Shown here one piece after another: positions 1 through 33,087 of a DNA stretch of 33,087 nt. A model generated the notes under the pieces. The model worked only from the letters and a program-made list of their open reading frames with translations, was not told the DNA's origin and made no database searches. The stretch is taken from assembly GCA_947467395.1 (NCBI GenBank), contig CANIIC010000023.1, positions 1-33,087 on the forward strand. Direction: 5' to 3'. The position numbers and the translations under genes were made by a program. Every line of letters starts with the position of its first letter. Within the stretch, counting starts at the first letter, position 1. Source of the DNA: Bryobacterales bacterium. Its GTDB lineage: Bacteria > Acidobacteriota > Terriglobia > Bryobacterales > Bryobacteraceae.

Positions 1-2
1 GG

Positions 3-461
3 TTACTGTGGGCCTCGCTGCCGTTTCTGGTGGGGGCGTTTGCGAACGTCGTGGGCGGTTTCGTCGGCGACATCGTGGTGCGGCAACGCGGGCTGACGTT
101 CGGCCGGCGGGCGGTGGGCATCGCGGGATATGGCTTGTCGACGCTGAGCCTCATCGCGGCGACGCAGTTCGAAGACAAGATCACGGTGATCACGTTGTTG
201 TCCTTCGCCTATGGCGGCATCACGCTGGGTCAGCCGGCGTTGATGAACGTGTGCCTGGATATCGGCGGCAAGTTTTCAGGCGCGGTCACGGGTGCTATGA
301 ATATGGCTGCGTACACGGGGGCCTTTGTTTCGTCGGTGGCGTATGGCTACATGGTGAACCGCTACGGGTATCAGTTCCCGTTCCTGCCGATGATTGGGTT
401 CATGCTGGTCGGGACGCTGCTATGGCTCCGGGTGCGGCCGGAAGAGCCGGTGGTCGCGTGA
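3..461 (+). CDS. MFS transporter, C-terminal part (5' end outside the window)
   Basis: The reading frame is open from the left edge, so only the last ~153 residues are seen. They contain about four hydrophobic segments separated by short loops, with the alternating pattern of the C-terminal half of a 12-helix major facilitator. The stretch GAVTGAMNMAAYTGAFVSSVAYGYM followed by a short loop with NRYGY and an aromatic-rich last helix is reminiscent of the anion:cation symporter branch (hexuronate, phthalate and tartrate carriers), where helices 10-11 read similarly. This is a family-level impression; the substrate cannot be inferred. The protein would sit in the inner membrane. The stop TGA overlaps the GTG start of the next gene, so the two are probably translationally coupled. 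Confidence 0.75.
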   Translation, partial: LLWASLPFLVGAFANVVGGFVGDIVVRQRGLTFGRRAVGIAGYGLSTLSLIAATQFEDKITVITLLSFAYGGITLGQPALMNVCLDIGGKFSGAVTGAMNMAAYTGAFVSSVAYGYMVNRYGYQFPFLPMIGFMLVGTLLWLRVRPEEPVVA

Positions 462-742
462 GGTTCGCAGGGCGACGGATTCAGACTGTCCCTCTCGTGT
501 TGGCAGTCGCGTACGTTGTTCTCGTACTTGGCGTTGCCGTGAACCGGTGGGCGGATCCATTGGGTGATGCTACGGATGTCATCTTCCCTGCGATGGTGGC
601 GATTCCCTGGGGCTTGATAGCACTCATCTACCCAGGAGATCGACAGGGCGCGCAGATCGTCGTTGTACTCGCCGTGTTGGCGAATGGTTTATCTGTCTAC
701 TTGTTGGTGGACACGATTCGGGACTGGATTCGCAACGGGTAG
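458..742 (+). CDS. Small three-helix membrane protein of unknown function
   Basis: The 94-residue protein begins at a GTG that shares four bases (GTGA) with the stop of the upstream transporter, which is why this start is preferred over longer readings of the frame. After a short basic N-terminus (MRFAGRRIQ) there are three predicted membrane spans, at about residues 11-29, 42-60 and 67-87, and a short charged tail (DTIRDWIRNG). It resembles small actinobacterial-style membrane proteins of the SCO4225 kind in size and layout, but I cannot assign it to a family. Synonymous codons are less GC-rich than in the neighbouring transporter, so independent acquisition is possible. The coupled position suggests it is coexpressed with the carrier. 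No function is claimed. Confidence 0.55.
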   Translation: MRFAGRRIQTVPLVLAVAYVVLVLGVAVNRWADPLGDATDVIFPAMVAIPWGLIALIYPGDRQGAQIVVVLAVLANGLSVYLLVDTIRDWIRNG

Positions 743-764
743 GCGTCGAGGGGATTCTCGACGC
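743..764. terminator. Hairpin between convergent genes
   Basis: GCGTCGAG (743-750) and CTCGACGC (757-764) form a perfect 8-bp stem around the loop GGGATT. It lies between the stop of the small membrane protein and the stop of the NtrC-type regulator, so it could end transcripts from both sides. There is no T-run on either strand, so termination efficiency is uncertain. Confidence 0.4.
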
Positions 765-784
765 GGAACGCAGGAGTGCGTGTG

Positions 785-2101
785 TTACAGGCCCATGCGT
801 TCGAGCTTGCGGTAGAGTGTCTTGCGTTCGATGCCGAGGATCTTGGCGGCGCGGCTTTTGTTGCCGTTGGTGGCGGCCATGACACGGCGGATCTGTTCGG
901 CTTCGGTGTCGGCGAGTGTGTCGCTGGCGGTGTCGCGGGAATCCATCTGATCGATGGCGTGGCGTACGGCGTCGGCATCGATGCGGTGGCCGGGGGCGAG
1001 GATGGTAAGCCGTTCCATCATGTGCTGCAACTGGCGGATGTTGCCGGGCCAGCTGTATTCGGTCATGACGCGTACGCCGGAATCAGCCAAGCGCGTGTCG
1101 AGGTGATAACGCTCGTTGTACCGCTTCAGGAAGAAGTGGACCAGCAGAGGAATATCGCTGGCGCGTTCGCATAACGGCGGAACCGTGATGCGGACGACGT
1201 TGAGGCGATACCAGAGATCCTCGCGGAACTTGCCCTCTTCGACCATCTTCTGCATGTCGCGATTCGTAGCGGCGATGACGCGCACGTCGACCTTCTTGGC
1301 TCGCGAGGAGCCCAGCGGGCGGACTTCGCGTTCCTGCAGGAAGCGCAGCAGTTTCAGTTGGAAGCCGTGTTCGATATCGCCGATTTCATCTAGGAAGACC
1401 GTGCCATTGTTGGCGGCTTCAAAGACGCCCATGCGGTCGCGGTCGGCGCCGGTGTAGGCTCCTTTGAGTGTGCCGAAGAGTTCGCTTTCGAGCAGCGATG
1501 GAGCGATGGCACCGCAATCGACGGGGACAAACGCTTGATTCGCGCGGCGGCTGTTGCGATGAATCATGCGCGCGATGAGTTCCTTGCCCGTACCGGTTTC
1601 GCCTTCGATCAGGACAGTGGCGTCGGTGGGTGCAACGCGCGAGATCGTTTTATAGATGTCGATCATGCGCGAGGAGCTACCGATCATCTCCGTCTCCGGG
1701 AGATCATCTATGGGCTCGGCTTCATCGCCGTCGACCGGAGCGAAGGACTGTTCGGCGCGCTTGATGGTTTCCACCATCGTCGACATCTCGAACGGTTTTG
1801 CCAGATACTCGAAGGCACCGCCTTCTGTGGCCGCCATCACGGTTTCCATGCTGCCGCGGCCGCTCATCAGGATCACGGCACAGCTGGGGTTGGTACGGCG
1901 GGCGGACTGCAGGACGTCAATTCCGGTGCGGTCATCCAAATAAATGTCGGAAATTACGATCGGATATGCGTTTTCAGACAGGCGTGCGATGGCTTCGCGC
2001 GTGGAGGAGACGGCTTCGACGTCGTAGCCTTCCAGTTCGAGGCAGGTGACCATGGTGGTTCGAACCGCCTGATCATCTTCGACTAATAACAGCTTGTGCA
2101 T
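785..2101 (-). CDS. Sigma54-dependent response regulator, NtrC family
   Basis: This 438-residue protein has the three NtrC-family modules in order. The receiver domain spans residues 3-115, with the acidic pair D9/D10, phosphoacceptor D52, S80 and K102. The AAA+ sigma54-interaction domain spans about 138-370, with Walker A GETGTGKE (167-174), Walker B GTVFLDEIGD (233-242) and the sensor region around WPGNIRQL. A Fis-type helix-turn-helix ends the protein (about 410-438, NKSRAAKILGIERKTLYRKL). The loop that contacts sigma54 reads GAYTGA (214-219) rather than the usual GAFTGA. By family knowledge it binds an enhancer and drives open-complex formation by sigma54 polymerase after phosphorylation. 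Its gene starts 13 bp after the CHASE2 kinase stop, so that kinase is the likely partner. It is the last gene of the efflux operon. The target promoters are unknown. Confidence 0.93.
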   Translation of the reverse strand: MHKLLLVEDDQAVRTTMVTCLELEGYDVEAVSSTREAIARLSENAYPIVISDIYLDDRTGIDVLQSARRTNPSCAVILMSGRGSMETVMAATEGGAFEYLAKPFEMSTMVETIKRAEQSFAPVDGDEAEPIDDLPETEMIGSSSRMIDIYKTISRVAPTDATVLIEGETGTGKELIARMIHRNSRRANQAFVPVDCGAIAPSLLESELFGTLKGAYTGADRDRMGVFEAANNGTVFLDEIGDIEHGFQLKLLRFLQEREVRPLGSSRAKKVDVRVIAATNRDMQKMVEEGKFREDLWYRLNVVRITVPPLCERASDIPLLVHFFLKRYNERYHLDTRLADSGVRVMTEYSWPGNIRQLQHMMERLTILAPGHRIDADAVRHAIDQMDSRDTASDTLADTEAEQIRRVMAATNGNKSRAAKILGIERKTLYRKLERMGL

Positions 2102-2114
2102 GCGCGCTTTCGGA

Positions 2115-3929
2115 CTACTGGGCCGGAACTACCATGGTAAAGCATGAGCCTTGGCCGGGTGTGCTGGTGACGTCGATGCGGCCGCCGTGGTGCGTGACGA
2201 TCTGCTCCACGATAGAGAGTCCAATGCCGGTTCCGGCTTCTCCGGAGGCTTCCGCTTTCTTGGTCCGGTAGAACTTCTTAAAGATGTTTTTCAGTTCTTT
2301 AGCGTCCATACCGATGCCCTCATCTTGTACGGCGACGCGAAGTTCATTTCCGTTACGTTCACTTCGAATGTGAATGTGGGTTTCCGACGGGGAGTATTTC
2401 ACCGCGTTGGTCATCAGGTTATAGAGCGCGTATTCCAGAAGTTCGCGGTCACCGTGGACGGTACCGTCGATGGAGCTGTCGAGTGTGATCTGAATCTGCT
2501 TGCGTTCGGCGAGGGGGGTGACGCGGAACATGCAGACATCGACGACGTCGCCGATGTTAAAAGGCTCGCGCTTCAGGTCCATCTGGCCTTCGGCGAGGCG
2601 TTCGACGTCGAGGAAGGTTTGGATGATGCGCGCGAGACGTTTCGATTCGGAGTTGATCATCTCGCTCAACTGGCCGCGTTTTTCCTCGGGCAGTTTGTTC
2701 GCGTAGCGAGACATCAGTTCGCTGGAACCCTGGATGGCGGTGAGCGGGGTGCGCATTTCGTGGGCGGCCCAGTGGATCGCCTGTTGGTAGCGGGCCTTTT
2801 CAGACTCGGCTTTGACTAGTGTTCGGCGGACGACGAAGTACTGATAGGTTGCAACTCCGGCGGCGCACAGCCAAGCAACAGCCGCAGGGGCGACGATGGG
2901 GAAGACGACGTCGGAGTTGAGGAAGAGTTTCGGGAGATAGAGCGCGAGCGCGAGCAGCGGGAACACAATCGCGTAGGGTTGCCAGCCGCTGAGGAGCGCG
3001 AACGCGATTCCAATGATCAGGGCGAATGCGATGCAGACTTCGACGATGGTCGTGGTGCTGGCGTTGGTCAGGAACTCGGCTCGGCGGATCGTCTCGTAGG
3101 CATGTGCGTGTACTGTGACCCCGGCGATGGTTTCGCCGCTGGGGATCTTCAGTCGGTCATTGGCGAGGGACAGAGCGGTGACGCCGACGAAGACGGTTTT
3201 GCCGCGGATCTGGTCGCGGTGGCTATCGATATCGAGCACGCTGATCACCGGGATCGAGTCGGGCGCGAGGTAGCGAATATACAGTGGTCGCGTGGCGTCC
3301 TGGCGGGCGGCGGGAATGCGGATGCCAGCCACTTCGACGTCGTCGGGGGACTCGACCAGTTCGGCTTCGTGAGCGACGCGGAAGGCTTCGAGGGCCATGG
3401 CCCAGCGGCGTTCCCCGGCGTGGACGCGTTCGAGCGCAAGCTGGCGGCTGACGCCATCGGACTGGTCGGCTTCGTAGTGCACGTGACCGATGGAGGCGGC
3501 GAGCGAGGCGAAGCGGGGCAGGGGATTCTCCCAGGCTCCATCGCTGGCGACGAGGCAGCCGAGGATCACGTTCGGAGTGGACCGGAGAGCGGCTTCGAGA
3601 CGCGCATCGTCGGCAGGATCGGCGGCGGACCCCGCCAAGATTACGTCGACGGCGACGGCCTTCGGCTGTGCGTCGTGCAGCTTGTCGAGCGCCTCGACGA
3701 GGATCTTGCGGAGGTTTTGCCGTTCGCCGCGCGCGCGCAGCGTGGCTTCATCGATGGCGACAACGACGGCTTCCTGGGCTCGTGCGCCGGCGGGCGGATC
3801 GGTCAGGAGATCGTAGGCCTGATTGTCGACCCGGCCCGCGAGGCGGTTCCATCCAGCGAGCATGCCCAAGGCGAAACAGAGCGCGAGTACGCCGATGTAG
3901 CCCGCAATCTGAATTCGCCTCCCGGCCAT
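2115..3929 (-). CDS. CHASE2-domain sensor histidine kinase
   Basis: The 604-residue protein has an N-terminal membrane anchor (about 9-27), then a large extracytoplasmic region (about 30-285) with CHASE2 hallmarks: an early AYDLL, VVVAIDEATL, AVAVDVIL and, near its end, GKTVFVGVTA followed by a G-V-x-VHAHAYETI segment. Three transmembrane helices follow (about 295-365). The cytoplasmic kinase core has an H-box HEMRTPL with H390, an N-box around N508 (NLMTNAVKYSP), DEGIGM (536-541) and GTGIGLSIV (567-575). All catalytic boxes look intact. No PAS or HAMP linker is seen. CHASE2 senses unknown signals outside the inner membrane. The gene lies 9 bp after the outer-membrane factor and 13 bp before the NtrC-type regulator, so the two-component pair is embedded in an RND efflux operon and may monitor envelope state or pump substrates (inference). 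Confidence 0.92.
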   Translation of the reverse strand: MAGRRIQIAGYIGVLALCFALGMLAGWNRLAGRVDNQAYDLLTDPPAGARAQEAVVVAIDEATLRARGERQNLRKILVEALDKLHDAQPKAVAVDVILAGSAADPADDARLEAALRSTPNVILGCLVASDGAWENPLPRFASLAASIGHVHYEADQSDGVSRQLALERVHAGERRWAMALEAFRVAHEAELVESPDDVEVAGIRIPAARQDATRPLYIRYLAPDSIPVISVLDIDSHRDQIRGKTVFVGVTALSLANDRLKIPSGETIAGVTVHAHAYETIRRAEFLTNASTTTIVEVCIAFALIIGIAFALLSGWQPYAIVFPLLALALYLPKLFLNSDVVFPIVAPAAVAWLCAAGVATYQYFVVRRTLVKAESEKARYQQAIHWAAHEMRTPLTAIQGSSELMSRYANKLPEEKRGQLSEMINSESKRLARIIQTFLDVERLAEGQMDLKREPFNIGDVVDVCMFRVTPLAERKQIQITLDSSIDGTVHGDRELLEYALYNLMTNAVKYSPSETHIHIRSERNGNELRVAVQDEGIGMDAKELKNIFKKFYRTKKAEASGEAGTGIGLSIVEQIVTHHGGRIDVTSTPGQGSCFTMVVPAQ

Positions 3930-3938
3930 GCAGCAAGT

Positions 3939-5630
3939 TTACTTCACGTCGATGTTATGAACTTTGAGCGTGCGGCCCGTCGCGAGTTCGAAGGTCGCGG
4001 TGGCTTTACCCAGGTCGGCTTCGGCGCGGCGTTCCTGGCTGCGCGCGGTGATCATGTCGTTCTGGCGCTGCTGGACCAGGAACAGCGTGGACGTACCGGC
4101 GCGGAACTGGCGCTGCTCGCTCTCATACTGTTCTTCGGCGGAGGTGCGCGCGACGCGCGCGGACTCCAGGCGGGCCTTGGCCGACTCCACGGCTTGCATG
4201 CCGTTGCGCACCGCAGCTTCGATGGCAAGTTCGGCTTGCTGCTGCTGATCGCGCAGGCGGCGGGCTTCGGCGACGTTGTTCGCCAAGTTGGCTTCGGCCG
4301 TACGGTTGCGCAGGGGCAGTGAGAAGCGAATCTGCACTTGTGTGGTCGGGAAGCGGCCGCTGAACAGGTTCGAGAGCGACTGGCCGTAGTTGCCGACCAG
4401 AACTGGCGGAACCGTGGAGCCGCCGGTGCTGCCGGTGGACGGAAGCGGCTGCAAGCCGGCGAGCGTCGAGAGCGTGTTCAACCGATCGGTCAATGCGAGC
4501 GTGCTGGCTGTGAACGGGTTTGGCGTCGCTGGCAACTGCGCGCCGGAGAGGCCGGCGTTGGAGTGCGTGAAGACCGCGTCGATCTGCGGCTTGGTCTGTT
4601 CCTTGAACAGCTTGTTGTCGGCCTTGTTGATCTCGCGCGAAATGCGGAGCTGCGCGAGCTCCGGACGGCTGGCGAGCGCTTCGGTGATGGCGTCGTTCAG
4701 CGGGATCACCGGCGGCGCGGTGTCGACCGGGGTCGTCGGCACAATGGACATGGACCACATCGGGTCATCGCGTTCGGCAAGGATCAGCGTCTTGAGCACG
4801 TTCTCCATGGTGGTGAGCGTTTCCTGCCCGCTGAAGGCAGCCTGTTCGAAGGTGGCCAGCTGGCGCTGAGCGGCGACCACGTCGATGGCGGCGAGTAAGC
4901 CCTGTTCCTGCTGACGGCGGTTGCTGGCATCCTGATCGCGGCCGATGCGGACAGCTTCCAACTGCACGGCGAGGTTGTTATAGGCGAAGGCCAGATCCCA
5001 GTAGGCTTGTTCGGCGCGGGTGACGACTTCCATCACGCGCTGGCGGAACTGTTCATCGGTCAGATTCTGATTCTTCTTCGCGACCTCGACGCGGCGGCGA
5101 TTGTCGTCATAGCGCAGGCCCCGGAACAACGGTTGGGTGTAACTGAAGTTGAGCGCGGTGGGGTACTGCGGGTTCAACGTGGTGAAAGTGTTGTTGGTGG
5201 TGGTGCGTGCCGAGGACAGGTCGACGGAGTAGGAACTGCCGAGGATAGGTAGGGCTCCGTTCAACTGCGGATCGATGGTGGAGTTCTTGTTGGTCACCGC
5301 ACCGGTGGTGGAACCGCCGAGCGACGAGGAGACCGGGACCACGTTCTTGGTGAACGAACTGGCGGCGCCGATGCGGGGATCGAATGCGCCTTGCGCGCTG
5401 ATCAGGTTGTAATCGGCGCGTTGCTGATCGATGCGCGAGATGTCGATGTCGCGATTGTTGGCGAGCGCCATGGTGAGCGCTTCGGCTAAGGTCAGCGGAC
5501 GTTCGCCGATGACACCGACGCGCGGCGGCAACCGGAATTCCCGAGGCGCGGGGACCTTGGCTCCTTCCTGTGCCCACAGGGCGCACGTGAAGACACAAGT
5601 AGCGGTAACAGCTCCAGCGATTCTCAACAT
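3939..5630 (-). CDS. TolC-like outer-membrane efflux protein
   Basis: The 563-residue product has a signal peptide (about 1-20, cleavage near CALWAQ) and two outer-membrane efflux protein repeats. The first covers about residues 45-270 (RPLTLAEALTMALANNRDIDISRIDQQRADYNLISAQGAFDP and a long helical stretch with RAEQAYWDLAFAYNNL). The second covers about 310-550 (DAITEALASRPELAQLRISREI ... AKARLESARVARTSAEEQYESEQRQFRAGTSTLFLVQQRQNDM). There is no lipobox cysteine, so it is not a NodT-type lipoprotein. A low-complexity Ser/Thr/Gly insertion separates the helical segments, around residues 385-410. It should trimerise as the outer-membrane channel and dock onto the adaptor and RND pump encoded just upstream. 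It starts 4 bp after the RND stop and ends 9 bp before the kinase gene. Confidence 0.92.
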   Translation of the reverse strand: MLRIAGAVTATCVFTCALWAQEGAKVPAPREFRLPPRVGVIGERPLTLAEALTMALANNRDIDISRIDQQRADYNLISAQGAFDPRIGAASSFTKNVVPVSSSLGGSTTGAVTNKNSTIDPQLNGALPILGSSYSVDLSSARTTTNNTFTTLNPQYPTALNFSYTQPLFRGLRYDDNRRRVEVAKKNQNLTDEQFRQRVMEVVTRAEQAYWDLAFAYNNLAVQLEAVRIGRDQDASNRRQQEQGLLAAIDVVAAQRQLATFEQAAFSGQETLTTMENVLKTLILAERDDPMWSMSIVPTTPVDTAPPVIPLNDAITEALASRPELAQLRISREINKADNKLFKEQTKPQIDAVFTHSNAGLSGAQLPATPNPFTASTLALTDRLNTLSTLAGLQPLPSTGSTGGSTVPPVLVGNYGQSLSNLFSGRFPTTQVQIRFSLPLRNRTAEANLANNVAEARRLRDQQQQAELAIEAAVRNGMQAVESAKARLESARVARTSAEEQYESEQRQFRAGTSTLFLVQQRQNDMITARSQERRAEADLGKATATFELATGRTLKVHNIDVK

Positions 5631-5634
5631 CTGA

Positions 5635-8600
5635 CTAAACCTCTTCCGTATTGCGTTGCAGCACCGCGGGGGTGGGCTGCAGGCGGCTGCCTAGGAAACT
5701 CAAGCGACGCGAAATGCCGCGCACGAAGCGCGACTCTTTGGCGTCTTCAAACAGCGAGTAGAAGACGGGGACGGCGAGCAAGGTCAGCAGTAGGCACATG
5801 GACTGGCCGCCAACCACCAGGACGCCGATGGCGCGGTTGCTGGCTACACCGGCTTTGTTCGAAAGCACGACGGGCAACATACCGGCGACCAGTGCCATGG
5901 TCGTCATCAGAATGGGACGCAGACGATCGCGGTTGGCCTGGATGATGGCGTCGTACATGTTCATGCCTTTTTCACGCAGGCCATTGGTGTGATCGATCTG
6001 CAGAATGGCGTTCTTTTTCACGATGCCGAACAGCAACAGCAGACCGAGGCCGCTGAAGACGTTGACGGTCTGGTCAAACATCCACAGGCTGAGGATGCCG
6101 AAGGGAATCGACAGCGGGAGAGTGAGCAGAATCGTGAAGGGGTGCAGGAAGCTTTCAAACTGCGCCGCCAACACGATGTACATGAAGATGAAGGTCAGCG
6201 CGACGGCGGTGAGGAAGTAGACCACAGTGCGCTGCAATTCGCGCGTCTGGCCGGCGGCACCTGAGGTGTAGCCGGTGCCCATGGTCAACTCTTCTTTCGC
6301 GAGTCGGTCGATTTCGTTGGTGACGTCGCCCTGTGAGCCGCCGGGCAGCAGGTTGGCGGAGATCGTCACCTGACGCTGGCGGTTGAGGCGGTTGATGCTC
6401 GACGGAGACTCGCCTTCCTTCACGCGGACCACCTGATCGAGGCCGACCGGGCCTGATTTAGTGGAGGCGACGGTCAATTGGTTCAGGGCTTCGCGCTTGG
6501 TGCGAAACTCCAGAGCCGCACGGAGGCGGACGTCATACAGTTCTCCGCCGGAAGGGAAGGTGGAGACCACCTGACCGGCGAGCAGCGTGTTCAAGGCTTG
6601 CGCGATATCGGAAACACGGACGCCCAGATCGGCGGCGCGCTGGCGATCGATTTCGATGCGGAGTTCCGGCTTGCCGTAGACCAGCGACGTGTCGACGTCG
6701 ACGACGTTCTTGATCTTCTTGACCTTCTCCATCAGGACGTTCGAGTATTCGCCCAACTTCTCGAGCTCTGGGCCGCTGAGGGTGTACTGCAGGTCGGCGC
6801 TACCGCTCCAATTGCCGGCACCGACGCGTGTGCGAAGATTCGGCGGGTAGTTCTTGAAGATGTCGCGAGCCTTCACGATGTAGTCGGACTGCGTTTCCTT
6901 GCGATTCTCCGACTCGGTTAGCTTGACGTAGATGGTGGCCGCATTCTGCGAACGGTCCTGGCCGCCGCCCACGGTGGTGAGCGTGGCGACGACTTCCGGC
7001 AGGCCCCGCAGGTCGCGCGCGATGCGCTCGGCTACGGTGGTGGTTCCCGCCAATGAGGTGCCCTCCGGGGTGCGGATGTCGACGTTGAATTCGCCTTTGT
7101 CATCGGTGGGGGTGAAGCTCTTGCCGACCACCATGAACAGAGGCACGACGCTGAGCACCACGGCGACGCAGATCGCCACCATGCTTTTGCGATGATGCAT
7201 CGACCAGGTCAGCATCGCGGTGTAGGCGCGATCGATGGGGCGGAAGAACTTGGAATCCTTTGAGTGGTGCACTTGTCCGTCTTTGCCCTTGGCCGGGGCG
7301 CGCAGGAAGCGCGAACTCAGCATCGGGGTTAGCGTGAAGGACACCAGCAGGGAGACGCCTACCGCGAAGCCGGACGTGAGTCCGAACGAGGACATGAAGC
7401 GCCCGACGATGCCGCCCATGAAGCCGATCGGCAGGAAGACGGCCAGCAGGCTGAGCGTGGTAGCCATCACGGCGAGGCCGATTTCCTTGGTGCCTTCGAT
7501 GGCTGCTTCCATCGGAGACATGTCTTTCTCTTCGATGTAGCGGTAGATATTTTCGAGCACGATGATCGCGTCATCGATGACGACGCCGACCATCAGAGTC
7601 AGCGCCAGCATCGTGATCTGGTTCAGCGTGAAGCCCATTGCGGCCATCAATGCGAAGGTGGCGACGATGGAGGTCGGGATGGCGACGGCGGCGATCAAGG
7701 TGGTGCGGATGTTGGCCAGGAAGAAGAAGATGATGACCGAGGCCAGGAAGCTACCTTCGATCAAGTGGCTCTGGATGGCTTCCACGGCGCGCTCGATGAA
7801 GATCGAGTTGTCTTTGATGATCTCGATATTGACGCCCTTCAGTTCCTTGCGGAGTTCTTCCACGCGGTACTTCACTTCCGTCGCGGTGGCGACGGTGTTG
7901 GTGCCGGACTGCTTGGAGACTACCAGCGTGACGGCCGGATTCCCGTTGAGGCGGGCCGCGGTGGTGGCTTCTTCGATGGCATCTTCGGCGCGACCGATGT
8001 CGCGGAGCTTTACGACGTAGGGTCCGCGGGAGACAATCGCGATTTCGTTGAACTGTTCGGCGTCCACCAGGCGGCCCAGCGTGCGGACCGTCAGTTCATT
8101 GGCGCCTTCGGTGACGCTGCCGGCGGGCATCTCCATGTTGCCTTGGCGCAGCGCACTGGCCACGTCGGCGATGGAGAGGTTGTAGGCGCGCATGCGTTCC
8201 GGGTCAACCCACACGCGGATTTCGCGGCGCAGGCCGCCGACTAACTGAATCGCTCCGACGCCTTTCACGTTTTCCAGGCGGGTCTTGATTTCTTTGTCGG
8301 CGATTTCGGTGATCTCGCGAATGGTGCGGCCGTTGCCGGAAACCACCAACTGCAGGATGGGGTCGGCATCCGGATCGCGCTTGACGATTACGGGAGCTTC
8401 CGCGGTTTCCGGCATGTCCGGCAGCACCTGGTTGACCTTGTCGCGAATTTCCTGGGCACCGATGTCGCCGTTCTTGTCGAGCGAGAAGGTGACGATAACG
8501 GTCGAGACACCTTGCACCGACGTGGAACGGACTTCGTCGATTTCACTGATGGTGTTGACGGCGTCTTCGACGCGCTTGGTGATTTCGGTTTCGACTTCTT

Positions 8601-8772
8601 CAGCGGTCGCACCAGGGTTGATCACGGTGACGACCACGGTGGGCACGTCGACCTTGGGTAGCAGGTCGACGCCGAGTGTGAAGTACGAGAAGGTGCCGAT
8701 GACGACCAGCGAAAGAATCAGCATGGTCGCGAAGACCGGGCGGCGTACGCAGAGGGCGGCTAGTTTATGCAT
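5635..8772 (-). CDS. RND efflux pump, HAE1-type inner-membrane subunit
   Basis: At 1045 residues this is full length for an AcrB-like hydrophobe/amphiphile efflux transporter. Helix 1 (about 12-32) is followed by a porter domain beginning GVDLLPKVDVPTVVVTV. Two six-helix blocks are visible, at about 335-500 and 870-1020. The helix-4 motif GVVIDDAIIVLENIYR carries the paired aspartates D400/D401 of the proton relay, and the helix-10 motif GIVKKNAIL supplies the partner lysine. This indicates a proton-driven drug/amphiphile exporter rather than a CzcA-type metal pump. The long docking-domain loop and the GSADLQYTLSGPE region look normal. It is 13 bp downstream of the adaptor and 4 bp upstream of the outer-membrane factor, so a complete tripartite pump is encoded. 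Substrate specificity cannot be read from the sequence. Confidence 0.95.
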   Translation of the reverse strand: MHKLAALCVRRPVFATMLILSLVVIGTFSYFTLGVDLLPKVDVPTVVVTVINPGATAEEVETEITKRVEDAVNTISEIDEVRSTSVQGVSTVIVTFSLDKNGDIGAQEIRDKVNQVLPDMPETAEAPVIVKRDPDADPILQLVVSGNGRTIREITEIADKEIKTRLENVKGVGAIQLVGGLRREIRVWVDPERMRAYNLSIADVASALRQGNMEMPAGSVTEGANELTVRTLGRLVDAEQFNEIAIVSRGPYVVKLRDIGRAEDAIEEATTAARLNGNPAVTLVVSKQSGTNTVATATEVKYRVEELRKELKGVNIEIIKDNSIFIERAVEAIQSHLIEGSFLASVIIFFFLANIRTTLIAAVAIPTSIVATFALMAAMGFTLNQITMLALTLMVGVVIDDAIIVLENIYRYIEEKDMSPMEAAIEGTKEIGLAVMATTLSLLAVFLPIGFMGGIVGRFMSSFGLTSGFAVGVSLLVSFTLTPMLSSRFLRAPAKGKDGQVHHSKDSKFFRPIDRAYTAMLTWSMHHRKSMVAICVAVVLSVVPLFMVVGKSFTPTDDKGEFNVDIRTPEGTSLAGTTTVAERIARDLRGLPEVVATLTTVGGGQDRSQNAATIYVKLTESENRKETQSDYIVKARDIFKNYPPNLRTRVGAGNWSGSADLQYTLSGPELEKLGEYSNVLMEKVKKIKNVVDVDTSLVYGKPELRIEIDRQRAADLGVRVSDIAQALNTLLAGQVVSTFPSGGELYDVRLRAALEFRTKREALNQLTVASTKSGPVGLDQVVRVKEGESPSSINRLNRQRQVTISANLLPGGSQGDVTNEIDRLAKEELTMGTGYTSGAAGQTRELQRTVVYFLTAVALTFIFMYIVLAAQFESFLHPFTILLTLPLSIPFGILSLWMFDQTVNVFSGLGLLLLFGIVKKNAILQIDHTNGLREKGMNMYDAIIQANRDRLRPILMTTMALVAGMLPVVLSNKAGVASNRAIGVLVVGGQSMCLLLTLLAVPVFYSLFEDAKESRFVRGISRRLSFLGSRLQPTPAVLQRNTEEV

Positions 8773-8785
8773 GGTGCGCGCTTCC

Positions 8786-10099
8786 TTATTGGACGGTTAC
8801 GTTCTGACCGTCGTACAAGTCTTGGAGATGGTCGGTGGCGAGCACGGCGTCATCGGGGATGCCGGCCAGGATTCGAATCTTGTCGCCCAGAGTTTCGCCG
8901 ATCTGGACCACGGCGACACGTGCTTTGCCTTCGACGATCATGTAGACCTGCGAAGAGTTGGTGGTGGTGTCGGTGAGGACGGCGTCACGCGGAACAAACA
9001 CGCCCTTGGTGCTGCCGGGCAGGACGACGCGGGCGGTGGCGAACATGCCGGGCTTCAGGGCGAGGTCCGTATTCGGGAAGCTAGCTTCGGCGATGAAGGT
9101 GCGGGAGTTGGTTTCGACGGCGGGGTTCACTGCGGTGACCTTGCCTTTGAAGATGCGGTCGGGGAAGCCTGTGACCGACGCTTCCACTTGCAGGCCGACC
9201 TTCACACTGGGCGCGTAGGTCTGCGGGATTTGCAACTGGAGCTTGACGGGCGTGATGCGCAGGATGGTGGCGATGGTCGCGCTGGTGGCGACGTATTCAC
9301 CGGCGGCCACGGGGCGCGAACTCACGTAGCCGGCGAAGGGCGCTTTGATGTCGACATCGGCCAGAGCCTTGCGGGCCAGCGATACCTGCGCGCGAATCGC
9401 CTGGAGCGAGGCTTCCTGGGTGCCGACGCCCTGGTAGTTCTGGCGAGCATTATTCAGCGCGGCTTCATAGGTCTGACGGGAAGCGTTGGCCTGTGCCTGA
9501 GCGGTTTCGGCGGCGGTGCGGGCACGATCGTAAGCGCTGCGGGAGACGTCGCCGCTCGCGATCAGGTTGGCGTAGCGCTGTGCGTCGGCTTCGGCCAACT
9601 TGGCTTGCGCGGTGGCGGATTCAAACGATGCGCGGGCCGCCAGCACTTCCGGGACGCTGTTCGGGTCGAAATTCTGCGTGCCGCTCAAACCGATGCGCGA
9701 CTGGGCCTGACGCACGGAGGCTTCGGCCTGCTGCTGTTGCGCGAGGGCTTGATCCAAACGGAGCTTTGCGTCGCGTTCGTCCAGGCGGGCAATAACCTGG
9801 CCTTCTTTCACTTGATCACCGACATCCACCAGCGTCGTGAGGATCACGCCGGGGCTGTCCGGGGCGACGCGCGAGGTTTCCTGGGCGACGAAACTGCCGG
9901 TGGCCTGGACGGAGGCCGAGACTTCCTGGATAGAAACTTTGGTGGCATGGACGGCGGCCGTCTGCGACGGGGCCTTCGTTTCGGACTTCGCACTGACGGC
10001 GGTTTCCGGCTGCGATTTGCCACAGGCAGCGGTGAAGACAAGAGCCGCCGCTAGGGCGAGAATGGGGAACATAATATTTTGGATGCGGATGGGCTTCAT
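8786..10099 (-). CDS. RND efflux periplasmic adaptor, lipoprotein
   Basis: The 437-residue protein has a lipoprotein signal ending in the lipobox FTAAC with C26 as the acylation site, so it should be anchored to the inner membrane. It then follows the membrane-fusion-protein order. A first half-lipoyl segment has VILTTLVDVGDQVKEGQVIARLD (about 84-107). A long alpha-helical hairpin rich in Ala and Gln (about 108-240) meets the outer-membrane channel. A second half-lipoyl segment has DIKAPFAGYVSSRPVAAGEYV (about 247-270). Beta-barrel and membrane-proximal regions complete the C-terminus. The ATG overlaps the TetR stop by one base (TAATG), so translation is probably coupled to the repressor. The neighbours are the RND pump 13 bp downstream and TetR immediately upstream. 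Confidence 0.94.
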   Translation of the reverse strand: MKPIRIQNIMFPILALAAALVFTAACGKSQPETAVSAKSETKAPSQTAAVHATKVSIQEVSASVQATGSFVAQETSRVAPDSPGVILTTLVDVGDQVKEGQVIARLDERDAKLRLDQALAQQQQAEASVRQAQSRIGLSGTQNFDPNSVPEVLAARASFESATAQAKLAEADAQRYANLIASGDVSRSAYDRARTAAETAQAQANASRQTYEAALNNARQNYQGVGTQEASLQAIRAQVSLARKALADVDIKAPFAGYVSSRPVAAGEYVATSATIATILRITPVKLQLQIPQTYAPSVKVGLQVEASVTGFPDRIFKGKVTAVNPAVETNSRTFIAEASFPNTDLALKPGMFATARVVLPGSTKGVFVPRDAVLTDTTTNSSQVYMIVEGKARVAVVQIGETLGDKIRILAGIPDDAVLATDHLQDLYDGQNVTVQ

Positions 10100-10797
10100 T
10101 ACGAACCTAACTTTTTGAGGACTGCGCCTTTTTTCTGGGCGGAAGCGGGCTGCAGGCCTCCTAGTAAAAACTCTGTGAATTGTTCCAGCACGGCGTCGTC
10201 TTCCTGTTGGAAGGCGGCCATGCCGAAGATGTACTTGCTCATGGCGAATTGCAGGGCCGGGGCGAACAGAGCCACGGTCAGGGCGTCGGGGTCGCCTGCA
10301 CGGAAAGCCCCATCTTTTTGTCGCGACACGATGTAGCCACTGATGAAGTCGAGCACCGGCAGTCCCAGTTGCTGATGCGCCAGGTCGGCCAGGGCATGGC
10401 CTTCCAGCCAGGCGTACATCATCAGGCGATGGAACTCGCGGTTATCGCGGAAACTGCTCAGGATGTGACGCAGCATCTCGCGGACCAGATTGCGATCGTC
10501 CTTGGCCGAGGCGCAGCGCTTGAGTTCCTGCATGAACTCGTGCGAGCCAGCTTCGTCCGCGTGCGATTCGAGAATTGCGCGATACAGATCCTCTTTGGTA
10601 GCGAAGTGCCGGAACAGGATGCCTTCGCTTACGTCGCACGCCGCGGCGATGTCCTTGGTGCGGGTGCCGCTGAAGCCGCGTTGCGAGAATAGGTGAATCG
10701 CCTGCTCAATCAGCTGCTGCTTGCGATCTTCCGAAGACAAGCGTTTGCGGGAGGACGGCTCAAGCGCAGGAACAGAGGTCGGGGCAGGGGATGACAT
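10099..10797 (-). CDS. TetR-family repressor, probable local regulator of the efflux operon
   Basis: The 232-residue protein starts at an ATG preceded directly by a TTG in frame; the ATG is preferred. A Ser/Pro-rich N-terminal extension of about 22 residues precedes the TetR_N domain (about 25-72). Its helix-turn-helix TRTKDIAAACDVSEGILFRHF (about 45-65) and following KEDLYRAILE are typical. The C-terminal ligand-binding half is all-helical and unassigned. The C-terminus is basic (AQKKGAVLKKLGS). It is the first gene of the efflux operon and joins the adaptor gene by a one-base overlap. A palindrome that fits a TetR operator lies 5 bp upstream of its ATG, covering the predicted transcription start, so it very likely represses itself and the whole operon until a ligand binds. 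The ligand is unknown. Confidence 0.93.
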   Translation of the reverse strand: MSSPAPTSVPALEPSSRKRLSSEDRKQQLIEQAIHLFSQRGFSGTRTKDIAAACDVSEGILFRHFATKEDLYRAILESHADEAGSHEFMQELKRCASAKDDRNLVREMLRHILSSFRDNREFHRLMMYAWLEGHALADLAHQQLGLPVLDFISGYIVSRQKDGAFRAGDPDALTVALFAPALQFAMSKYIFGMAAFQQEDDAVLEQFTEFLLGGLQPASAQKKGAVLKKLGS

Positions 10798-10801
10798 CAA
10801 G

Positions 10802-10815
10802 TGAGTACTTACTCA
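10802..10815 (-). promoter_or_regulatory. Predicted TetR operator palindrome
   Basis: TGAGTA (10802-10807) and TACTCA (10810-10815) are perfect inverted half-sites separated by CT. The palindrome sits between the -10 hexamer and the TetR start codon, spanning the expected transcription start. This is the usual place for a TetR autorepression site. Binding by this particular TetR is inferred. Confidence 0.75.
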
Positions 10816-10845
10816 ATTATAGGTCGACCGCCCGGAGCACGTCAA
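10816..10845 (-). promoter_or_regulatory. Promoter of the TetR/efflux/two-component operon
   Basis: On the minus strand TTGACG (10840-10845) and a perfect TATAAT (10816-10821) are separated by 18 bp, a good housekeeping-sigma promoter. The transcription start would fall near 10809, inside the operator palindrome, leaving a leader of about 12 nt before the ATG at 10797. No Shine-Dalgarno sequence is visible in that short leader. Confidence 0.7.
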
Positions 10846-10881
10846 CTTCGGCAGCTTCCAGCCGGATGCTAGGCTAGACAG

Positions 10882-11580
10882 ATGCGCCGTTTTATTGCCG
10901 CGACTTCTGTGTCGCTTGCCCTGCTGATGGCGGGCTGCTCCAAACAAGGAAGCACCCCCAGTGAAGACACCGCCAAAGCCGCCGGTTTAAATACCGACGA
11001 AGAGAAGACCATCTACGCCATCGGTTTGGTGATGAGCCGCCAGTTGACCCCGCTGTCACTGTCGCCCGCCGAACTGGAGATCGTGAAGCACGCGCTCTCC
11101 GATGCCGCGAATAACAAGCCTGCGGTGAGCCTGGAAGAATGGGGCCCGAAGATCGACAGCCTGCTGCAGATTCGCGAGAGCAAGCTCTCCGGCAAAGAGA
11201 AGGAAGCCGGCAAGGCGTTTGAAGACAAGGCTGCCACTGAAGCGGGCGCCGTTCGTCTTCCCAGCGGCCTGGTCTACAAAGAACTGACGGCCGGCACCGG
11301 CGCGCAGCCGACCGCGGGCAGCACAGTGAAGGTGAACTACAAGGGCACGCTGACCAACGGCACGGAGTTCGATTCGTCCTACAAGCGCAACCAGCCGGCC
11401 GAATTCCCGCTGGGCAACGTGATCCCGTGCTGGACCGAAGGCGTGGCCAAGATGAAGGTGGGCGGCAAAGCTCAGTTGGTCTGCCCGTCGGCGATCGCGT
11501 ACGGTGACGGTGGCCGTCCCCCGCAGATCCCGGGCGGCGCGACGCTGGTGTTCGAAGTCGAACTGCTCGAAGTAAAGTAG
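10882..11580 (+). CDS. FKBP-type peptidyl-prolyl cis-trans isomerase, lipoprotein
   Basis: The 232-residue product has a lipoprotein signal ending LLMAGC with C19 as the likely lipidated residue. Residues about 33-123 form the helical FKBP_N dimerisation/chaperone region (AKAAGLNTDEEKTIYAIGLVMSRQL is replaced here only in detail from the family pattern), and about 143-231 form the catalytic FKBP domain. Key features are VNYKGTL, EFDSSY with D164, AEFPLGNVIPCWTEGV, the AYGDGG turn and the C-terminal LVFEVELLEV strand. This FkpA/Mip-like layout implies a folding helper in the periplasm or at a membrane surface. It is divergent from the TetR operon and convergent with a cyclophilin-type lipoprotein. 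A -10-like TAGGCT ends only 6 bases before the ATG, suggesting a leaderless message. Confidence 0.93.
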   Translation: MRRFIAATSVSLALLMAGCSKQGSTPSEDTAKAAGLNTDEEKTIYAIGLVMSRQLTPLSLSPAELEIVKHALSDAANNKPAVSLEEWGPKIDSLLQIRESKLSGKEKEAGKAFEDKAATEAGAVRLPSGLVYKELTAGTGAQPTAGSTVKVNYKGTLTNGTEFDSSYKRNQPAEFPLGNVIPCWTEGVAKMKVGGKAQLVCPSAIAYGDGGRPPQIPGGATLVFEVELLEVK

Positions 11581-11597
11581 TTTCGTAGCAAGCTCAG

Positions 11598-11623
11598 AAG
11601 GGGACAGCGCAAGCTGTCCCCTT
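11598..11623. terminator. Shared bidirectional terminator hairpin
   Basis: AAGGGGACAGC (11598-11608) pairs perfectly with GCTGTCCCCTT (11613-11623) around the loop GCAA, a GNRA-type tetraloop on the plus strand. The arm ends give a short T-tract on the plus strand (CTTTTCT) and A/T on the minus strand (CTTCTGAG). It lies 17 bp after the FKBP stop and 7 bp from the cyclophilin stop, so it can end both converging transcripts. Confidence 0.8.
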
Positions 11624-11630
11624 TTCTGCG

Positions 11631-12257
11631 TTAGGGCAGAATCTCCGTCTTTGTGATGTAGTCGAGTTCGGGGAAGCGCTCAATCAGGTACTCGTTGCTG
11701 CGGTCCTCAACCTTTTTTACGTCGATCTTCAGGCCGACATCTCCGTAGCCGGAGTACAGCTTGTCGACCACATCCATCCCTTCGACGACTTTGGCGAACG
11801 GAACGAAACTCGTTTTGTCCAGTTCCTTGTTGTTCTTCAGGTTGATGAAGATCTCTGTGGCTCGGGAGTTCGGGCCGTTCTGCGCGAAGCTCACCGTGCC
11901 GCGCGTATTGTCCAACACTCGCGCGTCGTCGGGGATGAAGTATTGACGCCACTTCCGGTGAACTTTGGGGTCGGCGTTGACACCGAACTGGGCGATGAAC
12001 TTCGGCACGACACGGAAGAAGCGGGCATCTTTGAAATAGTCCATCGTCAGCAGTTCGTGAAAACGATCGACGCCATGGGGCGACCAAGTTCGGTTTGTCT
12101 CGATCACGATGTCGCCTTTCGACGTCGTGAACTTCACCTTGAAGGTTTCGGGGACGACAGACTTCTTAGGTGCTTCCGCCTTGGGGGCTTCTGCCTGCGG
12201 TGTGCTGCTGCATCCAACCAAAGTGATCAATGCCGCGAGGGTGATCCAGAGTCGCAT
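11631..12257 (-). CDS. Cyclophilin-type peptidyl-prolyl cis-trans isomerase, lipoprotein
   Basis: The 208-residue protein has a lipoprotein signal with lipobox LVGC (C16) and an Ala/Pro/Lys-rich linker (about 20-35). The cyclophilin domain (about 38-190) shows FTTSKGDIVIET, the ARFFRVVPKFIAQFG core with the catalytic-type arginine, GTVSFAQNGPNSRATEIFINL and SFVPFAKVVEGMDVVDKLY. This matches bacterial periplasmic cyclophilins, with the usual SQFFI replaced by TEIFI. About 20 extra residues (NEYLIERFPELDYITKTEILP) form a C-terminal tail. A TATAAT on the minus strand (12265-12270) ends 7 bases before the ATG, so the transcript may be leaderless. It shares a terminator with the FKBP gene and a 32-bp divergent promoter region with the TPR gene. 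Confidence 0.93.
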   Translation of the reverse strand: MRLWITLAALITLVGCSSTPQAEAPKAEAPKKSVVPETFKVKFTTSKGDIVIETNRTWSPHGVDRFHELLTMDYFKDARFFRVVPKFIAQFGVNADPKVHRKWRQYFIPDDARVLDNTRGTVSFAQNGPNSRATEIFINLKNNKELDKTSFVPFAKVVEGMDVVDKLYSGYGDVGLKIDVKKVEDRSNEYLIERFPELDYITKTEILP

Positions 12258-12289
12258 TTCGCCAATTATAGAAGGTCTATGATGGCGGT
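12258..12289. promoter_or_regulatory. Compact divergent promoter region with two -10 boxes
   Basis: Only 32 bp separate two divergent start codons. The minus-strand TATAAT (12265-12270) lies 7 bases before the cyclophilin ATG. The plus-strand TATGAT (12278-12283) lies 6 bases before the TPR ATG. At these distances transcription would begin at or next to the A of each start codon. I see no convincing -35 hexamers, and they would have to lie inside the opposite gene. Confidence 0.5.
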
Positions 12290-13501
12290 ATGCGGATTCG
12301 ATTGTTGGCGCTGATGTTGACCGGTCCGATGCTTTGGTCCCAGACCTCCACGTGGCAAACGTTGGTTGCCGAGAAGAAGTGGGCCGCGGCCGAGCCGCTG
12401 TTGTTGCAGGCCGTCAACGCCGCTCCGCAATCGGTGCCGGAGTTGGAAGCGCTCACGCAGCTGTATCGTTCGACGGGTCGGCTGGCGCAGGCGGATCCGA
12501 TTCTGGATCGTCTTGTGCCGTTGGCTCCGACCGTGGCGAATGTGGAAGCGGCGGCCCGCGTGAAGGCCGGCCTCGGTCAGTTGGAGCGAGCCGAGCAGTT
12601 GTTCGAACGCGCGCTGGAGTTGCGGTTGGATGTGGACGCGACGCCTGTTGCCGCCATCCCGACCCGTCGTCAACTCGCGCAAGTTTTGGTCGCGCAGAAG
12701 AAATTCGGCCGCGCGGCGCAGGAAGCGCTGATCGCGGTGTCGGTGCGCACGCGTTTGCTGGGCGCGGAGCATCCGGATCTGGCCGGCGACTATGCCGTGC
12801 TCGCGCGCATTTATCAGGTGCAGAACGTTTGGCAGGAAGCGGCCAAGGCATGGGAAGACGTGGTGCGCGTGCAGTCTGCGGCCTATGGTTCTGAAGACTT
12901 GCGCGTGGCCGAATCATTGGAGAACTTGGGGCTGTGTTACGGCGAGTTCCGGCAGATCCCATCGGCCGAAGACGCCTTTCGTCGCGCGCTGGCGATTCGA
13001 CAGGTGAATCTGGGCGGCATGCATCCGGACGTCGCGGATACCACCGATGCGCTGGGCAAGCTGATGTATTCGGCAGGCCGCTATGCGGAGGCGGAGCCGT
13101 TCTTTGAACGGTCCCTCGAAATCTTTCTGGCGTACTTGGGGCCCGGCAATACGCTGCTGGCACGCAACTTCGACAATCTGGCGGTGACTGAAGCGGCTGT
13201 GGAGAAATGGACCGAGTCCGAAGGCCACTATCGCGAGGCGCTGAAGATTCGCGATGCCGATGCGGCGTTGAACCTGCATCATCTGGCGTTGGTCGAAGTA
13301 GCGCAGGAGAACGCGGTCGCGGCCGAGCCTCCGTATCGTCGCGCGCTCGAGATTCTGCAGCTCCCGGGCAACGAAAATCCCAGCTTGCTGAAGACCGTAC
13401 AGGATGAATTCGAAGGCATCCAGCAGGAACTGAAAAAGTCGCAAATCACCAAACAAGCGCCGCGCGCCAAGCGCACCCCCGTGGCCGCCAAGCAAAAATA
13501 G
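12290..13501 (+). CDS. Secreted tetratricopeptide-repeat protein
   Basis: The 403-residue protein has an N-terminal signal peptide (about 1-17, ending near LWSQ). The rest is built from helical TPR units. Early 34-residue units include EKKWAAAEPLLLQAV and LGQLERAEQLFERALEL. From about residue 150 there are 42-residue kinesin-light-chain-like units: GAEHPDLAGDYAVLARIYQV..WQEAAKAWEDVV, YGSEDLRVAESLENLGLCYGEF..AEDAFRRALAIR, GGMHPDVADTTDALGKLMYSAGRYAEAEPFFERSLEI, and later degenerate copies. The C-terminus is very basic (KQAPRAKRTPVAAKQK). It is probably a periplasmic protein-protein interaction scaffold; no partner is evident. A TATGAT box ends six bases upstream of the ATG. It ends 22 bp before the start of the DAHP synthase leader peptide. 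Confidence 0.85.
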   Translation: MRIRLLALMLTGPMLWSQTSTWQTLVAEKKWAAAEPLLLQAVNAAPQSVPELEALTQLYRSTGRLAQADPILDRLVPLAPTVANVEAAARVKAGLGQLERAEQLFERALELRLDVDATPVAAIPTRRQLAQVLVAQKKFGRAAQEALIAVSVRTRLLGAEHPDLAGDYAVLARIYQVQNVWQEAAKAWEDVVRVQSAAYGSEDLRVAESLENLGLCYGEFRQIPSAEDAFRRALAIRQVNLGGMHPDVADTTDALGKLMYSAGRYAEAEPFFERSLEIFLAYLGPGNTLLARNFDNLAVTEAAVEKWTESEGHYREALKIRDADAALNLHHLALVEVAQENAVAAEPPYRRALEILQLPGNENPSLLKTVQDEFEGIQQELKKSQITKQAPRAKRTPVAAKQK

Positions 13502-13507
13502 CCGTGC

Positions 13508-13518
13508 TACACTGAGGG
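13508..13518 (+). promoter_or_regulatory. Candidate extended -10 and ribosome-binding site of the leader transcript
   Basis: TACACT (13508-13513) is preceded by TG at 13505-13506 in extended -10 spacing. GAGGG (13514-13518) is a good Shine-Dalgarno match 5 nt before the leader ATG at 13524. Both cannot act on one transcript, since a start set by this -10 would fall after GAGGG. Either the promoter is further upstream within the TPR gene, or the leader message is nearly leaderless. Confidence 0.4.
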
Positions 13519-13522
13519 TTCA

Positions 13523-13626
13523 AATGCCCCGTTTCGCCTACGAGTTTCGATTTTGGCACCGGTTTTACACCGGCTAGCAAACGAGTGGGCATTCGCACGA
13601 CTTAAGTTTTTTTAAGACCCGCTCGT
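13523..13626 (+). promoter_or_regulatory. Transcription attenuator: alternative leader RNA structures
   Basis: Segment 1 (AATGCCC-CGTTT, 13523-13534) covers the leader start codon. It can pair with segment 2 (AAACG at 13579-13583 and GGGCATT at 13587-13593, with a 3-nt bulge). Segment 2 (ACGAGTGGG, 13581-13589) can instead pair with segment 3 (CCCGCTCGT, 13618-13626) in 9 bp with one G-U, which consumes the left arm of the terminator. CTTAA/TTAAG (13601-13605 and 13612-13616) can stack inside this antiterminator loop. Segment 2 begins two bases after the leader stop, so a ribosome reaching the stop masks it and termination follows. A ribosome stalled at the aromatic codons leaves it free. Confidence 0.8.
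13524..13577 (+). CDS. Aromatic-rich leader peptide of the DAHP synthase attenuator
   Basis: This 17-codon ORF, too short for routine gene calling, encodes MPRFAYEFRFWHRFYTG. Seven of 17 residues are aromatic amino acids made by the shikimate pathway (Phe at 4, 8, 10, 14; Tyr at 6 and 15; Trp at 11), plus one His. It has a GAGGG ribosome-binding site 5 nt upstream, and its stop codon abuts the antiterminator segment. It precedes the gene for the first enzyme of aromatic biosynthesis. By analogy with the enterobacterial pheL and trpL leaders, ribosome stalling at Phe/Tyr/Trp codons would report charged-tRNA levels. No peptide function beyond its translation is expected. The assignment rests on composition, position and the surrounding hairpins. 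Confidence 0.85.
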   Translation: MPRFAYEFRFWHRFYTG

Positions 13627-13647
13627 AAGAGTGGGTCTTTTGTTTTT
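13614..13647 (+). terminator. Intrinsic terminator of the aromatic attenuator
   Basis: AAGACCCGCTC (13614-13624) pairs with GAGTGGGTCTT (13629-13639) through 11 bp with one G-U pair, around the loop GTAA. TTGTTTTT follows at 13640-13647. This is a strong Rho-independent terminator placed 49 bp before the DAHP synthase ATG with no gene between, so it must be conditional. The upper stem overlaps the antiterminator pairing partner. Confidence 0.88.
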
Positions 13648-13695
13648 AGGAGTCCCGCCTCTGACGAGCATCTGGAAAGAGGAGCAGTGAAACCA

Positions 13696-14736
13696 ATGAT
13701 TATTTCCATCCGCCGCAACGCCAGCCGGGAAGAGGTTGAACAGGTCCGGAGCCGGATCGAAGAGTTCGGCCTGAAGGTCCATTCCATCGAAGGCGAAGAG
13801 CGTGTTGTGATTGGCGCCGTGGGCGTGGGGTCGGCCGTGACAGCCTGCCTGGAAGCGCTGGAGGCGATGCCGCAGGTTGAAAAGGCCGTGCGCATCTCGG
13901 TGCCCTACAAGTTCGTCAGCAAGGAGTTCCGCGCGACCAAGACCGAGGTCAAGATCGGCAAAGTCACGGTGGGCGGCAGTGAGTTCGTCATGATGGCTGG
14001 CCCCTGCTCGGTCGAAGGCGAGAAGCAGATTTTGGAGTCGGCGGAGCTTGTTGCGAAAGCCGGAGCGCAGTTGCTGCGCGGTGGAGCGTTCAAACCTCGC
14101 ACGTCGCCTTACGACTTCCAAGGCATGGCCGAAGAAGGCCTGAAGCTGCTGGCCAAGGCTCGCGAAGTGACGGGGCTCGGGATCGTCACGGAAGTAATGA
14201 GCGACGCCGATGTGCCGTTGGTGGCTGAATATGCGGACGTGTTGCAGATCGGCGCGCGCAACATGCAGAACTTCGCGCTACTGAAGACACTCGGCAAGTG
14301 TGGCCGTCCGATCCTGCTGAAGCGCGGCATGAGCGCGACGGTGAAGGAACTTCTGATGTCGGCCGAGTACATCGTGGCGCACGGGAATCCGGATGTGATG
14401 TTGTGCGAACGCGGCATCCGAACCTTCGAAACGGTGACGCGCAATACCTGCGACATTGGAGCCGTGGCGGCGTTGCAGGAGATGACTCACTTGCCGATCA
14501 TCCTCGATCCCAGCCATGCGACCGGCAAGCGCAGTCTGGTGCCACCCGTGTCCAAGGCCGGTGTCGCGGTGGGTGCCGACGGCCTCATTGTCGAGATGCA
14601 CCCGAATCCGGAAAAAGCGTGGAGCGATGGCGCGCAATCGCTGTCTCCGGCGGAGTTCACGAAGCTGATGGCGGACCTGCAGCCGTACATCGCTCTCTGG
14701 AAAAAGGAGCGCGCGGCCGCGGCCGTGACGGCATAA
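13696..14736 (+). CDS. aroF: 3-deoxy-7-phosphoheptulonate synthase (DAHP synthase), type I-beta with N-terminal regulatory domain
   Basis: This enzyme condenses phosphoenolpyruvate with erythrose 4-phosphate, the committed cytosolic step of Phe/Tyr/Trp synthesis. At 346 residues it matches the Thermotoga/Bacillus group. A ferredoxin-like, ACT-like allosteric domain covers about residues 1-75, and a TIM barrel follows. The barrel has AGPCSVE (101-107, metal Cys), [12 protein letters not shown] (128-139), GARNMQNF (186-193), LLKRG (207-211), CERG (237-240) and DPSHATG (271-277, metal His). The ATG at 13696 is chosen because AGAGGAG lies about 11 nt upstream and the family usually starts MII-. 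An in-frame GTG at 13687 sits too close to that site. Expression is probably controlled by the aromatic attenuator immediately upstream, in addition to allosteric feedback typical of the N-domain. The next gene follows after 9 bp. Confidence 0.95.
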
Positions 14737-14745
14737 TCGAAGTAG

Positions 14746-15684
14746 ATGCGAAAGTGGCTCCCCGTTATCATTCTGTCCGCCGTGCTGTTGGGCGCGTCCG
14801 CCTACTGGTTCCATTCGAAGCCGTATGACGCGTCGCGCCTGGTGCAGATGTTGCCGCCGGACCGTTCGATCCACGTGTATCTGAACGTGGCTGCGCTGCG
14901 GTCTGCGGGGATTCTGGATACGATCGCTGGCTCGAAGTCGCTTGAAGATGCCGAGTACCGGAAGTTCGTCGACGATACGGGCTTCGACTATCGCAAGGAT
15001 CTGGATGAACTCGCGATCGCCTTCCGCGATGGCGATGTGTTCTATGCGGCGCAGGGCCGGTTCAATTGGGACAAGCTTGCGGCCTTTGCGCCGTCGCATG
15101 GCGGCAAGTGCGATCAGTTCATCTGCACCACGCCCGGCAGTCAGCCAGGCCGCAACGTGTCCTATTACATGCCGCGCAGTGGAACGCTGGCCTTAGCGAC
15201 CTCGCGCACGGCCTCCGCTGGAGACATGGTGGGTCCGGGCACGTGGCACGATGCGCCGATGATCGGCGACGCGGGGCTGTGGGTGTCGACGCCCCCGTTT
15301 GTGTTCGCGGATCTGAATAAGATGCCGGCGGGAACGCGCTCCTTCTTTTCGCCTCTCGCACAGGCCAACGCGGCGATCTTCACGTTGGGCAAGGCGTCCA
15401 ACGGTCGCGATGGGTTTGAGCTGCATATGGACGTGAAGACACGCGATGCCGATGCCGCCAAGAAGATGGCCGCGCAGTATCAGGAAGTGACGTCGCTGCT
15501 GGTGAAGATGCTGGAGCGCGACAACATGCATCCTAACCCGGCGGACCTGAGCGGCGTGTTGGTCGCGGGCAAGTTCGAAGCCGTCGAATCCCAGGTGATC
15601 GGTACGTGGCCGATTTCGAAGGCGTTCGTGGAATCACTGGCGTCCAACGTCGATCTCGGCGGCGGCAAAGAAGAAAAGAAGTAG
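14746..15684 (+). CDS. Membrane-anchored or secreted protein of unknown function
   Basis: The 312-residue protein begins with [22 protein letters not shown], an uncleaved anchor or signal peptide. The rest is extracytoplasmic and mixed alpha/beta. Visible features are [24 protein letters not shown] near the start, a short [21 protein letters not shown] segment with two cysteines that could form a disulfide, and a lysine-rich C-terminus (GGGKEEKK). The layout, with a hydrophobic leader followed by repeated strand-helix units assessing a threshold-like value, resembles uncharacterised acidobacterial proteins, but I recognise no domain. It follows DAHP synthase by 9 bp and is probably cotranscribed, so it may also be under the attenuator. 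Its stop codon directly abuts the stop of the convergent anti-sigma-like gene. Confidence 0.7.
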
Positions 15685-16503
15685 CTAGGGCTGGACCGGG
15701 ACGTTAATCACGATCAGGTCCTGAGCTTCGGGCGTGAAGCGCACCTCCACCAGCAGGACGCCAGCCGGGATCGCGACATTCGTCACGGTTTGCGCCGTCA
15801 CCGGAGTTGGTTGAACCAAGACCTGCTGCCCGACGCGCACTTCCAGAGTTCCCGCACCGTTTGATGTGATGCGAAGCCGTCCATCGGCAAGGAATTGTGT
15901 CGTCACCGGAGCATTGATTGCTCCGGCAAGGACGCTACTGCGCGCGGCAGCCACCCGATCGGCTGCTGCCGGTGCGGCCAACGGAGCGATCACGGTCGGC
16001 AGGTTTTGTTTCTGGACGGTGAGTTCGTTCGCGACCGCCAGCGGTTCGGTTGCCGGAGCTGGTGGGGTTGGTGGAATCGCAGGCTCCGTTTTGCGCTGCA
16101 GTGGGATTGCTGGCGCGGGTGCCGGCTTGGGTGACGGCGCGACAGCATCCGTCGCTGGTGCCGCGATCTCGGCCGGTGTGGCCTTCTCCACATTCAGAGC
16201 GACTTCCTGACGCGGGGCAGGGCGCTGCGCGAGCCACACGCCAATGGTTGCGAGCCCTGCGACCGTTACGGCTGCGGCCCATGGCCACCAGACTCGCTGC
16301 TTCTTCTCTGGCTCGAGTGCTGCGATCAACCGAGCGCGGGCACCCGGCTCCTCGATCACTTCCTTCAACACCTGCTCCGTCGCGAGTTCGTCAAACAGGT
16401 CCTGATCCTCTAGCGCCGCGTCGAACAGAAGCTTGCGCTCGGCTTCGGTGAGCGAGCCGGTGGCGTATCCGCCCAGCAGTTTCCGAGCTTCGTCGCGCGT
16501 CAC
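15685..16503 (-). CDS. Membrane-anchored partner (probable anti-sigma factor) of the adjacent sigma factor
   Basis: I place the start at the GTG at 16503, which overlaps the sigma stop by four bases (GTGA) and has GGGAG 8 nt upstream. An ATG at 16518 would add five residues. The resulting ~272-residue protein has a cytosolic helical N-terminus (TRDEARKLLGGYATGSLTEAERKLLFDAALEDQDLFDELA, about 2-41) that would bind the sigma factor. One transmembrane helix lies at about 81-97 (WWPWAAAVTVAGLATIGVW). A long Pro/Ala-rich linker crosses the periplasm, and a small beta-rich domain follows (about 190-272, TTQFLADGRLRITSNGAGTLEVRVG). There is no zinc-binding HxxxCxxC motif, so it is not a ZAS-type anti-sigma. 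The function is inferred from the operon and topology. Confidence 0.7.
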   Translation of the reverse strand: MTRDEARKLLGGYATGSLTEAERKLLFDAALEDQDLFDELATEQVLKEVIEEPGARARLIAALEPEKKQRVWWPWAAAVTVAGLATIGVWLAQRPAPRQEVALNVEKATPAEIAAPATDAVAPSPKPAPAPAIPLQRKTEPAIPPTPPAPATEPLAVANELTVQKQNLPTVIAPLAAPAAADRVAAARSSVLAGAINAPVTTQFLADGRLRITSNGAGTLEVRVGQQVLVQPTPVTAQTVTNVAIPAGVLLVEVRFTPEAQDLIVINVPVQP

Positions 16504-17006
16504 TTCTGTTTCTCCCATCCGCCGCCGAGCTTCTCCATCAATTGCTTGCGGCAACGAAAATCCCAGGTGTAGACCGTGTTCACCGATTCCGCCTGCATGC
16601 GCTTCTGGATCTCGGGGAACTTCAGACCTTCCAACTTCAGCCGGAACAACTGACGGCAACGATCGCCCAGTTCCCGAAGCGCGGCTTCCAATTGTTCCAG
16701 CCGTTCGCGCCGCTCGGTTTGTTCAAAAGGGTCGGGGCCATCGGACGGCAACGGGAGGTCTTCGACGTCGGCTTGCGTGTGCTCGCCGCGGCGAACCATC
16801 TTTCGCCGCGCGCCGAGGATTTTGAACCGCGCGATCTCGATCGAAAGCGGCACCAACTCTTCTGGCCGTTCGACCAATGCGTACTTTTTGTGCAACACCA
16901 GCAGCACTTCCTGCGTGACGTCCTCCGCCATCTCTCTTGATAACTTAGATGCCGCGAATCGAAAGATCCTTTCGCGAAGGCGTTCGAGGATGGGGTCCGG
17001 AGCCAC
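16500..17006 (-). CDS. ECF-type RNA polymerase sigma factor
   Basis: The 168-residue protein has a sigma region 2 (about 5-70: ERIFRFAASKLSREMAEDVTQEVLLVLHKKYA, with the EDVTQEV helix that contacts core polymerase) and a sigma region 4 (about 102-160: LEQLEAALRELGDRCRQLFRLKLEGLKFPEIQKRMQA..VNTVYTWDFRCRKQL). The two are joined by an acidic linker, and regions 1 and 3 are absent, as in ECF factors. The region-4 recognition helix is unusual (ESVNTVYTWDFRCRKQL rather than the common GTVKSRLHRAR). It starts with GTG, preceded at 17018-17023 by a minus-strand TATAAT 11 bases upstream. It is translationally coupled to the membrane-anchored gene downstream, which should hold it inactive until a signal arrives. 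Confidence 0.85.
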   Translation of the reverse strand: MAPDPILERLRERIFRFAASKLSREMAEDVTQEVLLVLHKKYALVERPEELVPLSIEIARFKILGARRKMVRRGEHTQADVEDLPLPSDGPDPFEQTERRERLEQLEAALRELGDRCRQLFRLKLEGLKFPEIQKRMQAESVNTVYTWDFRCRKQLMEKLGGGWEKQK

Positions 17007-17017
17007 GATTCGCCACC

Positions 17018-17064
17018 ATTATACGAGTCGTGGATTGCACCGCACGCGCGCTACCTGCCACAAT
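17018..17064. promoter_or_regulatory. Divergent promoters of the sigma factor and glgC
   Basis: On the minus strand TATAAT (17018-17023) lies 11 bases before the sigma GTG. On the plus strand TTGCAC (17035-17040) and CACAAT (17059-17064, with TG at 17056-17057) are 18 bp apart. The latter box ends 6 bases before the glgC ATG at 17071, which predicts a leaderless glgC message. The two promoters sit nose to tail within 47 bp. Confidence 0.5.
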
Positions 17065-17070
17065 CAAGAA

Positions 17071-18324
17071 ATGCAGGCGCGCGTACTGGCATTCGTCTTG
17101 GCAGGTGGGAAGGGAACCCGATTGTCCCCGCTGACGAAGGAGCGTGCGAAGCCCGCGGTCCCATTCGGCGGCCGCTATCGCATCGTCGACTTCGTCCTGA
17201 GCAACCTGATCAACTCCGGGATTTATTCCACGTATGTGTTGATCCAGTTCAAGAGCCAGAGCCTGCTGCAGCATTTGAGCGAAGGCTGGGCCACTGGCGG
17301 TTTACTCAAAGAGAACTTCATTATTCCCGTTCCAGCGCAAATGCGTTCGAGCGAAGAGACGTGGTTCCGCGGTACGGCCGATGCGTTGTATCAGAACATC
17401 AACCTGATTGAACAGGCCACGCCCGATTACGTTGCTGTCTTCGGTGCCGATCACATCTACCGCATGAATATTCGGGCGATGATCGAGTACCACATCGAAA
17501 AAGGTGCGGCCGCGACGGTTGCCGCTATTCCGGTGGATCGTCAGTATGCCTCGGAATTTGGCGTCATCGAAGCACAGGCCGATGGGCGCATTGTTGGATT
17601 CCACGAAAAAAATCCGAACGCACCCTCGATGCCGGGGAATCCGGCGCAGGTCTTTGCGTCGATGGGAAACTACATCTTCTCGACCAAGGCGTTGCTGGAA
17701 GAATTGAACGCCGACGCCGAGGATCCGAACAGCGTCCACGATTTCGGTCGCAATATTCTGCCGTCGATGGTGGGGCGTTCCGCGCTCTACGCCTACGATT
17801 TCCAGACCAATCGGATCCCTGGTGATCCTCCGGAACAGAAACCGTACTGGCGCGACGTTGGGACGATCGAGTCTTACTATGACGCCAGCATGGATCTGCG
17901 CGCAGTGACTCCGGAACTGAACCTCTACAATCGCAAATGGCCGCTGCGTACGTCCGGGTATTCGGATGCTCCCGCGAAGTTTATTTTTGATGAGCAGGGC
18001 CGCCGTGGGCAGGCGATCGATTCGATTGTCGCCGGTGGCTCAATTTTGTCGGGCGGTATGGCCCGCGGCTCCATTCTGGGCCGTCACGTGCGCGTCCACT
18101 CCGGTGCAGTCGTGGAAGATTCGGTGGTTTTTGACAATTGTGATATCGGCCGCCGGGCCCGCGTGCGCCGGGCGATTCTGGATAAGAACGTCCAGGTGCC
18201 CGAAGGCGCCACCATTGGCTTCGACCTGGAACGGGACCGTCAGCTGTATCACGTGACCGAAAGTGGAATTGTGGTGGTAGAGGGACACAGAACGCAAGTT
18301 GAAGTAGCGTCGCTGTCGGTCTAG
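17071..18324 (+). CDS. glgC: Glucose-1-phosphate adenylyltransferase (ADP-glucose pyrophosphorylase)
   Basis: The enzyme makes ADP-glucose from glucose 1-phosphate and ATP for glycogen synthesis in the cytosol. The 417-residue protein begins with the nucleotidyltransferase signature FVLAGGKGTRLSPLTKERAKPAVPF (8-32) followed by YRIVDFVLSNLINSG. It contains WFRGTADALYQN (99-109), FGADHIYRMN (124-133), the glucose-1-phosphate region around GFHEKNPNAPSMPG, and PYWRDVGTIESYYDASMDL. The C-terminal third is a left-handed beta-helix of hexapeptide repeats (IVAGGSILSGGMARGSILGRHVRVHSGAVVEDSVVFDNCDIG). Catalytic residues look intact. The frame extends upstream, but the ATG at 17071 matches the family N-terminus and a promoter box six bases upstream. 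It is divergent from the sigma operon, and debris follows its stop. Confidence 0.96.
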   Translation: MQARVLAFVLAGGKGTRLSPLTKERAKPAVPFGGRYRIVDFVLSNLINSGIYSTYVLIQFKSQSLLQHLSEGWATGGLLKENFIIPVPAQMRSSEETWFRGTADALYQNINLIEQATPDYVAVFGADHIYRMNIRAMIEYHIEKGAAATVAAIPVDRQYASEFGVIEAQADGRIVGFHEKNPNAPSMPGNPAQVFASMGNYIFSTKALLEELNADAEDPNSVHDFGRNILPSMVGRSALYAYDFQTNRIPGDPPEQKPYWRDVGTIESYYDASMDLRAVTPELNLYNRKWPLRTSGYSDAPAKFIFDEQGRRGQAIDSIVAGGSILSGGMARGSILGRHVRVHSGAVVEDSVVFDNCDIGRRARVRRAILDKNVQVPEGATIGFDLERDRQLYHVTESGIVVVEGHRTQVEVASLSV

Positions 18325-18333
18325 CTGCTATCC

Positions 18334-18392
18334 GTGACCGAACCAGTCGGCAACGTAGACGTGCCTATCGCAGAGACGAAGGCATAGAAGTC
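18334..18392. repeat. 59-bp displaced copy of part of an Ig-repeat gene
   Basis: This stretch matches 25994-26052 at 57 of 59 positions in the same orientation; both differences are C-to-T on the plus strand. At 25994-26052 the minus strand encodes part of the last Ig-like domain of the third Ig-repeat protein. The copy keeps that reading frame on the minus strand (DFYAFVSAIGTSTLP...), with V-to-I and A-to-T changes, but is flanked by unrelated sequence. It starts 9 bp after the glgC stop and ends exactly where the IS3 transposase remnant begins. Confidence 0.85.
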
Positions 18393-18562
18393 CACAAATC
18401 CGTCAGCTGCGAGACGAGTGCTTGAACGGCGAGATCTTTTTCTCCCTCAAAGAGTCTCTGCTCATCATCGAGCACTGGCGGGTCCGCGACGATACCCGTG
18501 GGCCACACAGCGCCTAGGGCTACTGTCCGCCTGCTCCTGCAACTTGGACTTTCGCCGCGTGC
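18393..18562 (+). pseudogene. IS3-family transposase (OrfB) C-terminal remnant
   Basis: The plus-strand frame through 18404 reads QLRDECLNGEIFFSLKE (18404-18454) then LLIIEHWRV..PHSA and, after an in-frame TAG at 18515-18517, GYCPPAPA. This is the end of the integrase core of IS3-family transposases, where the active form is typically RDECLNGEIFYSLKEA..IEQWR..YN..RPHSALGYRPPAPA. The Leu before GY has become a stop, and the YNTVRP segment is degraded (RDDTRGP). Everything upstream, including the D and D of the DDE triad, is missing, so it is a non-functional fragment. No second IS end or target duplication was identified. Confidence 0.75.
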
Positions 18563-18742
18563 GCCTTTCGAGCAACGTCAGCCATGGGTTGAGGCAAGGG
18601 GGCTCAAACAGCGCCGCCTTGCTCCGCACCCCACTCCCCGCTTGGGGGCGAGTGAGGTGGACAGGGAATGGGGACACGTCCATTGGAATCCCCTCTACCT
18701 TACTGGCATGAGCAACATCGAGATCCGAAATGGGTGGGCAAC
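18563..18742. other. Non-coding tail between the IS remnant and the LuxR-type gene
   Basis: I see no gene or terminator with a T-run here. The only symmetric features are a short GC-rich stem-like patch near 18628-18655 and an AATGG...CCATT pair near 18669. It may be the degraded 3' end of the IS3-type element. The LuxR-type regulator, transcribed toward this region, ends at 18743. Confidence 0.4.
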
Positions 18743-19516
18743 CTAGGCGATAGAAAACTCGGAAGTTTTGCGAAGCACACGAGGCTGAGTGGAGGGGGAA
18801 GTCCGGTCTTCGCCAGTCATGATCACGTCCCCGCGACTTGCGCAGAGCGCAAGTTCCAATCGATCGGAGCAGCCCAACTTCGCGAAGATGTTGTGTAAAT
18901 GGTTCTTCACGGTCTGCTCCGTGATGGAAAGTGAAGCACTGATCGCTTTGTTCTTGTACCCCTTTGAAACAAGTCTCACGACTTCACACTCCCGAGGGGA
19001 GAGGAGGCCCTTGGCTGGCTCTCCGGTGACGTCATTTTTCGCGGAGAACTTTTTGAGTACCGCTGCGGTAGTTTGGGAGTCCAGCCAGACTTCTCCCTGT
19101 CGCACAACACGGATGCTCTTAATGATTAGGTGGGCTGCCGTGTCCTTGAGGACGATGCCCTGACAGCCCAATCGCATGGCTTGTACGAAGACGCCGTCAT
19201 CTGCAGCTGCAGCAAGCAGGATCACCCGTGGTCGCGGCTGTAGCTGCTGCAGGGCCATCAGCACTTCCAGCCCATCCTGATCCGGCATGTTTGGGTCCAG
19301 CAGCAATACGTCCGGCTCGAATTGGCGGACGATGTCCAATACCTCGTCCCCCCGAGCGGCTTCAGCGACGACCTCGAAATCGGGCTCTCGCTGCAATAGT
19401 GTCCGCAATCCGTATCGGACAATCGGATGACTATCGGCCAGGACAATTCGAACCCTTCTGTCGATGTCGATGTTTCTAGAAGCCCAGTCCATTGATCGAT
19501 TGATTTGTTCATCCAT
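18743..19516 (-). CDS. LuxR/NarL-family response regulator
   Basis: The start is the ATG at 19516 (MDEQINRSM...), 13 bp after the Ig-repeat gene stop. Longer readings run into that gene. The 257-residue protein has a ~20-residue N-terminal extension, then a receiver domain (about 22-140) with D28 in VLADSHP, phosphoacceptor D74 in LLLDPNMP and K124 in IVLKDT. A LuxR-type helix-turn-helix follows (about 171-226: LLSPRECEVVRLVSKGYKNKAISASLSITEQTVKNHLHNIF). The switch Thr/Ser that normally follows beta-4 (VxxLT) is Ala at about position 102 (RVILLAAAADD). Phospho-signalling may therefore be altered, although the acceptor Asp is kept. No histidine kinase lies next to it. Its position implies coexpression with the Ig-repeat protein, so it may regulate these surface genes (inference). 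Confidence 0.9.
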   Translation of the reverse strand: MDEQINRSMDWASRNIDIDRRVRIVLADSHPIVRYGLRTLLQREPDFEVVAEAARGDEVLDIVRQFEPDVLLLDPNMPDQDGLEVLMALQQLQPRPRVILLAAAADDGVFVQAMRLGCQGIVLKDTAAHLIIKSIRVVRQGEVWLDSQTTAAVLKKFSAKNDVTGEPAKGLLSPRECEVVRLVSKGYKNKAISASLSITEQTVKNHLHNIFAKLGCSDRLELALCASRGDVIMTGEDRTSPSTQPRVLRKTSEFSIA

Positions 19517-19529
19517 AAAAATATTCCGC

Positions 19530-21524
19530 CTAATTAACCACCACAGTGACCGTGTTTGCGGAAGTGCTCGTGCCAAATGTGGCACTCCCGGTATACGTGG
19601 CCGTAAATACGTAGGTACCCCTTGCCGCGTTGTTCGCAGGTGCGTAACTGACACTGGCAAGGCCGCCGGCAATCGGGGAGGTCAAGACGACCGTTGGAAG
19701 TCCCGCGCCTGAGCTCGTGAATGTTACGGTACCCGGATTGGTGCCAGTTGGGCTGGGATTCACTATCGCTGTTAGCGTCACCGAACCCTTTCCCCTTGTC
19801 ACCGTGCCCCCGCCGCTGATAGTGGTGCTTGTGGGGGTTGTCGTGGGTGGCTGAACGGTTTGGCTCAAGGCGCTGGAAGCGGAGGAAAGGAATTGCGCGT
19901 CTCCGCTGTAGCTGGCGACTATGGAGTGCACTCCGGCCGTTAACGTAGTGGTGAGCGTGGCCGTTCTTGCCCCGGCAACCAGTGGGACGGTCCCGAGAGT
20001 TGCCGATGGAGTCACGGACGTATCGGTGAAAGTGACCGAACCCGTGGCTCCTGCCGGAACAGTCGCCACGAAGCTCACTGTGCCTACCGCTGATGGATTT
20101 GTGGAGCCCGCCGCCAGGGACAATGTCGTCGTGCTAGATGCCTTGGTGGTAGGGATGATCAGCGGCGAATTTAAGACATGCACGGTTTGAACCGCAGCCC
20201 CTCCCTGCGTTGAGGTGATTTTGATCACTCCGGGTGGGGCATTCATCGCTTTGCTCAAGACCCCTGCGGATGTGGTCCCCAGCGCAATGGGGATCCTGTC
20301 GTTCGTCTGCACCGTGAGGACGGGGTTCAGAGACTGGTCGCTTGAATGGGCTTGGACGGTCAGTGCACCAGTGGAATCATAGGTGGCGCCGTCGACAATG
20401 ATCTGGTCGGTCAGGATAGAGGGAAGCGTTGCGCTCGCACCGGAAACGGCTGCCGTGAGGGTGATCGCGGAGCCTGCGGGGGCTGTCGACGCAAATGACT
20501 TAGAAAAATGGCCGGCGTTGTCCGAGTTCAATGTCTGGGTCACGCCGCCCAAGGTAGCTGTGACTGTGGCGTTCGGCGCCGATCGGGCCAAGATATCGAT
20601 GGTTCTGCCGCTGGCGGTGTTCGAGTATGTCGTCCGGTCAATGTTGAGCATCGGGGGAGGGACGCCCGCGAACCGTTTCCCTGTGACGGAGAACAGATCG
20701 CTCTGCACGTCGATGCCAGGTCCTTGGAATCGCACGAGATTGTTACCCGTGGGGCTCCCTTTCACGGGTGATAGTACGTTCGGGTCTCCCAGGTAGCCAA
20801 CCGGAGGAGCGCCCACGCCGTTGGCAGCCGCCGGGTTCCATTCCAGGAAGCCGCCGATAATATTGGTCGTCAGAACCTGGTTAAACGTCCCGCAAGGGGG
20901 ACCCAGGCAGCCATTGTCAATCGTGTATCGGTAACTGCCGTCGAACGCGGCGGTGGGATTTCCCGCCACGGGTGAGAACTGCGGAGTCGTGAACGTGAAG
21001 GCGCCAAACGGGTGGGTCAGGGTGTAGGTGGTCAACGGTGCGAGGCTGCCCGTGATGATGAGACGGAAGCGGCTGAACACCGTTTGATTACCCGCCTGCC
21101 ACGGCGCCGGCAAAAAGCTCCCCAGAAGCGCATTGACGTAGGTGACCTTGGCTCCGCTGGGGAGCGTCAACGTGGATTGCGCACTTGCGTAAAAGAACTC
21201 GTTAACAAAATTGGTCCCGATCACCAGTGGTGATTGATCTCCCTGGGGATATATAAAGCCGCTCAATCCGCAGAGATCGGTGCCCGGTCCCTTGCTGTTA
21301 TTCAACGGGTTGGTCAAACACGGCTCCACCGTCTGTCCTGTTCCATTTGCCGTGTAGTAGGCCGGAAACCCATTGTTTGTGGCGGGGCCTACAGCATTCA
21401 ACCCGACACCCAAACGCACGTCAGAGACTACTTGCGCATGAGCTGATCCAGTTGCGCAGGCCCAAATAGAGATGACTACTCCCAGCTTTAGTGCGCCTAA
21501 TCGGGCTGATTTACAAGTTCTCAT
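19530..21524 (-). CDS. Secreted Ig-like repeat protein, paralogue 1 (two Ig-like domains)
   Basis: The 664-residue protein starts at the ATG at 21524, with GGAG 11 nt upstream; a GTG four codons earlier overlaps that site. A signal peptide ends near GSAHAQ (about residue 31). A ~390-residue N-terminal region shared with paralogues 2 and 3 carries four conserved cysteines (EPCLTNP..GTDLCGL and NGCLGPPCGTF), YLGDPNVLSPV, IDRTTYSNTASGRTIDILARS and LTVQAHSSD. Two Ig-like repeats of about 90 residues follow, each ending in a YSGDAQFLSS or YTGSATFGTS type strand. There is no C-terminal anchor or sorting motif. It is probably an extracellular or cell-surface protein; the function is unknown. A conserved upstream cassette begins 60 bp before the start. 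The LuxR-type regulator follows after 13 bp. Confidence 0.85.
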   Translation of the reverse strand: MRTCKSARLGALKLGVVISIWACATGSAHAQVVSDVRLGVGLNAVGPATNNGFPAYYTANGTGQTVEPCLTNPLNNSKGPGTDLCGLSGFIYPQGDQSPLVIGTNFVNEFFYASAQSTLTLPSGAKVTYVNALLGSFLPAPWQAGNQTVFSRFRLIITGSLAPLTTYTLTHPFGAFTFTTPQFSPVAGNPTAAFDGSYRYTIDNGCLGPPCGTFNQVLTTNIIGGFLEWNPAAANGVGAPPVGYLGDPNVLSPVKGSPTGNNLVRFQGPGIDVQSDLFSVTGKRFAGVPPPMLNIDRTTYSNTASGRTIDILARSAPNATVTATLGGVTQTLNSDNAGHFSKSFASTAPAGSAITLTAAVSGASATLPSILTDQIIVDGATYDSTGALTVQAHSSDQSLNPVLTVQTNDRIPIALGTTSAGVLSKAMNAPPGVIKITSTQGGAAVQTVHVLNSPLIIPTTKASSTTTLSLAAGSTNPSAVGTVSFVATVPAGATGSVTFTDTSVTPSATLGTVPLVAGARTATLTTTLTAGVHSIVASYSGDAQFLSSASSALSQTVQPPTTTPTSTTISGGGTVTRGKGSVTLTAIVNPSPTGTNPGTVTFTSSGAGLPTVVLTSPIAGGLASVSYAPANNAARGTYVFTATYTGSATFGTSTSANTVTVVVN

Positions 21525-21583
21525 TACACGCCACACTCCGAAAGCTCAGTTGCGTGCCAAGCGGCGATGCAACCAAATCCCTC

Positions 21584-21663
21584 ACAACTTTTTGACAACG
21601 TTTTTACAACTCAAGTGTGCCAATCACCGTTGTATGTCGCAGTGACTCCTCGGTACCAGACTC
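21584..21663 (-). promoter_or_regulatory. Shared upstream cassette, copy A (before Ig-repeat gene 1)
   Basis: On the plus strand ACAAC occurs at 21584, 21595 and 21606, exactly 11 bp apart (GTTGT on the gene strand), with T-rich spacers. GTACCAGACTC follows at 21653, 47 bp beyond the third pentamer. The first pentamer is 60 bp from the start codon at 21524. The same layout is found at 24690-24769 and 32309-32387. Eleven-bp direct repeats are typical of tandem response-regulator sites of the OmpR/PhoB type, but the binding protein is not known. Confidence 0.65.
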
Positions 21664-21780
21664 TTCGTGGCATTCAGTACGTTAAGTGAGGGAGGCGGGG
21701 AAAATGCTCGAGGTTTCATTGGCCCTAGTCCCTTCTAAGTGATTGATAGAACTGGATATAGATGCTTCCGTTACGAATAT

Positions 21781-21836
21781 CCGTACCGGTACAGCTGGGT
21801 GTAGTCTCGCCCCCGCGTGACTCGCCAGAGGTTCTA
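21781..21836. promoter_or_regulatory. Conserved distal upstream block, copy A, with a GTACCGGTAC palindrome
   Basis: CCGTACCGGTACAG (21781-21794) and TGACTCGCCAGAGGTTCTA (21818-21836) recur upstream of Ig-repeat gene 2 at 24888-24901 and 24923-24941 with two changes in the second part. Between the two parts the sequence is not conserved. The core GTACCGGTAC is a perfect 10-bp palindrome. The rest of the 549-bp gap (21525-22073) holds no gene that I can support. Confidence 0.5.
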
Positions 21837-22027
21837 AGGTGATTCAATAAAGAGACAGCCATTTAACCGTTGACTGGACACGTTTCCCGAAATCCGTCCA
21901 AACGGACGTAGGACTTGGGACGAAAGAGGGCGGGGATTCGCAAAGGACCGAGATGATGGCTAGAAAGCCTACGGCTATCGCGCTGAGGCGTCAGCGGTTC
22001 CAGACTGTGTGATCAACGGAGAGGGGG

Positions 22028-22057
22028 ACGCTCACTTTGCAGTGGCAAAGTGAGCGT
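22028..22057 (-). terminator. Strong hairpin downstream of Ig-repeat gene 2
   Basis: ACGCTCACTTTGC (22028-22040) pairs perfectly with GCAAAGTGAGCGT (22045-22057) around the loop AGTG, a 13-bp stem located 17 bp after the stop of the minus-strand Ig-repeat gene. It lacks a T-tract on either strand (the minus strand continues CCCCCTC), so it may act as a 3' stabiliser or a weak terminator. Confidence 0.5.
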
Positions 22058-22073
22058 GCGGACGGAAGCTCTG

Positions 22074-24632
22074 CTATTTAACGGAGACCTTTTGCGCTGC
22101 CGATGTGCTCGATGCAAACGTTGCGGTGCCACTGTAGATTGCAACGATGGACCATGTTCCCTTGATTGTGGCTGTTGTGGGTGTCCAGCGGAACACAACT
22201 TGACGCGGGCTCGCGGGGGCAACTCCTGTGTTCGAAGTACCGAGCGTGAGCGTACCTAGTGTTACGGTTGACCCGCCAATTGTCCCACTGAACGTCACCG
22301 TGCCGCCTGCAACTGTCGTCGGGGCGACTGTGACCGTCAGGTCAGTAGTCGATGTTCTGCCGCCGACGGTTACCGTCGGCGCGCTGGGAGCATTGAGTGT
22401 GGTTGTGGTGGCCGTTTTGACCACCTGTACAAGAATTGCGGAAGTCGTTGCTAAGAATTTTGCGTCTCCGGAATAACTTGCCGTGATGTTATGGCTTCCC
22501 GCCGTCAAAGTGGTGAGGTTTGTGAGTGAGACTTGATTGTTCGCCGCTAGTCCCGGAAGAGTGAGAGTCGCCAGAGTGACCGATCCGTCAAGGACTTTGA
22601 TTGTTCCCGTCGCTCCATTCGATGCCACGACCGTAAGAGAAACGCCCTGACCCGCGACGGAAGGATTCGCGCGGGACGACAAAGTCAGCGTGGCCGGACT
22701 AGCCGCGGCGGAAACGCTGATCGTAACGCCGCTTGAGGTGGATCCGCTGAAGGTAAGGTCTCCTCCATAGATTGCCGTGACTGTAAATTGCCCGCTGGTG
22801 GCAGGGGTCCAACTCAGGACCGCCTGTCTGTTGGCATTGACTGAAGCCGTGCCTATTTGGACTCCATTTGCCACGAACGACACCGTGCCCGTCGGCACCG
22901 CGCTGCCCGAGCTTCCATTTACGGTTGCCGTCAAGCTTAGCGGTGTTCCAGCTGTCGCCGTTGCCGTGGAGGATGTCAGCGTAATCGAGCTAGCGACCTT
23001 GACGGTCTGAGACAACGGCTGGGTGGTCGCTGAGGCCGCGTAGGTCCCATCGCCGCTGAACTGTGCCGTGACGGTGTGCGTTCCCACCGCGGTGAAGGAG
23101 ACCGATAGACTTGCGGTGTTCCCCACGAGTGCTGTTCCCGAGACGGTTCCCAGGTTTGCGGCCCCATCAAAGAATGTCACCGAGCCGGTAGGATTCACGG
23201 TGCTGCCGCCCGTTGCAATTGTGGCCGTGAGTTGAATCACCTCATTCGTTCCGGAAGGATTCTTCGACGATGTCAGCGTGAGCGTCGTTGGCACCAAGGC
23301 GGCGATCAGTTTCGTGGATTGTTCGGTCGCGCCACCCAGACTGGAGGAGACACTCAGGCTGGCCGGAACCACCGTGAGGGTCTTGGTGAGGGCGTTATTG
23401 GAAAGATTGCTGATCAACACGCGAGGGGCGTCGTTTGTGCTGACGGACAAGGTGGGATTCGCCAGTTCATCGCTGGAGTGCGCCTGCACGGTTAGTATGC
23501 CTCCCGTATCGTAGGTGAGGCTGTCAATGATCACGTCATCTTTGAGCGGCGACACCCCAGTGGTGGCCCCGCCGGCGGGAAGCGTCGCGGTCACCACAAC
23601 CGGGGTCCCGGCTGAAACAGACGACGGAAACGACTTATAAAAATACCCGAGACCATCGGTTGCCAGCGTTTGAGTTGTACCACCGACACTTGCTGTGACC
23701 GTAGCATCGCTTTGGGACCGGGCGAACACCTGCACCGACCTCCCATTCGCGTTGTTGGTGTAGCTGGTGCGGTCCACCGTCAGAGGCGGTGCCACCACGC
23801 CGGTGTACAGCTTGCCTACGATGGCAAAGAGATTCTGCTGTGCACTTACACCAGGTCCGGAGATTTTGAAGAAATTGGTGTTGTAGGGACTGCCGATCAC
23901 CGTGGACAATACATTCGGATCCCCCAGGTATCCCGCTGGCGGCGGACCGCCGGGCCCTTTAGGGTCCCACTCCAGAAATGGCCCCACGTTCGTCGTCGGG
24001 ATCACTTGACTGAAGTCTCCGCAGGGCGGCCCCACGCAGCCCTGATCGATTGTGCCCTTATACGATCCGTCCGCCGCGGCTACGATTGTTTCTGTGCCAA
24101 AAGGGTGCGTGACGGTATAGGTGGCTCCCGACTGCAGCGCGCCCTTGGTGAAGACGATCCGCTTCCGGGCGAAGACTACCTGGTTTCCCGGGGCCACCGT
24201 GAGTGGAAAGAAGGTTCCTTCAAGCGCCAGGATCAGGGTGCCTTTCGCGCCACTGGGTAGCTTGAGAATCGCTGTCGCGCTGGAGTAGAAGATTTCTGCC
24301 GGGAAATTCGTCGGGAAGACGATCGGAGACGTGTCTCCTGCGGGAATCAGCCTGGTGAGCGCACACAAGTCTCCGCCAGGATTGGCCGGTACGGCCGTGG
24401 GATTTGTCAGACACAATTCCAACGCTCGGCTGGGTTTGGTCCGGCTATTGTCGGTGTAATAGGTGGGGAACCCCTGGACCGGATCCAGTGGTCCCCCCAC
24501 GGCCAGGCCCAAGCCCTGAGCACTTGCGTGTGGCATCACGGGGAGTATGCCCGCAAGCAATACTACAGAGCAGACTCTGCGAATCAACGTCGCGGAGAAC
24601 CGGGGGAATGAGCCGAATGGAAGAATGTTCAT
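22074..24632 (-). CDS. Secreted Ig-like repeat protein, paralogue 2 (four Ig-like domains)
   Basis: I choose the ATG at 24632, giving 852 residues. It yields a normal signal peptide (MNILPFGSF...PVMPHASAQ, about 39 residues), and it places the upstream cassette 58 bp away, matching 60 bp for paralogue 1. A GTG at 24680 would add 16 residues. The shared N-terminal region has LELCLTNP..GGDLCAL, QGCVGPPCGDFSQVI, YLGDPNVLSTVIGSP, VDRTSYTNNANGRSVQVFARS and LTVQAHSSD. Four Ig-like repeats follow from about residue 445; the strands FSGDGTYAAS, YGGDLTFSGS, YSGDAKFLAT and YSGTATFASS mark their ends. The protein ends at the last Ig domain with no anchor. Codon choice is less GC-biased than in glgC or aroF. 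It is probably an extracellular structural or adhesive protein; this is unproven. Confidence 0.85.
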   Translation of the reverse strand: MNILPFGSFPRFSATLIRRVCSVVLLAGILPVMPHASAQGLGLAVGGPLDPVQGFPTYYTDNSRTKPSRALELCLTNPTAVPANPGGDLCALTRLIPAGDTSPIVFPTNFPAEIFYSSATAILKLPSGAKGTLILALEGTFFPLTVAPGNQVVFARKRIVFTKGALQSGATYTVTHPFGTETIVAAADGSYKGTIDQGCVGPPCGDFSQVIPTTNVGPFLEWDPKGPGGPPPAGYLGDPNVLSTVIGSPYNTNFFKISGPGVSAQQNLFAIVGKLYTGVVAPPLTVDRTSYTNNANGRSVQVFARSQSDATVTASVGGTTQTLATDGLGYFYKSFPSSVSAGTPVVVTATLPAGGATTGVSPLKDDVIIDSLTYDTGGILTVQAHSSDELANPTLSVSTNDAPRVLISNLSNNALTKTLTVVPASLSVSSSLGGATEQSTKLIAALVPTTLTLTSSKNPSGTNEVIQLTATIATGGSTVNPTGSVTFFDGAANLGTVSGTALVGNTASLSVSFTAVGTHTVTAQFSGDGTYAASATTQPLSQTVKVASSITLTSSTATATAGTPLSLTATVNGSSGSAVPTGTVSFVANGVQIGTASVNANRQAVLSWTPATSGQFTVTAIYGGDLTFSGSTSSGVTISVSAAASPATLTLSSRANPSVAGQGVSLTVVASNGATGTIKVLDGSVTLATLTLPGLAANNQVSLTNLTTLTAGSHNITASYSGDAKFLATTSAILVQVVKTATTTTLNAPSAPTVTVGGRTSTTDLTVTVAPTTVAGGTVTFSGTIGGSTVTLGTLTLGTSNTGVAPASPRQVVFRWTPTTATIKGTWSIVAIYSGTATFASSTSAAQKVSVK

Positions 24633-24689
24633 CAGAGGTAGCGCGAGCCAGTTGCCGCCGAGAGGGGAGCCGGGGTTCACCTTCTCTCA

Positions 24690-24769
24690 ACAACTTCTTG
24701 ACATCTTTTTTACAACTCAAGTCTCACAACCACGGCTGAATGGCGCAGTGTGTCGTCCGTACCAGACTC
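24690..24769 (-). promoter_or_regulatory. Shared upstream cassette, copy B (before Ig-repeat gene 2)
   Basis: ACAAC, ACATC and ACAAC occur at 24690, 24701 and 24712 on the plus strand, again at exact 11-bp steps. GTACCAGACTC follows at 24759, again 47 bp beyond the third pentamer. The first pentamer is 58 bp from the chosen ATG. Outside the repeats, TACAACTCAAGT and GCGCAGTG also match copy A, so the two upstream regions are homologous over their length. Confidence 0.65.
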
Positions 24770-24887
24770 CTTGGGACGTTATGTGCGTTATCTGCGGAAT
24801 CTCAGAACCCTCGCGCCCGGTCCTATCGTGTGGATATTCGGCATAACCATCTGATTCGCAGACCTTTGCTTGATGTGCCGAGCGCGC

Positions 24888-24941
24888 CCGTACCGGTACA
24901 GTCGCTTGCTGCTTCCCTCCCATGACTCGACAGAGGTCCTA
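24888..24941. promoter_or_regulatory. Conserved distal upstream block, copy B, with a GTACCGGTAC palindrome
   Basis: CCGTACCGGTACAG (24888-24901) is identical to 21781-21794. TGACTCGACAGAGGTCCTA (24923-24941) matches 21818-21836 at 17 of 19 positions. The distance from the third pentamer of the proximal cassette to the palindrome is 178 bp here and 177 bp in copy A. The rest of 24633-25022 contains no gene that I can support. Confidence 0.5.
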
Positions 24942-25022
24942 CCGGGGAGAAAATGCAACGGACCGCATGTAACCGTTATCGGCAAGATCTGGTGTCTCCC
25001 GTTCGTCACGCCTGAAAAAGAA

Positions 25023-25050
25023 AAGAGCCCGGACCGAAGTCCGGGCTCTT
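25023..25050 (-). terminator. Intrinsic terminator of the PEP-CTERM gene
   Basis: AAGAGCCCGGAC (25023-25034) and GTCCGGGCTCTT (25039-25050) form a perfect 12-bp stem. On the minus strand the loop is TTCG, the very stable UUCG tetraloop, and the stem is followed by TTCTTTTTC. It lies 43 bp after the PEP-CTERM gene stop and should end that transcript. Confidence 0.85.
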
Positions 25051-25093
25051 GGTTGTGTCCACCCCGAAGGAGGATTCGGGGAGAACGGTGCTC

Positions 25094-25657
25094 TTAAGGA
25101 CGGAGGCGACGCTTTGCCGCAGCGCCCAGGCCGATCAACCCCAGGCCCAGCAGTCCGACCGAAGATGGCTCCGGCACGGGTTCAAAGGTCCCGATTTGTG
25201 TCACTCCCGATCCCTGAGAGAAGTTCACATTGCCAACGCCGGCGGTACCGATGGCGATTCCGGCCGTGTCGTCGGGCCCCCCGCAAGTGAATTTCCCTGT
25301 AAGGCAGAGAAAGTAGTAGGGAGCCGAAGGCGACGTGAACGCGACCAAAGCGTTGTTTCGCCCAAAGTTGAAAAACAGCCCGGTAGCCGTGGCGGAAAAC
25401 CCGCTATCGACGATGCTCACGCTCGAGTTACTCGGGGTTAGAGTGGTGGAGCTGGTAAAAGATGGCGCTACGAGAATACTCCAATCGAGAATGTTGCTCG
25501 CTGCAAGATTCCCAATGGTGCCATCCGTGGTGATTGTGCCCGAAGCGGAACCTGCACCGATCGGGCCTAGGGCCACTTCAAATACTGTTGACGCCTTGGC
25601 CTGGGGGCACAATCCCGAGGCGAATGCCAGGGTTAGTACCGCAAGTATGTGTTTCAT
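25094..25657 (-). CDS. PEP-CTERM sorting-domain exoprotein
   Basis: The start is the ATG at 25657 (MKHILAVLTLAFASG...), giving 187 residues with a signal peptide ending near QAKAS (about residue 22). A longer frame to 25840 would enter the neighbouring gene. The body is Ser/Thr/Gly-rich with no domain I recognise; two Cys flank the segment LCLTGKFTCGG. The C-terminus is a classic PEP-CTERM tripartite signal: VPEPSS, a hydrophobic helix (VGLLGLGLIGLGAAA) and a basic end (KRRLRP). By family knowledge such proteins are processed by an exosortase and are often linked to exopolysaccharide or biofilm. No exosortase is in this window. It sits between two hairpins downstream of Ig-repeat gene 3. Confidence 0.88.
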   Translation of the reverse strand: MKHILAVLTLAFASGLCPQAKASTVFEVALGPIGAGSASGTITTDGTIGNLAASNILDWSILVAPSFTSSTTLTPSNSSVSIVDSGFSATATGLFFNFGRNNALVAFTSPSAPYYFLCLTGKFTCGGPDDTAGIAIGTAGVGNVNFSQGSGVTQIGTFEPVPEPSSVGLLGLGLIGLGAAAKRRLRP

Positions 25658-25687
25658 GATCCCTGTTTCTTGCATTTCAACAGCTAA

Positions 25688-25721
25688 AATCCCAGCCCGG
25701 ACTCTCATCCGGGCTGGGATT
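25688..25721 (-). terminator. Intrinsic terminator of Ig-repeat gene 3
   Basis: AATCCCAGCCCGGA (25688-25701) pairs with TCCGGGCTGGGATT (25708-25721) through 14 bp around a 6-nt loop. On the minus strand it is followed by TTAGC, so the T-tract is short (ATTTTAG). It lies 25 bp after the Ig-repeat gene 3 stop and 30 bp before the PEP-CTERM start. The PEP-CTERM gene must therefore be reached by read-through or by a promoter overlapping the hairpin. Confidence 0.75.
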
Positions 25722-25746
25722 GAGGGACTACGCCGACACTCCGTGT

Positions 25747-28530
25747 TTACGGAAGTAACGTGTAGGTGTTGGTGACGGTGGACGTATTGTAATTCCCCGC
25801 ATTCGTACCCGTCGGGGTGATCGTCATCGTCACGGTGCAAGTCGCACCACCAGTCGGCGGGGCCACTGTCGGCCTTGCGTTGATGCTGGCGATGCTGGCC
25901 GTCACGCCGCCGGTCACCGCCCGCAGCACGGTGCCCAAGGTGGCAGTGCCGATAGCGAAGTTACAGGCTGCGTTGGTGCCACTGCTGGCAAAGGTGACCG
26001 AACCAGCCGGCAACGTAGACGTGCCTACCGCAGAGACGAAGGCATAGAAGTCGCCATTCCTCTTCTGGGAGAACGCCTTTGTGGTGGTCGTGCTCGTGAT
26101 GGTTGTCCCACCGTCCACGACAACCGCGCGCGCGGTCAACGAGAACTTCACCGAGCTGGAAGCAGTCTTGGTCACCGAACCGTACGGGCTGGGAGCCGTC
26201 GGCTGGTAGGTGGCCGTGATCGTAAACGCGCCGCCAGTAGACGGTGCATTCACGTTGGTGCTCCACACACCGCTGCCATTGTTCGTAGCGCTCCAGAGGG
26301 TTGCACCGATCTGGAACTGCACGCTACCCACTGCATCGGTGGGCAGAGTGACCGAGACCGGGAACTGCTGGCCCAGTGTGTAGCTGGTCTGCAGCGTCGA
26401 GAAGTTCATGCTCGCGACCGCGCCGACGGTGGCCGTCACCGCGGCGGACTTCAGCGAGGCGGAGAACTGAGCGTCGCCAAGATACGCGGCAGCAATCGAG
26501 TACGTACCCGCCGTCGCCGGAACCCAGCTCAGTGTGATGGCGCGGGTGCCAGCATTTGCGGACGTCACCGCAACATCGCTAGTGGTTACGTTGCCAGCAG
26601 AATTGGTGATGTAGAACCGCATGAAGCTACCCACCGTCAGCGCCGGCAGGCCGGACGTCGTAACGGTCGCCGTCACGGTGGTGGCGGTGCCAACTGCACC
26701 GCTGATGGTGGCGGGGGTGACGGTGACAGACGTCGGATACCGAACGGTTACGACCGTGGATGCCGTAGAGGTAGAGGGGCCGTAGACCAAGTCGCCGGCG
26801 AACGCGGCCGTAATGGTGTGCTGCGCCGTCGGGGTGGTGGTCAGACCGGAAATGGTTCCCGTGAAGGTCAGAGTCGCGGGGTCCTGAGCGATCGGGCCCG
26901 TCAGAGGCTTGGTCCCTTCCAGGAAGACAACCGTTTGGCTGGTGGCGATGAGGTTGCCGCCGGAGTTGCGCACTGTGGCAGTCAACGAGAACGGTGCCCC
27001 GCTGTCGACCGTTACAGCGAGATTCGGAGCCGCTCCCGTCGCGTCACTGAACGAGGTGGTGCTGGGCAGCAACCCGTTCACCAGTTCCAATGCGCGAGTA
27101 GAGACGCCACCTTTGCTGGAAACCAGGCGTACCACCGCCGGCGGTGCCAGCACCTGGATGTCCAAGGAATTTGACGTCAGCGTGCCGATGGCTACAGGAG
27201 GAGCAGCCGTGTTGAACACCGTGATGACCGGGGTGTCCGGGGTATCGCTGGAGTGGGCATTGATGGAGAACCCCTTGGTCACCGTATTGTAGTAGGCCGA
27301 ATCAACGACCACGTGATCCGTAATCGGAGACGTCGCAACCGTGGTCGCAGTGTTGGCCACAGCGGTGACACGAACGGATGTCGGAACCAAAGTCGCGGAA
27401 CCAGCCGGGAAGGACGCGAAGAAATGACCGGATGCGTCACCCGTCATCTGAGCAGAAGCAGTACCAGCGACCGCAGTCACCGTGGCACCCGGCAACGAAC
27501 GGGCAAAGACCTCGATGATCGGCGTGCTGGAACTGGTCTGGAGGGAATACGTGGAACGATCGATGAAAACATACGGCGGCACGGGACCGTCGAAGACTTT
27601 GCCCGTGATGTCGAAGGTGTTGTGTGTCGTCACCAGGGTTTCGACACTGTTGACCACCTTGTAGATCTCGATCTGGTTCCGGCCGATCGGGCTGCCCACC
27701 GCAGGAACTTCCGTCCCGGGCGTGCTCAGGAACTGACCAGCAGGAAGCCGAGCCGGGAGGACCGCCGCGCGCATCATGCCACCAACGTTCTGGGTGGTCA
27801 GGATCTGATCGAACGCACCGCACGGAGGACCAAGGCAGCCTTCGTCACTCGTCGTTCGGAAGTCGCCGGTGGCATCCGTCACAAAGCGGATGTCTCCATA
27901 GGGGTGCCGCAGGACGTACTCGGTGTTTGGAGCGAGGCTGCTGAACGCATTGATGCGGAAGCGAGCAAAGGTGACGTTCTGACCCCGGGCCGGATTGGGG
28001 CCGGGGAAGAAGGATCCTTCGATCGCGACCTCCCAAACCAGGTTCTTGACGTTGCCCGGTTCCACCGATGGAATCTTGGCAGTGTTGCGGTAGTAGAAGG
28101 TTTCCGGGGGATAGTTGTCAGGGAAGCTGATCGGCAATGCCGGGTTATAGACACCAGCCAAACCCGCGATCAGCAGACCGCAAGGGTCCGTGCGATCCAC
28201 CGTTGGATCCACGATACACGGTTCCAGTGTATAGCTGGACTGAGGATTGGTCTGGGTCGCGGCGTTGGCTGCGGTGCCTTTCGATGTGTAGAAGAGGGGA
28301 AAACCGTCCGTGCGGGTTAATGGACCGGCCTGAAACAGACCGGCTCCATAGCGGTTATTCGCCAAAGTCTGAGCGTGGGCGTTCGTGCCGAGCAGGGAGA
28401 CGATGACCGCTCCGGCCACCATGAACCACTGCGCCAGCTTCGAGCCCGTCGCGCGGCGCGAGGAGGGGGTTCGCTCCGGTGGTGGTGATACCAGATTCTT
28501 TAAGAGTTTCACTATTGTGGATTCCTTCAT
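25747..28530 (-). CDS. Secreted Ig-like repeat protein, paralogue 3 (four Ig-like domains)
   Basis: The ATG at 28530 gives 927 residues. The N-terminus is unusually long and basic before the hydrophobic signal core (MKESTIVKLLKNLVSPPP..SRRATGSKLAQWFMVAGAVIVSLLGTNAHAQ, cleavage near residue 54). The shared region follows: LEPCIVDP..DPCGLL, EGCLGPPCGAFDQILTT, FIDRSTYSLQ, IIEVFARSLPGATVTA and FSINAHSSDTPDTPVITV. After it come four Ig-like repeats (about 490-927). The last one has two Cys (NAACNF and GATCTV). Codon use is more GC-biased than in paralogues 1 and 2, and the upstream cassette found before those genes is absent here. Paralogue 3 is thus the most diverged of the set. A 59-bp piece of its last domain recurs next to glgC. 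It is probably extracellular; the function is unknown. Confidence 0.85.
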   Translation of the reverse strand: MKESTIVKLLKNLVSPPPERTPSSRRATGSKLAQWFMVAGAVIVSLLGTNAHAQTLANNRYGAGLFQAGPLTRTDGFPLFYTSKGTAANAATQTNPQSSYTLEPCIVDPTVDRTDPCGLLIAGLAGVYNPALPISFPDNYPPETFYYRNTAKIPSVEPGNVKNLVWEVAIEGSFFPGPNPARGQNVTFARFRINAFSSLAPNTEYVLRHPYGDIRFVTDATGDFRTTSDEGCLGPPCGAFDQILTTQNVGGMMRAAVLPARLPAGQFLSTPGTEVPAVGSPIGRNQIEIYKVVNSVETLVTTHNTFDITGKVFDGPVPPYVFIDRSTYSLQTSSSTPIIEVFARSLPGATVTAVAGTASAQMTGDASGHFFASFPAGSATLVPTSVRVTAVANTATTVATSPITDHVVVDSAYYNTVTKGFSINAHSSDTPDTPVITVFNTAAPPVAIGTLTSNSLDIQVLAPPAVVRLVSSKGGVSTRALELVNGLLPSTTSFSDATGAAPNLAVTVDSGAPFSLTATVRNSGGNLIATSQTVVFLEGTKPLTGPIAQDPATLTFTGTISGLTTTPTAQHTITAAFAGDLVYGPSTSTASTVVTVRYPTSVTVTPATISGAVGTATTVTATVTTSGLPALTVGSFMRFYITNSAGNVTTSDVAVTSANAGTRAITLSWVPATAGTYSIAAAYLGDAQFSASLKSAAVTATVGAVASMNFSTLQTSYTLGQQFPVSVTLPTDAVGSVQFQIGATLWSATNNGSGVWSTNVNAPSTGGAFTITATYQPTAPSPYGSVTKTASSSVKFSLTARAVVVDGGTTITSTTTTKAFSQKRNGDFYAFVSAVGTSTLPAGSVTFASSGTNAACNFAIGTATLGTVLRAVTGGVTASIASINARPTVAPPTGGATCTVTMTITPTGTNAGNYNTSTVTNTYTLLP
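25994..26052. repeat. Source copy of the 59-bp duplicated segment
   Basis: This in-gene segment of Ig-repeat gene 3 encodes, on the minus strand, the stretch DFYAFVSAVGTSTLPAGSVT of the last Ig-like domain. It matches 18334-18392 at 57 of 59 positions. It is taken as the source because it lies in an intact ORF. Confidence 0.85.
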
Positions 28531-29316
28531 TCCAGTTGGATAGCGCCGACGAGAGCTCGACGAATTCTTAAGGAGTGTCGCAATCCAGCGTGTATGGAAC
28601 ATCCAACGCAAGTCCCAAACTCCGAAGGTCGAACCGTACTGTGGTAGTCCTCCGTTAAAGGCGCGATCCGATGCACGGGCAGGCTGGAGCCGATTATGGA
28701 AGTCGTTGATTTGAGGATCCTGCAAGGGGGCCAATGGACGCCCATTGCGTTGAAACTCTCGTACCAAAGTGCGGACGAAACAGCGTCAATCCAGTAATCC
28801 GCAATTGACGGTTACAGGCGAATTGGCCGTGAGACCCGCACCGTAGTAGATGCACGGCGCCTGCGCTGAGGATTGCTGTAAACCGTTCCTGGAAATCGCC
28901 ATCTTCGTAGGGCCGCTGGGACTTCGGAAATCGGAAAGGACGTGTGGGGCCCAGCCGCAAGCCAGTACGTACACTTTGCGCAATGTGCAGAAACACGAGC
29001 AAAAGTGAAGAAACCAATGGATTCGCCGGAGCGGCCCGAGTGCTGGCGGAGCCGATGGACAGTTCACTTTAGTTATGGCGAATGAAGTGAGCTAGTACGA
29101 TTCGGCCAAAGCGGGATACAGGCTTGCGGACAAGTGCAGCGTGGCCGCCGCGAACTTCTCGATGTGCCTGGGGAGCGCGAATCAGGCTTACGAGTAGACT
29201 TTGGATGCCACCCGGTTCGATGTATGGGCCGCTAGCCGCCACAAAACGGGATGGCACCTTCCGCAACCGTTGTGGGCTGCAACCCGGAGGTCCGCCAGGG
29301 TCGCGCTTTTATGGCG
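28531..29316. other. 786-bp region without a supported gene
   Basis: The region separates Ig-repeat gene 3 from the receptor gene, both on the minus strand. Short ORFs exist on both strands, but none has a convincing ribosome-binding site, family resemblance or codon bias. The 11-bp-step cassette seen upstream of Ig-repeat genes 1 and 2 is not recognisable at the matching distance, and no terminator hairpin follows the receptor stop at 29317. It may hold the promoter of gene 3 and decayed sequence. Confidence 0.4.
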
Positions 29317-32133
29317 CTAGAAGCTGACGCGGAGCGCCAACTGTAAGTTGCGAGCGTCTTGCACGGCCGTCATCTGTCCGAAGCTTGAGGATGGGAGCGA
29401 GGGATAGAGACCTGTTCCAAACACGCCGTTCCGGGTCAGGCCGTTGGTGTGATTCAGTGCGTTAAACGCTTCCGCCAGAACCTCAAAACGCCAGCGCTCA
29501 CCCATCGGAACCATGCGGCTGAGGCGAAGATTCATGTTCAGAGCGTCGAAGCCCACCCCCGCGTTGCGGTTGATGAACGCGCCGTTGATGGTCGGCCGAG
29601 CGGCAGTGCCCTGGATCGTATTGGTGCCGGTCGTGATATTCAACGGCAACGCGGAATAGTACTGCAACATCGTGCTGAGCGTGAAACCGTGCGTGACCCA
29701 CTGCCACGTGTTCTTCGGCCGAGAGAGCGATGTATGAATGTTTCCATCGACAACAATACGATGGCGCTGATCGTCATCTGAGCGGCCGTAGTCCAGCCAG
29801 AGGTTGGATGGATTGATCGGCTGGCTGAAGAAAAATTCGCCGACGTTGTTCAACGACTTGGAGTAGGTGTAAGAAACGCGGACGCTGCCCATCCGCGAGG
29901 TTCGTTGCGTAAACGCCACATGCAGGCCATTGTAGTTGGAATCTGCGAGCGACGAATAGCGGCTGTTATTGGCGTAGGCGGGATTCGGACGGCACCCATT
30001 ATTGGTTCCGGCTGCGGCGCAGGTGGGCACGTTCTGATTCTGGGTCACAATCAAGTGCAGGCCGCGCAAATGCTGGAAGCCGAGGCTGAGGGTTCCGTTG
30101 TGACCCACCTGCTGCTCAATTTCAAGGCTTGCCTGCTGCGAGTAGGCATTCTGCATGTCTCTCTGCATCGTGGTGAAGTTGAAGAGAACGCCCGGCTGCA
30201 ATGAGCCAGTCGCCAGGATATTGGGGAACACCGGGGCGCCCGCCTGCGTCGGGGAGAGCTGGACGTTCACCTGGTTGATCTTCGCTATGTCTGTCGTATT
30301 GCCGGCGGAAAGCAGAGCATTGGCCACGGCTCGCAGCGGAACGCGATCATAGAATATTCCATAGCTGCCGCGGACCACCATCTTGCGCGAGGCGAAGGGC
30401 GTCCAGGCAAAGCCTCCACGAGGAGAGAAATTGTTCGTATCCGTCTGGATGGTCTGAATCCACTGCAGGTCGTAGCGCAGCCCCAAATTCAGCGTAAAAC
30501 GTGGATGCAGTTTCCACTCGTCCTGCGCATAGAACCCCAGGTTCGGGTTCTTCTGCCGCACCGCTGGATTCCCGAACGTCTGAGTGAATCCCTGGTTGTT
30601 ATAAGTTCCGCTAAGGAAGTTTGTCAACGAGGAAAACGTATAGCTGCCCCGCAGGCTGCGGGGGAACAAGATCTGGCTGTCGTTGAAGAGAACGTTCGTT
30701 CCAAATCGCCAGGCGTGCGCACCCGCCAGATAGGAGAGGTTGTCGACAACTTCATACATCTGGTTGACGCGACCGATAGGAGAGCTTGAGAGCCGGCCGA
30801 AGCTCGCCACGCCGGAAATCGTCACCTGCGGGCCTGCTTCATCGCTCGGCGCCGCCAGCAGGTTACTGTGCGTGACCTGTCCGCGGGTTTCATTGAGCAG
30901 ACGGGACGAGATCGTCCAGACATTACTCGCGGCGACAGTGTGGTCGTTGTTATCCAGATGGGAAGACGCCGATGCCGCATTCAGTGCGCCGGCCCCGCGT
31001 TGGTTGCGTGCTTTGACGTTGTAAGTGTTGTAGCGCAACGTGAATTGGTCGCGACTATTGATCTGGTGGTCCAACTTGCCAAGGTAGTTCCAATAGCGCA
31101 CCGGATTGGGATAAAGCCCGGTGCTGATCTGCGGCCCCTGGTAGCCGATCGAATCCAAACGCGCGTTGATTGCGGCGACATTTGCCGGAGTGATCGTAAT
31201 CAGTCCGGATTGGTTTAGAACTCGCTCTTCAAAGTTATTGAAGTAGAAGGTCCGGTTCTCTTGCACGGGTCCGCCCAGGCTTGCTCCGTATTGAGCTTGG
31301 GTCTGTGGCAGCACGGCGTGCGAGAGCGCGTTCGCAGCATTCCAGTTGCTGTTGCGGAAGTAGCCGTAAGCATCGCCATGGGTCGAATTGGTGCCGCTCT
31401 TCGTGACGACGTTAATATACCCGCCAAGCGCTCTTCCGAACTCCGCCTGGCCGCCACTGGTGACAACCCGAAACTCATGCACGACATCGACGCCGTAGAA
31501 CCCGCCAGACAACCCCGCCGCGTCATCGTTGGCTGAGAGGCCGTCTACGATGAAATTATTCGAAAAATTTCGCTGACTGCTCACAGAGATGCCTTGGCCC
31601 GGCACGGCGGAGGTTTCGGCAAAGACCTGATTGCTACCGGTATTGGTGGGCGAGACGCCTGGAATCAGCAACGCGGCATCCAGGAAACTGCGGCCGTTCA
31701 GCGGCAGATTCCGAATTTCCTCGCGTTCAATCGTACTGGCGATCTGCGTCCTGGCGAGTTCCAACACCATGCGATCGTCCACCGTGATGCGTTCAGAGGC
31801 TGCGGTTACGGAGAGTTCAACCGGCAGCTCAAATGCGGAGCCCACGGAGAGGTTCACGGATCGTTCTGCAGTCGCGAAGCCGGCTTGAGAGATGAGAACT
31901 TGATAGGACCCCAAGCGCAGATAAGGGAAGCGAAAGCGCCCCTCGAGATCGGTAGTGCCGGAGGAAGCCAGGTTTGTTTCTGTCTGGCGCAGGGTTACCT
32001 GCGCACCTTGTATAAAGGCCCCTGTGCGGTCCGTCACCCGTCCGCTGATATTACCCAGGTACACGCTATCCTGCGCGCAGCAGAGACCCGCCACCCAAAA
32101 CAAGAACGGAAAACGATTCACTAAGGATTTCAT
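29317..32133 (-). CDS. Oar-like TonB-dependent receptor
   Basis: The ATG at 32133 has GGGAG 8 nt upstream and gives 938 residues. A signal peptide (about 1-21, ending LCCAQ) is followed by a carboxypeptidase-regulatory-like beta-sandwich (about 27-105: GNISGRVTDRTGAFIQGAQVTLRQTE..GRFRFPYLRLGSYQVLISQAGF). A plug domain comes next (about 120-240: REEIRNLPLNGRSFLDAALLIPGVSP, then FIVDGLSANDD and GGYINVVTKSGTN). A long outer-membrane beta-barrel ends in an aromatic residue (LALRVSF). This is the Oar/OmpA-related TonB-receptor form that is greatly expanded in Acidobacteria. It presumably imports a large substrate or exports/holds surface protein at the outer membrane; the ligand is unknown. No TonB-ExbBD genes are nearby. 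Upstream it shares a regulatory cassette with Ig-repeat genes 1 and 2. Confidence 0.92.
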   Translation of the reverse strand: MKSLVNRFPFLFWVAGLCCAQDSVYLGNISGRVTDRTGAFIQGAQVTLRQTETNLASSGTTDLEGRFRFPYLRLGSYQVLISQAGFATAERSVNLSVGSAFELPVELSVTAASERITVDDRMVLELARTQIASTIEREEIRNLPLNGRSFLDAALLIPGVSPTNTGSNQVFAETSAVPGQGISVSSQRNFSNNFIVDGLSANDDAAGLSGGFYGVDVVHEFRVVTSGGQAEFGRALGGYINVVTKSGTNSTHGDAYGYFRNSNWNAANALSHAVLPQTQAQYGASLGGPVQENRTFYFNNFEERVLNQSGLITITPANVAAINARLDSIGYQGPQISTGLYPNPVRYWNYLGKLDHQINSRDQFTLRYNTYNVKARNQRGAGALNAASASSHLDNNDHTVAASNVWTISSRLLNETRGQVTHSNLLAAPSDEAGPQVTISGVASFGRLSSSPIGRVNQMYEVVDNLSYLAGAHAWRFGTNVLFNDSQILFPRSLRGSYTFSSLTNFLSGTYNNQGFTQTFGNPAVRQKNPNLGFYAQDEWKLHPRFTLNLGLRYDLQWIQTIQTDTNNFSPRGGFAWTPFASRKMVVRGSYGIFYDRVPLRAVANALLSAGNTTDIAKINQVNVQLSPTQAGAPVFPNILATGSLQPGVLFNFTTMQRDMQNAYSQQASLEIEQQVGHNGTLSLGFQHLRGLHLIVTQNQNVPTCAAAGTNNGCRPNPAYANNSRYSSLADSNYNGLHVAFTQRTSRMGSVRVSYTYSKSLNNVGEFFFSQPINPSNLWLDYGRSDDDQRHRIVVDGNIHTSLSRPKNTWQWVTHGFTLSTMLQYYSALPLNITTGTNTIQGTAARPTINGAFINRNAGVGFDALNMNLRLSRMVPMGERWRFEVLAEAFNALNHTNGLTRNGVFGTGLYPSLPSSSFGQMTAVQDARNLQLALRVSF

Positions 32134-32176
32134 GCAGTTTCTCCCTGAGCATGCGGTTGTTCTCAGGAGCTGACAA

Positions 32177-32193
32177 TGTGGCATAACGCCACA
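32177..32193. promoter_or_regulatory. Inverted repeat upstream of the receptor gene
   Basis: TGTGGC (32177-32182) and GCCACA (32188-32193) are perfect 6-bp inverted arms around ATAAC, 44 bp before the receptor ATG. It could be an operator or a leader hairpin. On the minus strand a TTGACT (32193-32198) overlaps its outer edge, but I see no good -10 at the right distance. Confidence 0.4.
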
Positions 32194-32308
32194 GTCAATC
32201 AAAAAGTCCCGCTCCTATTGCTATCGGGCCGTGGCGGGTCCTGCTACATAGGTAGCGAACCCTGCAGTGGAGGTGCTAACGGTGCATCTCAACAGTTCAA
32301 GGCAGGCC

Positions 32309-32387
32309 GCATTATCTTGACAACTTCTTCACATTCAGATTTTGCCGAACGAGGAGGTCTTGTGACATGAGACGGATGTACCAGGAC
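32309..32387 (-). promoter_or_regulatory. Shared upstream cassette, copy C (before the TonB-type receptor gene)
   Basis: GCATT, ACAAC and ACATT occur at 32309, 32320 and 32331 on the plus strand at 11-bp steps, with the spacer CTTGACAACTTCTTCACA very like copies A and B. GTACCAGGAC begins at 32378, again exactly 47 bp beyond the third pentamer. The outer pentamers are degenerate, and the cassette lies about 176 bp from the receptor ATG rather than about 60. The rest of the 564-bp gap (32134-32697) shows no supported gene. Confidence 0.55.
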
Positions 32388-32636
32388 GCGTTCACTGACA
32401 CAGCGTGGGTGCGGTCGGCCGATTGGCAAGAATGGTGTTAGAGGATATCTACCCTAGCAGTGGGGTGTTGATAAAGCGAGTGTTAGGCGCGAGCCCCCGG
32501 TCGGAGTGGATGCTCAGCACCACCTGAGTCCTAACAAATGGAAGTTAACGCTAGGACGCCCGTACGGGCTTTGGCCAGTGCGGCAAAAGATCCATTAACG
32601 GTTTCGCCGGAGACAGGTCAGGAATGAATGATAAAG

Positions 32637-32672
32637 CGATAGGGCGGGAGTCGAGGAGCTCCCGCCCTATCG
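32637..32672 (-). terminator. Hairpin terminator of the right-edge gene
   Basis: CGATAGGGCGGGAG (32637-32650) pairs perfectly with CTCCCGCCCTATCG (32659-32672), a 14-bp stem with an 8-nt loop. It lies 26 bp after the stop of the minus-strand gene at the right edge. The minus-strand tail is CTTTATC, a poor T-tract, but the stem is very stable. Confidence 0.7.
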
Positions 32673-32697
32673 CGCCGATCCCCAAGATGTCGGAAGT

Positions 32698-33087
32698 CTA
32701 GGGGACGAGAGTCAGACTGACGCTCAGAAGGAGTTCTGAGGAACAGCCCTGACGATGTAGTTCCACCAAGTCGCCGACCTTAGCTTCCGGAACCACAGCT
32801 CCGTTGCGCGTGTCGAGTTCAAACTGACCGTAGTGGATCGTGTCGAGTACGAGATCACCCAAGGCGTTCCCTGCCATACAGACGGTGAGGTGCGTGGACT
32901 CCGGCAGGTTCATATTGGCAACTTCAGCTTCCACCTTACGACGGTCACCCAAGCGGTCGAACTGAACTTTGAACTCCGTTTCGAAGGAGCCAAATTCCTT
33001 CTTGGTTACGCCGGTCAGCGACGTACGAAGAACCTGCGAGCTATCCGCGGCGGAGGACGCGCCACCCATAGTGGCGGTCATGACCAC
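32698..33087 (-). CDS. Protein of unknown function, partial (N-terminus may lie outside the window)
   Basis: The frame is open to the right edge. At least 127-129 residues are visible, with possible in-frame starts at the edge (ATG at 33081, GTG at 33087), so the true start cannot be fixed. The visible part is a small beta-rich domain: VLRTSLTGVTKKEFGSFETEFKVQF, KVEAEVANMNLPESTHLTVCMAGNALGDLVLDTIHYGQFELDTRNGAVVP and DLVELHR. The pattern NLP..T.L.V...G...G.L.L....G..EL.T..G..VP is one I associate with short secreted acidobacterial proteins of unknown role, but I cannot name a family. Two Cys are present. A signal peptide, if any, lies at or beyond the window edge. A strong hairpin follows its stop. 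Confidence 0.65.
   Translation of the reverse strand: MVMTATMGGASSAADSSQVLRTSLTGVTKKEFGSFETEFKVQFDRLGDRRKVEAEVANMNLPESTHLTVCMAGNALGDLVLDTIHYGQFELDTRNGAVVPEAKVGDLVELHRQGCSSELLLSVSLTLVP

Follow-up and report, generated by a model that had tools for sequence, protein, structure and literature searches.

Ribosome-mediated attenuators such as trpL and pheL of Proteobacteria are built from a leader ORF, a protector, an antiterminator and a terminator. Several described systems come close to the one reported here. First, according to the passages on AroR in a review (PMC11802643), the aroR-aroF attenuator of Corynebacterium glutamicum (Neshat et al. 2014) encodes a leader peptide with Phe-Tyr-Phe and responds to Phe, not to Tyr. 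Second, trpL (rnTrpL) of Sinorhizobium meliloti is described in the relevant part of PMC10117765 as leaderless, with a 14-aa Trp leader that controls trpE. Third, the uORFC-13-1 motif, found upstream of aroF in Acholeplasma and in environmental sequences, comprises a U-rich Phe-coding stretch with at least one Phe codon, as given in its entry in PMC8632094. Finally, in Actinobacteria, a survey detected no conserved RNA structures upstream of Phe or Tyr operons (PMC1262725).

Here, we analyzed a stretch of 33,087 nucleotides of genomic DNA (hereafter, the window), in which the gene coding for DAHP synthase, aroF, is preceded by an element whose parts all lie on the forward strand. We hold with high confidence that a ribosome-mediated, trp-type transcription attenuator controls aroF, and probably the next gene. 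As read from the DNA, this switch would very probably raise DAHP synthase, the first shikimate-pathway enzyme, in a soil acidobacterium short of Phe, Tyr, Trp. The initial annotation had proposed such an attenuator of DAHP synthase, a reading supported by the anatomy of the element, by its persistence in relatives and by where its codons lie. It had also suspected an acidobacterial host, and the relatives L031-L039 are indeed Acidobacteriota, partly Bryobacterales.

The mechanism is of a known type (trpL, pheL, AroR); what is unusual is a three-amino-acid leader on DAHP synthase in Acidobacteriota. In its predicted working, the element appears most like AroR of C. glutamicum, also located 5' of the DAHP synthase gene. 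As far as the review passages describe AroR, both have an aromatic leader peptide upstream of that gene, and ribosome stalling on aromatic codons, which raises expression in C. glutamicum (PMC11802643), is predicted to do so here; compared by description only, they differ by phylum and by Trp, which also occurs in 43 of 49 acidobacterial leaders. The four-segment logic of trpL and pheL, which those passages also mention (PMC11802643), is shared as well, with a protector supported across the family but weak in the window, whereas the acidobacterial leader mixes Phe, Tyr and Trp codons and would control the first common enzyme, not a branch. The Acholeplasma motif likewise has a Phe-coding uORF followed by a terminator and aroF (PMC8632094), but no Tyr or Trp codons are named in the part of that source describing the motif, a comparison made by description only. 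None of the Rfam leader families matches the acidobacterial element. A literature search returned no description of a DAHP synthase attenuator with a three-amino-acid leader in Acidobacteriota; the comparative survey of Lopatovskaya et al. 2010 may list it.

The leader ORF (MPRFAYEFRFWHRFYTG, followed by the stop TAG) spans positions 13524..13577, from an ATG at 13524-13526 to the TAG at 13575-13577. As initially reported, it has 17 codons, 7 of which are aromatic (F4, Y6, F8, F10, W11, F14 and Y15); when the ORF was shuffled by mononucleotides, 5 of 100000 shuffles had at least 7 aromatic codons. Downstream stand the two strands of the antiterminator, segment 2 (ACGAGUGGG, 13581..13589), which corresponds to a homologous GAGUGG(CGUUGG) core adjoining the leader stop in relatives, and segment 3 (CCCGCUCGU, 13618..13626), which is common to antiterminator and terminator. 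The two segments pair over 9 bp, including one G-U, and their pairing and the terminator are mutually exclusive. This antiterminator, already suggested between the same positions, is confirmed and exceeds shuffled sequences at z -3.0. The intrinsic terminator (13614..13648) consists of the stem 13614-13624/13629-13639, a GUAA loop and a U tract to 13648, which bears out the U-tract terminator earlier placed at 13614-13647; the pairing of its arms reaches z -7.9 against shuffles. The 201-nt region as a whole folds only moderately beyond shuffles (z -1.98, with 7 of 200 shuffles at least as stable). The unconstrained equilibrium fold of the window's full leader is the terminator, and antitermination must therefore be kinetic.

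The protector is the weakest helix of the element in the window. Segment 1, as placed by the minimum-energy fold and by family support, lies at 13536..13547, where GCCUAC and GUUU pair with 13579-13582 and 13585-13590. The anti-antiterminator of the initial annotation, which paired 13523-13534 with 13579-13593 and thereby offered 13524-13534 as a rival segment 1, can be formed (AUGCCC/GGGCAU and CGUUU/AAACG). Its position was revised: the family-conserved protector uses 13536-13547, just 5' of the Phe-Arg-Phe-Trp codons, and not mainly the first codons. Base pairing between the leader ORF and segment 2 has family-wide support, but in the window 1:2 pairing is no better than in shuffles (z +0.67).

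The layout recurs widely among relatives. The upstream regions of 62 orthologue loci (at least 55% identity to the query) and of 19 paralogues (50-54%) were read, and an aromatic-rich ORF followed by a terminator was found in 49 of the 62 orthologous loci and a terminator in none of the 19 paralogue upstreams. The remaining 13 orthologous loci either lack the layout in intact form or were not counted among its carriers. No terminator was found in L009, L021, L025, L112 and L124-L129; L030 has a terminator and a poor leader, L115 has a leader-like ORF and no fitting terminator, and L041 has a diverged version of the layout, judged by eye only. In L009 (G004), an aroF orthologue, a promoter-like box is directly followed by the segment 3/4 hairpin, the leader being apparently missing.

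The 49 leader ORFs all start with ATG and count 14-27 codons; a median of 6 of their residues (range 2-8) are aromatic, and 43 of the leaders combine F, Y and W. Aromatic codons make up 299 of their 864 codons in frame (34.6%), versus 81 and 78 of 864 in the shifted frames (about 9%), and the third frame contains stops in 26 of the 49. As each leader was the most aromatic candidate ORF, the same picking rule was run on dinucleotide-shuffled upstream sequence. There, the picked ORFs were 12.7% aromatic, and five or more aromatic codons came up in 85 of 980 trials, versus 43 of the 49 real leaders. Applied to the 19 paralogue upstreams, it yielded 13 ORFs that were 5.1% aromatic, none with five aromatic codons.

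At E<=1e-5, a covariance model built from the 49 rows found a match in 171 of the 237 family genomes, and in 111 of 148 when only the better assemblies are counted. These numbers count model matches and not proven attenuators, since part of the training rows were taken from these genomes and histidine leaders account for a few of the weak matches. Within the order, 105 of 150 genomes matched, a set that overlaps that of the family. In the phylum, 52 of 396 genomes matched at E<=1e-3, which is not a census, many of the matches outside the order covering the terminator end only. Moreover, we picked 60 further sites by hand among the listed matches, limiting each genus to one or a few, and dropped 5 that repeated training rows; a leader was found in 53 of the remaining 55, a proportion that describes this hand-chosen set and should not be extended to all 171. 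In these 53 leaders, 342 of 990 residues are aromatic, and F, Y and W are all present in 44. Loss of the leader ORF or of the alternative pairing among relatives, which the initial annotation had named as an argument against an attenuator, was not what we found: 49 of 62 loci keep the layout, and both features recur in the further sites.

Compensatory changes were sought in each of the alternative helices in the 49-row alignment. The terminator helix 3:4 is paired in 97.3% of cells and has 17 double-change cells versus 4.5 in shuffles, with none of 500 shuffles as high. The protector helix 1:2 is paired in 78.5% of cells, with 2 of 500 shuffles as high, and was better in slid controls; across the family, its arms prefer self over cross pairing (p 2.3e-4). 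Neither of the control pairings, 1:3 and 2:4, favors its own over a foreign partner. On the plain alignment, the antiterminator helix 2:3 is paired in 76.5% of cells versus 31-45% in slid versions, with 159 of 500 shuffles as high, and shows no column covariation, with 7 double-change cells versus 15.5 in shuffles. This alignment combines two forms of segment 2, GAGUGGG and GAGUGGCGUUGG, and some of its rows are misplaced.

The 2:3 helix was therefore retested with rows anchored on the segment 2 core, comparing own and swapped arms in the extension of the helix. For the GAGUGGCG type, 81.2% of extension positions were paired in 24 rows, versus 72.0% with swapped arms (1 of 2000). In 41 new rows, the values were 87.4% versus 84.3% (7 of 5000); the segment 2 anchor was there picked by best pairing, which favors the core, and the extension and the visible paired changes were relied upon. 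Five of the new rows display compensatory changes in the segment 2/3 core itself, namely GAGCGG/CCGCTC in L250, L259 and L299 and GGGTGG/CCACCC in L295 and L302. The other type of segment 2 showed no extension support in 19 rows (404 of 2000), and none that was clear in 9 further rows (189 of 5000). Compensatory changes are hence seen for 3:4 in the alignment and for 2:3 in the anchored rows, and not for 2:3 on the plain alignment.

The placing of the codons relative to these segments, as read from the sequences, fits ribosome-mediated attenuation, with the aromatic codons 5' of segment 2 and the stop beside it. In the 43 of 49 loci where the core could be placed, 259 of 264 aromatic codons have their first base 15 nt or more ahead of the segment 2 core; the leader stop codon starts at a median distance of 9 nt ahead of it, and in 4 loci the leader ORF reads through segment 2. 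A further set of 44 loci gave a median of 2 nt from the stop to segment 2 downstream of it, with 267 of 278 aromatic codons placed 15 nt or more ahead of that segment. To model the switch, we assumed that the ribosome covers the RNA up to 13 nt beyond the first base of its A-site codon, and folded the RNA 3' of this footprint. Segment 3 paired upstream with a mean probability of 0.88 when the ribosome sat on aromatic codons, versus 0.35 when it sat at the stop and 0.48 when no ribosome was present; the aromatic-codon position exceeded the stop position in 96 of 102 loci. For the window, the probabilities of 2:3 pairing were 0.98 (ribosome on any aromatic codon), 0.00 (ribosome at the stop) and 0.93 (no ribosome). 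Since this last value compares with a family mean of 0.48, the model predicts little translation-free termination in the window, which many relatives should have.

We infer a start site, translation, stalling and termination that would proceed as follows. Transcription would start just 5' of the leader ATG, and a ribosome would translate the 17-codon leader. When charged Phe-, Tyr- or Trp-tRNA is short, the ribosome would stall on one of the seven aromatic codons, leaving segment 2 (13581-13589) free to pair with segment 3 (13618-13626); the terminator would then be blocked and RNA polymerase would read into aroF. When charged tRNAs are plentiful, the ribosome would reach the stop at 13575-13577 and cover segment 2, so that segment 3 would pair with segment 4 and transcription would end at the U tract. 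In many relatives, in the absence of a ribosome, a segment of the leader ORF would pair with segment 2, also favoring termination.

A stop codon that adjoins segment 2 is also what a nascent-peptide attenuator would use. TnaC, which stalls the ribosome at its stop codon via the nascent leader peptide, is the model for such a device. Here, with aromatics in good supply, Phe-Arg-Phe-Trp would bind a free aromatic amino acid inside the ribosome tunnel; the ribosome, stalled at the stop, would mask segment 2, and transcription would terminate. Many leaders do contain Phe-Arg-Phe or something close to it. However, the peptide is very variable, MFAARRFWSYYFST, MLFERAYFWLSFSGD and MTNGTAYYWFWFSTSP sharing a codon class and not a sequence, no constant distance from the motif to the stop was seen, and the conserved bases of the Phe-Arg-Phe-Trp stretch are also those of RNA segment 1. 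We consider this explanation very unlikely, and retain stalling on the aromatic codons as the preferred one.

The signals upstream of the leader bear on a second alternative, for which we would allow still less. The gene that precedes the leader, coding for a TPR protein, ends 22 nt before the leader ATG, and the hairpin could be a plain end-of-gene terminator, with a separate aroF promoter 3' of it and the small ORF a chance frame, an arrangement that is common in general. Yet an extended -10 promoter element, TGc-TACACT, lies at 13505..13513, ahead of the leader, and a -10-like hexamer (matching TATAAT at 4 or more of 6 positions) is found 4-12 nt 5' of the leader ATG in 49 of 49 aligned loci, versus 8 of 49 and 13 of 49 in control stretches 24-32 and 34-42 nt upstream, respectively. 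The best spacer from hexamer to ATG is mostly 8-9 nt. A -10 box also precedes 51 of the 53 further leaders, a count that is not independent, the choice of ORF having given a small bonus for such a box. Moreover, a homologue of the TPR gene is present in 3 of 41 loci, so the terminator is not simply that gene's own; the layout persists with a different gene upstream, and the leader codons and the 2:3 pairing are conserved. Given the position of the -10 box and the usual spacing, the leader RNA would start only a few bases 5' of the ATG. The predicted RNA would in this respect resemble rnTrpL of S. meliloti, which differs, in the part of PMC10117765 that describes it, by its target trpE, its host group (Alphaproteobacteria) and its 14-aa Trp leader.

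A ligand-binding riboswitch or a T-box upstream of aroF would also place a terminator and an antiterminator as alternatives 5' of an amino acid gene, and is the least credible explanation, close to negligible in our estimation, as such devices need no in-frame aromatic ORF and Rfam gave no match for the window at gathering scores, leader families and T-box included, and for seven loci at E<=1 returned only an unrelated microRNA model (E 0.2).

The gene placed under the proposed attenuator, aroF, extends over 13696..14736 and encodes a DAHP synthase of 346 aa that matches PF00793 (E 2.5e-77) and the ferredoxin-like domain PF18152 (E 9e-17), as well as NF006421 (485 bits) and TIGR01361 (394 bits), both above their cut-offs. 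The mechanical ORF list opens this frame at the GTG 13687; judging from the relatives, which begin MI[IV], the start is most likely the ATG 13696. A protein search of the own genome, covering this enzyme type, returned this DAHP synthase and one other match at 31% identity; aroF of the window is the only clear DAHP synthase of its type found there. Located 9 nt 3' of aroF, a conserved neighbor (14746..15684) codes for a protein with an N-terminal hydrophobic stretch and without a Pfam or NCBIfam match. The initial annotation had put it under the same control. It is a plausible co-regulated neighbor, a homologue adjoining aroF in 27 of 41 loci examined, some of the remaining loci being too short to tell, and it is probably co-transcribed with aroF in one operon.

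Other leaders were seen during this analysis. In the same genome, outside the window, a histidine leader (MFVARHHHLHHGHIGHDLPRRAHS) with a terminator stands upstream of hisI and was matched by the covariance model (L181, G000:C2:30199-30360), and a His-rich ORF with a terminator occurs in 22 of 30 fetched hisI loci of relatives. Two distant acidobacteria have an aromatic leader ORF and a terminator upstream of an ORF that, by its sequence, is TrpE-like: MDVQPAGANNYFWCWYRQGGWSAF in L154 (G070), and a GTG-start ORF ending NYAWRWYSSTRWAVS in L179 (G065). A Trp-rich leader (ANWFWWSWRF or ANWFWWPWHF) with a terminator precedes a DAHP-synthase-like ORF of another DAHP synthase group in L155, L156 and L157 (family f23, genus g67). 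No Trp-rich leader with a terminator was found in 30 TrpE-family loci scanned, a set that covered a minority of such loci in the window's own family. Judging from these histidine leaders, and from the aromatic leaders before TrpE-like and other DAHP synthase genes, leader-peptide attenuation looks like a general habit of the phylum. Two observations stand apart. A leader-like ORF with five consecutive Cys codons (MTTISNTFSFRCCCCCNVTGVRG) and a terminator lie upstream of an ORF that reads as peroxiredoxin-like from its sequence (L166, G254:C56:32457-32629). In two Clostridia-type MAGs (L072 and L081), Tyr-rich small ORFs (MFKNIFAYAYYFYYYYFQNTKVRVVCA and MNKKFYAFAYNYYYYFTNVK) lie about 195-200 bases 5' of the DAHP synthase match, and a simple scan found no terminator.

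The codons suggest that all three amino acids are sensed, as F, Y and W occur together in 43 of the 49 leaders. Whether the element works as a three-input OR gate, in which a shortage of any one of Phe, Tyr and Trp relieves termination, and is an ancestral control of shikimate entry in much of Acidobacteriota, where leader-peptide attenuation also serves histidine, is a proposal that we advance tentatively and with more doubt than conviction. Should the OR gate prove true, one ribosome would integrate the demand of all three branches. The element is a conserved RNA that has no family in Rfam. It is also a natural design that may let a single leader read three amino acids at the step with which the common part of the pathway opens. 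It offers a simple test case for how a multi-amino-acid leader weighs its inputs, in abundant soil bacteria that have been little studied genetically.
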